From Plantibacter sp. ME-Dv--P-122b (GTDB lineage Bacteria; Actinomycetota; Actinomycetes; Actinomycetales; Microbacteriaceae), in the NCBI RefSeq assembly GCF_030209375.1, contig NZ_JARVSC010000009.1:1-64000 (forward strand): a DNA stretch of 64,000 nt, given 5' to 3'. A program made the position numbers and the translations under genes. Positions 1 through 64,000 of this stretch are shown piece by piece. Below the pieces are notes generated by a model. It was not told the DNA's origin. It ran no database searches and was given only the letters and a program-made list of their open reading frames with translations. Numbering within the stretch: the first letter of the stretch is position 1; each line of letters opens with the position of its first letter.

Positions 1-26
1 GATCGGATGCTCCTGCCTTTGGCCAT
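1..26 (-). CDS. Start of an unidentified gene running off the left edge
   Basis: An ATG on the minus strand at 26-24 opens a frame reading MAKGRSIR before the window ends. The only support is position: a very good promoter (55-82) lies upstream on the same strand. No convincing ribosome binding site is visible, and eight residues are too few to assign a family. A GTG immediately before the ATG is an alternative start. Confidence 0.3.
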
Positions 27-54
27 CACGACCGCCCTGCAGGGCAACTTCTCT

Positions 55-82
55 ATCTTACATCTTCCCGGCTTGTTGTCAA
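55..82 (-). promoter_or_regulatory. Sigma-70-type promoter reading leftwards
   Basis: On the minus strand, TTGACA (82-77) and TAAGAT (60-55) are separated by 16 bp in a locally AT-rich stretch. Transcription would start near position 48 and lead into the partial gene at 26. Such a close match to consensus is unusual in this GC-rich window. No experimental support is possible here. Confidence 0.5.
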
Positions 83-306
83 CTCGGCGTTTCAGCTGCT
101 CTGCGAACAGAGTCATGCTGAGCACGAGTGACACCAGGAGGAGGTCATCCAACCGAGACTTGAAACGGTAACATCGAAATGTTCTCGCTTTTGGCTGGGG
201 ATTGTCCCCGCTTGAGGCCGAGAAGCTCTTCCGCTTCCCGCACCTTTGGGGTGACGAGTGATTACTCTACGTGTGTCTCGGGATCGTGGCAAATTCCGCT
301 TGCATC
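83..306. other. Intergenic stretch, no gene seen
   Basis: This stretch between the left-edge promoter and the terminator hairpin at 307 shows no frame with a credible start, ribosome binding site and actinobacterial codon pattern. Base composition is visibly less GC-rich than the surrounding genes. It may hold upstream control sites for the left-edge gene, but I cannot define one. Confidence 0.4.
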
Positions 307-323
307 CCGGGCGTGTCGCCCGG
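307..323 (-). terminator. Hairpin at the end of the zinc operon
   Basis: CCGGGCG and CGCCCGG form a perfect 7-bp stem with a 3-base loop, 48 bp beyond the last stop codon of the minus-strand operon. There is no U-run, as is common for actinobacterial terminators. Confidence 0.45.
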
Positions 324-370
324 AATCGCGCGGTTTTCGCCGAGGCGGTCCCGAACGGGCCGGCTCTGGG

Positions 371-1837
371 TCACTGCGCGACACCCGTGCCGGCGCACCA
401 GGACAGGTCGAAACCGGCCTGCGTCCCGACCACCTTGCCGGTGCGGGCGTCGACGACCTCGATCTCGGGACCGTTGGGCATCGGCGCGTTGGCGTATCCG
501 TCGAAGCCGGCCTTCGCGAAGTCGGGGACCACGACGACCGCGACGTACTCCGCGTTCGGGCTCGCGCACAGTGACCAGATGACGGCACCTGCGTCAGGTC
601 GATAGAGCTCGGCGGTCGCGCCGTCCTTGATCGCCAGTACCCGCTGCTCCGTGGTGCCGGCGGCGCGGTCGTAGTCGGCGTAGATCCTGGCCGACAGGGA
701 CTCGGACAGTGCGACGAGTTGTCCGGGGATCTCGGTGGGTGCCACCGAGGGCAGGACGAACGGTTCACTCTTCCCCGTCGCGAGGTCGAGCACGACCACA
801 CCGTCGACCTGCTCGATGACGACCTTGGTGGTCCCCGGGATGTAGCTGGAGATGAGGGACGCTCGGCCGAGCAGCACCGGATCGGTCGTCGCAGCGGGAT
901 CGAGCAGCTCGAGTGAGTTGTCCACCGTGCGGACGAGCATCGAGGAGGTCCGGGGCACGAACGACCACTCCGCCGCCTGGACCGCAGCCCCGTCGATCCC
1001 ACCGACCCGCGCGGCCGCCGTGGGTTTCCCCTCCCGCAGTTCGAACGAGTACAGCGTGAGGTTGTCGCCGCCATCGCGGCCGAACGACTGTTCCGTGAAC
1101 AGGAACCCCACCCGGCTCTGCGCGGGAGCGGTCTGCAAGGAGGTGATCATGCCGCCCATCGGGAGGGCCACCTCCTGGGTACTCCCGTCGGTCGTGTCCA
1201 CCACCACGATGCGACCGAGCCCGCTCGTCTCCTGCTCCACGACGATCAGGGAGTCACCGATCGTCGCGAACTCCTGGATCTTCGCCGCTTCGTACGCGGT
1301 CTCGGATTCGCCACCGCCGATCGACAGGCGCACGATCCGGTCGTCCGGCTTCGTCGCAGCCGAGCCGCCGTCCTTGACCGGACTCCTCACGAGAGAGAAC
1401 CCCTCGACGGGCGGCGTCGAGAACGACGTCGTGAGCGTGGCCGCCGGCCCGCCACCCGGTGCGGTGACCCCGTCGACCGTGATCCGGTAGTCCGTCGCGT
1501 AGGCGAGCGGCTCGGGGAACACCAGCGTGATGCCGCCGGCCCCGGTACTGACGTCGAAGTCGGCTGCCGGCTCGATCCGCACCCGGTCCGACCCGAGATC
1601 CGCGATCGGTTGGTTCACCGCCAGGACGACCCGCTGGCCCCAGGACTCCACGAGTCCGGTCGGATCGACCACCGTGCGGACGAGCTTCGGGCCCTGGGTC
1701 AGCCCCACGACCGCCGCGCCGCCCCCGATGACGACGAGCGCGATCAGCACGATCGCGACCAGGCGGCCGAACCCGCTCCGCTCGGCGGCGGCCGCCGTCA
1801 CCCGGCCTCGTGCAGCATCCCGGCGATCAGTAGTCAT
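371..1837 (-). CDS. Membrane-anchored protein with Ig-like and propeller-like regions
   Basis: This is a 488-residue protein of unknown function. One transmembrane segment lies at about residues 25-46 after a basic N-terminus, so the rest probably lies outside the membrane. Next comes a beta-rich segment resembling a bacterial Ig-like domain (about 55-140), then repeated strand-rich segments suggesting a beta-propeller. The ATG at 1837 overlaps the stop of the preceding gene by 11 bp, which decides the start against an upstream extension. It is the last gene of the zinc operon. Its place there suggests a cell-surface role in metal homeostasis, but no metal-binding motif is evident. Confidence 0.75.
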   Translation of the reverse strand: MTTDRRDAARGRVTAAAAERSGFGRLVAIVLIALVVIGGGAAVVGLTQGPKLVRTVVDPTGLVESWGQRVVLAVNQPIADLGSDRVRIEPAADFDVSTGAGGITLVFPEPLAYATDYRITVDGVTAPGGGPAATLTTSFSTPPVEGFSLVRSPVKDGGSAATKPDDRIVRLSIGGGESETAYEAAKIQEFATIGDSLIVVEQETSGLGRIVVVDTTDGSTQEVALPMGGMITSLQTAPAQSRVGFLFTEQSFGRDGGDNLTLYSFELREGKPTAAARVGGIDGAAVQAAEWSFVPRTSSMLVRTVDNSLELLDPAATTDPVLLGRASLISSYIPGTTKVVIEQVDGVVVLDLATGKSEPFVLPSVAPTEIPGQLVALSESLSARIYADYDRAAGTTEQRVLAIKDGATAELYRPDAGAVIWSLCASPNAEYVAVVVVPDFAKAGFDGYANAPMPNGPEIEVVDARTGKVVGTQAGFDLSWCAGTGVAQ

Positions 1838-2645
1838 ACGGGTCCGCCGGCTCCTCGACCGTGTCGACCTTCGCCGTCCCGACCACCAACGGCAGATGCG
1901 AGGCGTCGCCCGCGGTGAGCGCGCCCGAGACCTCGACCCAGTCGCCGGGCTTGAGCCGTTGCTCCCAACCGTCGAGCTGGACGGGCACGCCGACCGGTTG
2001 TGCGTCAACGGCGCAGCAGTTCACGACGAACCGCGAGACGTAGAAGACGTCGGCCGCATCCGGATCGGCGATCACGAAGCCGACCCCGGTGAAGGCACGC
2101 CCCTCGAGGTCGGCGGGACGCGTCGTCTGACGCAACAGCGTCGCCCAGTCCTTGATGCCGAAGGTGCTGAAGTCCGGGTTCGAGGTGAGCACTGTCTGGG
2201 CGTCCTGTCCCTGGACCTCACCCGCGAGCGTGCCGGAGTTCACCGCGCGCTGGTCGGCCGTCGCGACCGAGAGGGTCGACGGCGGGAGCACCACCATCGC
2301 GCCGACCACCGCGAGACTGCCCACCACGGAGGCGAGCTGCAGCGCCGTTCGCCCACGACGCTTCGGCACCTCCTCGACGTCCACATGGACGAGGACGCTG
2401 ACGATGCCGAGCGCGACCGCGATGAGCGCCATGATGACGGTGAACACGAAGTAGCGCGGGTGGATGTAGAGCCCGAGGCGATCGGTCAGCGCGAGCCAGA
2501 GGATGCACACCGCGGCGGTGACGAGCAACAGCACGCCCCACCATCGCTGCCGGAGACGCTCGAGCAGCGGGATGCGACGACCGTCGACCGTCGACGTCGC
2601 GGCGTGCCGGTGGTCGTGTTCGTGGGTGGCGTTCTGATCAGGCAA
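1827..2645 (-). CDS. TIGR03943 family permease-associated protein (YcgQ-like)
   Basis: This 272-residue protein has a His-rich N-terminus (HEHDHRH), two transmembrane segments at about 38-85, a third near 105-125, and a C-terminal soluble domain containing a paired cysteine (VVNCCAVD). This matches the TIGR03943/UPF0703 family, known beside UPF0718 permeases such as B. subtilis YcgQ/YcgR. The only in-frame start is TTG at 2645, which overlaps the permease stop by 8 bp and implies translational coupling. The role is probably as partner subunit of the permease; the transported substrate is not established. Confidence 0.85.
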   Translation of the reverse strand: MPDQNATHEHDHRHAATSTVDGRRIPLLERLRQRWWGVLLLVTAAVCILWLALTDRLGLYIHPRYFVFTVIMALIAVALGIVSVLVHVDVEEVPKRRGRTALQLASVVGSLAVVGAMVVLPPSTLSVATADQRAVNSGTLAGEVQGQDAQTVLTSNPDFSTFGIKDWATLLRQTTRPADLEGRAFTGVGFVIADPDAADVFYVSRFVVNCCAVDAQPVGVPVQLDGWEQRLKPGDWVEVSGALTAGDASHLPLVVGTAKVDTVEEPADPYDY

Positions 2646-3726
2646 GGGCGTTCACTCCGAATCCGAGGGCCGCCGAGAACAGCACGGCGACCGCGGTGAT
2701 GATCACGAGGGTCCTGGTCGTGTAGGTGGTGCGCATGAGCGCGAGCATCTTGACGTCGACGACGGGGCCGAGGACGAGGAAGGCGACGATCGAGCCGGGC
2801 ATGAACGTCGAGCCGAAGGACAGCACGAAGAAGGCGTCGACGTTCGAGCAGATCGAGACGATCACGGCGAGCGTCATCATCGCGAGCACCGACCAGACGG
2901 GGTTCGCGCCGAGGGTGACGAGCACCTCGCGTGGCACGAGCACCTGCACGGCACCGGCCACGGCCGACCCGATGAGCAGCGCCGGCATGATCGCGCGCGC
3001 CTCCGCGACGAACTGCTGGAGGCTGCGCTCAACCTTCGTGTGCTCGTGTCCGTGCTGCTCGGTCACCTCGCAGCTGGCCTGGAACGTCGGTGTGAGCAGC
3101 GAGCCGGGATCGGGGTGCTTGCTGAAGAGCCACCCGATGAGGTTCGCGAGCAGGAATCCGCCGACGAGCCGGGCGACGAGGATCCCGCCGTCCCAGCCGA
3201 AGGCCTGATGCGTCGTGACGATGACGATCGGGTTGAGGATCGGCGCCGCGAGCAGGAAGGTGATCGACTCCGGCACCGTGAACCCGCGCACGATGAGCCC
3301 GCGGGCGAGCGGGACGTTCCCGCACTCGCAGACCGGCAGGAACATGCCGAGCAGTGAGATGCACGCTCGACGGAGGATCGGCTGCGTCGGCAGCCCCCGC
3401 TCGAGCCAGCCGTCGGGAAGCCAGATCTGCACGAGGATCGACAGCACGATGCCGAGCACGACGAACGGCAGCGACTCCACCACCACGCTGAGCGTCAGCG
3501 TCACGAAGTCGCGGACCGCGGTGGGCGGGGTGAGCGCCTCACCGAGCGGCATGAGCGCCCGGAGCACGAAGAGCCCGACCACCACGAGCAGTGCGACACC
3601 GATCAGGAGCGGCGTCCGCAGGTTCCGTGGATCACGCCCTTCGGTGCGACCCCAGTGCTCCGCGCCGTCGTCGTCGGGCGCGGTCCAGTCGTCATCGACC
3701 CCGAGGGTGCCGGTCGTCCTGCTCAC
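2638..3726 (-). CDS. UPF0718 (DUF318) family permease (YcgR-like)
   Basis: This 362-residue polytopic membrane protein of the PF03773 permease family has about eight hydrophobic segments, a conserved CECGN motif in the first half and a CSNVDAFF motif in the second, and a central acidic/His-bearing loop (EQHGHEH). The GTG at 3726 lies 7 bp after the zur stop with GAGG upstream; longer frames would run back into zur. It sits between zur and the TIGR03943 gene, so it is probably zinc-responsive. The direction and substrate of transport are unknown. Confidence 0.85.
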   Translation of the reverse strand: MSRTTGTLGVDDDWTAPDDDGAEHWGRTEGRDPRNLRTPLLIGVALLVVVGLFVLRALMPLGEALTPPTAVRDFVTLTLSVVVESLPFVVLGIVLSILVQIWLPDGWLERGLPTQPILRRACISLLGMFLPVCECGNVPLARGLIVRGFTVPESITFLLAAPILNPIVIVTTHQAFGWDGGILVARLVGGFLLANLIGWLFSKHPDPGSLLTPTFQASCEVTEQHGHEHTKVERSLQQFVAEARAIMPALLIGSAVAGAVQVLVPREVLVTLGANPVWSVLAMMTLAVIVSICSNVDAFFVLSFGSTFMPGSIVAFLVLGPVVDVKMLALMRTTYTTRTLVIITAVAVLFSAALGFGVNALA

Positions 3727-3733
3727 TCCGGCC

Positions 3734-4135
3734 TCACGCGCGCTGGGCCGCCGCCGAGCAGTTCTCGCAGAGCCCGAAGACGTCGACGACGTGCTTCGCC
3801 TCGGTGAACCCGTGCTGCGACGCGACCGAGCGCGCCCAGGCTTCGACCTCGTCGGCCTCGATCTCGATGGTGAGACCACAGTTGCGGCAGATGAGGTGGT
3901 GATGGTGGGTGCCCGGCGTGCAGGCGCGGTAGAGGTTCTCGCCCTCAGGCGACTGCAGGGAGTCCGCTTCGCCCTCGACCGCGAGGTCGGAGAGGGCGCG
4001 GTACACGGTCGCGAGCCCGATCGGTGAACCGGTGTCGCGGAGTTCGGCGTGCAGGCCCTGGGCGCTGATGAATCCGTCGTTGCCGCCGAGGGCCTCGCGG
4101 ACAGCTTCTCGCTGCCAGGTGTTGCGCTTCGCCAC
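3734..4135 (-). CDS. zur: Fur-family regulator, probable zinc repressor Zur
   Basis: This 133-residue regulator has a winged helix over about residues 5-75 (recognition-helix region LATVYRALSDL) and a dimer/metal domain. The domain carries the His cluster THHHH (76-80) and two structural-zinc pairs, C83/C86 and C123/C126, as in Fur/Zur proteins. The GTG at 4135 has AGGAG six bases upstream, which decides the start. Lying inside a zinc-uptake operon, it most likely represses its own operon in zinc-replete cells through the palindrome at 7010-7026. Fur (iron) is the alternative, but context favours Zur. Confidence 0.9.
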   Translation of the reverse strand: MAKRNTWQREAVREALGGNDGFISAQGLHAELRDTGSPIGLATVYRALSDLAVEGEADSLQSPEGENLYRACTPGTHHHHLICRNCGLTIEIEADEVEAWARSVASQHGFTEAKHVVDVFGLCENCSAAAQRA

Positions 4136-4227
4136 GGGTGCTCCTGCCTGTCGCTTCAAGGGTACCCGGGAACCGCTCGGAGGAGGCTCCGAAGCAGCTC
4201 CACGCGGACGCGGTGCACGGTCCAGGA

Positions 4228-5127
4228 TCATCGTGCGACCTGGGCGTGCCGCGTCTCGCCGACGGGTGCCCGACGACCACGTCTCCCGGACGCGGTGCGC
4301 GGCCCGACGATGCGGCAGACGAGGTAGATGAGGAAGGAGATCGTCGTGATGTACGGGCTGATCGGGAGTGATCCACCGATGGCGAGCAGGATGCCGCCGA
4401 CCGCCGAGACGAAGCCGAAGAGCATGCTTAGCACCGGGACGAGTACGGGCGACGACGACACCCGGAGCGCCGCGGCCGCGGGCGTCACGAGCAGTGCGAG
4501 GACGAGTAGCGCACCGATGATCTGCACCGACACCGCGACCGTGAGCCCGAGCAGCACCATGAAGGCGAGCGAGACGAACCGACTCGGCACACCGCGCGCT
4601 GCGGCGACGTCCGGGTCGAGGCTGTCGAAGCTGAGCGGCCGCCAGAGGAGCAGGAGCGCGACCAGCACGACGATGCTGATGACGATGAGCAGGCCGAGCT
4701 GCGGGTCGTCGACCGAGACGATCTGCCCGGTGAGGAGCCCGAACTTGTTGGCACTCCGTCCCGGATAGAGCGCGAGGAAGAGGATGCCGAGGCCGAGGCC
4801 GAACGGCATGAGCACCCCGATGATCGAGTTGCGGTCGCGCGCCTTCGAGCCGAGCAGGCCGATGAGGATCGCGGCGACGAGGGACCCCGCGAGGGACCCG
4901 ACGACGACGTTGGCCCCGAACAGCAGCGCACCGGCGGCGCCGGCGAAGGACAGCTCGCTGATCCCGTGCACCGCGAACGCCATGTCCCGCTGCATGACGA
5001 ACACGCCGATGAGGCCGCCGACGATGCCCAGGACCGCGCCGGCGATGATCGAGTTCTGCACGAGTTCGAGCAGGGCGCCGTAGTCCTGGAAGTTGAACAG
5101 GCGTCCCCAGAGGTCGTCGGTGTTCAT
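4228..5127 (-). CDS. znuB: Zinc/manganese ABC transporter permease
   Basis: This 299-residue ABC-3 family permease has about eight to nine hydrophobic helices spread over its length and a conserved glycine-rich region near GISELSFAGAAG. It would form the membrane channel with the ATPase encoded just upstream, whose stop overlaps its ATG (ATGA). A 92-bp gap separates it from zur. The basic C-terminal tail (RRGRRAPVGETRHAQ) is probably cytoplasmic. Zinc is inferred from Zur and the His-rich binding protein; manganese cannot be excluded. Confidence 0.9.
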   Translation of the reverse strand: MNTDDLWGRLFNFQDYGALLELVQNSIIAGAVLGIVGGLIGVFVMQRDMAFAVHGISELSFAGAAGALLFGANVVVGSLAGSLVAAILIGLLGSKARDRNSIIGVLMPFGLGLGILFLALYPGRSANKFGLLTGQIVSVDDPQLGLLIVISIVVLVALLLLWRPLSFDSLDPDVAAARGVPSRFVSLAFMVLLGLTVAVSVQIIGALLVLALLVTPAAAALRVSSSPVLVPVLSMLFGFVSAVGGILLAIGGSLPISPYITTISFLIYLVCRIVGPRTASGRRGRRAPVGETRHAQVAR

Positions 5128-5978
5128 GCGCCGACCCCCACCGCACCGGTGTGCGGATCGTCGTGGTGATGGTGGTGGGTCTCGCTGTCGGGGATGCCGA
5201 CCACGACGACCCGGCCGTGGCTGCGGAGCACGTCGACGGGCGTGCCGTAGAGCTCGGACAGCACCTCGCTGCGGAGCACCTCGTCGGGGGTGCCCTCCCG
5301 GAACCGGCCGCCCGCGAGATACAGGATGCGGTCGACCATGGGGAGCACCGGGTTCACGTCGTGGGTGACGAAGACCACCGCCGTGTCGTGCTCACGTCGG
5401 CGACGGTCGATGAGTTCGCTGACCCCACGCTGATGCTGGAGGTCGAGGCTGAGCAGCGGCTCGTCGCAGAGCAGGAGGATCGGGTCGTCCGCGAGCGCCT
5501 GGGCGACGCGGAGTCGCTGCTGTTCACCGCCGGACAGGGTGCCGACTGCGCCGTCGGCGTAGGCGGTCGCGCCGACGGAGGCGATCAGCTCGTCGACCCG
5601 ACGCTTTGTCGCCGCAGTGCGGATGGGAAGTCCGAACCGGTGGCCGTCGACGCCGAGGGCGACGAGATCGCGACCGCGCATCGGCGTGCCGGCCGGGATG
5701 AGCTTCTGCTGCGGGATGTAGCCGATGCGGCGGTCGCCTCGGTGCACCGGTCCCCCGGCGACCTTGATGGTCCCGCGGTCGAGCTGCTGCTGCCCGAGGA
5801 TGGTGCGCAGCAGGCTCGTCTTGCCGGAGCCGTTCGGGCCGAGCACGGCGAGGAACTCCCCCGGTCGCACCGAGAGGTCGAGGCCGTCCCAAAGCGTTCG
5901 TCCGCCGAAACCGAGCTCGGCCCCGGCGAGCGCGAGGACGTCGACGGGGCCTGAGCCATTGGTCGGACCGCTGGTCAT
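5124..5978 (-). CDS. znuC: Zinc ABC transporter ATP-binding protein
   Basis: This 284-residue ABC ATPase has Walker A GPNGSGKT (47-54), a Q-loop region, the signature LSGGEQQ, Walker B ILLLCDEP and the switch histidine in VFVTHD. It powers zinc import with the adjacent permease. The ATG at 5978 overlaps the binding-protein stop in ATGA, so the start is well fixed. The C-terminus ends in a run of histidines (THHHHHDDPH), absent from most ABC ATPases, which could bind zinc. Confidence 0.92.
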   Translation of the reverse strand: MTSGPTNGSGPVDVLALAGAELGFGGRTLWDGLDLSVRPGEFLAVLGPNGSGKTSLLRTILGQQQLDRGTIKVAGGPVHRGDRRIGYIPQQKLIPAGTPMRGRDLVALGVDGHRFGLPIRTAATKRRVDELIASVGATAYADGAVGTLSGGEQQRLRVAQALADDPILLLCDEPLLSLDLQHQRGVSELIDRRRREHDTAVVFVTHDVNPVLPMVDRILYLAGGRFREGTPDEVLRSEVLSELYGTPVDVLRSHGRVVVVGIPDSETHHHHHDDPHTGAVGVGA

Positions 5979-6964
5979 CGATCCAGGGCGTCCGCCACGG
6001 CGTCGACGTTCTCGGTCATCCACGAGAGGTAGTCCTTGCCGTCCGGGAGGGTCTCGGTGAATGACAGCACCGGCACGCCTGCGTTCTCCGCGGCGGTCTT
6101 GACCTGCTCGGTCTCGCCGCCACTCGTCTGCTCATTGTAGGCAAGCAGCGCGACCGATCCGCCGCCGAAGAGGTCGAGCGTCTCCTTGAGGACGGTCGGT
6201 GACACGTCGGTGCCCTCCTCGATCGCCTCGCTGAACGCCTCTGGGGTGCGGTTCACGAGTCCGGCGCCCTCGAGCAGGTAGAGCGGGACGGGCTCGGTGA
6301 TGGCGACACCCTCGCCGTCGTGTGCGGTCTTGATCGCGGCCTGGGCCGTCTCGATCGTGCCGAGGGACTCGGTGAACGCCTTCGCGTTCGCGGTGTACGT
6401 GGCTGCGTTCGCGCTGTCGAGTTCGCCGAGCTCCTTGGCCAGCTCGTCGGCGAGCTTCGCCATCGTCGGGAGGCTGTACCAGACGTGCTCGTTGAAGCCC
6501 TCGATGTGGTCGTGGCCGTCGTCCTCGGCGTGCGCGTCTCCGGTGTGCGCCTCCTCCGTGTGCTCCTCGTCGGCGTGGTCGTCGTCCGGGGCGAGCCCCG
6601 ACAGGTCGACGACGTTGACGACCTCGACGGACTCGTTCTTGGCGGCATCGAGGAGCGTGTCGACGAACGGGTCGTAGCCGCCACCGTTCTCGATGACGAG
6701 GTCGGCGTTCTTGATGGAGAGCTGGTCCTGCGTGCTCGCCTCGTAGGAATGCGGGTCCTGGGCGGCGGACGAGATGAGCGAGGTCACCTCGACGTCCTTG
6801 CCGCCGATCTTCGAGGCGATGTCGCCGTACACGTTCGTGGAGGCGACGATGTTGATCTTGCCGTCGTCGGCCGCGCTCGACGCGGTGCCGCCGGAGCAGC
6901 CCGCGAGGACGAGGGCGGCTGCCGGGACGATGGCCAAGGTCGGAAGCAGGGTGCGAGCGCGCAT
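5975..6964 (-). CDS. znuA: Zinc ABC transporter substrate-binding lipoprotein
   Basis: This 329-residue cluster A-I (ZnuA/TroA) binding protein has a lipoprotein signal ending in LAGC, with the lipidated Cys at 23. A His/Asp/Glu-rich loop at about residues 125-155 is typical of zinc-binding ZnuA. Metal-ligand histidines are expected near DPHSYE and in the segment after the loop (NEHVW). It is the first gene of the operon, with a Zur-type palindrome about 46 bp upstream of its ATG. It captures zinc outside the membrane and delivers it to the permease. Confidence 0.93.
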   Translation of the reverse strand: MRARTLLPTLAIVPAAALVLAGCSGGTASSAADDGKINIVASTNVYGDIASKIGGKDVEVTSLISSAAQDPHSYEASTQDQLSIKNADLVIENGGGYDPFVDTLLDAAKNESVEVVNVVDLSGLAPDDDHADEEHTEEAHTGDAHAEDDGHDHIEGFNEHVWYSLPTMAKLADELAKELGELDSANAATYTANAKAFTESLGTIETAQAAIKTAHDGEGVAITEPVPLYLLEGAGLVNRTPEAFSEAIEEGTDVSPTVLKETLDLFGGGSVALLAYNEQTSGGETEQVKTAAENAGVPVLSFTETLPDGKDYLSWMTENVDAVADALDR

Positions 6965-7009
6965 TGATGAACCTTCTCGATCGGGGTGAGAGCACCAACG
7001 GTACGCCTA

Positions 7010-7026
7010 TTGATACTGATTCTCAA
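7010..7026 (-). promoter_or_regulatory. Putative Zur box
   Basis: TTGATACTGATTCTCAA is an imperfect 17-bp palindrome with 12 symmetric positions, AT-rich in a GC-rich region. It resembles actinobacterial Zur boxes (TGA-rich arms around ATnATT). It lies 46 bp upstream of znuA, so Zur binding there would block the whole operon. Confidence 0.65.
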
Positions 7027-7031
7027 AATCG

Positions 7032-7059
7032 CCCTTCGACAGGCTCAGGGGCCGAAGGG
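7032..7059 (-). terminator. Hairpin after the 2-oxoacid dehydrogenase operon
   Basis: CCCTTCG (7032-7038) pairs with CGAAGGG (7053-7059) around a loop containing ACAGGCTCAGGG. The segment lies between the E2 stop and the znuA promoter and could end transcription from the dehydrogenase operon. CTTCGACAGGCTCAGG is also a widespread intergenic repeat sequence in GC-rich actinobacteria, so a repeat origin is equally possible. Confidence 0.4.
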
Positions 7060-7100
7060 GAGGCCCAGGGACCGAAGCGAAGGTTCAGCGGCCCCAGTAC

Positions 7101-8474
7101 TCAGTCGAGCAGCAGCGCCGGCTCCTCGATGATCGACGCGACGTCCGCCAGGAAGCGGCTCGCGACGTCGCCGTCCACCACGCGGTGGTCGAACGAGGCG
7201 CCGAGCGTCGTCACGAAGCGGCTACGCACCTCGCCGTCGACGACCCACGGCTTCTGCTTGATCGTGCCGAGCGCGACGATGCCGACCTCGCCCGGGTTGA
7301 GGATCGGGGTGCCGGTGTCCATGCCGAAGACACCGATGTTCGTCACCGTGATCGTGCCGTTCTGCTGGTCGGCCGGCGGCGTCTTGCCATCGCGGGCCGT
7401 GAGCGTGAGGGTCTCGAGGGCGCGCGCCAGCTCGAGCAGGCTCATCGCCTGTGCCTCCTTGACGTTCGGGACGATGAGTCCGCGCGGGGTCGCGGCGGCC
7501 ACACCGAGGTTCACGTAGTGGCGGACGATGATCTCCTGGTCCGTCCACTCGCTGTTGACCGTGGGGTTCCGGCGGACCGCCCAGATCATCGCCTTGGCCA
7601 TGATGAGCAGCGGCGAGACCTTGACGCCGGCGAAGTCCGTCGAGTTCTTCAGTCGCTTGACGAACTCCATCGTGCGCGTCGCGTCGACGTCGACGAAGAG
7701 CGAGACGTGCGGCGCGGTGAACGCACTGCGGGTCATGGCCGTCGCGATGGCCTTGCGGACGCCCTTGACCGGGATGCGCTCCTCCCGCTCGTCGGCCCAC
7801 TCCGGTGTCTCGATGTTGCGGAACACGCTCGCCTGGCTGGCTTCGCGGATGACGTCGTCGCGGGTGATCTCCCCCGCGAGCCCGGTGCCCTCGATGGCCG
7901 TGAGGTCGACCTCGAGGTCTTTCGCGAGCTTCCGGATCGGCGGCTTGGCGATGACCGGCAGCGCGGATGCGGCGGGGATGCTCGACGGCGGCTGGCGGCG
8001 CACGGGCGGCTGCGGGGTGACGGCCGGGCTCGCCGGCTCGACGACCGGCGTCGCGCCACGGCCGCGGCGACGACTCGAGGTGCTGCCGGCGCTGCCGTAG
8101 CCGACGAGCACGGCGCCTGGGCGCGGCTCTTCGGCGGGAGAGACGCTCGCCGCGGTGTCGGCGGCCAGCGTGGCCTCCTCCGACTCGACAACCGACGGTG
8201 CGGGCGTGGGCGGCTCGGCGGTCGCTGCTCCACCACCGGTGCTCACGCTGATGATGGGCGTCCCGACGTCGACGGTCTGGCCCTCCTCGACGAGCAGGGC
8301 GCCGACGGTCCCGGCGAACGGCGACGGGAGTTCGACGAGCGATTTCGCGGTCTCGATCTCGACCAGCACCTGGTTGACCGAGACGGCGTCGCCCGGCGCG
8401 ACCTTCCATGCGACGATCTCGGCCTCGGTCAGGCCTTCGCCGACGTCCGGCAGTTCGAACTGGAGATCACTCAT
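7101..8474 (-). CDS. E2 acyltransferase of a 2-oxoacid dehydrogenase complex
   Basis: This 457-residue protein has an N-terminal lipoyl domain with the lipoylated Lys at 44 (ETAKSLV). Ala/Pro-rich linkers follow, then a peripheral E3/E1-binding domain at about 155-190 ([10 protein letters not shown]) and the catalytic acyltransferase domain with His430 and Asp434 in DHRVVDGD. It transfers the acyl group from E1 to CoA. A single lipoyl domain and the E1-alpha/E1-beta type context favour a branched-chain (Bkd) complex, but pyruvate cannot be excluded. E3 (dihydrolipoyl dehydrogenase) is not nearby and must be supplied from elsewhere. Confidence 0.92.
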
Positions 8475-8500
8475 CGTGGTTCCTCGTCTTCCTTCGGTGT

Positions 8501-9481
8501 TCAGTACGCCAGCGAGCGATCGACGGCCTCGAGGATGCGGTCGGCATCCGGGAGGTAGACGCCTTCGAGCTTCGCCGGCGGGAACGGGGTGTCGAACCCG
8601 GACACCCGCAGAACGGGGGCCTCGAGTGAGTAGAAGGCTCGCTCGGTGACGGTCGCCGCGATCTCCGAGCCGACGCTCGTGAAGCCGGGCGCCTCCTGCA
8701 CGTAGACGAGGCGGCCGGTCCGGCGGACGGATTCGACGAGCGGGGCGTAGTCGATGGGCGACAACGAGCGCATGTCGACGACCTCGACGCTCGTGCCCTC
8801 GGTGGCGGCCAGTTCAGCCGCCTGCAGCATGACGCTGACGATCGCGCCGTGTCCGGCGAGGGTGACCTCCGTGCCGGTGCGGACGACGCGGCTGCCGTGC
8901 AGCGGTGCGGCCGAGCCGTCGAGGTCGACCTCGCCCTTCGGCCAGTAGCGGCTCTTCGGCTCGAGGAAGACGACCGGGTCGTTCGAGGCGATGGCCTCCT
9001 GGATCATCCAGTAGGCGTCGTTCGGGGTCGACGGACTGACCACGCGGAGGCCGGCCGTGTGGGCGAAGTACGCCTCGGGGCTCTCCTGGTGGTGCTCGAC
9101 CGCGCCGATGTGTCCGCCGTAGGGGATCCGGATGACGACGGGCATCTGCAGCTTGCCCTCATGCCGGTTGGTGAGCTTCGCGAGCTGCGTCGTGATCTGG
9201 TTGAACGCCGGGAACACGAAGCCGTCGAACTGGATCTCGCACACCGGACGGTAGCCGCGCATGGCGAGACCGATCGCGGTGCCGACGATGCCGGACTCCG
9301 CGAGCGGGGTGTCGAGGACGCGGTCACCACCGAACTCGGCGTGCAGGCCCTCGGTGACGCGGAAGACGCCGCCGAGCGGGCCGATGTCCTCGCCCATCAG
9401 CAGGACCTTGTCGTCTTCGGTCATCGCCTTGCGCAGGCCGGCGTTCAGCGCCTTGGCCATCGGCATGGTGGTCGTCGTCAT
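8501..9481 (-). CDS. 2-oxoacid dehydrogenase E1 beta subunit
   Basis: This 326-residue transketolase-like E1-beta subunit forms a heterotetramer with E1-alpha and helps build the thiamine-diphosphate site. Characteristic segments include LLMGEDIG near the N-terminus, PLAESGIVG and the [12 protein letters not shown] region. The ATG at 9481 overlaps the E1-alpha stop (ATGA); longer in-frame extensions would run through the E1-alpha gene and are spurious. A 19-base gap follows the stop before the E2 start codon region is set up. Confidence 0.92.
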
Positions 9482-10617
9482 GCGTTGCCTCCTTCGAGCG
9501 AGGCCTCGTAGCGTTCGAGCCAGGCCTGCTGCTCCACCATGAGCGGGTGCGGTTCGGAGTAGACGCCCTCGAACATGAGCTCGGGGCCCGGGGCCTCGAG
9601 TGCGAGCGTGCGCACGCGGGTGTCCTCGGCGAGCGCCGCAGCCTCCTCGTCGACCTCGGCGAAGAACGCGTCCGAGGCGCCGAGCCCCTGGAGGTACGTC
9701 TTGAACCGGACGATCGGATCGCGGGCGATCCAGGACTGGAGTTCGTCGTCGGTGCGGTACTTGGTCGGGTCGTCGCTCGTGGTGTGCGCGCCGACGCGAT
9801 AGGTCATCGCCTCGATGAGGCTCGGGCCGTGGCCGGCGCGGGCGTCGTCGAGGTGCTTCGCCGCCGTCGCGTAGCTCGCGAGCACGTCGTTGCCGTCGAT
9901 GCGGACGCTGTCGAGGCCGAAGCCGGCGGCGCGCTGGTAGAGCGGCTCGCGGGCCTGGCGGGAGACGGGGACGGAGATGGCCCACTGGTTGTTCTGCAGG
10001 AAGAACACCTGCGGCGTCTGGTAGCTGGCGGCGTAGATGTACGCCTCGTTCGCGTCACCCTCGGAGCTCGAGCCGTCGCCGAAGTAGACGAGCACGGCCG
10101 TGTCGCGGTCGGGGTCGCCGGTGCCGACGGCCTTGTCGAAGTTCAGGCCCATCGCGTAGCCGGTCGCGTGCAGGGTCTGAGCGGCGAGCACGAGGGTGTA
10201 CAGGTGCATGTTGCCGTTCGACGGATCTGCCGGGTCCCAGCCGCCGTGCGTGTTACCGCGCATGAGGCGGACGATGTCGATGGGGTCGACGCCGCGGATC
10301 ATCGCGACGACGTGTTCGCGGTAGGAGGGGAAGATGTGGTCCTGGGCTCGCGCCGCACGGGCCGAACCGACCTGCGCCGCCTCCTGCCCGTGACTCGGCG
10401 GCCACAGCGCCATCTGGCCCTGACGCTGCAGGTTCGTCGCCTCGATGTCGAAGGCGCGGACGTTCGCCATGTCGCGGTAGAACTGCTGCAGGTCGGTCTC
10501 GGTCAGGCGATCGAGGAACGGCTGATAGCGCTCCGCGTGTTCGTTCGGCGCGAAGGTGCCGGCCGCGTCGATGAACTGGACGCTGGGCACGGTGGGGTCG
10601 TCTCCGGAACGGCTCAT
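9478..10617 (-). CDS. 2-oxoacid dehydrogenase E1 alpha subunit
   Basis: This 379-residue thiamine-diphosphate-dependent E1-alpha decarboxylates the 2-oxoacid. The ThDP/magnesium motif is visible, running from [13 protein letters not shown] to FLQNNQWA. The [13 protein letters not shown] segment is typical of branched-chain and related E1-alpha chains. The ATG at 10617 overlaps the preceding aminotransferase stop (ATGA). With an aminotransferase first in the operon, a transaminate-then-oxidise route for branched-chain or aromatic amino acids is likely. Confidence 0.92.
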
Positions 10618-11765
10618 CGTGAGCGCACTCCCTCTCGTGTCGGGTGGTCGGCCGGCAGTCCGGCGAGGATCTCTGCTGCGGCGGCGAGGAGCGGTTCGAT
10701 CGACTCGGCTTCACCGATCGAGATGCGGACGCCGTCGCCGGGGAAGGCGCGGCCGACGATGCCGTGCGCGAGGAAGGTCTCGTTCGCCGCGGCCGTCTGC
10801 TCGCCGAGGCCGAACCAGACGAAGTTGCCCTGAGCGGCGGGGATGAACCAGCCCTGTTCACGGAGTGCGGCGGCGAGGTCGTCGCGTCGTGCGGTGATGA
10901 CCGCGACGCGCGCTCGGATGTCCTCGGCGTTCGCGAGTCCGGCGATGGCCGCCTGCTGGGCGGGCGCGGTGCTGGAGAGCGGGATGGCCGCGTTGCGGGC
11001 ACCGTCGAGGACGAGCTCGTGGCCGATGGCCCAGCCGACGCGGAGGCCGGCGAGACCGTAGGCCTTCGAGAAGGTGCGGAGCACGACGAGGTTCGGGTAC
11101 TCGTCGAGGAGCGGGATGCCGTTGACGGCGTCATCGTCCGTGACGAACTCACGGTAGGCCTCGTCGAGGAGGACGAGCACGTCGGACGGCACGGAGCGGA
11201 GGAAGGCGAGGAAGGCGTCGCGCTCGACGACCGGACCCGTGGGGTTGTTCGGCGTGCAGACGATGACGACGCGGGTGCGGTCGGTGACGGCCGCGGACAT
11301 CGCCCCGAGGTCGTGGGAGCCGTCGGGCCGGTTGGGCACGCGCACGGACGTCGCCCCGGCGACGGTCACGAGACCCGGGTAGGCCTCGAAGGAGCGCCAG
11401 GCGAAGACGACCTCGTCTCCCGGACCGGCGGTCGCGGTGATGAACTGGCTGAGGAGCGCGACCGAGCCCGCCCCGATGTGGATGCGTTCCGGCGTGACCC
11501 CGTTGGCTTCGGCGAGCGCCGTGCGCAACGCGAGTGCGGCGCCGTCGGGGTAGCGGTGGGAGTTCGCGGCCGTGTCGGTGATGGCCGAGAGGACGGCGTC
11601 GAGCGGCGGGAACGGGACCTCGTTGCTGGAGAGCTTGAAGGCGTCGGGTGCGGCCGGCTTACCCTGGCGGTAGGGCGGCAGATCTGCGATCTCCGGACGG
11701 AGACGGACCGGGCTCCGGCCCGGCTGAGCGGCCGGCTGGGCGGTGGTTGGCAGGTTGTCACTCAC
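10614..11765 (-). CDS. PLP aminotransferase, histidinol-phosphate/aromatic type
   Basis: This 383-residue fold-type I aminotransferase of the HisC family has the PLP lysine in [13 protein letters not shown] and the conserved CTPNNPTGP and DEAYREF segments. HisC paralogues of this kind in actinobacteria are often aromatic (phenylalanine) aminotransferases (Pat) rather than histidine-biosynthesis enzymes. It sits in a 2-oxoacid dehydrogenase operon, not with his genes, which favours the amino-acid transaminase reading. It is the first gene, and its promoter probably lies in the 100-bp divergent gap before 11866. Confidence 0.85.
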
Positions 11766-11865
11766 TCGACGAGTCTAGGCCGCGAAGGATACCTGCGTCG
11801 GAATGCAGTGCGCCGGTCCGAATCGGCCCTTTGCCCGTCGTGGCAGGGGTGGGAGGATTACCGTC

Positions 11866-12258
11866 ATGGGACGTTTTCTGCTGAACCTGATCGTCAACGG
11901 CTTCGCCATCTGGGTCACGACCCTCATCGTCGCGGGAGTGAACGTGACGCCGTACGCGCCCGGCGGCACGCTGGAGACGATCCTGACCTTCGCGCTCGTC
12001 GCGCTCATCTTCGCGGTCGTGAACACCATCATCGGCTCGGTCATCAAGGTGCTCGCGTTCCCCCTCTACATCCTCACGCTCGGGCTCATCGGGCTCCTCA
12101 TCAACGGGCTCCTCCTCCTCATCACCGCAGGCATCAGCGGTTGGTTCGGCTTCGGCCTGACCGTCGACGGCTTCTGGTGGGGCGTCCTCGGGGCGATCGT
12201 CATCTCGATCGTGAACTGGCTGCTCGGCATCGTCATCCGCCCGAAGACCAAGGACTGA
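11866..12258 (+). CDS. Phage-holin-family small membrane protein
   Basis: This 130-residue protein of the PF04020 (Phage_holin_4_2) family has four hydrophobic segments covering most of the chain and a basic C-terminal RPKTKD. Despite the family name, such genes are common in bacterial chromosomes, and nothing phage-like surrounds this one. The function is unknown. It is transcribed divergently from the aminotransferase and convergently with the hydrolase gene at 12288. Confidence 0.8.
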   Translation: MGRFLLNLIVNGFAIWVTTLIVAGVNVTPYAPGGTLETILTFALVALIFAVVNTIIGSVIKVLAFPLYILTLGLIGLLINGLLLLITAGISGWFGFGLTVDGFWWGVLGAIVISIVNWLLGIVIRPKTKD

Positions 12259-12287
12259 CCGGCGCGAAGAACTCCTCCGATTGCGGT

Positions 12288-13742
12288 TCACTCCACTCGA
12301 TCCGCTCGGTACTGCGACGTCTCGCCGTCACCGGCGAGCTCGGAGAGCGGCTTGACGACTTCCTGGAGGCGCGGATCCGACGACGCGTCGGCGAGCCGCG
12401 CCGTGTCCCAGTAGTTCTCGAGCCGGTGGGCCGGCAGCGGGTCGTCGCCGCTCGGCGGAGGCGCACCGTCGAACAGCGACCGGCTGACGACCGTTCCTCC
12501 ATCAGGCTGGCCCTGACGGCGCCCTGACAGCGCTGGGATGACGTCCTCCGTGTGCTCGAAGTGCGCTCGCGGCACGTCTTCGTCGAAGACGATCGTGTTG
12601 ACCGGCGCCCCGAAGGTGACGAGCGATGAGTCGTAGTCACCGCTGGCTGCGATGGCTGCCGCGACGATCCCACCCTGCGAGTACCCGACGTGCAGCACCG
12701 ATGCTCCTTTCGGGACACCTGCGAGTTCCATGGCGTCGAGGGTCGCCCTCGTGCTGTCGGCGGCGAGACCCGGGAGGGCTGAAGCGGCCACGGCGTCCAG
12801 ATTGCTCTGGTTGTCCCACGGCTCCGATCCGGTGTTCGGAAGACCCGTGTCGATCGTGCCGCCCGACCACACGATCCACTGCTCCGACCCGGTGGCGTCG
12901 ACATGCCGCTCGACCCGGATCTGGGGGCTCCCCTCCCCTCCGTGCGGCATCCGTCGGGCCAGCTCCTCGTACGTTGTCGGCGGGGAGACGCGGTCGTCCT
13001 CGCCGTCCGCCCGAGGGACGGGAGAGGTCCGCACCCCGGAGGTCGTCAGGACGCCGGTCGCATCGGCAGTGCGCGCCACGACCAAGGCGGCGAGCGCGAC
13101 ACCCGGCACCCCGTCGGCCGTTGCCATCATGGAGAGGATGCCGGCGGGGAGCCCCCCGGCCCCGACCAACCACTCATCCGCCGACGAGACGATGCGACGC
13201 ACCGCATCCGCGAAGAGCGGTGTGGCCATGAGGTCACGCAAGCCCCGTTCGGCGGCGGCGTCGAACTGCTCGCCTGCCCCTTCCGACACCGCGCCGACGA
13301 CCGCGCGGACGACGGATCCGAGCAGCAGCACGGCTCCGATGCCGACGGCGCCGGGCGCCCAGGACACAGGAGACGCGCCCAGCGCCCAGGCGTTGGCGCC
13401 ATCGGTCAGCTCGAAGAGGGACGCGACCGTGCGCTCGATGTCGCCGTACGCCTCAGCCGACAGGAGGAGTCGTTCTCCGAGGTGAGTCGCCTCGCCCCCG
13501 GCTTGCCTGAGCAGGGCTGCTGCCCGCGCGGCGGCCTCCCGGCCCGCCTCTCCGTCGAGCTGTGGGACCAGGAGCGGTCCGGTCGGCGCATGGGAGGCGT
13601 CCATGCGACCCACGGCGTCAAGCCGCCCTGCCCATTCCTCGCATGAGGCGCCGAGCGAAACCAGGGTGCGCGCGAGGTTCAGATGGCCGTCCGTCGCGAT
13701 AGCGACCACCCCTCCACCACGGAGCACGAGGTCGTCGCTCAC
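12288..13742 (-). CDS. Serine hydrolase with helical WXG-like N-terminal region
   Basis: This 484-residue protein has a C-terminal alpha/beta-hydrolase region with the nucleophile elbow GYSQGG near residue 350, an Asp in the AHFEHTEDVIP segment and a late His (PAHRLENYW). The first 200 residues are mostly Ala-rich helix without a signal peptide, resembling substrates that pair with WXG100 proteins. The GTG at 13742 overlaps the stop of the small WXG100-like gene (GTGA), so the two are probably co-translated. Family knowledge suggests a secreted lipase/esterase or effector; the substrate is unknown. Confidence 0.7.
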   Translation of the reverse strand: MSDDLVLRGGGVVAIATDGHLNLARTLVSLGASCEEWAGRLDAVGRMDASHAPTGPLLVPQLDGEAGREAAARAAALLRQAGGEATHLGERLLLSAEAYGDIERTVASLFELTDGANAWALGASPVSWAPGAVGIGAVLLLGSVVRAVVGAVSEGAGEQFDAAAERGLRDLMATPLFADAVRRIVSSADEWLVGAGGLPAGILSMMATADGVPGVALAALVVARTADATGVLTTSGVRTSPVPRADGEDDRVSPPTTYEELARRMPHGGEGSPQIRVERHVDATGSEQWIVWSGGTIDTGLPNTGSEPWDNQSNLDAVAASALPGLAADSTRATLDAMELAGVPKGASVLHVGYSQGGIVAAAIAASGDYDSSLVTFGAPVNTIVFDEDVPRAHFEHTEDVIPALSGRRQGQPDGGTVVSRSLFDGAPPPSGDDPLPAHRLENYWDTARLADASSDPRLQEVVKPLSELAGDGETSQYRADRVE

Positions 13743-14047
13743 CGGAGGCTCCCAGCCGATATGGTCCCAGCGGCTCCGAGCGATCTCCGAAGCGCCTCGT
13801 CGAGCGCCGACGCTGCTTCACGCAACCGCCCGACGAGGTCGTCCGCCGCCCAGGAGAACTCCATCGCCGCCGGCCCTGCCCAGTCCAATCCGGATCGCCC
13901 GTGCATGAAGTCCGTGATGCCGGTGCTCAGCGCGCTCAGGACGGCGTCGACGCACTGCGCCCGCGACTGAAGTGCCGCGAGGGCCTCCTCCGCAGTCCAT
14001 TCCGACGGGGAATCCATCGCAAACGGGTCGTAGTACTCCAACGTCAT
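13739..14047 (-). CDS. Small helical protein, WXG100-like partner
   Basis: This 102-residue, mostly helical protein has SGLDWAGPAAMEFSWAADDL in the middle, with tryptophan and glycine in the turn between two predicted helices, as in WXG100/ESX secretion partners, though without a strict WxG tripeptide. A good ribosome binding site (GAGGGGAC) precedes the ATG. The overlap with the hydrolase gene suggests it is that protein's export partner or chaperone. No type VII secretion ATPase is in the window. Confidence 0.65.
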   Translation of the reverse strand: MTLEYYDPFAMDSPSEWTAEEALAALQSRAQCVDAVLSALSTGITDFMHGRSGLDWAGPAAMEFSWAADDLVGRLREAASALDEALRRSLGAAGTISAGSLR

Positions 14048-14223
14048 GTCCCCTCGCCCTCCGCCCGCCCACCGCCGGCATCACGCTCGACTCTGCCCAA
14101 CGGGCGGAGCGGTCACGCCAGCACACCGTGCTGATGTGGAGGAAGCCGACCGGAGTGGAGCTGTGGAGTGGAGTCAGCTGGGAACGGTTCGACGGCTCGG
14201 GTGCGGTCGGCCAGAATAGATGC

Positions 14224-14751
14224 ATGAACACCCTCGGGGAGGCCGACCCCGGCACGACCCCGTTCCGCGTGTGCTTCGTCTGCGCGGGCAACATCTGTCG
14301 ATCCCCGATGGCCGAGAGCGTCTTCACCGACCTCGTCGCGGCCGCCGGACTGGAACGGGTCGTGGAGGTCTCCTCCGCCGGCACCGGTGACTGGCACGTC
14401 GGCGAGCACGCCGACCACCGCACGGTCACCGCGCTGCGAGCGCACGGCCACGACGCCACCGCCCACCGGGCCAAGCAGTTCGACCCCGATCGCTTCGACA
14501 GGTACGACCTCGTCGTCGCCCTCGACCGCAGTCACGAACGCATCCTGCGAGCCTGGGCAGGCAACGACGCCGACCGTTCCAAGGTGCACCTGCTCCTGAG
14601 CTTCGACAGCACCTCCGGGACCCGCGACGTCCCCGACCCCTATTACTCGGACGCCCAGATGTTCGAGACCGTCCTCGGCATGATCGACCATGCCTGCAGA
14701 TCCCTCTTCCACCAGCTCGAACCAGCACTGACCCAGGGAGCCACCCCATGA
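14224..14751 (+). CDS. Low-molecular-weight protein-tyrosine phosphatase
   Basis: This 175-residue enzyme has the catalytic CX5R loop at C20-R26 (CAGNICRS) and the general-acid Asp in DVPDPYY near residue 138. It removes phosphate from tyrosine (or arginine) residues of proteins. The ATG at 14224 was chosen because it leaves about 18 residues before the P-loop strand; longer frames add low-complexity sequence. The stop overlaps the purB start (ATGA), so the two are translated together, although no functional link is obvious. Confidence 0.93.
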   Translation: MNTLGEADPGTTPFRVCFVCAGNICRSPMAESVFTDLVAAAGLERVVEVSSAGTGDWHVGEHADHRTVTALRAHGHDATAHRAKQFDPDRFDRYDLVVALDRSHERILRAWAGNDADRSKVHLLLSFDSTSGTRDVPDPYYSDAQMFETVLGMIDHACRSLFHQLEPALTQGATP

Positions 14752-16130
14752 CCGAATTCCCCGCCCAGCCGCTCAGCCCGCTCGACGGTCGCTACCGCCC
14801 CGCCGTGACGGCGCTCGGAGAGTACCTCTCGGAGGCCGGCCTGAACCGCGCCCGTGTGCAGGTCGAGGTCGAGTGGCTCGTCTACCTCACCGAGCACTCG
14901 ATGTTCGGCTCCTCCCCGCTCACCCCGGCGGAGATCGAGCAGCTCCGCGCGCTCTACCTCGACTTCGGCCAGGCCGACATCGACTGGCTGGCCGAGAAGG
15001 AGGCCGTCACGCGTCACGATGTGAAGGCCGTCGAGTACCTCGTGCGCCACCGCCTGTCCGAGCTCGGGCTCGACCGTATCGCCGAACTCACCCACATCGC
15101 CTGCACGAGCGAGGACATCAACAACCTCTCCTACGCGCTCACCGTGTCGCAGGCGGTCCGCGCCATCTGGCTGCCGAAGCTGCGCCTCGTCCTCGACTCC
15201 CTGCGCACCAAGGCCGTCGACTTCCGGGCCGTCCCGATGCTCGCCCGCACGCACGGCCAGCCGGCGACGCCCACCACGATGGGCCGCGAGCTCGCCGTTA
15301 CGGTCTACCGACTCGAGCGCATCGCCCTCCAGATCGAGGCGAACGAGTACCTCGGCAAGTTCTCCGGCGCGACCGGCACCTTCGCCGCCCATGTCGTCGC
15401 CGACCCCGACGCGGACTGGCCCGCCATCTCGCGTGAGTTCGTCGAGGGACTCGGGCTCGACTGGAACCCGCTGACGACGCAGATCGAGTCGCACGACTGG
15501 CAGGCCGAGCTCTACGGCAAGATCTCCCACGCCAACCGCGTGCTGCACAACCTCGCCACGGACATGTGGACGTACATCTCCATCGGCTACTTCCGACAGA
15601 TCCCGGTCGCGGGCGCCACCGGCTCGTCGACCATGCCCCACAAGGTCAACCCGATCCGCTTCGAGAACGCCGAGGCCAACCTGGAGCTGTCGAGCGCGAT
15701 CCTCGACTCCCTCGCCGCCACCCTCGTCACCTCACGACTCCAGCGCGACCTCACCGACTCGAGCGCCCAGCGCAACATCGGTGTCGGGTTCGGCCACTCG
15801 CTGCTCGCCCTCGACAACATCCTCGGCGGCCTCGGAAAGATCGACCTCGCGGAGGACGTGCTTGCCGCGGACCTCGACCACAACTGGGAGGTGCTCGCGG
15901 AGGCGATCCAGACGGTCATCCGCGCCGAGGTGACCGCGGGCCGCTCGAGCATCGAGGACCCCTACGCGCTGCTCAAGGAGCTCACGCGCGGCAAGCGTCT
16001 CGGCCAGGCGGAGCTCGTCGAGTTCGTCTCCCGACTCGACATCGGCGACGCCGCGAAGCAGCGCCTGCTCGAGCTCACCCCGGCGACGTACCTCGGGCTC
16101 TCCGACGACCTGGTGGACTACCTGCCGTAG
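14748..16130 (+). CDS. purB: Adenylosuccinate lyase
   Basis: This 460-residue fumarase/aspartase-superfamily enzyme removes fumarate from SAICAR and from adenylosuccinate in purine synthesis. Visible hallmarks are HIACTSEDINN, the ARTHGQPATPTTMG segment and the signature SSTMPHKVNP at about 294-303, which carries the catalytic serine loop. Length is typical of the bacterial enzyme with an N-terminal PLDGRY start. A pair of hairpins follows the stop at 16141. Confidence 0.96.
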   Translation: MTEFPAQPLSPLDGRYRPAVTALGEYLSEAGLNRARVQVEVEWLVYLTEHSMFGSSPLTPAEIEQLRALYLDFGQADIDWLAEKEAVTRHDVKAVEYLVRHRLSELGLDRIAELTHIACTSEDINNLSYALTVSQAVRAIWLPKLRLVLDSLRTKAVDFRAVPMLARTHGQPATPTTMGRELAVTVYRLERIALQIEANEYLGKFSGATGTFAAHVVADPDADWPAISREFVEGLGLDWNPLTTQIESHDWQAELYGKISHANRVLHNLATDMWTYISIGYFRQIPVAGATGSSTMPHKVNPIRFENAEANLELSSAILDSLAATLVTSRLQRDLTDSSAQRNIGVGFGHSLLALDNILGGLGKIDLAEDVLAADLDHNWEVLAEAIQTVIRAEVTAGRSSIEDPYALLKELTRGKRLGQAELVEFVSRLDIGDAAKQRLLELTPATYLGLSDDLVDYLP

Positions 16131-16140
16131 CCGGACGGTG

Positions 16141-16193
16141 CTCGTTCGCCCAGGAATGGGCGAACGAGTACCGGGTCGCCCAAGAATGGGCGA
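16141..16193. terminator. Tandem hairpins after purB
   Basis: CTCGTTCGCCC (16141-16151) and GGGCGAACGAG (16158-16168) form a perfect 11-bp stem with a 6-base loop. A second, shorter copy (stem TCGCCC/GGGCGA, 16176-16193) repeats the same core, so the element looks like a duplicated hairpin. It lies between the convergent purB and minus-strand membrane gene and can end transcription from both sides. Confidence 0.65.
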
Positions 16194-16206
16194 ATGAAGC
16201 CGAAGG

Positions 16207-16473
16207 TCAGTGGCCGGAGGGGCGCGGCGGACGCTTGTCGTCGCCGTCCTGCTCGTCGAGGTCGAGCTTCTCCTGGAAGTCGGGCTTCACGGCGAGCGCC
16301 AGCATCGCGAGGACGACGAGCGAGGCGATGAACGCGATGCCCAGGCCGATGAGCGACAGGACGATCTCGCGGGTCGACATCAGGACGACGACGCCGGTGA
16401 AGACCCCCATGACGCCCGAGAGCACGAGGAGTTCTATCGGGCGCAGGACGTCGTCGCGGTTGGGCTTGCTCAT
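16207..16473 (-). CDS. Small two-helix membrane protein
   Basis: This 88-residue protein has two hydrophobic helices (about 13-32 and 38-63) and an acidic, then basic cytoplasmic-type tail (DLDEQDGDDKRPPR). The ATG at 16473 overlaps the preceding stop (ATGA). It is not a family I recognise. It is coupled to the larger membrane protein at 16470 and is probably its partner. Confidence 0.7.
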   Translation of the reverse strand: MSKPNRDDVLRPIELLVLSGVMGVFTGVVVLMSTREIVLSLIGLGIAFIASLVVLAMLALAVKPDFQEKLDLDEQDGDDKRPPRPSGH

Positions 16474-17129
16474 GATGCGGCTCCCGCCGTGCCGGTGGTG
16501 TCGTCGGTGACTGCGCCGGCGACCGGGCGTTTGCCCGCCCACCGCAGCGACAGTCCGCCGATGACGAGGTAGACGCCGACGATCGCGGCGTATGCCCCGA
16601 CGAGGCCGACGACGACGATGTCCGCACGGAGGACACCTTCGACACCTCCCGGGGCGGCGAATCGCTGCTCGAGTCCGGGCGGGACGAGGAGCGTCGCGAT
16701 GGCGAGCAGCACCGTGAAGGCACCGACCGCGGTCCAGTCCTTCGCCGCGGCGAGGCGTCCGCGCCAGCGGATCCCGCTGTACAGTTCGAGGAATCCGGTG
16801 AGGGCCGCCCACAGGGTGACGACGTAGAGGAAGATGCTCAGCCCGCCGCCGCTCACGAGCAGGGAGAAGACGCCGGTCACGACGCCGATGATGCCCTGAC
16901 CGAGGAAGAAGGCGCGCGTCACGGTGTCGGAGAAGTTCGGGAAGGCGAAGGCGCCGACGATCGCGCCGGACAGCAGCGTGAAGACCCCGAAGACCACGAG
17001 GCCGAACTGCGAGGAGTGGCCCTGCGTGAAGGTGACGACCCCCGCCGTGGCGAGCGCGATCACCGCACGCAGGATCGGGACCATCCAGTACCGATCGTGC
17101 TTGGCGCCGTCGAACGGAATGCTGGGCAC
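16470..17129 (-). CDS. Polytopic membrane protein (DUF308-like)
   Basis: This protein of about 219 residues has six hydrophobic segments in pairs and a short charged N-terminus (PFDGAKHDRYW). The pattern of paired helices with a GFLELYSGIRWR segment resembles DUF308/HdeD-type membrane proteins, but the assignment is tentative. The GTG at 17129 is the most plausible start; its ribosome binding site is weak. Function is unknown, and it is expressed with the small membrane protein downstream. Confidence 0.65.
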   Translation of the reverse strand: MPSIPFDGAKHDRYWMVPILRAVIALATAGVVTFTQGHSSQFGLVVFGVFTLLSGAIVGAFAFPNFSDTVTRAFFLGQGIIGVVTGVFSLLVSGGGLSIFLYVVTLWAALTGFLELYSGIRWRGRLAAAKDWTAVGAFTVLLAIATLLVPPGLEQRFAAPGGVEGVLRADIVVVGLVGAYAAIVGVYLVIGGLSLRWAGKRPVAGAVTDDTTGTAGAAS

Positions 17130-17199
17130 GGTGAACGTCTCATCTCTTGCAGGAAGTCCCCTCCAGCTTACGCGGTCCGGCGGGCGACGCGGACCGGGG

Positions 17200-18255
17200 T
17201 CAGGGTGCCCTGGGTGGGACCGACAGGCCCGCGGCGAGTTCCGCGAAGACGGACTCGGCATCGGCCCGATCCCGGGTCAGCAGTGACGCCTGCCCAGTCC
17301 AGAAGCCCTGGAGGTCCGCGACGCCCCGCTCGGAGGCGACGGTGCGGAACCGCCCGGTCAGCCAGTTCTGGACCGGGAACGGGGCGACGATCCCCGACGC
17401 CTCGATCTGGCGCAACACCCGGTTCGGGACACCCCGGCCGAGCCTGCCGCTCATCGCGCGCGTGAGGACGGTGCCGTCGGCGGGCGTCGAGACGATGGCC
17501 GCCCGATGCTCGGCCGTCGCAGCGGAGACGCTCGTGCGGAGGAAGGCGGTCCCGACCTGCACACCGGCGGCGCCGAGCGCCCGTGCGGCGGCGACACCAC
17601 GTCGGTCGGCGATACCGCCGGCGGCGATCACCGGGACCTCCAAGGCGTCGACGAGCTGCGGGATCAGGGCGACCAGGCCGACGAGGGAGTCCTCGGCTGC
17701 TCGCAGGAACGAGACGCGGTGACCGCCGGCTTCCATGCCCGTGCCGACGACGACGTCGACGCCGCCCTCCTGCAGGGCGAGTCCCTCGGCAACCGTGGTC
17801 GCCGTCCCGACCACGACGATGCCCCGCTCGTGCGCTGCGTCGACCACCGGCCGCGGCGGAACCCCGAAGACGAAGCTGACCACGGCGGGCCGCGCCTCCA
17901 GGACGGCCTCGATCTGCTCGTCGAAGGGCGGCACGTACCGGGCAGGGCGATCGGGCAGCTCGAGCGACAACTCGTCGAACACGGGTCGGAGCGCCTCGAC
18001 CGCGGCTGCGAAGGACGCCTCGGAGTCGTCGGGCGACAGCTCGTCTCCACGCGGCAGCCACAGGTTCAGGGCAAAGGGCGCCGCGGTCCGCTCGCGGAGC
18101 GCGGTGACCGTCCGCTCGATGCGCTCGGCGTCGTAGCCGTACAGACCGAAGGAGCCGAGGCCGCCCAGCTCACTCACCGTCGCGGTGAGCTCGACGGAGG
18201 ACAGACCTCCGAAGGGGCCGAGCACGATCGGGACGTCGACAGGAAGGGCACGCAC
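17200..18255 (-). CDS. Nitronate monooxygenase
   Basis: This 351-residue FMN-dependent TIM-barrel protein of the NMO/2-nitropropane dioxygenase family has the N-terminal GPFGG flavin segment. GMEAGGH is the phosphate/FMN-binding strand with the conserved His, and AAGGIADRRG and LGAAGVQVGTAFL are later barrel segments. It oxidises alkyl nitronates such as propionate-3-nitronate. The start is GTG at 18255. It is transcribed away from the nitrilase operon, and the roughly 125-bp gap between them must hold both promoters. Confidence 0.85.
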   Translation of the reverse strand: MRALPVDVPIVLGPFGGLSSVELTATVSELGGLGSFGLYGYDAERIERTVTALRERTAAPFALNLWLPRGDELSPDDSEASFAAAVEALRPVFDELSLELPDRPARYVPPFDEQIEAVLEARPAVVSFVFGVPPRPVVDAAHERGIVVVGTATTVAEGLALQEGGVDVVVGTGMEAGGHRVSFLRAAEDSLVGLVALIPQLVDALEVPVIAAGGIADRRGVAAARALGAAGVQVGTAFLRTSVSAATAEHRAAIVSTPADGTVLTRAMSGRLGRGVPNRVLRQIEASGIVAPFPVQNWLTGRFRTVASERGVADLQGFWTGQASLLTRDRADAESVFAELAAGLSVPPRAP

Positions 18256-18379
18256 GCCACCAGTATGTCCCTCGCCTCTTGCGGGCGAAACCGGATCGAA
18301 ACATGATGGACATCAAACAACTCACTTTGAGCTGTTTACTGAGTGCATCGACGCACGCCCACAGAGGAGCTCCACCGCC

Positions 18380-19159
18380 ATGACCCTGACCATCGCCGGA
18401 CTGCAGCACCACGGCGTCCCCGGAGACGTCGAGGCGAACCTCGCGCTCGTCACCGACGCCGCCAGACAGGCATCGGATCGCGGCGCGGATCTGCTCGTCA
18501 CCCCTGAGATGTTCGTCACCGGGTACAACCTCGGCGACCGCCTCGCCCCGCTCGCCACCCCGGAGCTGGTCGACCGGGTCGCCGCCATCGCCGGCGAGAC
18601 CGGGATCGCGATCCTCGCGGGCCTCCCCGAACCGCTCCCGGGCGGCGCCGTCGCGAACGCCCTCGTCCTCATCGGTCCTGACGGGACCGAGCTGCTCCGG
18701 TACCACAAGACGCACCTGTTCGGCGAGCTCGACCGACAGCTGTTCGTGGCGGGCGACACCCTCGCGCCGACCGTCGACCTGGGCGGTGTCCGCATCGCCG
18801 TCCTCATCTGTTACGACGTCGAGTTCCCCGAGACCGTCCGCGCAGCGGCCCTCGACGGCGCCGACGTCGTGATCGTCCCCACCGCCCAGATGGAGCCGTA
18901 CGCGCACATCGCCGAGCGGCTCATCCCGGTTCGCGCCTGGGAGAACCAGGTCCACCTCGTCTACGTCAACCGCGTCGGTTCCGAAGGGGACCTCACCTAC
19001 GTCGGCCGCAGCAGCATCGTCGGCCCGGACGGCGTGCTCCTCGACGCACTCGACGCGGACGCCGTCGGTCTCATGATCGCCACGATCGATCCCGAGGCCA
19101 CCAAGCGCGCCAGGCAGGAGAACCCCTACCTCGCCGACCGTCGCGCCGAGCTGTATTGA
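18380..19159 (+). CDS. Carbon-nitrogen hydrolase (nitrilase superfamily)
   Basis: This 259-residue nitrilase-fold hydrolase has the catalytic triad at Glu43 (TPEMF), Lys110 (HKTHLF) and Cys144 (LICYDVEFPE). The subgroup resembles aliphatic amidases and R-amidases that cleave small amides. The ATG at 18380 is preceded by AGAGGAG; longer frames add unlikely sequence. Followed by an amino-acid permease and a GntR regulator on the same strand, it probably degrades an imported nitrogen compound to ammonia plus acid. Confidence 0.9.
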   Translation: MTLTIAGLQHHGVPGDVEANLALVTDAARQASDRGADLLVTPEMFVTGYNLGDRLAPLATPELVDRVAAIAGETGIAILAGLPEPLPGGAVANALVLIGPDGTELLRYHKTHLFGELDRQLFVAGDTLAPTVDLGGVRIAVLICYDVEFPETVRAAALDGADVVIVPTAQMEPYAHIAERLIPVRAWENQVHLVYVNRVGSEGDLTYVGRSSIVGPDGVLLDALDADAVGLMIATIDPEATKRARQENPYLADRRAELY

Positions 19160-19220
19160 ACGACTCCGTCCTTCCTCCCCTCCCCCTCCGAGTCCCCCGA
19201 CTCCCCTGGAAAGTGACCTC

Positions 19221-20687
19221 ATGACCGTGAACCCCATCGCCGAGCCGCGTCAGCGCCTCGACGGCCAGCTCGGTACCGGCTCCATCGTCTTCATGGTGAT
19301 CGCCGCCGCCGCACCACTCACCGTGATCGGCGGCAACGTCCCCATCGCGATCGGCACCGGCAACGGCGCCGGAGCTCCGATCGGCTTCGCCCTCGCCGCC
19401 GTGATCCTCCTCGTCTTCTCCGTCGGTTTCGTCACCATGACGCCGTTCGTGCGCGAGGCCGGCGCGTTCTTCTCCTACGTGACGGCCGGACTCGGCTCGC
19501 GCCTCGGTCTCGGTTCCGCGTTCACCGCCCTCGTGGCCTACACGGCGATCCAGGTGGGCGTCTACGGCTACATGGGGTGGGCGCTCGACGACCTCGTCAC
19601 CTACTTCGGCGGCCCGAGCCTGCCCTGGTGGCTGTACTCCTTCGCGACGATGGCGATCGTCGCGGTGCTCGGCTACCGGCACATCGACCTGAGCGCGAAG
19701 GTGCTGGGCATCGCGCTGACGCTCGAGATCCTCGTGGTCGTCGTGCTCGACGTCGTCATCTTCGCGACGGGCGGCGCGGACGGCATCGCGGTCGAGACCT
19801 TCGATCCCGCCAACATCTTCACCGGCGGGATCGGCGTCGCCGTGCTCTTCGCCCTCACCGGCTTCATCGGATTCGAGGCGACCGCGGTCTTCCGGGACGA
19901 GGCGCGCAACCCGGAACGCACCATCCCGCGAGCCACGTACCTGGCCGTCGTCATCATCGGCGTGTTCTACGCCATCTCCTGCTGGGCGCTCGTGACGGGC
20001 GTCGGCGCCGGGAACGCCGTCGCCGTCGCCCAGCAGACGCTCGCCGGCGAGGGCAACCTCCTGCTCGACACGACGACGACCTACCTCGGCCCGATCATGC
20101 GCGACGTCGTCCAAGTGCTGCTCATCACGAGCCTGTTCGCCTGCGTGCTGTCGTTCCACAACGTCATCGCGCGCTACCAGTTCACGCTGGCGCAGAAGTC
20201 GGTGCTGCCCGCCCGCCTCGGCCGACGCCACCCCGCACACCACTCCCCGTCGACCTCCTCGATCGTGCAGACGGTGACGGCGGCCATCGTCCTCGCCGCG
20301 CTCGCCCTCGGCGGCCTCGACCCGCTCGTCGGGGTCTTCGGATCCATGGCCGGTGTGGCGACCGTCGGGATGGTGCTGCTCATGCTGACGACCTCGATCG
20401 CCGTCCTCGTGTTCTTCGCGCGCCGGCCCGAGCTGGTCGCCGGTCGCACGTGGGGTGCGCGGGTGTTCCCGATCCTCGCGGTGGTCGGACTCGCGTTCGC
20501 ACTGTGGCTCGTGCTGTCGAACTTCACGCTCGTCACGGGCGGGAGCGTCGCCGTGAGTGTCGTGCTCGCCCTCATCCCCGTGGTCGCCATGCTGATCGGT
20601 ATCGTGTTAGGGAAGCGGTTCCCCCTGGACACCGAGCCGGACGGCGCGGTGAGCGAGGCGACCGCCGACCAGCCGACGGCCGGCTGA
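19221..20687 (+). CDS. APC-family amino-acid/amine permease
   Basis: This 488-residue transporter has about twelve hydrophobic segments. The first helix carries GTGSIVFMVIAAAAP, and FIGFEATAVFRDEARNPER is the typical helix 6 to loop region of the amino-acid/polyamine/organocation superfamily. It sits in the inner membrane and would import the substrate of the neighbouring nitrilase. The intergenic stretch before it is unusually pyrimidine-rich, and I see no promoter there, so it is probably co-transcribed with the nitrilase. Confidence 0.9.
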   Translation: MTVNPIAEPRQRLDGQLGTGSIVFMVIAAAAPLTVIGGNVPIAIGTGNGAGAPIGFALAAVILLVFSVGFVTMTPFVREAGAFFSYVTAGLGSRLGLGSAFTALVAYTAIQVGVYGYMGWALDDLVTYFGGPSLPWWLYSFATMAIVAVLGYRHIDLSAKVLGIALTLEILVVVVLDVVIFATGGADGIAVETFDPANIFTGGIGVAVLFALTGFIGFEATAVFRDEARNPERTIPRATYLAVVIIGVFYAISCWALVTGVGAGNAVAVAQQTLAGEGNLLLDTTTTYLGPIMRDVVQVLLITSLFACVLSFHNVIARYQFTLAQKSVLPARLGRRHPAHHSPSTSSIVQTVTAAIVLAALALGGLDPLVGVFGSMAGVATVGMVLLMLTTSIAVLVFFARRPELVAGRTWGARVFPILAVVGLAFALWLVLSNFTLVTGGSVAVSVVLALIPVVAMLIGIVLGKRFPLDTEPDGAVSEATADQPTAG

Positions 20688-20728
20688 ACCAGGGTCGCGA
20701 AGTCGATCAGCGACGAGACGAGGGTGCC

Positions 20729-21469
20729 ATGGATCTGGGTTCGCCCTCACTCGGAGCGATCCGCCGGACGACCGCCGTCGACACCGTCCGCGCACGCATC
20801 TCGCTGGCGTTGGAGCTCGGGATGCTGGTGCCCGGCCAACGGCTCCCGGCACCCGAGGAAGCGGCTCGAGCGTTCGGGGTCAGCGAGATGTCGGTGCGGC
20901 GCGCCTATCGGGCGCTGAGCGACGAGGGCGTCGTCGTCCGGCGACAGGGCAACACGGGTGGCACGTTCATCGCGGACGCCCCTGCGGTGGGCACCGTGCC
21001 CGAGATCGCCGCCTACCGCGAGGACGCCGTCCACGTGCACGCGCTCATCGACCAGCGCGCGACGCTCGAAGCCGGGCTCGCAGCACTGGCTGCCGCTGCA
21101 CCGGAGGCATCCTCCCTGCGTCGACTCGACGACCTCGTGACGACCATGCGGACCGAGCCGGACTGGAGCCGATTCCGCGAGGCCGATGCGGCGTTCCACG
21201 CCGAGCTGGCGGTGTCGGCATGCGTGTCGGGCGCGGCCGACCTCCACGACCGCGTGTCCCGCGAGCTGTACTCCTACTTCATCCCCTACCGGATCGAGTA
21301 CCTGCGCGCGTCGAACGAAGAGCATGCTCTGCTCGTCGCCGCGCTCCGTGACGGCGATGCGGCAGCAGCGAGTCGCCTCGCCTTCGACCACGTCGCGGAG
21401 CTCCACCGCTCGATGTACGTCGGCCTCGCGGGCGCTGGATCCACCGAGAGTGCGCAATCCGCTCCCTGA
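20729..21469 (+). CDS. GntR/FCD-type transcriptional regulator
   Basis: This 246-residue regulator has an N-terminal winged helix (about 12-80, with FGVSEMSVRRAYRAL as recognition region) and a helical FCD-like ligand domain with acidic and His positions. It probably senses the substrate of the upstream hydrolase/permease pair. The start ATG at 20729 follows a weak GAGGGTG site. The last residues, TESAQSAP plus the stop, are encoded by the left arm of a dispersed palindromic repeat, so the native C-terminus may have been replaced. Confidence 0.85.
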   Translation: MDLGSPSLGAIRRTTAVDTVRARISLALELGMLVPGQRLPAPEEAARAFGVSEMSVRRAYRALSDEGVVVRRQGNTGGTFIADAPAVGTVPEIAAYREDAVHVHALIDQRATLEAGLAALAAAAPEASSLRRLDDLVTTMRTEPDWSRFREADAAFHAELAVSACVSGAADLHDRVSRELYSYFIPYRIEYLRASNEEHALLVAALRDGDAAAASRLAFDHVAELHRSMYVGLAGAGSTESAQSAP

Positions 21470-21501
21470 ACAGCGTTGAGCCGACCGAATGCGCGCTCTC
21501 G
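21445..21501 (+). repeat. Dispersed palindromic repeat, copy A
   Basis: The left arm starts CGAGAGTGCGCAATCC and the right arm reads CGAATGCGCGCTCTCG, with two mismatches in the stem and a 23-base middle. The left arm overlaps the end of the GntR gene and provides its stop codon. It is the same element as copies at 22478, 30625, 35014 and 59161. Confidence 0.8.
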
Positions 21502-21557
21502 ATGGGGGCTGTGGATGACGGGAGCGAGCGTCGGCGCGCGATCGGGAGGATGGAGCG

Positions 21558-22502
21558 GTGCCTCGCCATCGTCCGCTCCCACCACGGATTGTTGGCACGG
21601 CGTTCGCGGTCGGCGACCGCGCGCTGCACGGTGAGACGAACGGAAGACTGCGCGGCAGTGATCTCGACGCACCGTTCTGGGGAGTGCGTTCGGTCGACGT
21701 CGACCTGACGAACGTCTTCGGCCGCTGTGCTGCGTTCGCCCCTCGACTCCGACCGGGGTGGGTCTTCAGCCATCTCACTGCGGCGGAACTCCTGGATGCC
21801 CCGCTTCCGAACTCCTGCGCGCACGACACGGACCTCCACATCGGCGCGCTCCACGGAGTGCAGCCGGCGCGTGGCCGAGGCATCGTCGGTCACCGGCTTG
21901 CCGAGGCGACCCGCACGACACAGGTCCGAGGCTTCACCCTCACCGCCCCGGCCGACACGTTCGCGCTCCTGGCGACGATGCTCGAGCTGCCTGACCTCGT
22001 CGCTGTCGGTGACTTCCTCGTATCCGGATCGCGAGTTCGCGGCGGATCTCGTCGCAACATCCACGCGACGATCGACGAGCTCGCTGCCGCCGTGACCGCC
22101 TACGGCTCCCGTCGGTCGGCTCGGCTCCTCCGCAATGCCCTTCCACTCGTGCGTGTGGGCGTCGATTCGCGTCCTGAGACGCACCTGCGCCTCGCGCTCA
22201 TCGAGGCGGGCCTTCCGGAGCCGAGCGTCAACCCACCCGTGCGGGTGGACGGAGGCACTGCGGTACTCCATCCGGATCTCGCCGAACCGTGCCTCCGCAT
22301 CGCCTATGAATACGAAGGCGATCTGCACCGCACCGACCAACAACGGTTCAGGAACGACATCGTTCGCCGCGAGCGGTTCGAGGCGGCCGGATGGCGGGTC
22401 GTCCGCGTCACAGCGCACGACCTCTTCGTCGACCGCGCGTCATTCATCACTCGAGTCCGGCGCCTACGAAGGCTCGTCGAGAGTGCCCATTCCGCTCGCT
22501 GA
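21558..22502 (+). CDS. DUF559 (Vsr-like) nuclease-domain protein
   Basis: This 314-residue protein combines an N-terminal half resembling AbiEi-type or DUF559-associated proteins with a C-terminal PD-(D/E)XK-like DUF559 domain. Visible there are RPETHLRLAL, the core YEYEGDLHR (Glu and Asp ligands) and RRERFEAAGWRVVRVTAHDL. DUF559 is related to Vsr mismatch endonuclease, and its biological role in actinobacteria is unclear. The GTG at 21558 follows GGGAGGA. Palindromic repeats lie on both sides, and the right one encodes its last residues (ESAHSAR) and stop. Confidence 0.8.
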   Translation: MPRHRPLPPRIVGTAFAVGDRALHGETNGRLRGSDLDAPFWGVRSVDVDLTNVFGRCAAFAPRLRPGWVFSHLTAAELLDAPLPNSCAHDTDLHIGALHGVQPARGRGIVGHRLAEATRTTQVRGFTLTAPADTFALLATMLELPDLVAVGDFLVSGSRVRGGSRRNIHATIDELAAAVTAYGSRRSARLLRNALPLVRVGVDSRPETHLRLALIEAGLPEPSVNPPVRVDGGTAVLHPDLAEPCLRIAYEYEGDLHRTDQQRFRNDIVRRERFEAAGWRVVRVTAHDLFVDRASFITRVRRLRRLVESAHSAR

Positions 22503-22534
22503 TGCCGCCTGGTAGCGCAGAATGCGCACTCTCG
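22478..22534 (+). repeat. Dispersed palindromic repeat, copy B
   Basis: Left arm CGAGAGTGCCCATTC and right arm GAATGCGCACTCTCG pair with one mismatch around a 27-base middle. The left arm encodes the C-terminal ESAHSAR and stop of the DUF559 gene. The unit extends on the right into GGCGAGC. Confidence 0.85.
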
Positions 22535-22626
22535 GCGAGCCGTCAAGGCTGGGGGCGGAAATCCGACATGCGCCGTACTAAGGCATAGTGGGGACGGGTT
22601 CACCCCCGCCGCGAAGGAGTGAGAGC

Positions 22627-24291
22627 ATGATCGACAAGGCCTCGATACAGGACTTCCCGCCGATGACGGCATCGCTGCTGGCGGACAATTCCGGCGTGTT
22701 CCGCGTCGGCACCGCCGAGCAGTACCTGACCGCCACCGACGAGGGAACGGCCCGCCGCCAGCTCGTCGAACTGATGCAGGCGGAGGCCCGGAAGTCGGGT
22801 CGACCGATCCGCGTGACGGTGACCGACCCCACGAGCGTCACCGTGCTCCTCGTCGGTGTCGACGGCGAACTGCAGGAGGAACCGCAATCCGCAGCGCCCG
22901 CGCGCACCGCGCAACGGACCACGCCACCGCCCGCAGCCGCGCAACGGGTGCCGCTCATCCAGGCGCCGCCGTCCACGCCCTCGCAGCCGGCACCCGCGCG
23001 TCCGGCTCCGGCTCAGCCGCAGACACCGCCCCGTGCCGCGCCCGTCCAGCCGTCGACACCTGCGCCGGTCCCGGCACAGCCCACGCCGCCAGCCTCCGCG
23101 AACCCGCAGGCGACCGCGACGCCGCAGCCCGTCCCCGCGCAACGCCCGACCGTGCAGCAGCCCACCTTCGGCACACCGCCGTTCCAGCCGGTCTCGAACC
23201 AGCCGAACGCTCAGCAGGCAGTGTCGGCGCAGCAGCCACCGGTGTCGGCGCAGCAGGCGCCGGCCCAGCGGGCGGTCCCGGCCCAGCCATCGGTGCAGGC
23301 ACCGCCGACCGCACCCGCGCAGCAGCAACCCCCGGTCCCACAGCAGCAGGTTCCGGGCCAGCCGACCGCACCGGCTCGTCGTGATCTGCGCGATGCGCCC
23401 TCGTTCCTCGCGCCGCCCACGATCGGACCCGCGCAGCACGGGCTCGCCGGCCTGCTCAACAAACTCGGCTTCTCGGTGCCGCCGTCCGCGAGCGAGCGCG
23501 CCGAACGGGACGACGTCCACGCCGTGTCACGCCACTTCCCGAGGCGTCGCACCATCTCGGTCGCGAATCAGAAGGGCGGCGCCAACAAGACGCCGACCGT
23601 CGTCAACCTGTCGTCCGTCTTCGCCCGGTACGGCGGCGGCGGTGTCGCGGCGTGGGACAACAACGAGACCATGGGCACGCTCGGCTGGCGGACCGAGCAG
23701 GGCGGGCACGACTCGACCGTCCTCGACCTCCTCGCCGCGGCGGGCGACCTCCTCTCCCCCGGCGCCGAGCGAGCCGACCTGTCGCGGTTCGTCCACCACC
23801 AGCCCGGCGACAAGTACGAGGTGCTGCGATCCGCGGCGGACGGCGAGCACGTGGTGACCGCCGACGAGGTCGACCTCGTCCATCGCGTCCTCGCGAAGTA
23901 CTACCGCCTGATCGTCATGGACTCGGGCAACTCGGCCGGCGCCCCCAACTGGCGGCGCATGGTGGAGCTGACCGACCAGCTCGTCATCCCGACCACGACG
24001 GTCGAGGACAAGAAGGAGGGCGCGCGACTCACCCTCACCGCCGTCAGCCGCGTGAGCGAGCGCGGTGCTGAACTCGCGCGCAACGCCGTCGTCATCGTCT
24101 CCGAGGCCGAGGCGAAGGACACGTCGATCGCAAACGCGTACGCCGAGGACTTCCGGCCGTACGTGCGCGACGTGGTCGTCGTCCCCTTCGATCCCGCGTT
24201 GAAGAACGGCGTCATCCGTCACGATGCCCTGCGGTCGGGCACGCAGCGGGCGTGGCTCGCAGCGGCTGCCGCGGTGTCCCGCGGACTCTGA
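22627..24291 (+). CDS. MinD/ParA-like ATPase with proline-rich linker
   Basis: This 554-residue protein has an N-terminal small domain (about 1-80), a long low-complexity Pro/Gln/Ala linker (about 85-260) and a C-terminal P-loop ATPase. The Walker A is KGGANKT (316-322); the usual glycine before the second lysine is Asn, and the signature first lysine is kept. A MDSGNSAG segment takes the Walker B place. The architecture resembles mycobacterial EspI-type proteins, which work with type VII secretion, but no secretion genes are adjacent. GAAGGAGTGAGAGC precedes the ATG. It stands alone and its role is unknown. Confidence 0.85.
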   Translation: MIDKASIQDFPPMTASLLADNSGVFRVGTAEQYLTATDEGTARRQLVELMQAEARKSGRPIRVTVTDPTSVTVLLVGVDGELQEEPQSAAPARTAQRTTPPPAAAQRVPLIQAPPSTPSQPAPARPAPAQPQTPPRAAPVQPSTPAPVPAQPTPPASANPQATATPQPVPAQRPTVQQPTFGTPPFQPVSNQPNAQQAVSAQQPPVSAQQAPAQRAVPAQPSVQAPPTAPAQQQPPVPQQQVPGQPTAPARRDLRDAPSFLAPPTIGPAQHGLAGLLNKLGFSVPPSASERAERDDVHAVSRHFPRRRTISVANQKGGANKTPTVVNLSSVFARYGGGGVAAWDNNETMGTLGWRTEQGGHDSTVLDLLAAAGDLLSPGAERADLSRFVHHQPGDKYEVLRSAADGEHVVTADEVDLVHRVLAKYYRLIVMDSGNSAGAPNWRRMVELTDQLVIPTTTVEDKKEGARLTLTAVSRVSERGAELARNAVVIVSEAEAKDTSIANAYAEDFRPYVRDVVVVPFDPALKNGVIRHDALRSGTQRAWLAAAAAVSRGL

Positions 24292-24298
24292 CCGGGCC

Positions 24299-24440
24299 AT
24301 GACGCAGGGAGGATCGGAGACCGAGATCATGCGGGCGGCCGCGCTCGGCGACTACCTCAGGGCTCGTCGAGGACTGGTCCGACCGGAGGACGTGGGGTTC
24401 GTCCCGGAGGACGGGCGGGTCCGGACGGCGGGACGTCCGG
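24299..24440 (+). pseudogene. Remnant of an XRE/MmyB-like regulator
   Basis: From ATG 24299 the frame reads about 35 residues, including LGDYLRARRGLVRPEDVGF, which match the start of XRE-family helix-turn-helix regulators of the MmyB type. Homology then stops where GLRREEVA would be expected, and the remaining roughly 230 residues are missing. The fragment follows the MinD-like gene by 7 bp. It is probably the leftover of a deletion. Confidence 0.5.
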
Positions 24441-24467
24441 CTGGATGTACTGCTCGACGTCGTCCAT
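24357..24467 (-). CDS. 36-residue proline-rich peptide
   Basis: A small frame with an excellent ribosome binding site (AGGAGGAG, six bases before the ATG) lies 27 bp downstream of the flavin monooxygenase stop on the same strand. The peptide begins MDDVEQYIQPDVPPSG and is rich in proline and arginine, with no membrane segment. It lies antisense to the XRE remnant. It may be a genuine microprotein of the monooxygenase operon or the truncated start of a lost gene. Confidence 0.4.
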   Translation of the reverse strand: MDDVEQYIQPDVPPSGPARPPGRTPRPPVGPVLDEP

Positions 24468-24494
24468 GGTGTTCTCCTCCTGATGAGTGTGCGG

Positions 24495-25634
24495 TCAGAG
24501 CTGCAGGGAACGAGCGATGCGACGGCCGTAGTCGCTGATCGCTCGCGCGATCGGGAGCCGCTCGGCCTCGTACTGCGAGAGTGCCGCGTCGACACCGAGC
24601 CCCAGGTCCAGGGCCGCGGCGAGCGCGAGTGCATCGCCGGCCGCTTTGGCGGCTCCCCTGGCGGTGTGCGGGCGGACCACGGCTGCAGCGTCTCCGAGAA
24701 GCGCGATGCGACCGCTCGTCATGCGCGGCGGCACGTAGTCGTAGATCGCCTGCATGAATGGGCGCGGCTCGGCTGCCACCGCTGCGGCGAACGGCGGTGG
24801 GAGGAGTCGCTCCGCCTCGGCGAGGAGTCGTTCGCGGAGCTCGCTCGGCAGGTCGCCGGGCGCGGTCGAGGAGCTCCCGGCCGGGCGGTGCGTCAGCCGC
24901 ATGAGGTCGGCGACTTCGTGCTCGGACATGCTGCGGTACCAGACCCAGCTGTAGCGGCGTGCGCCGGGCTCGGTCTCCCCGTCCGCGCCGGGGACGAGGT
25001 ACCCGAGCATGTGCACCCCGGGACCGGAGTAGAAGGCGAAACGTCCGAGCAAGGTGCGTGCGGCGGCGGCTGGGAGCTCGGCTTCGGGGATGAGGCCGCG
25101 CCAGGTGATGTACCCGGCGTACCGGTTGCGGTCGTCTTCGGGGGCGACGGCATGCCTGATGACGGAACGGAGTCCGTCGGCGCCGACGACGAGGTCGAAC
25201 TCGTGCAGCTCCCCCGTCGCCGTCTCGACGGTGGCACCCTCGTCGCGGTCGTGCACGGTGGCGACTGCCTGTCCGAGCCGGTACCCCTCGGGCGGTACGA
25301 GGCTGCGGAAGACCGAGTAGGTGTGGTCCCAGGAGACTTGGATCTGCGGTGTGGGGTCGGTCGTCAGGACCCGGCCGTCTCGAGCGAGCGTGATGCGATC
25401 GGTGGCGACCACGCCGACGCGGGCCTCGGCGTCACGGCCAACCGCGTGCAGCAGGTCGTTGAGCTCCTGCTGGGCGACGAGCCCCGCGCCGCGGCGTTCG
25501 AGCCCGGTCCTGGACCGCTCGAAGACCGTCACGCGATGTCCGCGACGCGTGAGGAGGGAAGCCGCGAACAGGCCACCGAGGGAGCCGCCCACGATCCCGA
25601 TCGACAGACGCTCTCCAGCAGGTGTCGCTCGCAT
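24495..25634 (-). CDS. FAD-dependent monooxygenase
   Basis: This 379-residue flavoprotein of the group A (PHBH-like) hydroxylase family has the N-terminal dinucleotide motif [10 protein letters not shown], the DG motif [10 protein letters not shown] and the GD motif [16 protein letters not shown], where pyrimidine-like flavin contacts occur. It uses NAD(P)H and oxygen to hydroxylate an unknown aromatic or related compound. The ATG at 25634 has GGAAGGGGG upstream. The winged-helix regulator and membrane protein upstream on the same strand may belong to the same transcript. Confidence 0.9.
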
Positions 25635-25753
25635 CGCGCCCCCTTCCGACGGTCTGCTTCCACCGTAGGTCGGGCGGGTCACGCCTCGTTGCGACGTCCG
25701 TCGGAAGTCCGGTGCCGAGCCATGAGCGCCGCTCGCCACTGGAAGACCCCGCG

Positions 25754-26080
25754 TCACCGACGCGCCCGCTGCACGATGGCGTCGAGGGCGTCGAGGTAGG
25801 ACTCGAAGGCGACCCGGCCCTCCGTCGTGAGGGCGATACGGCGTCCGCGTCGGTCCGTGTCGCTCTTCCCGATCTCGATCACCCCGGCGTCGGCGAGCGC
25901 CGAGAGGTGCTTGGACAGCGCCGACTTGCTCACACCGGTGATGCGCAGGAGCGAGGCGAAGTCGGTGTACTCGGCGGGCGCGAGTGCGGACAGCAGGGCG
26001 AGTCGGGCAGGCTCATGGAAGAGCGGGTTCAGCGCCTGGCGGCTGACCGCGGCATCCTCGGCTCCGTGGTCGTCAGGCAT
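25754..26080 (-). CDS. Winged-helix transcriptional regulator (ArsR/MarR-like)
   Basis: This 108-residue single-domain regulator has [13 protein letters not shown] followed by a helix-turn-helix ([19 protein letters not shown]) and a wing ([12 protein letters not shown]), the pattern of the HTH_27 group. It overlaps the upstream membrane-protein gene by 8 bp, so the pair is co-expressed. Such pairs are usually autoregulated; the TTTCC-GGAAA palindrome at 26561 is the likely operator. Confidence 0.85.
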
Positions 26081-26516
26081 CGCGCGACCCCGACCATCCG
26101 CCGAGCGGCGTGGAGCCGTTCGCGAGGCGCACCAGCGCGGGAAGGCAGGCGGCGAACACGACGACAGCTGCGACGACCGCGGACACCGTGTTCGGTGCGG
26201 AGACACCTGCGGAGCGGGCGATCCACTGGGTCACGACGTAGACCACGGCGACCGCCACACCGCTCGCGGTGAGCAGCAGTACACCGGTCTGGTCCGACCA
26301 GTCGAGGCGGAGCTTCACCGGGCGCGCGAGGGACAGGGCGACGAACCCGATGGCGACGAGTCCGAGCAGCCAGACCATGTCGAGGTCGACGACGACCCCG
26401 AGCGCGATGATGAGTACCGCGGTGAGGATGGCGGTGGTGAGCGCTCCCTGGCGGGCGGAGCGGCGCGAGGCGTCTCGTGCCTGATTCAAGCGGTCCTGTG
26501 CGTCTTCATGATCCAT
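26073..26516 (-). CDS. Four-helix membrane protein paired with a regulator
   Basis: This 147-residue protein has four hydrophobic helices (about 27-45, 48-63, 78-98, 110-130) after an acidic/basic N-terminus. The ATG at 26516 follows CTGGAGG. It is not a family with known function. It is coupled to the winged-helix regulator, a common arrangement in which the regulator controls the membrane protein. Confidence 0.8.
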   Translation of the reverse strand: MDHEDAQDRLNQARDASRRSARQGALTTAILTAVLIIALGVVVDLDMVWLLGLVAIGFVALSLARPVKLRLDWSDQTGVLLLTASGVAVAVVYVVTQWIARSAGVSAPNTVSAVVAAVVVFAACLPALVRLANGSTPLGGWSGSRDA

Positions 26517-26560
26517 GATCGACCTCCAGTCGTTGCGTCTGAAGGAACTATCACAGTGTT

Positions 26561-26573
26561 TTTCCAAAGGAAA
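26561..26573 (-). promoter_or_regulatory. Candidate operator TTTCC-N3-GGAAA
   Basis: A perfect 5-bp inverted repeat (TTTCC AAA GGAAA) in an AT-rich patch 45 bp upstream of the membrane protein/regulator pair. It is probably the autoregulatory site of the regulator at 25754. Confidence 0.4.
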
Positions 26574-26580
26574 CAACCAT

Positions 26581-26607
26581 CGGGCGCGACGCTTGCCATC
26601 GCGCCCG
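26581..26607 (-). terminator. Terminator hairpin after the ArsR gene
   Basis: CGGGCGCGA and TCGCGCCCG form a perfect 9-bp stem around a 9-base loop, 8 bp beyond the ArsR stop at 26615 on the minus strand. There is no U-tract. Confidence 0.6.
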
Positions 26608-26614
26608 GCCGTTC

Positions 26615-26929
26615 TTAGACGACGAGCGTCACGTGCCGACCGAGCGCTTCGATCGCGGCCTCGTCGCGCTGGTAGTGCGACCACTGGCCGATCCGCGTGC
26701 ACGTCACGAGGCCGGCGCGCTGGAGCGTGGCCATGAACTGCGAGGCGGTCGATTGTGACACCTCGGCCCTCGCCTGGATGTGCTTGAGGCACACCCCGAC
26801 CTCGGCCGCCGGCTGATCCTGCGGCGGGAACGACTCGGGATCCTTGAGCCAGCCCAGGATCGCCAGACGGGTCGGGTGGCCGAGCGCCTTGAAGACGGCC
26901 ACCAGGTCCAAGTCGTCAGCATTCGTCAT
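26615..26929 (-). CDS. ArsR-family transcriptional regulator
   Basis: This 104-residue winged-helix protein has KALGHPTRLAILGWL, the typical ArsR start, then HIQARAEVSQSTASQFMATL as the recognition helix-turn-helix and a wing ending in SHYQRDE. One Cys lies at CLKH and one at VTCTR; there is no clear metal-binding CxC motif, so the effector is probably not a metal. It is divergent from the reductase at 27015, with an ATCGC-GCGAT palindrome between them. Confidence 0.88.
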   Translation of the reverse strand: MTNADDLDLVAVFKALGHPTRLAILGWLKDPESFPPQDQPAAEVGVCLKHIQARAEVSQSTASQFMATLQRAGLVTCTRIGQWSHYQRDEAAIEALGRHVTLVV

Positions 26930-26940
26930 GGGTTGATGAT

Positions 26941-26956
26941 ATCGCAATATCGCGAT
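26941..26956. promoter_or_regulatory. Candidate ArsR operator
   Basis: ATCGCAATATCGCGAT has perfect ATCGC/GCGAT arms around a 6-bp centre and lies 12 bp upstream of the ArsR ATG, in the divergent region with the reductase gene. The ATATCGC core is partly repeated, which suggests tandem half sites. Confidence 0.55.
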
Positions 26957-27014
26957 TCCACGATGTTGTGCCATGCTGTTCATCGGTAAATCACGATCTA
27001 ACGATGGAGAAGTC

Positions 27015-28064
27015 ATGACGAATAAGACGGCACTGGTGGTCGGAGCCCGCGGGGTGATCGGCGGGAACCTCATCACCCACCTCGAAGGGCTCGGGTGGGA
27101 CGTGATCGGGCTGTCGCGCCGCGGCGGTACCGATCGGGGATCCGTCAGGCACCTCGCGGTGGACCTCCTCGACCGCGACGCGACCAGCCACCAGCTGAAG
27201 GGCCTGTCGGAGGTGACGCACCTGTTCTACGCCGCCTACCAGGACCGCCCCAGCTGGGCAGAGCTCGTCGCACCGAACCTCGCGATGCTCACGAACGTCG
27301 TCGACGCCGTCGAACCCATCGCGCCGGGCCTCGAACACATCAGTCTGATGCAGGGCTACAAGGTCTACGGTGCACACCTGGGGCCCTTCGCGACACCCGC
27401 GAAGGAATCCGACCCGCCGCACATGCCGCCGGAGTTCAACGTCGACCAGCAGCAGTTCCTCGAACGCCGGCAGCGCGGCGCCACCTGGTCGTGGTCGGCG
27501 TTGCGACCGTCGGTCGTCGCCGGGATCGGCCTGGGCAACCCGATGAACCTGGCGATGGTCATCGCCGTCTACGCGTCCATGAGCAAGGAACTCGGCATCC
27601 CGCTGCGCTTCCCCGGCAAGCCCGGCGCGTACACGAGCCTGATCGAGATGACGGACGCCGACCTCCTCGCGAAGGCCACCGTGTGGGCGGCGACCACCGA
27701 GCATGCCCGCAACGAGGCGTTCAACATCACGAACGGCGACGTGTTCCGGTGGTCGTCGATGTGGCCGAAGATCGCCGCCTTCTTCGACCTCGACGTCGCG
27801 CCGCCACTCGAGATGAGCCTCGTCGAGGTGATGGCCGACAAGGAGGCCCTATGGAAGGCGATGGTCGAGCGGCACGGCCTCGCGCCCACCAGCTACGCAG
27901 AGGTGTCGTCGTGGGCGTTCGGCGACTTCGTCTTCGCATGGGACTACGACGTCATCGCCGACACCTCGAAGTCCCGCCGAGCCGGGTTCCACGAGTACGT
28001 CGAGACCGAGGCGATGTTCCTCCGGATCTTCCAGGACCTGCGGGAGCAGCGACTGATCCCGTAA
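27015..28064 (+). CDS. NAD(P)-dependent reductase, PRISE-like extended SDR
   Basis: This 349-residue extended short-chain dehydrogenase has the glycine motif VVGARGVIGGN (residues 8-18) and a SRRGG segment compatible with NADPH. LMQGYKVYG carries the catalytic tyrosine and nearby lysine in the arrangement seen in PRISE enzymes (progesterone 5-beta-reductase/iridoid synthase-like). Bacterial members reduce activated enones, but the substrate here is unknown. It is divergent from, and probably repressed by, the ArsR regulator. The ATG at 27015 is preceded by GATGGAGAAGTC. Confidence 0.87.
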   Translation: MTNKTALVVGARGVIGGNLITHLEGLGWDVIGLSRRGGTDRGSVRHLAVDLLDRDATSHQLKGLSEVTHLFYAAYQDRPSWAELVAPNLAMLTNVVDAVEPIAPGLEHISLMQGYKVYGAHLGPFATPAKESDPPHMPPEFNVDQQQFLERRQRGATWSWSALRPSVVAGIGLGNPMNLAMVIAVYASMSKELGIPLRFPGKPGAYTSLIEMTDADLLAKATVWAATTEHARNEAFNITNGDVFRWSSMWPKIAAFFDLDVAPPLEMSLVEVMADKEALWKAMVERHGLAPTSYAEVSSWAFGDFVFAWDYDVIADTSKSRRAGFHEYVETEAMFLRIFQDLREQRLIP

Positions 28065-28077
28065 CGGCAGGCCCCGG

Positions 28078-29016
28078 CTACTGTTCGAAGGCGGCGAGCG
28101 CGACGCTCGCCGCCTCCGCGACCAACGCGTCGTCGTACTCGGCGTCCGGGTCGAGTGTGTTCGTGAGGATGGTCAGGACGATCGGGTCACCGCCCGGCCG
28201 GTCGATGATCGCGACGTCGTTCCGGATCCCACCTGCACCCCCGGACTTGTCGGCCACCTGCCATCCCGCTGGAGCGCCGGCCCGGATCAGGGTGTCGCCC
28301 GTCGCGTTGCCGCTCATCCAGGCGAGGAGCGTCGCCCGGTCGGCCGGCTCCAGGTAGGAGCCGTCGACGAGGCGGGTCAGGTCGTCGGTGAACGCGGCAG
28401 GGGTGGTGGTGTCATCGGTGCTGCCCGGTTCGATCACGTTCAACAGCGGCTCGGCGTTGACGACCTCGGTCACCTCATCGCCGAGCGTGACGAGGGCGGC
28501 GTCCAGCGCGGCCGGCCCACCGATCCGCGCGAGGACGAGGTTGAGGGCCGTGTTATCGCTCCGCCGGACGGCGGCCTCGGCGAGCTGCGACAGGGTCAGG
28601 CCGGTCTCGACCTGTTCACTCGTCACCGGCGAATAGCCGGCCGCCTCGACCTCCTCGGCCGACCACGTGACGATGTCGTCACGCGCCGAGCCGCGCACCT
28701 CATGGAGGAAGACGGCTGCGGCGAGCGCCTTGATCGTCGAGGCGTACCCGAAGCGCTCGTCCGCGCGGTAGGACAACCGGGCACCGGTCCCGGTGTCGAC
28801 GGCGCTGATGCCGACTCGCGCGCTGAACTCAGCCTCCAAGGCTTGGAACTCGACGGACCGGTCGGGCATCGACGTGGACGGGGCCGACGGTGGGGCCGAG
28901 ACCGGGGAACTCGGTGACATCGACGGGGACGGATTAGCGGAGGCGCACCCCACGAGCCCGAGCACCAGCCCACCGGCCAGGGCGACGGCGACGACGCCAC
29001 CGGTGCTCCGCGTCAT
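28078..29016 (-). CDS. bla: Class A beta-lactamase, lipoprotein
   Basis: This 312-residue serine beta-lactamase has the active-site S93-T-I-K96, the S153-D-N155 loop, Glu189 in the omega loop (EPLLN) and K257-S-G259 in place of the usual KTG. A lipoprotein signal (lipidated Cys24 in LVGC) followed by a Ser/Pro-rich linker anchors it outside the membrane. It hydrolyses beta-lactams; spectrum cannot be told from sequence. The ATG overlaps the stop of the SRPBCC gene (ATGA). Confidence 0.93.
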   Translation of the reverse strand: MTRSTGGVVAVALAGGLVLGLVGCASANPSPSMSPSSPVSAPPSAPSTSMPDRSVEFQALEAEFSARVGISAVDTGTGARLSYRADERFGYASTIKALAAAVFLHEVRGSARDDIVTWSAEEVEAAGYSPVTSEQVETGLTLSQLAEAAVRRSDNTALNLVLARIGGPAALDAALVTLGDEVTEVVNAEPLLNVIEPGSTDDTTTPAAFTDDLTRLVDGSYLEPADRATLLAWMSGNATGDTLIRAGAPAGWQVADKSGGAGGIRNDVAIIDRPGGDPIVLTILTNTLDPDAEYDDALVAEAASVALAAFEQ

Positions 29017-29426
29017 CGAACGCCGGCCCGCCCAGCCACCTGGTGATCAAGGCGCTCGAGGTCCGCCGCGACCATCGCGACGTCACGCGCGAACTGGTCG
29101 TCGTCCAGCTCGATCTGTCGCACGGTGAACACCACCTCGGCACCCTCCGGGTGGGCCAGCACGCGGACCGGGTTGGTCACGACCGTCCCGGACGGCAAGG
29201 TGACGTCGTGGTCGAGCACGCCGAACCGGTTCCGCTCGACGAACCGGACCTCCACCCGACCCATCGGCGACTCGACGAACAGCGCGTCACCCTCGCGGAC
29301 CACCGCGGCCTGCGCGAGACCGGCCGCCCACCGTGGGAGGTTGTCGACGTCCGATGCGTACTCGTAGACGGCATCCGGCGAGGCGCTGATGACCCGGCTG
29401 ACGTGGTGACTTCTCATGGACGGCAT
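29013..29426 (-). CDS. SRPBCC-fold protein
   Basis: This protein of about 137 residues has the START/Bet v1-like pattern: ISASPDAVYEYASDVDNLPRW at the start, central strands (VEVRFVERNRFGVLDHDV) and a long C-terminal helix. Such proteins bind hydrophobic ligands or act as cyclases. The ATG at 29426 with GAGG seven bases upstream is preferred; an internal ATG at 29417 is possible. Coupled to the beta-lactamase gene for no obvious metabolic reason. Confidence 0.85.
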   Translation of the reverse strand: MPSMRSHHVSRVISASPDAVYEYASDVDNLPRWAAGLAQAAVVREGDALFVESPMGRVEVRFVERNRFGVLDHDVTLPSGTVVTNPVRVLAHPEGAEVVFTVRQIELDDDQFARDVAMVAADLERLDHQVAGRAGVR

Positions 29427-29541
29427 CCTGCCACCTCGGAGCGGGAGCCATCTGGTGCGTCCCGCCCGCGGATGATGCTCCGCGAGCGGGATCCTCCTGC
29501 GGGCTGACGATTCGAGTGTCGACGGTTCGTAGCCTGGAGGC

Positions 29542-30612
29542 ATGCCCGGCATCACCCGCAGTCGACCGCCCTTGCCATCACCGGCCCCCATGGAGCAGCG
29601 ACGTCGTCGGCGTCGGCGCGCCCGCATCGCGGCCGTCGTCACGGCATCATTCATCGCGCTGGTGGTCGGCGGCGCCGTCGTCGCCGCGCCGCTCCTGCGG
29701 TCGTACGGGATCTACCTCGTCCCGCCGTCGCCGCAGACGTACGCGGAGGTCGCGCTCGACGCCATGCGGCAGGGTGTCGAGGCGACACCGGACCGCTACG
29801 GCGAGGTGCGGGCACGGGCCATGGCCTCCGTCGCGGACGCCTCCGACTACGCCGACACCTACGGGCCGCTCGCGGAGGCGGCGACCGAGTTGGGCGGTCC
29901 GCACACCACCTTCAACGATCCTGCGGCCGCGGCGGAGCTGTTCGGCCCGTCGTCGGGGTCCGAGGCCGGGAACGAACCGCCCACCGTCACGACCGCCGAC
30001 GGTGTGACGACCATCCGGCTCCCGACGCTCATCGGTGGCGGCTCCGGAAGCGACTCTTTCGGCCAGCGATACATCGACACGGTCGTCGACGCGATCGCCG
30101 CCGCCGCGCCCCACACGTCGGCGTGGGTGGTCGATCTGCGGGACAACCATGGCGGCAACGTGTGGCCGATGTTGGCCGCCGTGGCACCCCTGCTCGACGA
30201 CGGGACCGTCGAGACCTTCGAGTCCGTCGACGGGTCGACGGTCGTCTCGGTGTCGGGCGGCGCCGTCTCGTCCGACGGCAACCGACAGAGCGCGGCGACG
30301 AAGCCGCAGCCGAAGGTGGACGGGCCGATCGCCGTGGTCATCGACGGGATGACCGGCAGCTCCGCTGAGGCGGTCGCGATCGCCTTCATCGGGCAGTCGG
30401 ACGTGCACGTGTTCGGGCAACCGAGCTACGGCTTCAGCACGGCCAACCAGCCGGTCCGCCTCTACGACGGTGCGGTCGTCAATCTGACCGTGGCCGTCGA
30501 CGCCGATCGCACGGGCAAGCGTTACGGCGTCCCGATCGAGCCCGACACCGCCGTCGAGGACTTCACGCAGCTCCCCGCGGCCATCAACATGTGGCTCGCC
30601 GACCGCGACTGA
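29542..30612 (+). CDS. S41-family peptidase, membrane-anchored
   Basis: This 356-residue protein has an N-terminal basic stretch and one transmembrane helix (about 31-51), so the protease domain faces outward. The S41 (C-terminal processing protease) core shows VDLRDNHGGN and the catalytic serine region DGMTGSSAEAVA, followed by GQPSYGFST. No PDZ domain is evident, so it is a short, tail-specific-protease-like member. The native target is unknown. The stop is 13 bp before repeat copy C. Confidence 0.85.
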   Translation: MPGITRSRPPLPSPAPMEQRRRRRRRARIAAVVTASFIALVVGGAVVAAPLLRSYGIYLVPPSPQTYAEVALDAMRQGVEATPDRYGEVRARAMASVADASDYADTYGPLAEAATELGGPHTTFNDPAAAAELFGPSSGSEAGNEPPTVTTADGVTTIRLPTLIGGGSGSDSFGQRYIDTVVDAIAAAAPHTSAWVVDLRDNHGGNVWPMLAAVAPLLDDGTVETFESVDGSTVVSVSGGAVSSDGNRQSAATKPQPKVDGPIAVVIDGMTGSSAEAVAIAFIGQSDVHVFGQPSYGFSTANQPVRLYDGAVVNLTVAVDADRTGKRYGVPIEPDTAVEDFTQLPAAINMWLADRD

Positions 30613-30624
30613 ACGATCCGCCCA

Positions 30625-30684
30625 CCGAGAGTGCCCGTTCTGCTCGCCGAACTGCTCCGAAAGCGCAGAACGAGCACTCTCGGC
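30625..30684 (+). repeat. Dispersed palindromic repeat, copy C
   Basis: Left arm CCGAGAGTGCCCGTTCTGC and right arm GCAGAACGAGCACTCTCGG pair with one mismatch around a 22-base middle. It lies between convergent genes. Compared with copies B and E, both arms carry the compensating change CATTC/GAATG to CGTTC/GAACG. Confidence 0.85.
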
Positions 30685-30693
30685 CGAGCGCAC

Positions 30694-31458
30694 TCAGACC
30701 GCGGGCGCGTACGGGTCGCGGAGCACGCGTCGGAGCACCGCCCGCTCCGCGACCGTCCACAGTGCGCTCGTCGCGAGGTAGACGGCGGCTGCGAACGGGA
30801 CGATCGCCGCGAAGCCGACCGACAGGAACGGGAGCCAGCGCATGACGGGACCGATCGCGGCGGCGGGAACGGGCGTCCGCGCCTCCGCAGATTCCTGAGG
30901 GAGCGCCGTCCATCGCGCACTCGCCCGTCGCGTCAGCTCGATCGCCAGCCCGAGCAGCGCCAAGACGACGAGGAACGGCCAGACGGCGGTGACCGTGGCG
31001 CCGATCAGCTGGAACAGGTTCGAGCCGAGCGGGACACCCCCGACCACTGCGGAGAGCAGCGCGTTGGCATGACCGGCGATGTCCTGATGGACGAACAGCG
31101 CGTACACCGCCGAGACGACCGGTGCCTGCGCGAGCAGCGGCAGGCAACCCGCGACCGGCGAGGTGCCGTGGCGCTGGTAGAGCTCGATGATCGCGCGGTT
31201 CAGTTCCTCGGGGCGGCCGGCGTAGCGCTTCCGGAGGGCCGCGAGCTCAGGGGCGAGACGGCGCCTCGTGCGTTCGGCGCGCACCTGCGAGACGCCGACC
31301 GGGAGCAGGAGCAGGCGCACGAAAACGGTGAGGACGACGATGGCGAGCAGCGGTGCGCACGAGCCGGCAAGCGGTTCGAGGGCGGTGCCGGTCGCTGCGA
31401 CGAAGCCGGCGAGGCCGTCGAGGATGGCGGAGACGATTGGGATGGTGGAGAAGTCCAT
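30694..31458 (-). CDS. yidC: YidC/Oxa1-family membrane insertase, short paralogue
   Basis: This 254-residue protein has five hydrophobic segments, the QVRAERTRRRLAPEL cytoplasmic loop and the SPVAGCLPLLAQAPV motif of the insertase core. It has no large periplasmic domain and no long basic tail, and is shorter than the housekeeping YidC normally found beside rnpA and jag. It is probably a second, specialised insertase. The ATG at 31458 follows GAAGGAC. A small membrane protein gene lies just upstream. Confidence 0.88.
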   Translation of the reverse strand: MDFSTIPIVSAILDGLAGFVAATGTALEPLAGSCAPLLAIVVLTVFVRLLLLPVGVSQVRAERTRRRLAPELAALRKRYAGRPEELNRAIIELYQRHGTSPVAGCLPLLAQAPVVSAVYALFVHQDIAGHANALLSAVVGGVPLGSNLFQLIGATVTAVWPFLVVLALLGLAIELTRRASARWTALPQESAEARTPVPAAAIGPVMRWLPFLSVGFAAIVPFAAAVYLATSALWTVAERAVLRRVLRDPYAPAV

Positions 31459-31520
31459 GGGTGGGTCCTTCGATCGAGAACGGGAGAGGATCGTTCGACC
31501 GCCACGGACCACCGGGGGCG

Positions 31521-31835
31521 CTACTGCACGCTGAACCCGGCCGTTCTGACGGTCACGATCGCGCTTCCGGGCGCCCGAGACCGGACGTGCCCCGGTGCGT
31601 CGGGGTTGTTGTGCGTGACCAGCACGCGCAGGTTCTCGACCTCGCGCAGCTCGACCGGGCCGGTACGTGGCCGGAGCGTCACGCGCACCTGCAGGATGAC
31701 GGCGATGAGGACAGCCGCCGCGGAAACGGCCCCGATGAACCCGAACACCATGAGGGCCGGGATCACGACGTTCCCGCTGCCCCCTGCTCCCAGCAGCGCG
31801 AACGTCCGCGCCACGAGTTCGAGCAGACCGACCAT
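31521..31835 (-). CDS. Small membrane protein beside yidC (DUF6412-like)
   Basis: This 104-residue protein has two N-terminal hydrophobic helices (about 5-18 and 24-50) and a C-terminal segment ending HNNPDAPGHVRSRAPG. That segment resembles the DUF6412 family, often encoded next to short YidC paralogues in actinobacteria; the family call rests on recollection. It probably works with the insertase encoded 62 bp downstream. Confidence 0.6.
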   Translation of the reverse strand: MVGLLELVARTFALLGAGGSGNVVIPALMVFGFIGAVSAAAVLIAVILQVRVTLRPRTGPVELREVENLRVLVTHNNPDAPGHVRSRAPGSAIVTVRTAGFSVQ

Positions 31836-31921
31836 GCTCCGACGCTAGCAGCACCCTCGACGTGACAGCCGCGTCCGGGCTGGTCGACTGCGGCTTTGCG
31901 ACGAGGCGTTGAACGGTCGAC

Positions 31922-32380
31922 TCAGTCCACCAACGGGTACCAGTGTCGGTCGCGCAGCTGATGCTCGTCATCGTCGAGACGCACCCACGTGCCGTCAGTG
32001 ATCGGGGCCACGTCCGAAGCCCACACGCCGAAGTGGGCGACCGGTGCCGGCCAGTCGTATCCGTCGGCCGGTGCCTCCACGACGTTGCGCACGGCGCCGA
32101 TGAACCGAAGGCCAATGGCCTCGCCGGTGATGCGCTGCGCCAGTGCGCATACGGTCACTGTGCCGTCGACGTCATCGGATGCAGCCTCGAGCATTGGCAG
32201 ATCGAGCCGCCCTGTGCCCTGCCTCGGCACACAGAACACCTGATCGGAGTCGCGGAGGAGCAAACGTACGACCGCCATCGGCCGGGGTGGCGTCGTCCGG
32301 CGGATCACCTCGGCCCTGCTTCCCGGGGGAAGCCACGGCGCACCATGCGTCACATGGGCGAGCGTCTCGTCTTCATTCAC
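31922..32380 (-). CDS. Nudix-like protein with degenerate box
   Basis: This 152-residue protein has a Nudix-type strand order (AVVRLLLRDSDQVFCVPR, then TGRLDLPMLE), but the catalytic box is degenerate: RITGEAIGL stands where REUXEEXGU is expected. It may be a non-catalytic binding protein, or an enzyme with altered metal ligands. It sits upstream of a normal Nudix gene on the same strand. Confidence in the family is moderate. Confidence 0.6.
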   Translation of the reverse strand: MNEDETLAHVTHGAPWLPPGSRAEVIRRTTPPRPMAVVRLLLRDSDQVFCVPRQGTGRLDLPMLEAASDDVDGTVTVCALAQRITGEAIGLRFIGAVRNVVEAPADGYDWPAPVAHFGVWASDVAPITDGTWVRLDDDEHQLRDRHWYPLVD

Positions 32381-32448
32381 GCCGCGAGCGTACCCGAATC
32401 GTGCACGTGTGACCGGTGCCGCCTGCTCGAGCTCTCGGTCAGATGCGC

Positions 32449-33036
32449 TCAGCGAGATCGTTCCTCGCTGGCCACTCCGAGCGGCGGGAGGATGCCCTGG
32501 GCCGCCGCCACGGCTCGGGCGACGATGAGGGGCGGGTCGACGATCGTTCCGCCCGCGATCATGGCGTCGAGCTCGGACAACGGGATGCGCACGAGCCGCA
32601 CCTGCTCCGCGGGATCCGACAGGTCGGCCAAGCCGGCACGGACACCTCCAGTCGAGATGAACAGGTGTGTCGGCCAGGACGCTCGCCCCGGATTCATGAA
32701 GAAGGTGTGCAGCGGTCGGAGGTCGTCCGGAACGATACCGAGCTCCTCGTCGAGCTCACGCCGGGCGGCCTCGACCGGGGCCTCGTCCGTTCGACCGGCA
32801 CCGCCCGGCAGGTCGTGGATCCAGCGGTCGAGCGGGTATCGGTACTGCCAGGCGAGGAGCACGTCGTCGCCGTCGATGATCAGCGAGGCGACGGAGAAGG
32901 GGACGCTCTCGTCGACGAGATACCTCGATCGCGACCCGTCCGGCAATCGGACCTCGTGATCGACCAAGGCGACCCGACCTCGATGGACCGTCGTCCTCCC
33001 GAGCGTGGTCCAACGTGATTCATCCGGAACAGGCAT
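32449..33036 (-). CDS. Nudix hydrolase, ADP-ribose pyrophosphatase type
   Basis: This 195-residue enzyme has a complete Nudix box at residues 79-101 (from GAGRTDE through RELDEELGI). The preceding PLDRWIHDLPGG and the extended N-terminal domain fit the ADP-ribose/nucleotide-sugar pyrophosphatase group. It hydrolyses a nucleoside diphosphate linked to another moiety, with magnesium. It is a single gene, co-directional with the cupin and the Nudix-like gene. Confidence 0.9.
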   Translation of the reverse strand: MPVPDESRWTTLGRTTVHRGRVALVDHEVRLPDGSRSRYLVDESVPFSVASLIIDGDDVLLAWQYRYPLDRWIHDLPGGAGRTDEAPVEAARRELDEELGIVPDDLRPLHTFFMNPGRASWPTHLFISTGGVRAGLADLSDPAEQVRLVRIPLSELDAMIAGGTIVDPPLIVARAVAAAQGILPPLGVASEERSR

Positions 33037-33077
33037 CCGCCCACCCTACGGTCGCGTGCTGTCCGGCGATCATGTCG

Positions 33078-33461
33078 TCAGCGGAAGTCGCCCAGCTGAC
33101 GCTCGACAGGCACCGTGCCCTCGACGATCACGTCACCGGTGTGGGCAGTCGTGACGGTCTCGATCAAGACGATCTCGACCTCCTCGTCGGCGATGGGATT
33201 GTGCTGCACGCCCCGCGGCACCACGAAGAACTGGCCCGGCGTGAGCACGACTTCCTCATCGTCGGGGAGCTGGATACGGAGCGTGCCCGAGACGACGAGG
33301 AACATCTCGTCTTCGTTCGCGTGGTCGTGCCAGACCAACTGGCCGAGGAGCTTCGCGACCTTCACGTATTGATCGTTGACCCGCCCGACCACTCGAGGAG
33401 TCCAATGGGCCTCGACCTGTCGGAGTTCGGCGGCGATATCGATTCCGGAGAGAGCGGTCAT
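33078..33461 (-). CDS. Single-domain cupin protein
   Basis: This 127-residue small cupin has motif 1 as WHDHANEDEMFLVVSG (His45, His47, Glu51) and motif 2 as PRGVQHNP (His87), which gives a likely divalent-metal site. The fold can be catalytic or a sensor, and no substrate can be deduced. The ATG at 33461 lies 9 bp after GGAGAGG. It is separated by short gaps from the Nudix gene downstream and the GntR gene upstream. Confidence 0.85.
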   Translation of the reverse strand: MTALSGIDIAAELRQVEAHWTPRVVGRVNDQYVKVAKLLGQLVWHDHANEDEMFLVVSGTLRIQLPDDEEVVLTPGQFFVVPRGVQHNPIADEEVEIVLIETVTTAHTGDVIVEGTVPVERQLGDFR

Positions 33462-33534
33462 GCGTCCATCCTCTCCCGGCCGTCGCGCGTCGTGGCGCGG
33501 TATCACCCCTCGGTCTCGGTGCGCGCCGGCTCGG

Positions 33535-33906
33535 TCAGCCGTCCGGCCGGTCCGCCGTCGACGGCTCCTCCGCGCTACGGTTCGCGATCGCACGGACGAT
33601 CGCCAGGACGTCCTCGACGGCCACCCCGGCCGCATCGCTCGCCTCAATGAGCGCACGCGCCCGTTCGATGACTGCTTGCGGCGCGCGCGAGGCTCCGGGG
33701 GCGACGCGGGTGCCGGCCGCGGTCCGGGTCACGACGAGACCCTCCTGTTCGAGCGCCCGATAGGCCTTCGCCGCCGTGGCTTGGGCGACCGCGAAGTCCC
33801 GAGCGGTCTGCCGCACCGTCGGGAGGCGTTCGCCGTCTCCCAGCAGCCCTGACCGGATCGCGCCGCGGAAGAGTTCGGTGATCTCGTCGGCCGACAGGTG
33901 GTTCAT
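33535..33906 (-). CDS. GntR (YtrA-type) transcriptional regulator
   Basis: This 123-residue short GntR regulator has a winged helix (about 1-70; VRQTARDFAVAQATAAKAY is the recognition region) and a short C-terminal dimerisation helix, the YtrA architecture. Its ATG overlaps the stop of the membrane-protein gene upstream (ATGA), so it is second in a two-gene transcript. It probably represses that transcript through the inverted repeat at 34969-34990. Confidence 0.88.
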   Translation of the reverse strand: MNHLSADEITELFRGAIRSGLLGDGERLPTVRQTARDFAVAQATAAKAYRALEQEGLVVTRTAAGTRVAPGASRAPQAVIERARALIEASDAAGVAVEDVLAIVRAIANRSAEEPSTADRPDG

Positions 33907-34931
33907 CGAGCCGACCCGGCGAACTCGACGTCCGCGTCGGAGCGCTTTCGTGTGGCGAGCGCCGCTCTGACGGTGTCCACCGCGATTCGGAGCGCCAGAG
34001 CGACACCGGCTCCTTGAAGGGCGTAGCCGGCGAGGTTCATCGGGCGGGCGATCGCGCTGTATCCGCCGTCGATGGACAGGCGCGTCCTCGAGACGTTCTC
34101 CGACACCCAGTACTCGTCGATCCCGACGAGCGACGTCCCCGCCGACCCCACATGCATCCAGACGGCGCCAAGTGTGGCGGTGAGGCCGGCGAGCATGAGG
34201 AGGGTGAACACCCGGGCGGTCGACTCGCGGTCCGGGCGGACACTCGGAGCGGTGGACCGGGCGAGGATCGGCCGGTTGGCGTCGGTGCGGAGCACGAGGA
34301 CGAGCGTCAGTGCCGCGAGCGCGATGGCGATGACCGTGGCGAGGTGGTTCGGCCACCCCGACCCGGACACGTACCCGAACCCGTTGTTGAAGTTCGTGTA
34401 GATCGGCAGGGGCGAATAGTCGGGGACATGTCCGAAGAACTGGCCGTTCTCGGGCGCCGTCGTCGCACTGGCGATCTGCCAGGTGGCGGTCAGGAGGGCG
34501 AGCGACGCCGCGATGCCCGCGATCCACAGCGACACCCGCGGTGCGAAGGTGTTCCACGCCCGCAGCGGCGTGATCGCTCGCTCACCCGGCGCGGGCACGG
34601 GGACACGACGCAAGGCGAGCGCCGCGATCGCGATCACGAGGGTCGCCACGACGAGCGGTGCCGGTCGCCGCCACCAACCGTCGTATCCGGACGCGTCGTA
34701 CACGCCGACGTTCAGAGCACTCGCGAGGGTCGCGGTGGCCACGATCGCGACGGCTCCCGCCGTCCCTGCCCAGCGGAGCACGGCGTGACGGAAGCCTCGC
34801 TCGGGCAACGAGACGATGCGACGCGGGCGCACCCAGGACAGCGCGAAGATCCCCAGGCCGAAGGTCAGCGCGTTCTCGAGGGGCAGGATCTGCTTGACCT
34901 CGAACAGCAGCGTGAGGAGTGTCGTGAGCAT
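33903..34931 (-). CDS. Polytopic membrane protein regulated by GntR
   Basis: This 342-residue integral membrane protein has about eight hydrophobic segments and an extracytoplasmic loop with PLPIYTNFNNGFGYVSG. I do not recognise the family. YtrA-type regulators often accompany ABC or other membrane systems, but no ATPase is present here. The ATG at 34931 follows CCGACGTTCTGAGAGGTACCG, with GAGAGG as ribosome binding site. Confidence 0.75.
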   Translation of the reverse strand: MLTTLLTLLFEVKQILPLENALTFGLGIFALSWVRPRRIVSLPERGFRHAVLRWAGTAGAVAIVATATLASALNVGVYDASGYDGWWRRPAPLVVATLVIAIAALALRRVPVPAPGERAITPLRAWNTFAPRVSLWIAGIAASLALLTATWQIASATTAPENGQFFGHVPDYSPLPIYTNFNNGFGYVSGSGWPNHLATVIAIALAALTLVLVLRTDANRPILARSTAPSVRPDRESTARVFTLLMLAGLTATLGAVWMHVGSAGTSLVGIDEYWVSENVSRTRLSIDGGYSAIARPMNLAGYALQGAGVALALRIAVDTVRAALATRKRSDADVEFAGSAR

Positions 34932-34968
34932 CGGTACCTCTCAGAACGTCGGACGGAGCGCAGCGCGC

Positions 34969-34990
34969 TTGTGCTGACAAGGTAGCACAA
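34969..34990 (-). promoter_or_regulatory. GntR/YtrA operator
   Basis: TTGTGCT and AGCACAA form a perfect 7-bp inverted repeat with an 8-bp spacer, 38 bp upstream of the membrane-protein ATG. An additional half site (AACTTGTACT) follows. The position fits repression of the 34931-33535 transcript by its own GntR protein. Confidence 0.6.
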
Positions 34991-35013
34991 ACTTGTACTG
35001 CGAATGCAGCTCA

Positions 35014-35090
35014 AGAGTGCACCGCGATCCCGAAAGCGCGCGTTCTGCTCGCTGGAAGGGTCTGATGCAGCAGAACGTGCACTCTGGGCG
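35014..35090 (+). repeat. Dispersed palindromic repeat, copy D (degenerate)
   Basis: The right arm GCAGAACGTGCACTCT and the inner left arm CGCGTTCTGC are intact. The outer left arm (AGAGTGC, 35014-35020) is separated from the inner part by about 17 extra bases. It lies in a divergent intergenic region, so it is not simply a transcription terminator. The rest of the 34932-35280 gap (35091-35280) shows no gene. Confidence 0.6.
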
Positions 35091-35280
35091 CACACCTCAG
35101 ACCAGCCGGTACCGCATGGCGACCGCGCCTGAGCGGAACTCCCCCGGTCGACGAGGTCGAGCTCAATGCGCTCCCTCACGGATCGACGGCCTCCCGACGC
35201 GGGGCCCTACCTGCCAGCGAACCACGTCGACGCCCGAATGTCGCTCACGTGTGTCGGGCCACACTGCCAGACTGGCGTCG

Positions 35281-35754
35281 ATGATCATCCGCACCGAACG
35301 AACCACCCTCGAACCGATCTCACCGGCGCTCGCGCGACGCATCGTCGAACGCGACGAGCGCGACGGTGACGACTGGCACCCGGAGTATCCCTTCGCCGAT
35401 GAGCTCAGCCCGCTCCGCCATCTAGCGGAATCGACCGTCGGCGACCCGATCTTCACGATGTACCTGATCCGTGATGCCGACGGTTCGGCCGTCGGTGGAC
35501 TCGGCTTCTTCGGGCCGCCCGACAGCGATGGCCGCGTCGAGTTCGGCTACGGTCTCGTTCCCGCCGCTCGCGGGGTCGGACTCGCGACGGAAGCGGTCGT
35601 CGGCGCACTGTCGTTCGCCGCAGCGCACGGCGCCGAACGGGCGGCCGCTGAGACCGACATCACGAACGTCGCATCCCAGCGGGTCCTCCTGAAGGCGGGA
35701 CTCGCAGAGACCGGACGCACGGCCACGACGGTGTCGTTCGCGCGCGAGCTCTGA
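35281..35754 (+). CDS. GNAT acetyltransferase (RimJ/RimL-like)
   Basis: This 157-residue GNAT fold protein starts MIIRTERTTLEPI. The acetyl-CoA pyrophosphate loop RGVGLAT sits near residue 100, and TDITNVASQRVLLKAGL is the typical C-terminal segment of RimJ/RimL-type enzymes. It transfers acetyl groups to an unknown amine, possibly a protein N-terminus. The ATG at 35281 is preferred over in-frame extension because the family starts there. A hairpin follows at 35790. Confidence 0.88.
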   Translation: MIIRTERTTLEPISPALARRIVERDERDGDDWHPEYPFADELSPLRHLAESTVGDPIFTMYLIRDADGSAVGGLGFFGPPDSDGRVEFGYGLVPAARGVGLATEAVVGALSFAAAHGAERAAAETDITNVASQRVLLKAGLAETGRTATTVSFAREL

Positions 35755-35789
35755 CAGCAGATGCAAGCCATGGTCGAGGCCTGATGGCT

Positions 35790-35805
35790 CCGCTCGCCCG
35801 AGCGG
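35790..35805 (+). terminator. Hairpin after the GNAT gene
   Basis: CCGCTCG and CGAGCGG, separated by two bases, form a compact palindrome about 35 bp after the stop. Formed as RNA the stem would be 6 bp with a 4-base loop. Confidence 0.4.
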
Positions 35806-35897
35806 AACGTGAGGAGACCGTCGGGGTTCCGGGGATCGACGTATGGATCCCGTGAGGACCGCGGCTCGCGCGGGTGGTGAGGCGTAGACCGGAGGTC

Positions 35898-36407
35898 ATG
35901 ACCCTCACGACGATCCTGCCCTCGCTCCGCCGCAGCATCCCGGACCCGTTCGCCCCCGACCGCTGGCCGGCACACACCCACCTCAGCACCACGGACGTGA
36001 TCGTCGACGACGTTCCGATGCTGCGCCTGGTCGAGGAGTGCGGAACCCCGTGCGTCCACTCGGCGGCAGCGGTGATCCCCGGCACGGGCGGATGCCCCTC
36101 GCCCGTCGAGCAGACCTCCGTGGTCGTCATGCGCGTCGTCGCTGCGATGTTCGGCGAGGACGGCCATCACCTCACCCTCGACGCCTGCCTCTCAGACGTC
36201 GAACCGTGCTGGTCGGAACTCAGGCTGATCGGGCGAGCGTCGACGACGCACACGGTGTCGTTCCACCTCGACAGCGCGGCAGGAACCGAGCAGCGCTTGC
36301 TGCTCCCCCGCGACCTCGCGCCCGGCGACCTGCTCGCCGTGCCGTGTCGCGGTGAGGTCACTCAGGCGGTCGGCTCGGCGTCCGGCTTCATCCAGAACGG
36401 CGAATAG
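35898..36407 (+). CDS. Conserved hypothetical protein
   Basis: This 169-residue protein has no recognised domain. It carries ECGTPCVHSAAAVIPG and DACLSDVEPCWSELR, and the paired cysteines suggest a structured or metal-binding region. The ATG at 35898 has GGAGG close upstream (spacing only 2), and a GTG at 35874 is an alternative. The end overlaps the convergent VOC gene by 46 bp. Codon usage is like the neighbours, so I keep it as a gene. Confidence 0.55.
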   Translation: MTLTTILPSLRRSIPDPFAPDRWPAHTHLSTTDVIVDDVPMLRLVEECGTPCVHSAAAVIPGTGGCPSPVEQTSVVVMRVVAAMFGEDGHHLTLDACLSDVEPCWSELRLIGRASTTHTVSFHLDSAAGTEQRLLLPRDLAPGDLLAVPCRGEVTQAVGSASGFIQNGE

Positions 36408-36766
36408 TGGTACCCGTCGGGGTCGTCGAACTGGCGCTGGTACATGAAGGGATAGTCGTCGATGTCGCCGATCCGTCCACCCGCGGCACCCGCGCGCTCA
36501 AGGAGCTCGTCGACCGCCTCGCGGCTCCCGAGGTCGAAGGAGACCGTGACCTTCGAGGGCGTGTCTGGTCCCCCGATCAGCTCCTCGGTTCCGCCGACGC
36601 TCGCGTACATCTCACGACTGCCGAGCATGACGTACTGCTCGGGCGCGATCTCGAAACACGACACCTGGTCGGAGGACATCGCGGCATTGCGGGTCCAGCC
36701 GAGGGCGTCGTAGAAGGCCGTCGCGCGTTCGACGCTCTCGACCGGACACGTGATGAAGAGGCTCAT
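36362..36766 (-). CDS. VOC-family (glyoxalase/bleomycin-resistance) protein
   Basis: This 134-residue single-domain vicinal-oxygen-chelate protein opens with the paired beta-alpha-beta elements (VESVERATAFYDALGW) and ends with YQRQFDDPDGYHYSPFW, the segment that usually carries metal ligands. Function may be metal-dependent lyase, dioxygenase-like or binding. It is divergent from nothing and ends against the hypothetical gene. Confidence 0.85.
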   Translation of the reverse strand: MSLFITCPVESVERATAFYDALGWTRNAAMSSDQVSCFEIAPEQYVMLGSREMYASVGGTEELIGGPDTPSKVTVSFDLGSREAVDELLERAGAAGGRIGDIDDYPFMYQRQFDDPDGYHYSPFWMKPDAEPTA

Positions 36767-36819
36767 GCGGTCAAGCTACGCCCGGCGTGAGCACGCCCAC
36801 AAGAACGTCTTTCCGAGGT

Positions 36820-37308
36820 TCACTCGTGCGGCGCCCATGGCACGGATGGATCGATCGTCGTCGCGATCCGCGTGCTGATCTCGGCCAGTTGCCGCACCTG
36901 CGCCTCCGTGAGCGAGCCGAAGACGAGCTCCTCGACCAGGGCGTGGTGCGCAGGCGTGGACCGAGCGACGTGCGCGTGGCCGTCGTCCGTGAGCACCGCG
37001 AGCGTGAACCGTCCATCGGTGGGATCAACCTCGCGTCGCACCCAGCCCTGCCTCTCGAGTCGCGAGATCGCGCGGGAGAGCCGGGAGAGCGTGCTGCTCG
37101 CGTACCCGGCGAGCGTACTCATCCGGAGCGTGCGGTCCGGGGCGGTGTCGAGCGCGAAGAGCAGCCCGTGCTCGTAGTGGCTCAGTCCGCTGTCGCGCTG
37201 CAGCTGGGCGTCGAGTGCCGCGGGAAGCCGCTCCACCAAAGTGGCGACGGAGGCCCAGGCCGCGAGCCGGTCGCCGCTGAGGCCGGGGCGTTCGGCGGAT
37301 TCGGTCAT
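36820..37308 (-). CDS. MarR-family transcriptional regulator
   Basis: This 162-residue regulator has the MarR helix pattern: DSGLSHYEHGLLFAL, then a winged helix with LAGYASSTLSRLSRAISRLERQG and the wing DPTDGRFTLAVLT. It acts as a dimer repressor responding to small phenolic or other ligands. It is transcribed divergently from the SDR dehydrogenase at 37405. Two near-identical 16-bp palindromes between the genes are the probable operators. Confidence 0.9.
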   Translation of the reverse strand: MTESAERPGLSGDRLAAWASVATLVERLPAALDAQLQRDSGLSHYEHGLLFALDTAPDRTLRMSTLAGYASSTLSRLSRAISRLERQGWVRREVDPTDGRFTLAVLTDDGHAHVARSTPAHHALVEELVFGSLTEAQVRQLAEISTRIATTIDPSVPWAPHE

Positions 37309-37324
37309 GGGGCAAGCCTATTCG

Positions 37325-37372
37325 ACTTGCTTGAGCAAGTGAACCGGCCTAGGGTGACTTGCCTGAGCAAGT
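37325..37372. promoter_or_regulatory. Pair of MarR operators
   Basis: ACTTGCTTGAGCAAGT (37325-37340) and ACTTGCCTGAGCAAGT (37357-37372) share arms ACTTGC/GCAAGT. Their centres are 32 bp apart, about three helical turns, so both lie on one face of the DNA between the divergent MarR and SDR genes. One site overlaps each promoter region. Confidence 0.75.
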
Positions 37373-37404
37373 GAATCGGCGCATCGCCGACAGAGGGAGA
37401 CGAC

Positions 37405-38196
37405 ATGGACCTACAACTCCGAGGCAAGACGGCCTTCATCAGCGGATCGACCGGTGGCATCGGCGCAGCCATCGCCCGGACGCTCGCCGCGGAGGGTGCA
37501 CGGGTCATCGTGAACGGGCGCTCCGAGCAGGCGGTGCAGGCTGCGGTCGCCGCGCTTCGGCGCACGCACCCCGATGCCGGCCACGACGGGATCGTCGCGG
37601 ATTTCGCCGATCCCGCGTCCGTCGAGCGACTGCTCGGTGACCTCGGCGCCGTGGACATCCTCGTGAACAACGTGGGCCAGTTCGGTCTCGCGGCGTTCGA
37701 GTCGATCTCGGACGACGAGTGGTCCCACGCCCTCGAGGTCAACCTGATGAGCGGCGTCCGGCTGTCCCGGCACGCCCTGCCAGGCATGTTGGACCGCGGC
37801 TGGGGGCGCATCCTCTTCGTCGGCAGCGAGTCCGGCGTGAACATCCCCGCCGACATGATCCACTACGGCGTCACGAAGGCGGCGATGATCGCCCTCGGCA
37901 ACGGACTCGCGAAGCGGACCCGCGGCACCGCCGTGACGGTCAACACGATCCTCGGCGGCCCGACCTACTCCGACGGCGTCGCAGCGACGATCGAGTCGAT
38001 CGCCGCCGACCAGGCCGCACCGGTCGACGCCGTGAAGGCCTCGATCATCGGTCGCAACACCACCACCCTGCTCGAACGGTTCATCGAGCCCGGGGAGATC
38101 GCCTCGCTGGCGGCCTACCTCGCGAGCCCACTGGCGTCGGCGACGAACGGCGCGGCCCTGCGGGCGGACGGCGGAGTGCTGACCGGGATGCTCTAG
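37405..38196 (+). CDS. SDR-family oxidoreductase
   Basis: This 263-residue classical short-chain dehydrogenase has TGGIGAAIA (cofactor glycine motif, residues 11-19), VNGRS (NADP-compatible), NNVGQFG, catalytic serine in GSESG and YGVTK tyrosine/lysine. It oxidises or reduces a secondary alcohol or ketone of unknown identity. The ATG at 37405 follows GAGGGAGACGAC. It is induced when the MarR ligand is present, by inference from the operators. Confidence 0.9.
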   Translation: MDLQLRGKTAFISGSTGGIGAAIARTLAAEGARVIVNGRSEQAVQAAVAALRRTHPDAGHDGIVADFADPASVERLLGDLGAVDILVNNVGQFGLAAFESISDDEWSHALEVNLMSGVRLSRHALPGMLDRGWGRILFVGSESGVNIPADMIHYGVTKAAMIALGNGLAKRTRGTAVTVNTILGGPTYSDGVAATIESIAADQAAPVDAVKASIIGRNTTTLLERFIEPGEIASLAAYLASPLASATNGAALRADGGVLTGML

Positions 38197-38226
38197 CGAC
38201 AGGGTGTGCCGGGCGCTCTGCGACGA

Positions 38227-38898
38227 TCACGCCAACCACTGGCCGAGCGGGTGGACCAGGTACCGCAACGAGTAAGCCTCCCAGACCGCCCCGATGACCA
38301 GGAGGGCCAGCGCCGGCGGGGCGAGCACACCGATCCGCCGCAGCCCCTGCAGATACCCCTGGCGGTGGCGCACCACTCCGGCGGCCGCCGGCCGGACCCA
38401 GAACACGCCGTGCAGGTACACGCCGAGGAGCAGAAGGATGTACGCCTGGAGCTCGATGACGAGCGTGAGCGAGTGCGGGATGAGCGCGACCCATCCGTCG
38501 GCGGTCAGGGGCACGAGCGTTATCCCGGTCTGGACCGCCCAGAACCCGAAGGCTACGAGCCCCGCGAACGGGACGACGACGGACGGCAGGACGATGGTGA
38601 GCAGGCTCAGTCGGAGGACGTTGACCGCGAGGATCATCAGCGCGAACAGCGGCGGCGTGTCCACGAGCTGCGTGACGAGCGCGGCGGTGCCATCCTCGAC
38701 CATGGCCGACTCCCGGGCACGCGTGAGGTCGGGGAAGGCGAGACCGATGAGGAAACCGACGAGCGTCAGCCCATACGCAAGGGCGTTCAGGACGAGGTAG
38801 GCACGTCGGTTCCCGCTGATGACCAGGAACGGTCGGCGTGCTGGTGCGCGCATGCTGCTCCTCGGTCGGTTCGATCGGCCGGACGGGCTCGGCGACAT
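38227..38898 (-). CDS. Membrane protein, SpoIIM/DUF95-like
   Basis: This 223-residue integral membrane protein has five to six hydrophobic segments. The IPHSLTLVIELQAYILLLLG segment matches the PH...E pattern of SpoIIM/DUF95 proteins, which are widespread outside spore formers. The assignment is moderate. The ATG at 38898 overlaps the preceding stop by one base (TGATG), so it is co-translated with the gene upstream. The function in non-sporulating cells is unknown. Confidence 0.65.
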   Translation of the reverse strand: MSPSPSGRSNRPRSSMRAPARRPFLVISGNRRAYLVLNALAYGLTLVGFLIGLAFPDLTRARESAMVEDGTAALVTQLVDTPPLFALMILAVNVLRLSLLTIVLPSVVVPFAGLVAFGFWAVQTGITLVPLTADGWVALIPHSLTLVIELQAYILLLLGVYLHGVFWVRPAAAGVVRHRQGYLQGLRRIGVLAPPALALLVIGAVWEAYSLRYLVHPLGQWLA

Positions 38899-39554
38899 CA
38901 GGTCCCCGCTCCGCTGTCGAGCAGCCAGTGGTAACGGAGGCGGGAGGCTCGCTCGATCGCGCCGAGCGCTGCCCCCACCCCGAGGGCGATGTTCAGCCAC
39001 GGGTCGAGGTGCAGCGGTGATTCGAAGGCGCCGAGGGTGTCGGCGATCGGCGGGATCTGCGAGATCGGCTCCGCGATCTGCAGTGCGTTCAAGCCGACGC
39101 CGACAAGCAGGAGGACGATCGACAGCGCGCCGAGGACGGAGCTCGCGACGGGGTGTCGCCGAGCGAGTTGTAGGCGTCGCCCTTCCGCTGAGCGCGGATC
39201 CGGCGCCAGCTGCCGCTCGGAGCCGTCGTCGGCGAGGAAGTGGCAACGGCGCAGACCGGATTCGCTCACCCTGACCTCGATGTGTCCGCCGCGCACGGCG
39301 AATCGCGCCGGCACCCGGGAGACCAGGTGGAGGGCGCCATCCCGGTAGAGCTTCGCCCTGACGACTCCGTCCGACGCATCACCTCCGTGACGGACATCGA
39401 CCGTGTGCGCGACGGCTCGGCCGTCGGGTTCGCGGAGGGTGATGGACATCACCGACCGGGTGGTCATCTGCCACCAGCGGAACGGCTTCAACGCACTGCC
39501 ATCACCGGCCTTCGCTCGGCGCGTCCCCCGACGCTCCCGCCAGCTCTGTTCCAT
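38898..39554 (-). CDS. Hypothetical membrane protein with soluble N-terminal domain
   Basis: This 218-residue protein starts with a basic, Arg-rich region, then a strand-rich soluble domain (about 35-125). Two hydrophobic helices follow (about 136-155 and 185-200). It is not a family I recognise. It forms a two-gene unit with the SpoIIM-like gene and is divergent from a TetR regulator; the 13-bp inverted repeat between them suggests TetR control. Confidence 0.6.
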   Translation of the reverse strand: MEQSWRERRGTRRAKAGDGSALKPFRWWQMTTRSVMSITLREPDGRAVAHTVDVRHGGDASDGVVRAKLYRDGALHLVSRVPARFAVRGGHIEVRVSESGLRRCHFLADDGSERQLAPDPRSAEGRRLQLARRHPVASSVLGALSIVLLLVGVGLNALQIAEPISQIPPIADTLGAFESPLHLDPWLNIALGVGAALGAIERASRLRYHWLLDSGAGT

Positions 39555-39613
39555 CCGTCACGCTCCTCTCCACACCGTCCGGCGCCCGTCGGGCCACCTC
39601 GACACAGCCATCT

Positions 39614-39659
39614 CTAGTACAGTGTGACAATCGAGGGACACGCTAGCACGCTGTACTAG
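39614..39659. promoter_or_regulatory. TetR operator, long inverted repeat
   Basis: CTAGTACAGTGTG (39614-39626) and CACGCTGTACTAG (39647-39659) are inverted copies with one mismatch, centres 33 bp apart. AGTACAG-type arms are typical of TetR-family sites. It lies in the divergent gap between the membrane-protein pair and the TetR gene at 39682. Confidence 0.7.
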
Positions 39660-39681
39660 AACTGAGAAGGGCGCCCTGCAC

Positions 39682-40287
39682 ATGACCGAACCGGCAGGCT
39701 CCGATACGCGATCCAAGATCCTGATCGCCGCGGCGACGATGCTCGCCGAAGACCCGACCGCGCGGCTGAGCGTCCGTACCGTAGCGGCCAAGGCAGGCGT
39801 CAGTACCGGGTCCCTCAGGCACTTCTTCCCGACGCAGCAGGTCCTGCTCGACACCGTCATCGAAGGGCTCCAGACGCTCGACATCCCCGACGACCCCATG
39901 GCGGACGCGACGAAGGGGCCAGCCGAACGCCTGCAGGCATGCCTCCAACTCCTCCTCTCCGCCGTCGGCACCGGTGCCGGCGCGCGACAGAACTGGACCG
40001 CGCTCCACGACGCATACGTCGCATCACCCACACCCGAGGAGTCCGCCCAGACCTTCCTCGCGATGGAGCGGCTCGCCGTCAGCCGCGTAGACCGGTGGCT
40101 CGCCCGACTCCACGAGGAGGGCGCCCTCGTCGACGGCGATCGAGAGCAGCAGTCGCGTTTCCTGCTCTCGGTCGTGAACGGCCTATCACTCGAGCGCGCC
40201 TTCCCTGGCGCGCGCGCACGACTCGGGTTCGAGAGCTCGTCCCTCCGACTCGCGGTCACCGCCGTCCTGCGCGCGGACCCCTCGTAG
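39682..40287 (+). CDS. TetR-family transcriptional regulator
   Basis: This 201-residue regulator has an N-terminal helix-turn-helix (about 10-55: DTRSKILIAAATMLA, then LSVRTVAAKAGVSTGSLRHFF) and a helical ligand domain. It represses itself and probably the divergent membrane-protein pair. The ATG at 39682 lies 22 bp after the operator repeat. The ligand is unknown. Confidence 0.9.
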   Translation: MTEPAGSDTRSKILIAAATMLAEDPTARLSVRTVAAKAGVSTGSLRHFFPTQQVLLDTVIEGLQTLDIPDDPMADATKGPAERLQACLQLLLSAVGTGAGARQNWTALHDAYVASPTPEESAQTFLAMERLAVSRVDRWLARLHEEGALVDGDREQQSRFLLSVVNGLSLERAFPGARARLGFESSSLRLAVTAVLRADPS

Positions 40288-40356
40288 CGACAGGCCGCCT
40301 CGTCGACGACAACGGCCGAGCTGGTCCACGAACACCGACCAGGGTCGGCGCGGACG

Positions 40357-41247
40357 TCACTCGGCGGAGCGACGCTCCCGCACCGCGTCGAAGGTCCGCT
40401 GCAGCGCACCGATGGACGCCTCGGAGTCGACCTGGGCGACACCGATGAAGAGGCAGTCCACGACCATCAGCTGTGCGATCCGACTACCGAGCGCTCCTGA
40501 CCGGAACGCCGTCTCCCGCGCGGAGGTCTGCAGCACGATGTCCGCGCTGCTCGCCAGAGTCGACTCAGCGTGGTTGGTGATCGCGATGGTCGTCGCCCCG
40601 GAGCGGGCCGCGAGCCGGAGGTAGTCGACGGTGTCCGCGGTCGCGCCGGAGTGCGAGATCGCGACGGCGACCGCCTGCTCGTCGAGGATCGCCGCAGCGG
40701 TCCAGGCGGCATGCGGGTCGGGCCATTCGAGCGCCACCCGCCCGATCCGCGACAGCTTCCGCTGCAGGTCGACGGCGACGATGGAGCTCGCCCCGACGCC
40801 GAAGATGTCGACCCGGCGAGCGCCGGCGACCGCGGCGACCGCCCGCGTGAGAGCTGCTGTGTCGAGCGCCTGTGCGGTGTCGGCGATCGAGAGGGATTCG
40901 TTCGCGGCGACCTTCGCGACGATGTCGTCGAGGCTGTCTCCGGCCACGATGTCGGGCGATTGCACGTTCGTCCCGGCGAGCGCGAGCCGTTCGCGGAGGT
41001 TCTCCTCGGTCAGGTCGTGGCGGAAGTCCTTGAAGCGGTCGTAGCCGATCTTGCGCGTGAAGCGCACGACCGTCGTCGTCGAGGTCGAGGCCTCCTCCGC
41101 GATCTCGGCGACCGACCGCGTCGCGAAGGCGCCCGGGTCGGCGAGCAGCGATTCGGCGATCCGCCGCTCGGAGGGACGGAGTTCGTCGAGGCGGGCGCGC
41201 ACCTCGGTGGACACCGCCCGTGATGTCCGGTGGACGTCGGCTCCCAT
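40357..41247 (-). CDS. RpiR/MurR-family regulator with SIS domain
   Basis: This 296-residue protein has an N-terminal HTH_6 domain (about 8-80: LRPSERRIAESLLADPGAFA, then ASTSTTTVVRFTRKIGY) and a SIS sugar-phosphate-binding domain (about 130-260) with the phosphate-binding VAISHSGATADTVD. It is divergent from the MurNAc catabolism genes and is probably their regulator, sensing MurNAc-6-phosphate as MurR does. The ATG at 41247 has GAGAGGAG upstream. A palindrome lies at 41302-41315. Confidence 0.9.
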   Translation of the reverse strand: MGADVHRTSRAVSTEVRARLDELRPSERRIAESLLADPGAFATRSVAEIAEEASTSTTTVVRFTRKIGYDRFKDFRHDLTEENLRERLALAGTNVQSPDIVAGDSLDDIVAKVAANESLSIADTAQALDTAALTRAVAAVAGARRVDIFGVGASSIVAVDLQRKLSRIGRVALEWPDPHAAWTAAAILDEQAVAVAISHSGATADTVDYLRLAARSGATTIAITNHAESTLASSADIVLQTSARETAFRSGALGSRIAQLMVVDCLFIGVAQVDSEASIGALQRTFDAVRERRSAE

Positions 41248-41301
41248 CGGTGCTCCTCTCGACCGTGAACACTGTACCGTCGGCACCCACCGGCGGGATG
41301 T

Positions 41302-41315
41302 ATGGAAATTACCAT
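41302..41315. promoter_or_regulatory. Candidate RpiR/MurR operator
   Basis: ATGGAAATTACCAT is a 14-bp near-perfect palindrome (12 symmetric positions) in the AT-rich divergent region between the RpiR regulator and the MFS/MurNAc operon. It is followed by a further TCCATC half site. Confidence 0.55.
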
Positions 41316-41449
41316 CCATCGTCAGACTGTGTATGTTTGTTGCAACGACTCGCGACCGGTGCCGTCCTCAGGTGCGGACTGACCGACACGTATAGCGGAG
41401 TACCGCGGGTACTGCCGGCATGCACGATCCAGGAACCAAGGGAGGTCCC

Positions 41450-42772
41450 GTGACCAGCTCCACACCACGCAGCGACGTGATCAGCAGCACCGCCCGACGC
41501 CGGGCCATCGTCGCCGGCAGCGTCGGCAACTTCATCGAGTGGTACGAGTTCGGGATCTACGGGTTCCTCGCCACGATCCTGGCCGCACAGTTCTTCAGCG
41601 ACGGCCAACAGACCGGCATCGAGTCGCTCATCGCGACCTACGCGTCCTTCGCGATCGCCTTCTTCTTCCGCCCGGTCGGGGCGGCGCTCTTCGGCCGGAT
41701 CGGCGACCGGATCGGCCGGAAGCCGACGCTCATCCTCGTCCTGGTCATGATGTCCGGGGCGACCGCACTCATCGGCATCCTCCCGACGTACGCGTCCATC
41801 GGCATCGCGGCGCCCATCCTGCTCACGATCGTGCGCATCCTGCAGGGCCTCTCCGCCGGCGGTGAGTTCGGTGGCGCCGTCTCGGTCATGACCGAGTTCG
41901 CCCCGGCCGGGAAGCGCGGCTTCTACGGATCGTGGCAGTCGTTCACGGTCGCGCTCGGACTCCTCGGCGGCGCCGGTACCGTCGCGCTGCTGGCGTCCCT
42001 GCTGTCCGAAGCCGACCTGGCGGCGTGGGGCTGGCGGATCGCCTTCCTGCTCGCCATCCCCCTCGGCGCGGTCGCCCTGTTCCTCCGCCTGAAGCTCGAG
42101 GAGACCCCGGAGTTCCAGAAGGTCGCCGCCGCCGACACCTCCAAGGTCGCCGAGCCGGTCGTGCGTGCGGGCGCCGCCGAGACCGCCAAGGCGATCCTCC
42201 TGGGGATCGGCCGCCTGATGGGCTGGTCCGCCGCCGGGTACACCTTCCTCGTCGTGATGCCCTCCTACCTCCAGAGCAGCCTCAACGCGTCCTTCCAGGA
42301 GGCGCTGATCTCCACGGTCCTCGCGAACGCCGGGTTCGCCGCGACGATCCTCCCGGCCGGCTGGCTGTCTGACAAGATCGGTCGGCGTTGGGTGATGCTC
42401 GCCGGCACCGGGCTCATCGTGATCCTGGCGCTGCCGCTCCTCAACGTGCTGCAGAACCCGGACCTCGGCGTCGGTGTCCACGGCCTCGCCGTGTTCGTCG
42501 CCGGAGCCGTCGTCGGCCTGATCGCAGGCCCCGGCCCCGCCATGCTCGCCGAGATGTTCCCCACCTCCGTGCGGTACACCGGCCTCGGACTGTCCTACTC
42601 GATCTCGAACGCCGTCTTCTCCGGCAGCGCCGGCCTCATCATCACCTCGCTGATCGCCTCGACCGGCAACGTCGACGTCCCGGCGTACTACGTGATGGCG
42701 ACCTGCGTCGTGAGTGCGATCGCGATCGGCACCCTCCGCGGGAACGCGCACCGGGCGGAGCTGCGCAAGTGA
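41450..42772 (+). CDS. MFS transporter, metabolite:proton symporter type
   Basis: This 440-residue transporter has twelve hydrophobic helices. SVGNFIEWYEFGIYG in helix 1, the cytoplasmic motif IGDRIGRKPT and QGLSAGGEFGGAV in helix 4-5 are characteristic of the MHS (metabolite:H+ symporter) branch of the MFS. GTG 41450 with GGGAGG is chosen. Its stop overlaps the AnmK start. Because it leads the amino-sugar genes it probably imports MurNAc, anhydro-MurNAc or a related peptidoglycan fragment; this is inference. Confidence 0.88.
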   Translation: MTSSTPRSDVISSTARRRAIVAGSVGNFIEWYEFGIYGFLATILAAQFFSDGQQTGIESLIATYASFAIAFFFRPVGAALFGRIGDRIGRKPTLILVLVMMSGATALIGILPTYASIGIAAPILLTIVRILQGLSAGGEFGGAVSVMTEFAPAGKRGFYGSWQSFTVALGLLGGAGTVALLASLLSEADLAAWGWRIAFLLAIPLGAVALFLRLKLEETPEFQKVAAADTSKVAEPVVRAGAAETAKAILLGIGRLMGWSAAGYTFLVVMPSYLQSSLNASFQEALISTVLANAGFAATILPAGWLSDKIGRRWVMLAGTGLIVILALPLLNVLQNPDLGVGVHGLAVFVAGAVVGLIAGPGPAMLAEMFPTSVRYTGLGLSYSISNAVFSGSAGLIITSLIASTGNVDVPAYYVMATCVVSAIAIGTLRGNAHRAELRK

Positions 42773-43932
42773 GCCGCCCGATGCGCGTCATCGGCCTCAT
42801 GTCCGGCACCTCGCACGATGCGATCGACGCCGCCGCAGCCGAGATCAGCGTCGACGGTGACACCATCGTCGTCCGCCCGCTCGGGATGATCACCGCCGGG
42901 TACGACCCGGAGCTGCGAGCTGCGATCACCGCGGCCCTGCCACCGGCGAAGACCAGTGTCGACGACGTCTGCCGGTTGGACACCCGGATCGGGCAGGCCT
43001 TCGCCGATGTCGCCGTCCGGGCCGTCGCCGAACTCCTCCAGGGGGACGCCGATCTGATCGTCTCCCACGGGCAGACGATGTTCCACTGGGTCGAGGACGG
43101 CCGGGTCGAAGGCACGCTGCAGCTCGGCCAGCCGGCATGGATCGCCGAGCGCACCGGCTGCACCGTCGTCGCCGACCTGCGTTCGCGCGACGTCGCGGCC
43201 GGCGGGCAGGGTGCACCGCTCGTCAGCATGATCGACGCGCTCTGGCTGGGCGGCGAGACCGCTGCGGCCGTCAACCTCGGCGGCATCGCCAACGCCACCA
43301 TCGTGCGGCCCGGCCAGGACCCGATCGCGTTCGACAGCGGACCGGCGAACGCCCTCATCGACGCCGTCGTCGCCGAGCACACCGGCGGCGCCCGGCAGTT
43401 CGACGCCGACGGCGAGCTCGCCGCGCGTGGCACCGTCGACGAGGAGACGCTCGACCTCCTCCTGCGCGAGCCGTACTACCGGCGCCCCGCCCCGAAGTCG
43501 ACGGGCAAGGAACTGTTCCACCTCGACTACCTCCGCGAGCAGCTCGACGGCCGCCCGACGCTCCCGATCGAGGACCTCGTCGCGACCCTGACCGAGCTGA
43601 CCGCACGGACCGTCGCCGACGCCGTCCGCGGAGTGGAGCGCGTCATCCTCGCCGGCGGAGGGGTGCGCAATCCTCAGCTCGTCGCGCGCATCCGGGCCGC
43701 ACTCCCCGAGGCCGACGTCGTCAGCAGCGACGACGCGGGCCTCCCGTCCGACGCGAAGGAGGCGCTCGCCTTCGCCATCCTCGGCTTCCTGACGGTGAAC
43801 GGCCAGGCGGGATCCCTCCCCTCGGCCACCGGCGCCTCGCACGGCAGCGTCCTCGGCGCGATCGTCCCGGGACACTCACTCCCCGCGCGGACGCTCGACG
43901 GACCGCCTGGCTCGCTGCGGTTCGAAGCATGA
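42769..43932 (+). CDS. anmK: Anhydro-N-acetylmuramic acid kinase
   Basis: This 387-residue kinase of the AnmK family cleaves the 1,6-anhydro ring and phosphorylates anhydro-MurNAc to MurNAc-6-phosphate with ATP. Hallmarks are LMSGTSHDAID (residues 10-20), SHGQT, VNLGGIAN, FDSGPANALID and LAGGGVRNP. GTG 42769 overlaps the MFS stop (GTGA); ATG 42781 is an alternative. The enzyme acts in cell-wall recycling, with MurQ next in the operon. Confidence 0.93.
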   Translation: MSRPMRVIGLMSGTSHDAIDAAAAEISVDGDTIVVRPLGMITAGYDPELRAAITAALPPAKTSVDDVCRLDTRIGQAFADVAVRAVAELLQGDADLIVSHGQTMFHWVEDGRVEGTLQLGQPAWIAERTGCTVVADLRSRDVAAGGQGAPLVSMIDALWLGGETAAAVNLGGIANATIVRPGQDPIAFDSGPANALIDAVVAEHTGGARQFDADGELAARGTVDEETLDLLLREPYYRRPAPKSTGKELFHLDYLREQLDGRPTLPIEDLVATLTELTARTVADAVRGVERVILAGGGVRNPQLVARIRAALPEADVVSSDDAGLPSDAKEALAFAILGFLTVNGQAGSLPSATGASHGSVLGAIVPGHSLPARTLDGPPGSLRFEA

Positions 43933-43998
43933 CCGTCGACAGCCCCACGGACCACCACGACGGCATCAGCCCGTCCGACCCAGAACGGAGGGCCGTTC

Positions 43999-44916
43999 GT
44001 GCCTGAAGCATCGAGTACTTTGGCAGCGCTCTCCACCGAGGGACGCAACCCGCGCACGGTCGACCTCGACACGCTGGACACGCTCCGGCTGCTCGAGGTG
44101 ATCAACGACGAGGACCGACTCGTCGCCGACGCGGTCCGAGCGGAACTGCCGAGCATCGCGCGCGCCGTGGAACGCATCACGGAGGCTCGCCGGCAGGGTG
44201 GGCGACTCGTCTACCTCGGTGCAGGGACGAGCGGCCGGATCGGACTGCTCGACGCGGTCGAGTGCCCGCCGACCTTCGGCACCGACCCTTCCGAGGTCCT
44301 GGGGCTCATCGCCGGGGGCGAGCACGCCTTCGTCGTCGCCGTCGAGGGTGCCGAGGACGACATCGAGCTCGGCGCCTCGGAACTCATCGCGGCCGACCTC
44401 CGCCCCACGGACGTCGTCGTCGGTCTCGCGGCCAGCGGTCGCACCCCGTACGTCATCGGTGGCCTGCGCTACGCACGCCACCTGGGCGCGGGGACGATCG
44501 CCGTGTCCTGCAACCGGAACGCCCGGATCAGCGCCGAGGCGGACATCGCCATCGAGGTGATGACCGGCCCTGAGGCGCTCACCGGCTCCACCCGCCTGAA
44601 GGCCGGGACCGCGCAGAAGCTCGTGTGCAACATGCTGTCCACCGCGTCCATGGTGCGTTCGGGCAAGGTCTTCTCCAACCTCATGGTCGACGTGAAGCCG
44701 ACCAACGAGAAGCTCGTCGACCGTGCGCAGCGGATCGTCGCCGACGCCACCGGTGTCGAACGGTCGATCGCCGACGCGGCCCTGGAGCAGGCCGGTGCGC
44801 ACGCCAAGACCGCCGTCGTCATGCTCCTCGCCGACGTGGACGCAGCGACGGCCGCCCGGCTGCTCGAATCGCACGACGGCGACGTCCGCTCAGCCGTGGC
44901 CGCGGCGAGCGCCTGA
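43999..44916 (+). CDS. murQ: N-acetylmuramic acid 6-phosphate etherase
   Basis: This 305-residue SIS-domain lyase removes D-lactate from MurNAc-6-phosphate to give GlcNAc-6-phosphate. Recognisable segments are STEGRNPRT, YLGAGTSGRIG (phosphate loop), GLAASGRTPYVIG and LVDVKPTN-type end. The start is GTG 43999 with GGAGG seven bases upstream; it overlaps nothing but leaves 66 bp after AnmK. The D-lactate released is the likely substrate of the dehydrogenase at 45840. Confidence 0.93.
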   Translation: MPEASSTLAALSTEGRNPRTVDLDTLDTLRLLEVINDEDRLVADAVRAELPSIARAVERITEARRQGGRLVYLGAGTSGRIGLLDAVECPPTFGTDPSEVLGLIAGGEHAFVVAVEGAEDDIELGASELIAADLRPTDVVVGLAASGRTPYVIGGLRYARHLGAGTIAVSCNRNARISAEADIAIEVMTGPEALTGSTRLKAGTAQKLVCNMLSTASMVRSGKVFSNLMVDVKPTNEKLVDRAQRIVADATGVERSIADAALEQAGAHAKTAVVMLLADVDAATAARLLESHDGDVRSAVAAASA

Positions 44917-44935
44917 GCAGGAACGAGAGGACACC

Positions 44936-45721
44936 GTGGAGATCATCATCCTTCCCGACGCCGCCGAGGTCGGTCGCGTCGCCGGCGCGAAGATCGCGTC
45001 GATCGTCGCCGGACGACCCCAGGCCGTCATCGGGCTCGCGACCGGGTCCAGCCCGCAGGGCATCTACGCGGAACTGGCGCGTCGTGTGCAGGCGGGCTCG
45101 CTGTCGTTCGCCGAGGCGCGCGGCTTCGCATTGGACGAATACGTGGGCATCCCGGCCGACCACCCCGAGTCGTACGCCAGCGTGATCGCGCGCGAGGTCG
45201 TCGCTCCGCTCGGCTTCGACCCGTCGCGCGTCCGCGTCCCGGACGGCCGCGCCGCAGACCTCGCGGCCGCTGCGAACGAGTACGACCGGGCCATCGCCGA
45301 GGCCGGCGGCATCGACGTGCAGATCCTCGGCATCGGGTCGAACGGACACATCGGGTTCAACGAGCCCACGTCGTCGTTCGCGTCGCGCACGCGCATCAAG
45401 ACCCTCGCGCCGAAGACCCGTCAGGACAACGCCCGCTTCTTCGACTCGCCCGACCAGGTGCCGACCCACTGCATGACGCAGGGACTCGGGACCATCCTCG
45501 AGGCGCGGGAGCTCGTGCTGGTCGCCCAGGGCGCTGGCAAGGCCGACGCCGTCGCGGCCGCCGTCGAGGGACCGCTCAGCGCGTTCCTTCCCGGGTCGGC
45601 GCTCCAGCTGCACGAGCACGCGACCGTCGTCGTCGACGAGGCGGCGGCATCAGGGCTGCGGTTGTCGGACTACTATCGCTACACCTACGACAACCGGCCG
45701 GACTGGCAACGCTTCGAATGA
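44936..45721 (+). CDS. nagB: Glucosamine-6-phosphate deaminase
   Basis: This 261-residue sugar-isomerase-fold enzyme converts glucosamine-6-phosphate to fructose-6-phosphate and ammonia. Seen are GLATGSSPQGIY, ALDEYVGIP with the catalytic Asp, and GIGSNGHIGFNEP. GTG 44936 follows GAGAGG. It closes the route from amino sugars to glycolysis, but the deacetylase NagA needed before it is not in the window. Confidence 0.94.
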   Translation: MEIIILPDAAEVGRVAGAKIASIVAGRPQAVIGLATGSSPQGIYAELARRVQAGSLSFAEARGFALDEYVGIPADHPESYASVIAREVVAPLGFDPSRVRVPDGRAADLAAAANEYDRAIAEAGGIDVQILGIGSNGHIGFNEPTSSFASRTRIKTLAPKTRQDNARFFDSPDQVPTHCMTQGLGTILEARELVLVAQGAGKADAVAAAVEGPLSAFLPGSALQLHEHATVVVDEAAASGLRLSDYYRYTYDNRPDWQRFE

Positions 45722-45734
45722 ATCGGCCGGGCGA

Positions 45735-45771
45735 TGGCCGACGACGCCCCATCCTCTGAGGCGTCCGGCCA
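45735..45771 (+). terminator. Hairpin after nagB
   Basis: TGGCCG plus GACGCC on the left and GGCGTC plus CGGCCA on the right can form a stem with a two-base bulge around an 11-base loop, starting 14 bp after the nagB stop. It suggests that the next gene also has its own promoter. Confidence 0.4.
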
Positions 45772-45839
45772 CCGCAGCCGCACCCGAGCACCCCGCACCC
45801 CTGCACCCCGCTGACGCCCGCATTCGAGAAGGAAGCCTC

Positions 45840-48689
45840 GTGGCACACCCGACCACCGCCCCATCCCGCATCACCGAAGCCATCGGCGGAGCCGTGGGCG
45901 ACCCCTCCCGGATCCGCACCCGGGCGATCGACCTGGCCGCGTACGCCGGGGATGCATCGCACTACCTGCTGACGCCCGAGGCGGTCGTCATCGCGGAGAG
46001 CGCTGCCGAGGTCGCCGCGATCCTCCGAGCGGCGACGCGGTCCGCCGCGCCCGTCACGTTCCGGTCGGGTGGCACCAGCCTGTCGGGTCAGGCCTCCGGT
46101 TCCGGCATCATCGTCGACACGAGGCAGCGGTTCAAGTCCATCGAGGTCCTCGACGACGGCAAGCGCGTCCGGGTGCAGCCGGGAGCGACAGTGGCGCAGG
46201 TCAACGCGCGACTCACGCGACTCGGCTACCGGCTCGGCCCCGACCCGGCGAGCGAGGTCGCGTGCACGATCGGCGGTGTGATCGCGAACAACTCCAGCGG
46301 TATGGCCTGCGGGATCGACGAGAACACCTATCGGACGCTGGAGTCGATGGTGTTCGTCCTCCCGTCGGGCACCATGATCGACACGGCCGATCCGACGGCC
46401 GACCGGCAGCTCCACGAAGCGGAACCGGAGCTCGCCGAGGGCATCGAGCGCCTGCAGCGCCGCGTGCGATCGAATCCGGCGTCGGTCGCATCCATCGAGC
46501 GCCAGTTCTCCCTGAAGAACACCATGGGGTACGGGATCAACGCGTTCCTGGACTTCGAATCGCCCGTGGACGTCCTGCAGCACCTCATCATCGGCTCGGA
46601 GGGCACGCTGGCCTTCGTCGCCGAGGCGACCTTCCGCACCGTCCCCGTCCTCCCGCTGGTGTCGACGGCGCTGGCCGTGTTCCCCTCCCTCGACGCGGCG
46701 ACGCGCGCGCTGCCCGAGTTGGTCGCGTCCGGAGCCGCCACGCTCGAGCTCATGGACGCCACGTCCCTGACGGTCGGGCAGCGTCTCCCCGGCAGCCCGG
46801 CGGAGATCCAGGGCTTCACGCCGCAGGATCACGCGGCACTCCTCGTCGAGTACCGCTCCGAGGACGCCGTCGAACTCAGGGACCGCGCGACGGCGGGCGG
46901 TGTGCTCCTGAACGGTCTGGACGTGCACGCGCCGGTGGTGTTCTCGAGCGACGCGTCCCAGCGGTCACGCGCCTGGGCGCTCCGCAAAGGCCTCTACGCC
47001 TCGGTCGCGGGAGCGCGACCCTCCGGCACCACGGCCCTCCTCGAGGACATCGTCGTCCCGACCGCCGCCCTCGCCGACACCTGCGCGAGCCTGCAGGAGC
47101 TCTTCGTGCAGCACGCCTACCGCGACTCGGTCATCTTCGGCCACGCGAAGGACGGCAACATCCACTTCATGCTCACCGACCGGTTCGAGGGCGACGCCGC
47201 GCTCGGCCGGTTCAACGGCTTCACCGAGCAGATGGTCGACCTCGTCCTCGCGGCTGGCGGCAATCTGAAGGCCGAGCACGGCACCGGTCGCGCCATGGCA
47301 CCGTACGTCCGCCGACAGTACGGCGATGAACTGTACGGGGTGATGCTCGAGCTGAAGCGGTTGGTCGACCCGGCCGGGGTGATGAACCCCGGCGTGCTGA
47401 TCGACGAGGATCCCGAAGCGCACCTCCAGGGGATCAAGCTCCAGCCGACGGTCGAGGAGGAGGTCGATCGCTGCGTGGAGTGCGGGTACTGCGAACCCGT
47501 CTGCCCGAGCCGCGACCTGACGCTGACGCCGCGGCAGCGCATCGTCGTCCGCCGTGCCGAGGAGTCCGCTCGCGCTCGCGGGGACATCGCCCTCGCCGAG
47601 GAGCTCGCGGACGACTACGACTACGCCGGCGTGCAGACCTGTGCCGTCGACGGGATGTGTCAGACCGCGTGCCCGGTCCAGATCAACACGGGCGCGCTGG
47701 TCAAGCGCATCCGGCGCACGGAGGCGGCTCCGGTCGCCGCCGCGGGCTGGAAGGCGGCCGCCACCGGTTGGGGGCCGGTCACGCGGATCGGTTCGGTCGC
47801 ACTCTCCGGCGCGAAGCTCCTGCCGGCTCCGGTGGTCGGTGCGGTGACCGACGTGGCCAGGGCCGTGCTCGGTACCGACACCGTGCCGAAGTACTCAGGA
47901 GATCTGCCGGGCGGAGGACGCTCGCGGAAGGCACTCGGTCGGACGGTGGGTGCCGGTGACGGTCCGACCGTCGGCATCTACGTCCCGGCGTGCGTGAACA
48001 GCATGTTCGGGGCGGCGGACGGCGGGGACGGCGTCATGGGCGCCTTCACCCGGCTGCTCGAGCGAGCAGGCCTGAGCATGATCGTCCCCGACGGCGTCGA
48101 GTCGATCTGTTGCGGCACCCCGTGGTCGTCCAAGGGGTTCGCGTCCGGTGCTGCGGTGAACGAGCAGCGCACGGTCGAACGCATCCGAGCGGCCGTCGCC
48201 GACAGCGGCCTCGTGGTCGTCAGCGACGCGTCGAGCTGCACCGAGGGCTTCGCGAAGCTCCTCAGCGAGAGCGGCGTGGTCGTCGAGGACGCGGTGGCCT
48301 TCGCCGTCCGCGAGATCCTGCCCCGGGTCGACGTCTCAGCGCAGATCGAGCAACTCGTCCTGCACCCGACCTGTTCCTCGCGCCAGATGGGCCTCGACCC
48401 GGATCTCGTGCTGATCGGCGAAGCCGTGGCCGAGCGCGTGCACGTCCCGGACGACTGGGGCTGCTGCGCGTTCGCCGGCGACCGCGGCATGCTGCACCCC
48501 GAGCTGACGGCGTCGGCTACGAAGGCCGAGGCCGCCGAGGTCGCCGCGCTGGGTGCCGACGCGCACGCCTCCTGCAACCGCACCTGCGAGCTCGGGATGA
48601 CCCGCGCCACGGGCGAGGACTACCGCCACGTGCTCGAGCTGCTCGACGCCGCGTCGTCTCGCGCGGAGCGCGGGGCGAGCCTGCGATGA
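45840..48689 (+). CDS. FAD and Fe-S D-lactate/glycolate-type dehydrogenase
   Basis: This 949-residue fusion has an FAD-binding_4 domain (about 40-220, RSGGTSLSGQASGSG) and a flavin oxidase C-terminal domain to about 530. Two 4Fe-4S clusters start at Cys545 (CVECGYCEPVCP) and Cys601 (CAVDGMCQTACP). Two CCG-type domains follow (CCGTPWSS and CCAFAGDRG). This is the architecture of membrane-associated quinone-linked D-lactate dehydrogenases. Following MurQ, which releases D-lactate, it most likely oxidises D-lactate to pyruvate; glycolate is the alternative. GTG 45840 follows AAGGA. Confidence 0.88.
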   Translation: MAHPTTAPSRITEAIGGAVGDPSRIRTRAIDLAAYAGDASHYLLTPEAVVIAESAAEVAAILRAATRSAAPVTFRSGGTSLSGQASGSGIIVDTRQRFKSIEVLDDGKRVRVQPGATVAQVNARLTRLGYRLGPDPASEVACTIGGVIANNSSGMACGIDENTYRTLESMVFVLPSGTMIDTADPTADRQLHEAEPELAEGIERLQRRVRSNPASVASIERQFSLKNTMGYGINAFLDFESPVDVLQHLIIGSEGTLAFVAEATFRTVPVLPLVSTALAVFPSLDAATRALPELVASGAATLELMDATSLTVGQRLPGSPAEIQGFTPQDHAALLVEYRSEDAVELRDRATAGGVLLNGLDVHAPVVFSSDASQRSRAWALRKGLYASVAGARPSGTTALLEDIVVPTAALADTCASLQELFVQHAYRDSVIFGHAKDGNIHFMLTDRFEGDAALGRFNGFTEQMVDLVLAAGGNLKAEHGTGRAMAPYVRRQYGDELYGVMLELKRLVDPAGVMNPGVLIDEDPEAHLQGIKLQPTVEEEVDRCVECGYCEPVCPSRDLTLTPRQRIVVRRAEESARARGDIALAEELADDYDYAGVQTCAVDGMCQTACPVQINTGALVKRIRRTEAAPVAAAGWKAAATGWGPVTRIGSVALSGAKLLPAPVVGAVTDVARAVLGTDTVPKYSGDLPGGGRSRKALGRTVGAGDGPTVGIYVPACVNSMFGAADGGDGVMGAFTRLLERAGLSMIVPDGVESICCGTPWSSKGFASGAAVNEQRTVERIRAAVADSGLVVVSDASSCTEGFAKLLSESGVVVEDAVAFAVREILPRVDVSAQIEQLVLHPTCSSRQMGLDPDLVLIGEAVAERVHVPDDWGCCAFAGDRGMLHPELTASATKAEAAEVAALGADAHASCNRTCELGMTRATGEDYRHVLELLDAASSRAERGASLR

Positions 48690-48945
48690 CGAGCTGAGTC
48701 GGTGACCGGTCAAGCACCTGTCACGAGCTCGCCCGGTAATGGCACGTATGCAAGACAAGTGACACTGAGCGGCGCGCCGTGGCACCTGCAGCGGCATCGC
48801 GCCGGCTCGTCGAGGAGCTGTCGGCGCCTGCCATCTGGTGGTGGCCGCCGCGCGCACACCGCGACGTCGACGACACCCGGCCCGTGCCCACGGCGCCGAG
48901 CCGCTGAAGCGACCGGGACCGCGGGTCGGGACCCGGAGGGAGGCG

Positions 48946-49818
48946 TCAGGAGGCGATCCGGTCCAGCTCGGCGAGGTCCGCTTCGGCGAGCGTGAGCGCG
49001 GCGCCCGCGATGTTCTCGCGGAGATGGGCCACGGATGACGTGCCCGGGATCAGCAAGATGTTGGGTGAGCGCTGCAGCAGCCACGCCAACGCGACGGACA
49101 TCGGCGAGGCGTCGAGTCGAGCTGCGACCGCGGTGAGCACGTCGGACTGCAGCGGGCTGAACCCACCAAGGGGGAAGAACGGGGTGTAAGCGATCCCTTC
49201 GCCGGCGAGTCGGTCGATGAGCGCGTCGTCCCCCCGGTTGGCCAGGTTGTACATGTTCTGCACCGACACGATCGGCGCGATCGCCTGCGCTTCCTCCACC
49301 TGCTCGGCGGTGGCGTTGCTCACGCCGAGGTGACGGATGAGTCCCTGTCGCTGCAGGTCGACCAGGGTCTCGAAAGCTTCCGTGACCGGCTCGGGAACCG
49401 GTCCGTTCGCATCACCCAGGCGGAGATGGACGAGGTCGAGGACGTCGACACCGAGCGTCTCGAGATTGTCGTCGATCTGGGCTTTGAGCTCATCGGGCTT
49501 CCGCGCTGCAGGCCAGCCGCCCTGCGCGTCACGGCGTCCGCCCGCCTTCGTCGCGATGAGCAGTTCCGCGGGATACGGGTGCAGGGCCTCGCGGATGAGT
49601 TCGTTGACGACGCGGGGGCCGTAGGTCTCCGCGGTGTCGATGTGGGTGATGCCGGCGCCGGCCGCTTCACGGAGGACAGCGATCGCCGCGTCATGGTCCT
49701 TCGGCGGGCCGACCACCCAGGGGCCGGCGAGTTGCATGGCGCCGTAGCCGAAGCGGGAGACCGTGTGGTCGCCCAGGGTCCAGGTGCCGCCGGGCAGGTG
49801 TCGGGTGTCGGTGTTCAT
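48946..49818 (-). CDS. Aldo/keto reductase
   Basis: This 290-residue (alpha/beta)8 NADPH-dependent oxidoreductase has catalytic residues in HIDTAETYGP (Asp, Tyr), IATKAGG (Lys) and VHLRLGD (the usual His position). SVQNMYNLANR and IPGTSSVAHLREN form the cofactor-binding C-terminal part. The physiological carbonyl substrate is unknown. It is divergent from an HxlR regulator, which probably controls it. The 256-bp gap before it (48690-48945) contains no gene that I can support. Confidence 0.9.
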   Translation of the reverse strand: MNTDTRHLPGGTWTLGDHTVSRFGYGAMQLAGPWVVGPPKDHDAAIAVLREAAGAGITHIDTAETYGPRVVNELIREALHPYPAELLIATKAGGRRDAQGGWPAARKPDELKAQIDDNLETLGVDVLDLVHLRLGDANGPVPEPVTEAFETLVDLQRQGLIRHLGVSNATAEQVEEAQAIAPIVSVQNMYNLANRGDDALIDRLAGEGIAYTPFFPLGGFSPLQSDVLTAVAARLDASPMSVALAWLLQRSPNILLIPGTSSVAHLRENIAGAALTLAEADLAELDRIAS

Positions 49819-49879
49819 GAGCGTGCCTTCCGATGGGGGTGGACGAAGTGCCGTCGACCACTCTGGAGGAGTTGCTACC

Positions 49880-49920
49880 CTTTCGGAAGGAGTTACCTGG
49901 AAGTGCGTAGATACCGAAAG
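49880..49920. promoter_or_regulatory. Weak inverted repeat in the AKR/HxlR gap
   Basis: CTTTCGG (49880-49886) and CCGAAAG (49914-49920) are perfect inverted 7-mers 27 bp apart between the divergent aldo/keto reductase and HxlR genes. They could be two half sites of the HxlR operator; the spacing is unremarkable. Confidence 0.25.
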
Positions 49921-49927
49921 CGAGACC

Positions 49928-50350
49928 ATGGCCACCACCACAGCGGCAGATCAGCGGGCGGCGGCGAAGACGCAGTACAACGCGTTCCTCGCCGCCTGCC
50001 CGAGCCAGCAGCTCCTCGCGCAGGTGTCCGGCAAGTGGGTGGCTCTCGTGCTGTCCGCGCTCGGGAGCGGTCCGGACTGCGACGGGGAGCCGCGGCCGAT
50101 GCGGTACTCCGAGCTGGCGCGGACGCTCGCGGGCGTGAGCCCGAAGATGCTGTCGCAGACCTTGAAGTCACTGGAACGCGACGGGCTCATCAGCCGAACG
50201 GCGACGGCGACCGTCCCCGTGACGGTGACCTACGACCTGACCGCCCTCGGGCTCTCACTCCACCAGACGGTCCGGCAGCTCAAGGTGTGGTCCGAACTGC
50301 ACCGCGACGAGGTCTCGGCGCACCAGGCGCGGTTCGACGCCGACCGCTAG
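49928..50350 (+). CDS. HxlR-family transcriptional regulator
   Basis: This 140-residue single-domain winged-helix regulator has the HxlR features: an N-terminal Cys in LAACPSQQLL, VSGKWVALVLSAL, and the recognition helix in MRYSELARTLAGVSPKMLSQTLKSL. HxlR proteins often sense aldehydes or redox state through that cysteine. It is divergent from the aldo/keto reductase, a common regulator-target pairing. Confidence 0.9.
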   Translation: MATTTAADQRAAAKTQYNAFLAACPSQQLLAQVSGKWVALVLSALGSGPDCDGEPRPMRYSELARTLAGVSPKMLSQTLKSLERDGLISRTATATVPVTVTYDLTALGLSLHQTVRQLKVWSELHRDEVSAHQARFDADR

Positions 50351-50361
50351 GCGGCCGGCCG

Positions 50362-51423
50362 CTACGTCGTCCGCGTGACCTTCAGCAGCCCGCGGGGCCG
50401 ATCCGGATCGATGCCGCGGCGGAGCGCGATCGTCATCGCGAGTCGCTGCAGGGGCAGGATCTCCAGGAGCGGCATCAGCTGCTCCGGGAGTCCCGTCGGG
50501 AGCGGAACGATGAGTTCGTCCGGTCCGGCGACCTGCGGTCCGATCAGGAGCAACGACGAACCGGTGGCGCGCAGACGCTCGACCACCGGCTCGATCGCCG
50601 CACCCCCGCGACCAGGCGGGGCGATCACGATTGAGGCCACCGAAGCGTCGACCATCGCGAGTGGACCGTGCACGAGGTCTGCGCCGGAGAACCCCGCCGC
50701 CGAGACGTAGCAGGTCTCCATCAGCTTGAGCGCACCCTCGAGCGCGGTCGCGGACGCGTAACCGCGACCGGTGAGCACGAATCGGTCGCCGGTGAACCGC
50801 TGAGCGGCGCGCTCGATGACCTGCTCCACGCTCGCCGCGTCGAGCAGCGCGTCGCCGTACTCGGGCAGCTCGGCGAACCCGCCGCGGGGACTCGCCGACA
50901 GCCCGTCGAACAGCATCGCCAGCGCGAGCAGTTCCGCGGTGTAGGACTTCGTGGCCGCGACGGCCAGCTCCTCCCCCGCCCGGAGGTCGAACGCCAGCTC
51001 CGCGGCCTGCGCGAGCGGCGATGCGGACACGTTCGTGATGGCGAGGGTGAGGGCTCCCGCCTGCCGTGCCGCCTCGAGGGACTGCACGAGGTCAGGGGAC
51101 CCGCCCGATTGGCTCACCGCGATCACGAGGCACCGGTTCAGCCGTGGCACGGCTCCGTAGACGGTCGTCGTCGACGGCGACCAGGATCCTGCCGGAAGTC
51201 CGCACGTGACCTCGGCGAGGTACTTGCCATACAGGGCCGCGTGGTCGCTCGTGCCACGGGCGATGAACAGGACGAACGCGGGATCGAAGCGACGGATCCG
51301 CTCCACGGTCTCGTCGACCACACCGGCCTGCGCCAGGAGTCGACGCCAGGCGGCCGGCTGCTCGCGGATCTCCCGTTCCATCGCGGCGCCCGGCACCGGT
51401 GCGAGGGTCGTCGTGCCGCTCAT
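50362..51423 (-). CDS. SIS-domain sugar-phosphate isomerase/deaminase-like protein
   Basis: This 353-residue protein has two SIS domains, like the isomerase half of glucosamine-6-phosphate synthase and AgaS/FrlB. FIARGTSDHAALYGKYL is the first phosphate loop, VISQSGGSPDLVQ follows (written here AVSQSGGSPDLV), and LTGRGYASATALEG opens the second domain. It lacks the glutaminase domain, so it is probably a catabolic deaminase or isomerase for an amino-sugar phosphate. It is the last gene of the ABC/GH4 operon, and its start overlaps the kinase stop. Confidence 0.88.
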   Translation of the reverse strand: MSGTTTLAPVPGAAMEREIREQPAAWRRLLAQAGVVDETVERIRRFDPAFVLFIARGTSDHAALYGKYLAEVTCGLPAGSWSPSTTTVYGAVPRLNRCLVIAVSQSGGSPDLVQSLEAARQAGALTLAITNVSASPLAQAAELAFDLRAGEELAVAATKSYTAELLALAMLFDGLSASPRGGFAELPEYGDALLDAASVEQVIERAAQRFTGDRFVLTGRGYASATALEGALKLMETCYVSAAGFSGADLVHGPLAMVDASVASIVIAPPGRGGAAIEPVVERLRATGSSLLLIGPQVAGPDELIVPLPTGLPEQLMPLLEILPLQRLAMTIALRRGIDPDRPRGLLKVTRTT

Positions 51424-52433
51424 CGGACGGCTCCCGACGCGAGGACCGGTGCCGCGAAGCCGGATCTGAGCCGGTCCGTCGCCGCCGGTTCCACGTGGAC
51501 GGCGTCCAACGCGAGCAACGCTGCACCGAGGATGGGCGGGTCGGCCGGGAACAGCAGCTCGGCGTTCGGAGCGACCTCCAGGATCCGGTGCCGGACCTGG
51601 TCCTCCAACGCCGGCAGCCGAGCCGCCAGGATGCTGCCGCCGAGGACGATCGGCACAGTCGCGGACGTCAGCCCGAGCCGACGGAGCGCGGCGATGGCGA
51701 ACGAGGCGATCTCCCCGGCCAGACGCGACACGAGCTCACCGGCGACCTTGTCGCCCGCCGCGGCGGTCGCGAACACCTGCGGGCTGAGCTCGGCGAGGCG
51801 TTCCCGCGGGATCTCGCCGAAGTGCAGACGCTCGATCAGGGTGAGCACGTCCGGTTGGTGGAAGTGCTCGAGCACGATCTGCGTGAGCGCGGTGCGCGGG
51901 CCTCGCCCGTCCGCATCCCGAGCCGCGGCGGTCATCGCCGAGACACCGAGCTGGAGTCCGCCGCCCCAGTCTCCCGAGATCGGCCCGAGCGACGGGAAGC
52001 GGACGGTGCGTCCGTCATCCACGGCGACGCAGTTGATCCCGGCTCCACAGACGACGGCGACGCCGGTGCCTGCGAGCGAGGCGAGTCGCAGCAGGGCGAA
52101 GGTGTCGTTGTCCACGGTGACGGTCCGTGACCAGTTCCTGGCGACGATCGAAGCCACCATGTCCGAGCGCTCGCGGACGAGGTCCACGCCCGCGAGGAAG
52201 GCCGCCACATGCTCGATGTCGGCCGGCCCGAGGTCTCGGTCGATCGAGCGGAGGGCCTCCTGGATGAGGTCCTCGATCGCGGCCACCGCGCCCGTGGTGC
52301 CGAGCACGTGCGGGGAGTAGCCACCGCCCCGCCCCCGCGCGAGCACCGTCCCGTCCGGCGCCAGCACGACCACGTCGGTCTTGCTGTTGCCGCCGTCGAC
52401 CGCGACGATGAGCCGGGAGCCTACTTCGCCCAC
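51420..52433 (-). CDS. BadF-type N-acetylglucosamine kinase
   Basis: This 337-residue ASKHA-fold kinase of the BadF/BadG/BcrA/BcrD ATPase family has the phosphate-1 loop VDGGNSKTDVVV near residues 12-23, GAGINC and GPISGDWGGG in the middle, and GGSILAARLP near the end. Members of this type phosphorylate GlcNAc or glucosamine. GTG 52433 overlaps the GH4 stop by 13 bp. It probably phosphorylates the amino sugar imported by the ABC transporter. Confidence 0.88.
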   Translation of the reverse strand: MGEVGSRLIVAVDGGNSKTDVVVLAPDGTVLARGRGGGYSPHVLGTTGAVAAIEDLIQEALRSIDRDLGPADIEHVAAFLAGVDLVRERSDMVASIVARNWSRTVTVDNDTFALLRLASLAGTGVAVVCGAGINCVAVDDGRTVRFPSLGPISGDWGGGLQLGVSAMTAAARDADGRGPRTALTQIVLEHFHQPDVLTLIERLHFGEIPRERLAELSPQVFATAAAGDKVAGELVSRLAGEIASFAIAALRRLGLTSATVPIVLGGSILAARLPALEDQVRHRILEVAPNAELLFPADPPILGAALLALDAVHVEPAATDRLRSGFAAPVLASGAVR

Positions 52434-53680
52434 GGGAGGAACCTCGCGTTCTCGGCGATCAGCCGATCGGCCAGTCCCTCGGCGAGCTCGTACTGTCCGA
52501 TGAGCGGGTGCGCGAGCATCGCCTTCACGACGCGGTCGCGACCACCGTGCAGGGCTGCTTCGAGGGCGAGCTCCTCGTACGCCGAGACATGGGCGATGAG
52601 GCCCTCCATCGATCGGTCGACCCGCCCGATGGGCAGCGGCACCGGTCCGTCGGCACCGATGCGGGACGCGGCCTCGATGACGGCGTCGTCCGGGAGGAAC
52701 GGCAGGGTGCCGTTGTTGCGGACGTTGACGACCTGGACGTCGCCGGAGTCCCGCAGCAGCGACGCGACCAGCTGGATGGCCGCAAGCGAGTAGTAGCGAC
52801 CGCCACGCTCCTGCAGCTGCTGCGGCTTGGTCGTCACGGTGTCGTCCCGATAGAGGTCGAGCAGTTCGCGCTCCACACCCATCACGACCTCCGCGCGGGC
52901 CGGTTCGACCTGCTGCTGCCGGAAGACCTCGTCGTGGGCGTAGTAGTAGTGCAGGTAGTAGGAGGGGACGGCCTGCTGGATCCGCAGGTGCTCCGGGGTG
53001 ATGCGGAAGACCCGCGCCAGGTCGTCGATCCGCTCGTCGAGCAACCGCGGCAGCTGGTCGACGCCGTCGACGAGCACCGCCGTCTCCCAACTCAGGTGGT
53101 TCAGGCCGACGTGCTGGAGCTGGATGCGCTCCGGAGCGACGTCGAGGATGCCGGCGAAGTTCCGCTCGAAGTTGATCGCGACGTTGCAGAGGCCGACGGC
53201 CCGGTGGCCGGCCTCGAGGAGGCCGCGGGTGACGATGCCGACCGGGTTGGTGAAGTCGACGATCCACGTCCGGTCACCGGCGAGCGCGCGGACCCGGTCG
53301 GCGATGTCGAGGACGACTGGCACCGTGCGGAGGGCTTTGGCGAAGCCGCCGGCCCCCGTGGTCTCCTGGCCGATGCATCCGCAGCCGTGCGGGAACGTCT
53401 CGTCGGACAGCCGGGTCGACTGCCCGCCGACGCGGAGCTGGATCAGCACGCCGGACGCTCCGTCGACCGCGCGGGCGAGATCGTCGGTCGCGGTGATGAC
53501 CGTCGCCCTGCCTGCGGCGGCGACCATCCGTCGCGCGAACGTCGAGACCACCTCGAGGCGTTCCTCGTCCGTGTCCATGAGGGCGATCTCGTCGATGGTG
53601 AACGAGTCGGACATCTGGAGCAGTCCGTCGATCAGTTCCGGTGTGTAGGTCGACCCGCCGCCGACGACCGTCAACTTCAT
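52421..53680 (-). CDS. GH4 family glycosidase (6-phospho-beta-glucosidase type)
   Basis: This 419-residue NAD+- and Mn2+-dependent glycosidase has the dinucleotide motif VVGGGSTYTPEL (residues 5-16), NPVGIVT, and metal ligands Cys165 (LCNVAINFE) and His195 (VGLNHLSW). GH4 enzymes cleave by a redox elimination mechanism; beta-acting members usually take 6-phospho-sugars. Here the gene sits with an ABC transporter, not a PTS, so the phosphate must be added by the neighbouring kinase or the substrate is unphosphorylated. The ATG overlaps the permease stop (ATGA). Confidence 0.9.
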   Translation of the reverse strand: MKLTVVGGGSTYTPELIDGLLQMSDSFTIDEIALMDTDEERLEVVSTFARRMVAAAGRATVITATDDLARAVDGASGVLIQLRVGGQSTRLSDETFPHGCGCIGQETTGAGGFAKALRTVPVVLDIADRVRALAGDRTWIVDFTNPVGIVTRGLLEAGHRAVGLCNVAINFERNFAGILDVAPERIQLQHVGLNHLSWETAVLVDGVDQLPRLLDERIDDLARVFRITPEHLRIQQAVPSYYLHYYYAHDEVFRQQQVEPARAEVVMGVERELLDLYRDDTVTTKPQQLQERGGRYYSLAAIQLVASLLRDSGDVQVVNVRNNGTLPFLPDDAVIEAASRIGADGPVPLPIGRVDRSMEGLIAHVSAYEELALEAALHGGRDRVVKAMLAHPLIGQYELAEGLADRLIAENARFLPWAK

Positions 53681-54579
53681 CCTTTGACTCCTGACAATTT
53701 GATTCCTTCGATGAATGATTTCTGGGCGAAGAAGAACAGCACGATGACCGGCACCATGACGAGGACCGTCGCCGCCATCGTGAGGTTCCACTGCACTTGA
53801 TGGGTGCTCCGGAACGCCGCGAGCCCGAGCGACAGCGTCCAGTGCTCACGGTTCTCGCCCGTGTACAGCAGCGGTCCGAAGTAGTCGTTCCACGTGCGGA
53901 GGAACATGAACAGCGCCGCCGCCGCGATGCCCGGGCGTGCCATCGGGATCACGATGCGCGTGAGCACCCCGAACTCGGACGCACCGTCGAGCCGGGCCGA
54001 GTCGATGTACGACTGCGGGATGGCGACGAGGAACTGGCGGAGCAGGAAGATGCTGAAGGCGTCCCCGAACAGGTTCGGCAGGATGAGCGGCCACAGCGTC
54101 CCGGTGAGACCGGCCTTCGCCCACATCACGTACATCGGGACGGCGATCACCTGCGGAGGCAGCATCATCGCGACGATCACGAGGTAGAAGGCCCAGGTGC
54201 GCCCGCGCCACTTGAGCTTCGCCAGACCGTAGGCGATCGGCACGCTCGAGAGCAGCATCGCCACGGTGGCCGTGATCGAGTAGAACAGGCTCTGCCCGAA
54301 GTAGCCGAGCATCGGCGCCTTCTCGAAGACGTTCGCGAAGTTCTCCCAGTGCCACTCCCGCGGCCAGAGGTCCTTCGTGAGCGCCTGCTGGTCGCTCATG
54401 AAGGCGGTGAGGAGAACGAACACGATCGGTGCGATGAAGGCGATCGCGATCGCGATGGCCACCGCGTGCAGGCCGATCCAGGCGAGGACGCTCCTGGCGA
54501 CGACGCGAGGGGGACGACTCCGGCGTGCCGGCGGCTGCTGCTGCTGCACCGCGTCCGGACGTTCGAGTACTGCGGTCAT
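53677..54579 (-). CDS. Carbohydrate ABC transporter permease (MalG type)
   Basis: This 300-residue inner-membrane permease has six predicted helices and the EAA loop EFGVLTRIVIPMARPG that contacts the ATPase. It pairs with the permease encoded just upstream. No ATPase gene is in the operon, so a shared MsiK-like ATPase encoded elsewhere is expected, as usual in actinobacteria. Confidence 0.92.
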   Translation of the reverse strand: MTAVLERPDAVQQQQPPARRSRPPRVVARSVLAWIGLHAVAIAIAIAFIAPIVFVLLTAFMSDQQALTKDLWPREWHWENFANVFEKAPMLGYFGQSLFYSITATVAMLLSSVPIAYGLAKLKWRGRTWAFYLVIVAMMLPPQVIAVPMYVMWAKAGLTGTLWPLILPNLFGDAFSIFLLRQFLVAIPQSYIDSARLDGASEFGVLTRIVIPMARPGIAAAALFMFLRTWNDYFGPLLYTGENREHWTLSLGLAAFRSTHQVQWNLTMAATVLVMVPVIVLFFFAQKSFIEGIKLSGVKG

Positions 54580-54582
54580 GGC

Positions 54583-55602
54583 TCAGTCCTCCTCTCCCAC
54601 GCCCGAGACGCGCATGCGCCGGACGAGGATGATGGTGAAAGCGGCGGAGACGATGAACAGCACGATCGCCATGGTCGAGGCGTAGCCCATGTTGTAGGAG
54701 TGGAACCCCTGCTCGTAGAGCCACATCGGGAAGGTCAGCGTGGAGTTGTCGGGGTAGCCGAGCGAGGCCGTGTTGCCGACCGCGTCGGAGGAGCCGGAGG
54801 CCACCGCACCGGCGACGACCGCCTCGGTGAAGTACTGCAGGCCGACGATGATGGAGTTGACGACGGCGAACAGCAGGACGGGCGAGATCGACGGCAGCGT
54901 GATGTGCCAGAACCGTGTCCAGGCGCCGGCTCCGTCCAGGGCGGCCGCCTCGTAGTAGTCGGCCGGCACGTCGAGGAGGGCCGCGAGGAGGATGACCATG
55001 ATCTCGCCGGACGCCCAGAGCGCCAGCACGGTCAGCGCGGGCTTCGCCAGTGCAGGGTCGTTGAACCAGAGCGGCCCGTCCACACCGAGGGCGGCGAGGA
55101 CCTGGTTCACCGGCCCGGTCCCCGGGTTGAACAGGAACACGAACGCGAGGGCGGCCGCGACCGGCGGAGCGAGCGCGGGCAGGTAGAACAGGGTGCGGAA
55201 CACCCCGGCGCCGCGCTTGATCTTCGTGAGGACCATGGCGGTCAGCAGTCCGAAGACCACTCGGCCCACCGTGATCGCGACGACCAGGTAGACGGTGTTC
55301 CGGATCGAGACCCAGATGAGCGGGTCCTGCGTGAACATGAAGACGTAGTTCCGCACACCGATGAAGACCGGTTCGTTGATCAGGTCGTAGCTCGTGAAGG
55401 AGTAGAACACCGTCGCGAGCAGCGGGTACGCGAAGAAGACGCCGAACCCGATGATCCAGGGCGACATGAAGGCGAGGACCGTCCAGCGGTTCCGGCGGGC
55501 CGCGGCACCCTTCCGGCGCTGCGCCGGCCGGCGCGGCGGGAGCGACGTCGACCCTGGTCGGGCCGCCGTCACCCCCGCCCCGTCGTGCATGGTGGACGTC
55601 AC
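54583..55602 (-). CDS. Carbohydrate ABC transporter permease (MalF type)
   Basis: This permease of about 339 residues has an N-terminal cytoplasmic extension, six helices (FMSPWIIGFGVFFAYPLL begins the first) and an EAA-type loop near AAALDGAGAWTRFWHITLP. GTG 55602 overlaps the binding-protein stop (GTGA); an ATG at 55590 is an alternative start. It forms the transport channel with the MalG-type subunit. Confidence 0.9.
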   Translation of the reverse strand: MTSTMHDGAGVTAARPGSTSLPPRRPAQRRKGAAARRNRWTVLAFMSPWIIGFGVFFAYPLLATVFYSFTSYDLINEPVFIGVRNYVFMFTQDPLIWVSIRNTVYLVVAITVGRVVFGLLTAMVLTKIKRGAGVFRTLFYLPALAPPVAAALAFVFLFNPGTGPVNQVLAALGVDGPLWFNDPALAKPALTVLALWASGEIMVILLAALLDVPADYYEAAALDGAGAWTRFWHITLPSISPVLLFAVVNSIIVGLQYFTEAVVAGAVASGSSDAVGNTASLGYPDNSTLTFPMWLYEQGFHSYNMGYASTMAIVLFIVSAAFTIILVRRMRVSGVGEED

Positions 55603-56924
55603 GGCTTCAGCGCGTCCGCGTTGGTGATCTGCTGGTCGACGTCGGCGAGGCCCTTGTCGAGGTCCGAGACACCGCCGGTCTGCCACTTCACCGCGAAGTC
55701 GCTCGCCGTCTTGAGGAAGGCTCCACCGTTGGCCGTCGGCGGCAGCGAGGAGGAGTGTTCACTCTGGAAGATCTCCAGGAAGGGGGCGAGGTTCCCCGTG
55801 AACTGGAGGTCCGGGGACTGCAGGGCGTCGAACGTCGTCGGGATGTTCTTCAACCCGTTGGCGAGTTCGACCAGCGGAGCGGTCTCGGTGGTGAGGTACT
55901 TGATGAGCTCCCACGCGGCTCCCGCGTGCTTGGCGCCCTTCGGGATGCCGATGATGTTCCCGCCGATGTCGCTCCCGCCGTAGGTGTCGGCAAGGTCGTC
56001 CGCGACCGGCAGCGGCGCGGTGCCGAAGTCGATCCCGGGGGCCTGCGACTCGACGAAGCCGGTGCGGAACTCACCGTCGAACATCATGGCGATCTGGCCG
56101 GTCTGGAAGGCGTTGTCGGCCGAGTACTTCTGACCGGCGGCGGCTGTGAACGCGGTGAGCTTGTCCTGGCCGTAGAAGTCGGTCATCTCCTGCTGCCAGG
56201 TGAAGAGGTCCGTCCAACCGGGGCTGGTCGAGAGGCTGGACTTCCCGTCCTCGTCCTGCCAGTCGGCTCCGAACTGCGGTGCCCACACGTCCAGGCGGTT
56301 GTTGTAGAACCCGATGGTGGGCACGAACCCGGCGACCTTGATCGAGCCGTCCGGGTTGAACTCGGTGAGCTTCTCCGCTGCGTCGCGGAGCTCGCTCATG
56401 GTCGTCGGCGGCTCGGTGATCCCCGCCTTCGCGAAGAGTTCCTTGTTGTAGTACAGGCCGTAGTCGTCGGCGAGGAGCGGCATGGAGCAACGGACCCCGT
56501 CGAATTCGGTGTACGACTGGACCGCCTTCGGGATCTGGTCGAGGTCCACCTTGTCGCGGTCGATGTAGCCGCCGAGGTCCTGGAACGCGCCGGAGCTGCA
56601 GTACTGTCCGAGCGCGTTGGCGTTGCTCGAGATGGCGACGTCCGGTGCGGTGCCGCCACGGATGGACTGCGAGATCTTGTCGTCGTCCTGGCTGCCCTCA
56701 CTCTTGATCGTGATGTTCGGGTGCAGCTTGTGGAAGCCGTCGAGTGCTCCGTTGATGACGTCGAGCTCGGCGTCGGCGAAGCCGCTCCAGACGGTCAGCG
56801 TGATCTTCTCGTCGTCGCCGGGAGCCGGCGACACCGATGTCGACGAACCGGCGCTGCCGGAACAGGCGCTGAGGGCGAGGATCGTCGTCGCGACGACGGC
56901 GATCGTGGGCAGGACTCTTTTCAT
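55599..56924 (-). CDS. Sugar ABC transporter substrate-binding lipoprotein
   Basis: This 441-residue family 1 solute-binding protein has a lipoprotein signal with the lipidated Cys in LALSACSG (residue 21). LTVWSGFADAELDVI marks the typical first strand, and DDYGLYYNKELFAKAG and AAWELIKYLTTE are common in sugar-binding proteins. It captures an oligosaccharide outside the membrane. As first gene of the operon, its upstream gap (56925-57020) should carry the promoter, but I see no clear operator there. Confidence 0.93.
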   Translation of the reverse strand: MKRVLPTIAVVATTILALSACSGSAGSSTSVSPAPGDDEKITLTVWSGFADAELDVINGALDGFHKLHPNITIKSEGSQDDDKISQSIRGGTAPDVAISSNANALGQYCSSGAFQDLGGYIDRDKVDLDQIPKAVQSYTEFDGVRCSMPLLADDYGLYYNKELFAKAGITEPPTTMSELRDAAEKLTEFNPDGSIKVAGFVPTIGFYNNRLDVWAPQFGADWQDEDGKSSLSTSPGWTDLFTWQQEMTDFYGQDKLTAFTAAAGQKYSADNAFQTGQIAMMFDGEFRTGFVESQAPGIDFGTAPLPVADDLADTYGGSDIGGNIIGIPKGAKHAGAAWELIKYLTTETAPLVELANGLKNIPTTFDALQSPDLQFTGNLAPFLEIFQSEHSSSLPPTANGGAFLKTASDFAVKWQTGGVSDLDKGLADVDQQITNADALKP

Positions 56925-57020
56925 GGGTGGCTCCTGGGGGTGAGGTGGCGCAGTTCAGAGAGAGTGGTGCGGGTGGAGACAGGTGAAGCGGGTGGAACGG
57001 TCGGTGGTCGCTCGGTGCGC

Positions 57021-58196
57021 TCAGGAGAGGTCGAGCGTCGAACCCGAGGCGAAGAATCGCTCGCGGGCGTGCCCGAGCGCGGCTTGGACGGCGCCGGCGC
57101 GGACGGAACTGGCGTCGTCCCGGCCGGGGACGATCGAGACGGGTGGCTCGACGAGTTCGCGGAGCTCCTCCTTGACGAGCCGGCAGAGGTCGTCACCGCC
57201 CGCGACGCAGATGTCGCCGTCAAGCACGATCAACTCCGGGTCGAGGAGGCTCACCACGGCGGCGAGGCCTGCGGACAGGCGGCGGGCGACGTCACGGGGG
57301 AAGCCGTCGGGGTCGGCCGCGAAGCCGAGACCGAGCGCTTCCACCGTCCCGTCCGCTTCGATGCCGTGGGCGCGCGCGAGGTCGAGGAGCGCGGTGTCGG
57401 TCATGAGGTCGCCGAAGCGGTTGCCGACCGGTGTCGTGGCGGCGAGTGCCAGGTCGGGGACCAGCGTGAAGCCGATCTCGCCAGCGCCGAGGGTCGCACC
57501 GCGGATCAGTTCGCCCCCGACGACGACCGAGGATCCGACGCCGCGTTCGGCGACCCAGAGCAGGAGGAAGTCCTTCGTGTTCTGCGCGGCTCCCCTGGCC
57601 ATCTCGTTGAGGGCCACGAGGTTCACGTCGTTCTCGATGGTCACCGGCACGTCGATCCGGCCCTCGAGCATGTGCAGGAGGTCGACGCCCTTCCAGAGCG
57701 GCACCTCGGACGCGTAGCGCAGCTGGCCGGTGAGCTGGTCGACCGCACCCGGGATCCCGATGGAGATGTGTGACAGCGCGGAGGGTTCCACACCGATCTG
57801 CGAGCAGGCGGCCTCCAGCGCCTCGAACAGCGCGGCACCCGGCTCGGAGGTCTCAGGTGTGGTGGCGAGGAAGTGCTCTGCGACCACCGAACCGTCGAGG
57901 GCGGCGATCGCGACGTCGATCCCGTTGCGGCTCACGTCGATGCCGGCGGCGTGACCGGCGTCCGCCTTGAGGCGCCAGAGCTGCGCCCGCGGCCCGGGGC
58001 CCTCAGCCCGGAGCCCGCCACGCTCGACGAGGCCAGCGCGTTCCAGGCGCGTGAGGAGCTGCGATGTGGCCGGCTTGGAGAGGCCGACGAGTGCCTCGAG
58101 CTGCGCCCGGGACACCTCCCGCTCCCGCACGAGGACGTCGAGCGCGGCTCGGTCGTTGAGCACGCGGAGCACGCTCGGACTGCCTGATGCTGCCAT
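57021..58196 (-). CDS. ROK-family transcriptional regulator
   Basis: This 391-residue protein has an N-terminal winged helix (about 10-75: SRAQLEALVGLSKPATSQLLTRL) and a ROK sugar-kinase-fold domain. The domain shows GIDVSRNGIDVAIAALDG and GIPGAVDQLTG. The usual ROK zinc motif (CGxxGCxE) is absent, with LGAGEIGFTL followed directly by other sequence, and no cysteines are there. It probably controls the ABC/GH4 operon, which starts 96 bp downstream. ATG 58196 follows GAAGGAG. Confidence 0.9.
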   Translation of the reverse strand: MAASGSPSVLRVLNDRAALDVLVREREVSRAQLEALVGLSKPATSQLLTRLERAGLVERGGLRAEGPGPRAQLWRLKADAGHAAGIDVSRNGIDVAIAALDGSVVAEHFLATTPETSEPGAALFEALEAACSQIGVEPSALSHISIGIPGAVDQLTGQLRYASEVPLWKGVDLLHMLEGRIDVPVTIENDVNLVALNEMARGAAQNTKDFLLLWVAERGVGSSVVVGGELIRGATLGAGEIGFTLVPDLALAATTPVGNRFGDLMTDTALLDLARAHGIEADGTVEALGLGFAADPDGFPRDVARRLSAGLAAVVSLLDPELIVLDGDICVAGGDDLCRLVKEELRELVEPPVSIVPGRDDASSVRAGAVQAALGHARERFFASGSTLDLS

Positions 58197-58214
58197 GACC
58201 ACTCCTTCGTCGAT

Positions 58215-58243
58215 CAATCGACTAGGAAGTTACCTATCGATTG
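58215..58243 (-). promoter_or_regulatory. Candidate ROK operator
   Basis: CAATCGA and TCGATTG form a perfect 7-bp inverted repeat around an AT-rich 15-bp centre that contains TAGG/CCTA, a NagC/ROK-like arrangement. It lies 19 bp upstream of the ROK gene, so autoregulation is likely. Confidence 0.55.
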
Positions 58244-58383
58244 CGACGACGATACGACAGGTGTTCCGAGTCCGTCAAGAGCGGATCCCCGAGAGCGCGC
58301 CCGGCTCGACGCCCTGGGCTTCGTCGATCGCCGCCCGGAGCGCTGCGAGCATGGTGGTTCGCGGCCGTGCCACCATGGAGACC

Positions 58384-58965
58384 ATGAGCAGTGGCCCCCT
58401 TGTGCTTCCGAACCTCACCGGCGACCGCGTCACGCTCAGGGCGTGGCGAACCACGGATGTCGGAGTCGTCCAGGAGGCCTCCCAGGACCGGTTCATCACC
58501 GCACTGACCACCGTGCCGCAAACGTCCGGAGAGTCGGAGGCGCTCGCGTTCATCGAGCGTCAGCATGAACGACTGCGCTCACGTGAGGCGTACGTCTTCG
58601 CGATCGCCGATACGGAGGACCGGGCAGTCGGCCATATCGGGCTCTTCCACGCTGGCGAACGTTGGGCGCGAGCCAGCGTCGGGTATTGGATCGGCCCGTC
58701 GCAGCGGCGGCGCGGTTACGCGGCGGACGCGCTCGCGACACTCACGGCCTGGGCCCGCCGGCTCGACGATCTGGACCGGGTGGAGCTGTATGTGGAGCCC
58801 TGGAACGAGGGATCATGGCGCGCCGCGGAACGAGCCGGTTACGTCCGCGAAGGCCTTCTTCGCGCGTGGGAACGGGTGGACGGTTCCCCGCAAGACATGT
58901 ACATGTACGCGCAGGTGACCGAGCGTGTTCAGCACGCTGAGCAGGAGGGGCGGGCGGCGCCATAA
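58384..58965 (+). CDS. GNAT acetyltransferase (RimJ/RimL-like)
   Basis: This 193-residue GNAT fold protein has LTGDRVTLRAWRTTD at the start, the acetyl-CoA loop QRRRGYAADAL (near residue 104) and VEPWNEGSWRAAERAGYVREG at the end. Closest in type are ribosomal-protein N-acetyltransferases and aminoglycoside-like GNATs. An ATG nine bases upstream (58375) is an alternative start. A strong terminator hairpin follows at 59004. Confidence 0.88.
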   Translation: MSSGPLVLPNLTGDRVTLRAWRTTDVGVVQEASQDRFITALTTVPQTSGESEALAFIERQHERLRSREAYVFAIADTEDRAVGHIGLFHAGERWARASVGYWIGPSQRRRGYAADALATLTAWARRLDDLDRVELYVEPWNEGSWRAAERAGYVREGLLRAWERVDGSPQDMYMYAQVTERVQHAEQEGRAAP

Positions 58966-59003
58966 CCGCTTCGGCACCCGACGTCACAGATGCTCCGTAC
59001 ACC

Positions 59004-59040
59004 GCGAGCGGGCCCCGGGAAGCTCCCGGGGCCCGCTCGC
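59004..59040. terminator. Strong 17-bp terminator hairpin
   Basis: GCGAGCGGGCCCCGGGA (59004-59020) and TCCCGGGGCCCGCTCGC (59024-59040) form a perfect 17-bp stem with a 3-base loop. It sits between the acetyltransferase end and the convergent gene remnant at 59055, so it can act in both directions; there is no U-tract. Confidence 0.8.
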
Positions 59041-59054
59041 GGTACTGCGGTCGA

Positions 59055-59160
59055 CTACGCCACGCAGGACTTCAGTCCGTAGACGGAAGCAGCCAGGCCG
59101 ACGTAGGCGATGACGCCGGTGTCGGAGGTCTGGACGATGCCGTAGGCGAGGAGCGCCCAT
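59055..59160 (-). pseudogene. C-terminal remnant of a small membrane protein
   Basis: The minus-strand frame encodes about 34 residues, hydrophobic and alternating in glycine (GVIAYVGLAASVYGLK), ending at the stop at 59055. The frame has no start codon and runs directly into repeat copy E at 59161, where coding character ends. It looks like the C-terminus of a gene whose upstream part was lost at the repeat junction. I cannot name the family. Confidence 0.45.
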
Positions 59161-59218
59161 CGAGAGTGTGCATTCCGCTCGCCGATCCGTGATGAGTGAA
59201 CCGAATGCGCACTCTCGG
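59161..59218 (+). repeat. Dispersed palindromic repeat, copy E
   Basis: Left arm CGAGAGTGTGCATTC and right arm GAATGCGCACTCTCG pair with only one G-T type mismatch around a 28-base middle. It directly abuts the gene remnant on its left and lies 31 bp before the membrane-protein gene at 59250 on its right. Confidence 0.85.
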
Positions 59219-59249
59219 CATGGGGCAGCGACATGGTTACGCTGGCGAG

Positions 59250-60119
59250 ATGACCGATCGCGTCCTGCGGAACAGTGACCCGGGTGATCCTGAAGCGGCC
59301 GTGCACGCCGAGCTGACGACCCGGCTGTCCGAGCTGCGACGTCAGCCGCGCCTCGATGCCGTGGTCGAGGCCTCCCGCGCGGCGGTCCTCGTGTCCGTGC
59401 CGAGGCTCCGCAGCGTCCACGCGCGTCTCACTCGGAACAGCACCGGAGACGGACGTGGAGCGTCTCGCGCACGCTGGGGCGCTCGCGACACGGCGACGGT
59501 GGCAGCGCTCCTGCTCGGACTCCTTGCGGCGGGCCTCGTCCTGCCGTCTCCCCGCAACGGCCGGCCAGCGCTCGGTGTCGACGAAGCGGCGGCGTGGGTG
59601 GGGCTGTCGGCGATCGCCTCTGCGTCGATCTTCTGGCTCCTCGAACGAGGGAGACTCACGTCGTTCCTGCTCGGTGCGCACACGCGCGGCGCGGCGCGAC
59701 TGTACGTGGTGTTGGGTGTCGTGTGGACGCTGGTCTTCGCGTACATGGTGGGGAACTGGGATGAGGTCGACCGCTTCGAACCCGCCCGAGCGACCCTGGG
59801 GCTCGTGCTCCTCGGCATTGCGGTGGCCGGTATCACTGCACTCGCGGTTGTCGCGCGGCGTCGGGATCGCGTCGCCCTCGCGGATCCGGTCACCGCGGCG
59901 AAGGACGAGTGGGGCCACAGCGAAGCGGACGCTGATCCACTCCGGCAGTGGTGGGCTGCGCTCCCCAGCAAGCTCACGCCGGCCGAGCGACTCGCGGCGG
60001 ATCGTTCCTATGGTGCGACGATCGACGTCTTGGAACGGGAAGGGGTCCTCCGGGCACGGGATGCACGGCGTCTTCGGCGCAAGAATGCCGCCGCGGTCTG
60101 GCGGGGTGATGCAGGATGA
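59250..60119 (+). CDS. Hypothetical membrane protein
   Basis: This 289-residue protein has a charged cytoplasmic-type N-terminus (about 1-75), four hydrophobic segments (about 80-100, 114-130, 150-168, 183-203) and a basic C-terminal domain ending ARDARRLRRKNAAAVWR. The family is not recognised. The ribosome binding site is weak, and its upstream gap is occupied by repeat copy E. Codon usage matches the neighbours. Confidence 0.65.
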   Translation: MTDRVLRNSDPGDPEAAVHAELTTRLSELRRQPRLDAVVEASRAAVLVSVPRLRSVHARLTRNSTGDGRGASRARWGARDTATVAALLLGLLAAGLVLPSPRNGRPALGVDEAAAWVGLSAIASASIFWLLERGRLTSFLLGAHTRGAARLYVVLGVVWTLVFAYMVGNWDEVDRFEPARATLGLVLLGIAVAGITALAVVARRRDRVALADPVTAAKDEWGHSEADADPLRQWWAALPSKLTPAERLAADRSYGATIDVLEREGVLRARDARRLRRKNAAAVWRGDAG

Positions 60120-60646
60120 CCGGGCTGAACCACGTCTCCGGCGCGGACAGCGTAATTCGGGGGCTGCGCATCGCCCGGCGATGAACGGTTCGATTCGCGC
60201 AGGCGGGGTAGACCGGCGCCGTTGCACGTCCAGGCCCGATGCCGCTCGGCCGCGCCGGCGCGAGCCGCCCATGAAGGATGACCCGTCTGCAGTCCGACCT
60301 GACAGCGCAGACCGGACGAGTGGACATGCCGTGGCCGAATCCGTTCAGACGGGAGACGACCAGCGCCAGCCCGAGGACCAGGAAAAGGATCCGCGCCCAG
60401 AGATCCTTCGGCGTCCGTTGTCTACCCATCCTCGGGGCCCTCCATGTCGGCCGTGCGGGCGGCCACCGCCGTGGTCGCCGTCCAGTGTGACGGGTGCGAC
60501 CGCGAACGGGTCCGGCGGCCGCGGGCCAATGACCGCTTCCAGGATGGACAGCAGCGTCCACGCTGCCGCCTGACGGTCAAGCCAGCCGTCCGAGACGGAC
60601 GCGCCGCCGCTGACTTTGGTCCAGGTGGAGGGACCGACCTGCCGAG
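60120..60646. other. Gene-poor stretch with decayed minus-strand frames
   Basis: No complete gene is supported. On the minus strand two partial coding-like pieces are visible. One includes SDGWLDRQAAAWTLLSILE (about 60500-60600). The other begins at an ATG at 60429 (MGRQRTPKDLWARILFLVLG) with one hydrophobic helix, then loses coding character near 60300. A frame change near 60480 would join the first piece to a short tail ending just at that ATG, so this may be a broken two-gene unit. Confidence 0.35.
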
Positions 60647-61240
60647 CTAGGCGCTTCGCTCGGTCGTCCGGAGCCAGTCCGTGATGGTGGCGACGACGTG
60701 GTCGAGGTCGGATTCGAGGAGGAAGTGTCCGCCGTCGACGAGTTCGACGCGAGCATCGGGGGCGTCGCGGGTGAACGCCGTGGCGCCGGCGGCTGCGAAG
60801 ATCTCGTCGTGACGCCCCCAGATCGCGAGCACCGGTACCTGCGACGTACGGAGCCATTCGTGCACCGCGGGTTAGAGGTCCCGGTTGGTGGCGTAGTCAC
60901 GGAAGAGGGCCAGCTGCATGTCGTCCTGACCCGGTCGGGCGAGGAGCGCGAGGTCGTGCTCCCAGGCGTCGGGGTCGACGGTCGTCGGGTCCGGGACGCC
61001 GTGGTTGTACTGCCACTCGACGGCTCCCGCCCGAGGGCCGGACGGAGCGCGTCGCGCGTCTCGGTGGTCCGTTCGGCGGCGTCGGCCCGGATCGAGTCCC
61101 AGAAGCTCGGTACGAAGCCTTCCTCGTAGGCGTTGCCGTTCTGGGAGATGACCCCGACGACGGCAGCGGGGTCGTTGAGGGCCAGTCGCCAGCCGACCGG
61201 GGCGCCGTAGTCCTGTTCGACGATCCCCCTTGCAGACCCC
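60647..61240 (-). pseudogene. Alpha/beta-hydrolase pseudogene
   Basis: Minus-strand sequence shows the second half of an alpha/beta-fold hydrolase: EQDYGAPVGWRLAL, then SQNGNAYEEGFVPSFWDSIR, and the C-terminal VLAIWGRHDEIFAAAGA and ELVDGGHFLLESD with the Asp and His of the triad. It is broken in at least two places. One is a frameshift near 61025-61035, before the VEWQYNHGVPDPTT segment. The other is an in-frame TAA at 60874-60872, where related proteins have Tyr (RDLYP). The N-terminal third is missing beyond about 61240. Confidence 0.8.
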
Positions 61241-61302
61241 CGGAGGTCTTACTGATCGAGCTGTTCACATCCGAAGGTTGCAATCACGCAGAGCATGTCG
61301 AA

Positions 61303-61878
61303 CTAGCGGATCACGGCGAAACCGCCGTTCCACCCGATCTTCTCGCTCACCGCGAGCGTGAGCTGCAGGAAGCCGATCGCCTCGAGTTCGCGCGCGCGGC
61401 TCAGGGCCCCCGCGTCGAGCGCAGAGACGCCGGCGGCCCTGATCGCCTCGATCAGCGAGGTCTTGGCGTCGGGGTCGTCGCCCGCAACGAGCACGGTGGT
61501 CGGCACACCGCCGAGCTGCCTGTTCACGAGGGTGGCGGCGAAGGTGGTGTTGAACGCCTTGAGCACGTGGCTCTCGGGGAGCTCCGCCTGGATGTGGGAT
61601 GCGGCGGACGCGTCGGCGGGCACCACGAGCGAGTCGAAGGTTGAGAAGTCGAGCGGGTTGGTGATGTCGACGACCGTCTTGCCTGCGAGCTGCGCACCAA
61701 AAGCGGTGAGGATGCCGTCGACCTCGGGATGGGGAACGGCGAGCACCACGATGTCTCCCGAGATGGTCGCCCCGGTCTGGCCGTGCGTGACGTAGGCGAC
61801 ATCGCTGCCTCCCGCGGCGAACACCCCTCCGATGGCGTTGCCCATGGAGCCCTTGCCGATGATGGTGATGCGTGTCAT
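61303..61878 (-). CDS. F420-type NADP reductase family oxidoreductase
   Basis: This 191-residue Rossmann-fold protein of the F420-dependent NADP reductase family has ITIIGKGSMGNAIGGVFA at the start, VVDITNPLDF and LKAFNTTFAATL. Related proteins reduce F420 with NADPH, but many relatives of this short type act on other substrates. The ATG at 61878 is preceded by GCAAGGGATCG. It is the last gene of a redox-related minus-strand cluster, 58 bp after the flavoprotein. Confidence 0.85.
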   Translation of the reverse strand: MTRITIIGKGSMGNAIGGVFAAGGSDVAYVTHGQTGATISGDIVVLAVPHPEVDGILTAFGAQLAGKTVVDITNPLDFSTFDSLVVPADASAASHIQAELPESHVLKAFNTTFAATLVNRQLGGVPTTVLVAGDDPDAKTSLIEAIRAAGVSALDAGALSRARELEAIGFLQLTLAVSEKIGWNGGFAVIR

Positions 61879-61936
61879 GACGATCCCTTGCCCTTCTGAT
61901 GGTGTGTGCTTGTCGAGTCGATCGGCGCACGGCCGC

Positions 61937-63583
61937 TCAGGATCGGCTGCCGCCGGTCGCGATGTGATCGTGGACCATCCGCACGACGCTCGCTCCTTCG
62001 CCGATCGCCGCCGATATCCGCTTGACCGATTGGCTGCGGACGTCACCGATCGCGAAGACTCCCGCTACCGATGTCTCGAGGGCGGGCCTGCTCGCGCCGG
62101 ACGGTGTCGTGCCGCTCCCCGTGATCACATAGCCGCGCTCGTCTCGCGCGACGTCCGGGCCGAGCCACGATGTGGCCGGCGACGCCCCGATGAAGACGAA
62201 GAGATTCGTCGTGGGGATCTCGGTTCGCGCACCCGAGGGCACGTGCTCGACGACGACCGACTCGAGTTCGGCTTGGCCGTTCGCCTCCACCACCACCGTC
62301 TGCAGATGCACCGTGATGCGGGGATGCTCCTCCACCTGCACGATCAAGTAGCGCGACATGCTCGCCGCGAGATCCGCCCCGCGGACGATCAGGTCCACCT
62401 GCGACGCGGTGCCGGCGAGGAAGACGGCGGCCTGCCCGGCCGAGTTGCCGCCCCCGACCACGACGACCGGCGCCGCGCCGCTCTGGCGTGCTTCGTTGAC
62501 CGTGGCGGCGTAGTAGACGCTCGTGTACTCGAAGCGGTCGAGGCCCGCCACAGCGAGGCGGTTGTAGCTCACCCCGGATGCGACCACCACCGCCCGTGTG
62601 GTGACGCTCGTTCCGTCTGAGAAACGCACCACGAGCGCGCCTTCATCGACGACGAGGCTCTCGGCGACGGAGGGCGCGACCAGGGTGGCGCCGAACTTCG
62701 CGACCTGGAGGGTGGCACGCTCCGCGAGTTCCGCGCCGGAGATGCCGGAGGGGAATCCGAGGTAGTTCTCGATTCGTGCCGACAGCGCTGCCTGTCCTCC
62801 GGTCGCGACGGCGTCGGTGAGCAGAACGGAGAGTCCGTCCGAGGCGGCGTAGACCGTCGCAGCGAGACCCGCGGGGCCCGCACCGACGACGAGCACGTCG
62901 CTGCTCGCCGGAGGGAGGGCGCTCCGCACGCCGAGCGCCTGTGCGAACTCCATGACGGAGGGGTTCCGGAGCACCCGCGATCCGCCGACGATCACCACCG
63001 GCACGTCGGAGGCGCCGAGTCCCAGCCGCCGCAGGATCGCTTCGGCGCCCGGGTCGTGTTCCAGGTCGAGAAGGCGGTGCGGTACCCGGTTTCGTGCCGC
63101 GAAGTCGAGCAGCCGACGGGTGTCGGGCGAGAATGGCGATCCGATCACGCGGAGCCCTGCCCCGAACCCGATCGCCATCGACCGGCGGATCAGGTAGGCG
63201 CGTAGGATGACGTCGCCGAGCAGCGGCGCCCCGGTCACGATCCTCGTCAGCTCCTCGATCGGCACCGCGAGCGCGACGCCGTCGACCACCGCGGTGGTCG
63301 TGCTGAAGGTCGGCTGCCCTTCCAGCAACCCGATGTCGCCCACGAAACGGCCGGGGCCGTGGATGCCGACCTGCTCGCCTTCGGAGATCTCGAGCAGCCC
63401 CTCGAGCACCACGAAGAACGAGTCGGGCACGTCGCCCGCCCGCGTGAGCACCTGCCCTTCGGAGACGGGCACGAGCGATCCCACCCCCCTCAGCACCTCC
63501 AGCTGCAGAGGTGTGAGCCGGGCATACGCCCCGAGCGTGTCCGGCGTCTCCACGACGACGCGCCCCGATCCGAGGCCCGGCAT
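61937..63583 (-). CDS. cNMP-domain/thioredoxin-reductase-like flavoprotein
   Basis: This 548-residue fusion has an N-terminal cyclic-nucleotide-binding-like beta-roll (about 20-140, EGQVLTRAGDVPDSFFVVLEG), a thioredoxin-fold segment (about 160-225) and a thioredoxin-reductase-like FAD/NAD(P)H module (VVGAGPAGLAATVYAASDG, about 235-540). The usual CxxC active site is replaced by VYYAATVNEA, so it cannot be a classical thioredoxin reductase. ATG 63583 overlaps the zinc-finger stop. It may pass electrons to an unknown partner under a nucleotide signal. Confidence 0.9.
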   Translation of the reverse strand: MPGLGSGRVVVETPDTLGAYARLTPLQLEVLRGVGSLVPVSEGQVLTRAGDVPDSFFVVLEGLLEISEGEQVGIHGPGRFVGDIGLLEGQPTFSTTTAVVDGVALAVPIEELTRIVTGAPLLGDVILRAYLIRRSMAIGFGAGLRVIGSPFSPDTRRLLDFAARNRVPHRLLDLEHDPGAEAILRRLGLGASDVPVVIVGGSRVLRNPSVMEFAQALGVRSALPPASSDVLVVGAGPAGLAATVYAASDGLSVLLTDAVATGGQAALSARIENYLGFPSGISGAELAERATLQVAKFGATLVAPSVAESLVVDEGALVVRFSDGTSVTTRAVVVASGVSYNRLAVAGLDRFEYTSVYYAATVNEARQSGAAPVVVVGGGNSAGQAAVFLAGTASQVDLIVRGADLAASMSRYLIVQVEEHPRITVHLQTVVVEANGQAELESVVVEHVPSGARTEIPTTNLFVFIGASPATSWLGPDVARDERGYVITGSGTTPSGASRPALETSVAGVFAIGDVRSQSVKRISAAIGEGASVVRMVHDHIATGGSRS

Positions 63584-63846
63584 CAGGCGAAGTCCTCGTC
63601 GATGTAGCACCAGCGCCAGGACTCCCCCGGCTCGAGGGAGCGGACGATGGGATGCCCGTCGTGCTGTGCGTGCGCTCGCGCGTGCCTCATCGGCGACGAG
63701 TCGCAGCATCCGACCTTGCCGCAGGTCAGACACAGCCGCAGATGCACCCACGGGGTGCCGAGGGCCACGCAGTCCTCGCAGGCGCCGGGAGTGCGGGGAG
63801 ACACCGGGCGAACGAAGACGAGATGAGGATCGGGGCGGACGGTCAT
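63583..63846 (-). CDS. UBP-type zinc finger protein
   Basis: This 87-residue zf-UBP domain protein has cysteine/histidine ligands in ACEDCVALG, LCLTCGKVGCCDSS, HARAHAQHDGHP and EPGESWRWCYIDED. In eukaryotes this domain binds ubiquitin C-termini; bacterial copies beside thioredoxin-reductase-like proteins have unknown partners. It overlaps the genes on both sides (ATGA), so it is an integral part of the redox operon. Confidence 0.9.
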   Translation of the reverse strand: MTVRPDPHLVFVRPVSPRTPGACEDCVALGTPWVHLRLCLTCGKVGCCDSSPMRHARAHAQHDGHPIVRSLEPGESWRWCYIDEDFA

Positions 63847-64000
63847 GAGACTCCTCCTTCTTTCGCCATCGCCTCGTCGAACCAGCGGCGCAGCACGCCG
63901 ACCGGCGCCGCACCGGCCTGCCGGGCTACCTCGCCTCCGTGCAGCACGAGCAGTGTCGGCACGGCCTGGATGCCGAACCGCGACGAAAGACCGGGCGCGC
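63843..64000 (-). CDS. Thioredoxin-family protein, C-terminal part
   Basis: Only the last 52 residues are in the window. SRFGIQAVPTLLVLHGGEVA carries the cis-proline (VPT) and the following strand of the thioredoxin fold, then a C-terminal helix (APVGVLRRWFDEAM). The CxxC active site would lie outside the window. It is the upstream gene of the UBP/flavoprotein operon and its stop overlaps the UBP start (ATGA). Confidence 0.85.
   Translation of the reverse strand, partial: APGLSSRFGIQAVPTLLVLHGGEVARQAGAAPVGVLRRWFDEAMAKEGGVS

Follow-up and report, generated by a model that had tools for sequence, protein, structure and literature searches.

Nuclease genes of the DUF559/MTES_1575 type are mostly bracketed by a pair of palindromes in actinobacterial genomes, and each gene appears to have a palindrome of its own. 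We analyzed a 64,000-nucleotide stretch of DNA (the window) from a Plantibacter genome of the Microbacteriaceae (G000; 3.92 Mb, 14 contigs). The original prediction had proposed a link between one such nuclease and the repeats beside it from position alone. Our analyses support this link, as most homologs are bracketed by their own palindrome pair, and at the level of sequence comparison the nuclease-palindrome association is as good as proven.

Results

A palindrome pair encloses the nuclease gene of the window

The repeats predicted on both sides of the DUF559 gene were confirmed (Table 1). A and B are imperfect palindromes of exactly 57 bp each and share one orientation, and 56 bp separate A from the nuclease start codon, close to the earlier estimate of about 57 bp. 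The stop codon of the GntR gene (21467-21469) sits inside A. On the other side, the last 25 nt of the nuclease gene lie within B, including its TGA stop.

Table 1 Features of the nuclease locus and solo palindromes of the window.
Feature	Position	Strand	Remarks
GntR/FCD regulator gene	20729-21469	+	Outside the module; anchor of the empty-site comparison
Palindrome A, 57 bp, CGAGAGTGCGCAATC...GAATGCGCGCTCTCG	21445-21501	+	Left bracket; carries the stop of the GntR gene
Nuclease gene, 314 aa, GTG start	21558-22502	+	C-terminal MTES_1575/DUF559 (Vsr-like) domain
N-terminal part of the nuclease, AbiEi-type (approximate)	21603-22082	+	AbiEi matches in homologs L266 and L275, residues 16-181
Catalytic region (S204, E207, D240, E251-Y-x-G, H257, D267, R270)	22167-22460	+	Residue conservation in homologs
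Palindrome B, 57 bp	22478-22534	+	Right bracket; gives the nuclease gene its stop
Gene with Pro/Gln-rich N-terminus and ParA-like ATPase C-terminus	22627-24291	+	Outside the module; ParA label assigned by eye
Solo palindrome C	30626-30682	+	Two convergent genes stop 11-13 bp away; synteny block junction
Solo palindrome D	35031-35087	+	Away from any nuclease gene
Solo palindrome E	59161-59217	+	Begins a synteny block common to G152

The outer ends of the window palindromes read CGAG...CTCG, and 65 of 103 palindromes have CGA/TCG close to their ends. A sequence-plus-structure model of 57 bp, trained on the five copies of the window (A-E), scored A and B at 71 and 73 bits, values that are not independent because both copies are in the training set. 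Independent support comes from shuffle-tested folds and from orthologous copies in other species. As single strands, A, B, C and E folded better than all of their dinucleotide shuffles (z -4 to -6); the fold of D was moderate and not better than all shuffles (z -2.7). Copy A has an orthologous counterpart in three other Plantibacter genomes (G150, G152 and G050). Neither A nor B was predicted as an intrinsic terminator and no U-tract follows the hairpin. The window palindromes matched no Rfam family and lack a GTAG or CGTC tag.

The nuclease gene has an ortholog in P. flavus VKM Ac-2504 (91% identity). Its neighbors encode a GntR regulator and a ParA-like protein, the latter labeled by eye, and no obvious AbiEii toxin gene was recognized there. 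The Pro/Gln-rich/ParA-like gene is kept in all seven Plantibacter genomes.

Bracketing is common across the nuclease family

Nuclease homologs were found in 101 of the 150 Microbacteriaceae genomes sampled and in 173 of 395 genomes sampled from the class, with several paralogs each. We compared the 5' and 3' flanks of 93 loci from 58 Microbacteriaceae genomes by ungapped local alignment and counted a score of at least 20 as a pair. Of the loci, 59% reached this score. The rate was 0.13% when flanks were swapped across genomes and 0.6% for random positions spaced ~1 kb from each other. Among roughly 287 other genes in the Plantibacter stretches, four reached it. Hairpin scores were about twice those of the controls on both flanks of nuclease loci. 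Divergence between A and B holds the window locus itself to a score of 17.5, which nevertheless exceeds the 99% point of the swapped control.

Loci from other actinobacterial families gave a similar picture (36 of 51 reached 20 vs. 0.9% of swapped pairs). All four loci in named records were bracketed, three on the Arthrobacter megaplasmids NZ_AP024649.1, NZ_CP012477.1 and NZ_AP024648.1 and one on the phage scaffold MT837503.1. An Arthrobacter example is the 57-bp palindrome CGAGATGGCATTTGATG...CATCAAATGCCATCTCG. The scaffold MT837503.1, whose stretch 3483-6739 (L324) holds the bracketed homolog, is an unverified 6.7-kb sequence from human faeces and its phage origin is doubtful.

About 40% of the Microbacteriaceae loci were without a clear pair. 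Some of these have a single palindrome only, or the test may have been too strict. Inverted pairs made up 8 of 55; where orientations could be distinguished, 23 pairs were direct vs. 8 inverted. The palindrome often ends ~40-130 bp before the nuclease start.

Palindromes are gene-specific and low in copy number

The palindrome varies between homologs, yet both flanks of one gene match. In G000, for instance, four nuclease paralogs have four palindromes (GAGAGTGC.., GCGAACTGTCA.., ATTCGCCCA.. and GAGTCGCCCGGATCTGC..). Palindrome similarity tracks protein similarity (Mantel r 0.35, a value reached in 0 of 2000 permutations), and palindromes are recognizably alike only at ~60% nuclease identity or more. 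We tested the refutation named by the original prediction, DUF559 homologs that commonly lack the repeat: they do not have one sequence in common, but most have a pair of their own. A single repeat sequence common to all DUF559 homologs was rejected, as the repeats are gene-specific.

Two groups of loci illustrate variation within palindromes. In another actinobacterial family (f27), six loci (L266, L272, L274, L275, L285 and L287) have palindromes that share the ends GTTGATCATGGAG...CTCCATGATCAAC and differ inside. At L201-L220, several different variants of 57 bp (e.g., CGAGAGCGCCCGTTCCGTC.., CGAGAGTGCACAAAACGCTCCC..), with CGAG...CTCG as their ends, are found in a number of species at corresponding convergent gene ends, and both arms covary.

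Scoring of 150 candidates revealed that the window-type palindrome is a low-copy sequence in G000, with at least ~12 sites. We therefore rejected a highly abundant palindrome, bearing in mind that ~12 is a lower bound. An exact half-site pattern search of the same genome returned no copy, as the copies vary. The window-type model found ~7-13 sites in each of the five genomes of the nuclease-bearing clade vs. one or two weak matches in G120 and G153, the two Plantibacter genomes that fall outside it. The second palindrome family has 21-25 half-sites in clade genomes vs. 2-4 in G120 and G153, with 0-2 for a reversed-pattern control. Overall, copy numbers are mostly ~5-15 per genome, and phages and plasmids have almost no copies. 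No RAYT/Y1 transposase (PF01797) was detected in the seven Plantibacter genomes by a search that recovers the domain in E. coli and other controls.

The palindromes are nearly absent from G120 and G153, which lack the gene. As two exceptions, G151 and G152, each without one nuclease type, have kept its solo palindromes. These solo copies outlive the gene, which fits recent loss.

Outside Plantibacter, one nuclease is bracketed in a genome of another genus (G063), which also contains about four solo copies. G129, a relative of G063, carries the same palindromes around a frameshifted nuclease, and G000 has none of that type. The broken nuclease gene of G129 is still placed between its two palindromes. 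Broken nuclease genes (with a frameshift, a split frame or an in-frame stop) were seen at L244 and L246 (both in G129), L182 and L188 (both in G120) and L071.

Empty sites retain a single palindrome

For the comparison of occupied and empty sites, we used the GntR/ParA-like locus, which is common to seven Plantibacter genomes. Four of the seven have the arrangement palindrome-nuclease-palindrome. The nuclease is missing from the other three, of which G151 and G120 have one decayed palindrome each and G153 has a short remnant only. The left side of the G151 palindrome is A-like and its right side is B-like.

G050 and G152 carry a second nuclease type (54% identical) with a palindrome on each side; in G050 these two copies are identical. 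The same neighbor genes enclose exactly one well-preserved 57-bp palindrome in G150, G151 and G000. In G151 this solo palindrome has a left-type loop, in G150 a right-type loop. Such a difference would be expected from at least two removals of the gene by recombination between direct copies. Empty sites of the kind sought by the original prediction thus exist at two Plantibacter loci, each with a single palindrome where the nuclease is absent. Both can be read as losses; a direct insertion event was not seen. The nuclease with the GAGTCGCCCGGATCTGC palindrome is missing from G152, and palindromes persist near its expected place (the position is inferred from spacing), which would fit a third case.

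The stretch to the right of the GntR gene (window positions 21445-59217; L142-L159) is a hot spot of gain and loss among the seven Plantibacter species. Conserved blocks in this hot spot often finish at palindromes.

Solo palindromes lie at convergent gene ends and synteny edges

C, D and E are exactly 57 bp each, have the orientation of A and B and lie away from any such nuclease gene. Palindrome C joins a left part common to G150 and G151 with a right part common to G050. Outside the window, solo copies are mostly found between convergent 3' ends, often 6-20 bp from both stops. Within a 43-kb stretch around the nuclease, 12 of 14 solo palindromes were at most 20 bp from a synteny block edge, compared with 37% of intergenic windows and 9% of all windows; since the 14 sites lack independence and lie in a region that is a hot spot in general, we take this as supporting evidence only. 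In G150, solo copies are more frequent close to the nuclease, with 2 of 5 and 3 of 14 no more than 30 kb away (P ~0.002 and ~0.001). No solo palindrome was found as a clean 57-bp insertion at a site that is unchanged apart from it, and G000 has 77 unrelated bases where G151 carries a solo copy. At 2252-3464 of L201 (G050:C10), two window-type palindromes 1.1 kb apart stand around other small genes and not a nuclease homolog.

The nuclease has a conserved Vsr-like catalytic region

Compared with Pfam, the window protein matched only MTES_1575, a family of Vsr-type REases (E 9e-6, below Pfam's cut-off). Among 26 diverse homologs, 21 matched MTES_1575 and 14 matched DUF559. Residues of the catalytic region are invariant or almost so across these 26 proteins. 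Over 92 homologs, S204, E207, R211, D240, E251, Y252, G254, H257, D267 and R270 are 97-100% conserved, with E207, D240, H257 and D267 at 99-100%. The E-D-x-H-D residue set is what we take to be the signature of Vsr-like/EDxHD enzymes. Between Plantibacter species, dN/dS is 0.10-0.17 for the window-type gene and 0.20 for the second nuclease type, indicating that the protein is under purifying selection.

The window protein itself had no match with the AbiEi models, and some homologs match them over the N-terminal part. Its AlphaFold model is poor (pLDDT 54) and too weak to define the N-terminal fold. Because of this, the best plausible Foldseek match, the catalytic domain of I-Bth0305I, is weak (probability 0.95, TM 0.61 by target, E 0.15). 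I-Bth0305I was also found as a weak profile match. A review describes this enzyme as dimerizing on its target, which spans nearly 60 bp (PMC3943268). The name of the MTES_1575 family derives from a HEPN conflict protein (PMC3710099). PADLOC gave weak matches to AbiEi and mREase_II, and a defence-system search with the window protein gave no match.

Discussion

We propose that nuclease and palindromes form a self-contained module in which the nuclease recognizes a ~57-bp palindrome of its own and promotes recombination at that site, a reading to which we give an even chance. The protein, in which an AbiEi-like N-terminal region precedes a Vsr/EDxHD-like catalytic domain, would recognize the palindrome, most likely bind it as a dimer that mirrors the symmetry of the site, and cut or nick it. 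The break would be repaired by recombination with another palindrome copy. Such repair could copy the nuclease gene into a solo palindrome, turning palindrome into palindrome-gene-palindrome, and recombination between the bracketing copies could delete the gene and leave one palindrome. The same activity might turn solo palindromes into junctions that exchange neighboring gene content. We infer binding, cleavage and dimerization, the nuclease rather than general recombination as the driver, and the origin of new solo sites. Recombination at the gene's own palindrome is the most economical reading because it would account for genes gained or lost at a site that otherwise has a single palindrome, for pairs that change in concert and for the mosaic junctions. 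Homing by itself leaves the arrival of solo palindromes at new sites unexplained; moreover, with both bracketing palindromes intact the gene would remain cleavable, which counts against it.

A broader reading, to which we lean slightly less than to the module itself, is that these genes represent a new class of selfish or domesticated elements across Actinomycetes, built on a dimeric Vsr/EDxHD nuclease that spreads via its own ~57-bp palindrome. Tentatively, such elements would enter solo palindromes, leave a single palindrome after loss and shape gene content through solo copies. With the same reserve, we suggest that repeat and enzyme co-evolve so fast that likeness is confined to the higher nuclease identities (~60% or more).

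The main rival that remains is a single-strand mechanism of the RAYT kind. The nuclease would then act on the single-stranded palindrome hairpin at the replication fork and move small non-autonomous elements, which we consider rather unlikely; it is similarly doubtful that the bracketed gene is an autonomous unit (a 'REPtron') retained through domestication. RAYT genes are flanked by their own REPs, most repeats lying <20 bp from convergent 3' ends (PMC3733652), and the layout here resembles theirs in its repeat-specific copies and convergent 3' ends. Solo palindromes that are dispersed at low copy, denser near the nuclease and almost missing from phages and plasmids point the same way. However, the catalytic domain is Vsr-like and not HUH/Y1, RAYTs are absent, and the ~5-15 copies fall short of hundreds. 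The lack of a clean 57-bp solo insertion also speaks against a RAYT-like process, as does the palindrome retained at empty sites, unlike in IS200/IS605 excision. General RecA recombination of the direct repeats could produce the losses with no role for the nuclease, but passive recombination between hairpin repeats does not account for the specific pairing.

Further explanations fare less well. A considerably less probable one, which involves no mobility, is that the AbiEi-like N-terminal part autoregulates the gene via the palindromes and that the other copies are operators or 3'-end hairpins. AbiEi antitoxins recognize their own promoter through inverted repeats, AbiEi models match some homologs, the palindrome is often found ~40-130 bp upstream of the start, and the co-divergence of protein and palindrome is compatible with operator co-evolution. 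Operators would not explain the second, downstream copy of the same palindrome, the empty sites with a single palindrome, the distant solo copies where 3' ends converge or why the nuclease residues are so strictly conserved. It is very unlikely that the nuclease is a restriction-like or toxin enzyme for defence or addiction and that the palindromes label DNA as self or retain the locus. Relatives of Vsr and AbiEi are known in defence systems, PADLOC gave weak matches to AbiEi and mREase_II, and MTES_1575 takes its name from a HEPN conflict protein (PMC3710099), but neither a partner toxin nor a methylase was recognized next to the gene, the window protein has no defence-system match, and paired gene-specific palindromes and empty sites would be left unexplained. 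Least credible of all is that bidirectional 3'-end hairpins were selected at gene ends as terminators or insulators and that the nuclease came to lie between two of them by chance. Strong hairpins at stop codons and solo copies between convergent genes would suit such a role. Against it, A and B have no U-tract and no terminator prediction, pairing is specific to nuclease genes (59-71% vs. ~1% for other genes), and the sequence varies by nuclease type, differing between paralogs of one genome. This model is contradicted by the swapped-flank and gene-level controls and is largely refuted. An integron attC-like reading, suggested by 57-bp direct palindromes at variable-gene junctions, was set aside since attC core motifs were absent on inspection.

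To our knowledge, the enzymes linked with bacterial palindromic repeats have until now been HUH/Y1 transposases (RAYTs), and a large share of bacterial palindromes are without a known partner enzyme. A search of open-access full texts, which largely excludes subscription papers and preprints, found no report tying DUF559/MTES_1575 genes to palindromes. The present results tie a large and common actinobacterial gene family to gene-specific palindromes. The pairing assigns a likely, predicted substrate to DUF559/MTES_1575 proteins and explains the source of a set of intergenic palindromes. It also offers many natural enzyme-site pairs with long, distinct putative recognition sequences, and it makes one question concrete, namely whether these nucleases cut their own palindromes and so move genes.

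Comparison with known systems

Like the antitoxins of type IV toxin-antitoxin systems, some homologs have an AbiEi-matching N-terminus and a palindrome upstream, but a C-terminal nuclease replaces the usual antitoxin end. The C-terminal fold and catalytic residues are those of Vsr mismatch endonucleases and DUF559 proteins, from which the module differs by its gene-specific palindrome pair and by having no methylase context. With IS200/IS605 it shares small size and a hairpin at both ends; unlike those elements, it has no TnpA and no defined cleavage guides, and it leaves the whole palindrome at the empty site.

Two systems come closer. EDxHD homing endonucleases such as I-Bth0305I appear to have a related catalytic core with the conserved E, D, H and D, although the fold and profile match is weak. 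The target length is also similar (nearly 60 bp, bound by a dimer; PMC3943268), with the palindrome as the predicted target here, and the gene is present or absent at one site, as seen at two loci in this study. Unlike those genes, the nuclease gene lies outside any intron or intein; and, in contrast to classical homing, the target palindrome is full length on both sides of the gene and insertion does not destroy it. RAYT-REP/REPIN systems likewise consist of one chromosomal gene flanked by palindromes that are also present alone elsewhere, with a gene-specific palindrome type, 3'-end sites that are often convergent and hardly any copies on phages or plasmids. They differ in their HUH/Y1 enzyme, which is Vsr/PD-(D/E)XK-type here, and in their GTAG/CGTC tag, which is missing here; our palindromes are ~57-65 bp with long arms, mostly in 5-15 copies and usually direct around the gene. 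By analogy, then, the module is akin to a homing endonuclease in its enzyme and site length and to RAYT-REP in its layout and genomic habit. It would stand outside both classes because it has no HUH domain and because insertion leaves the target intact.
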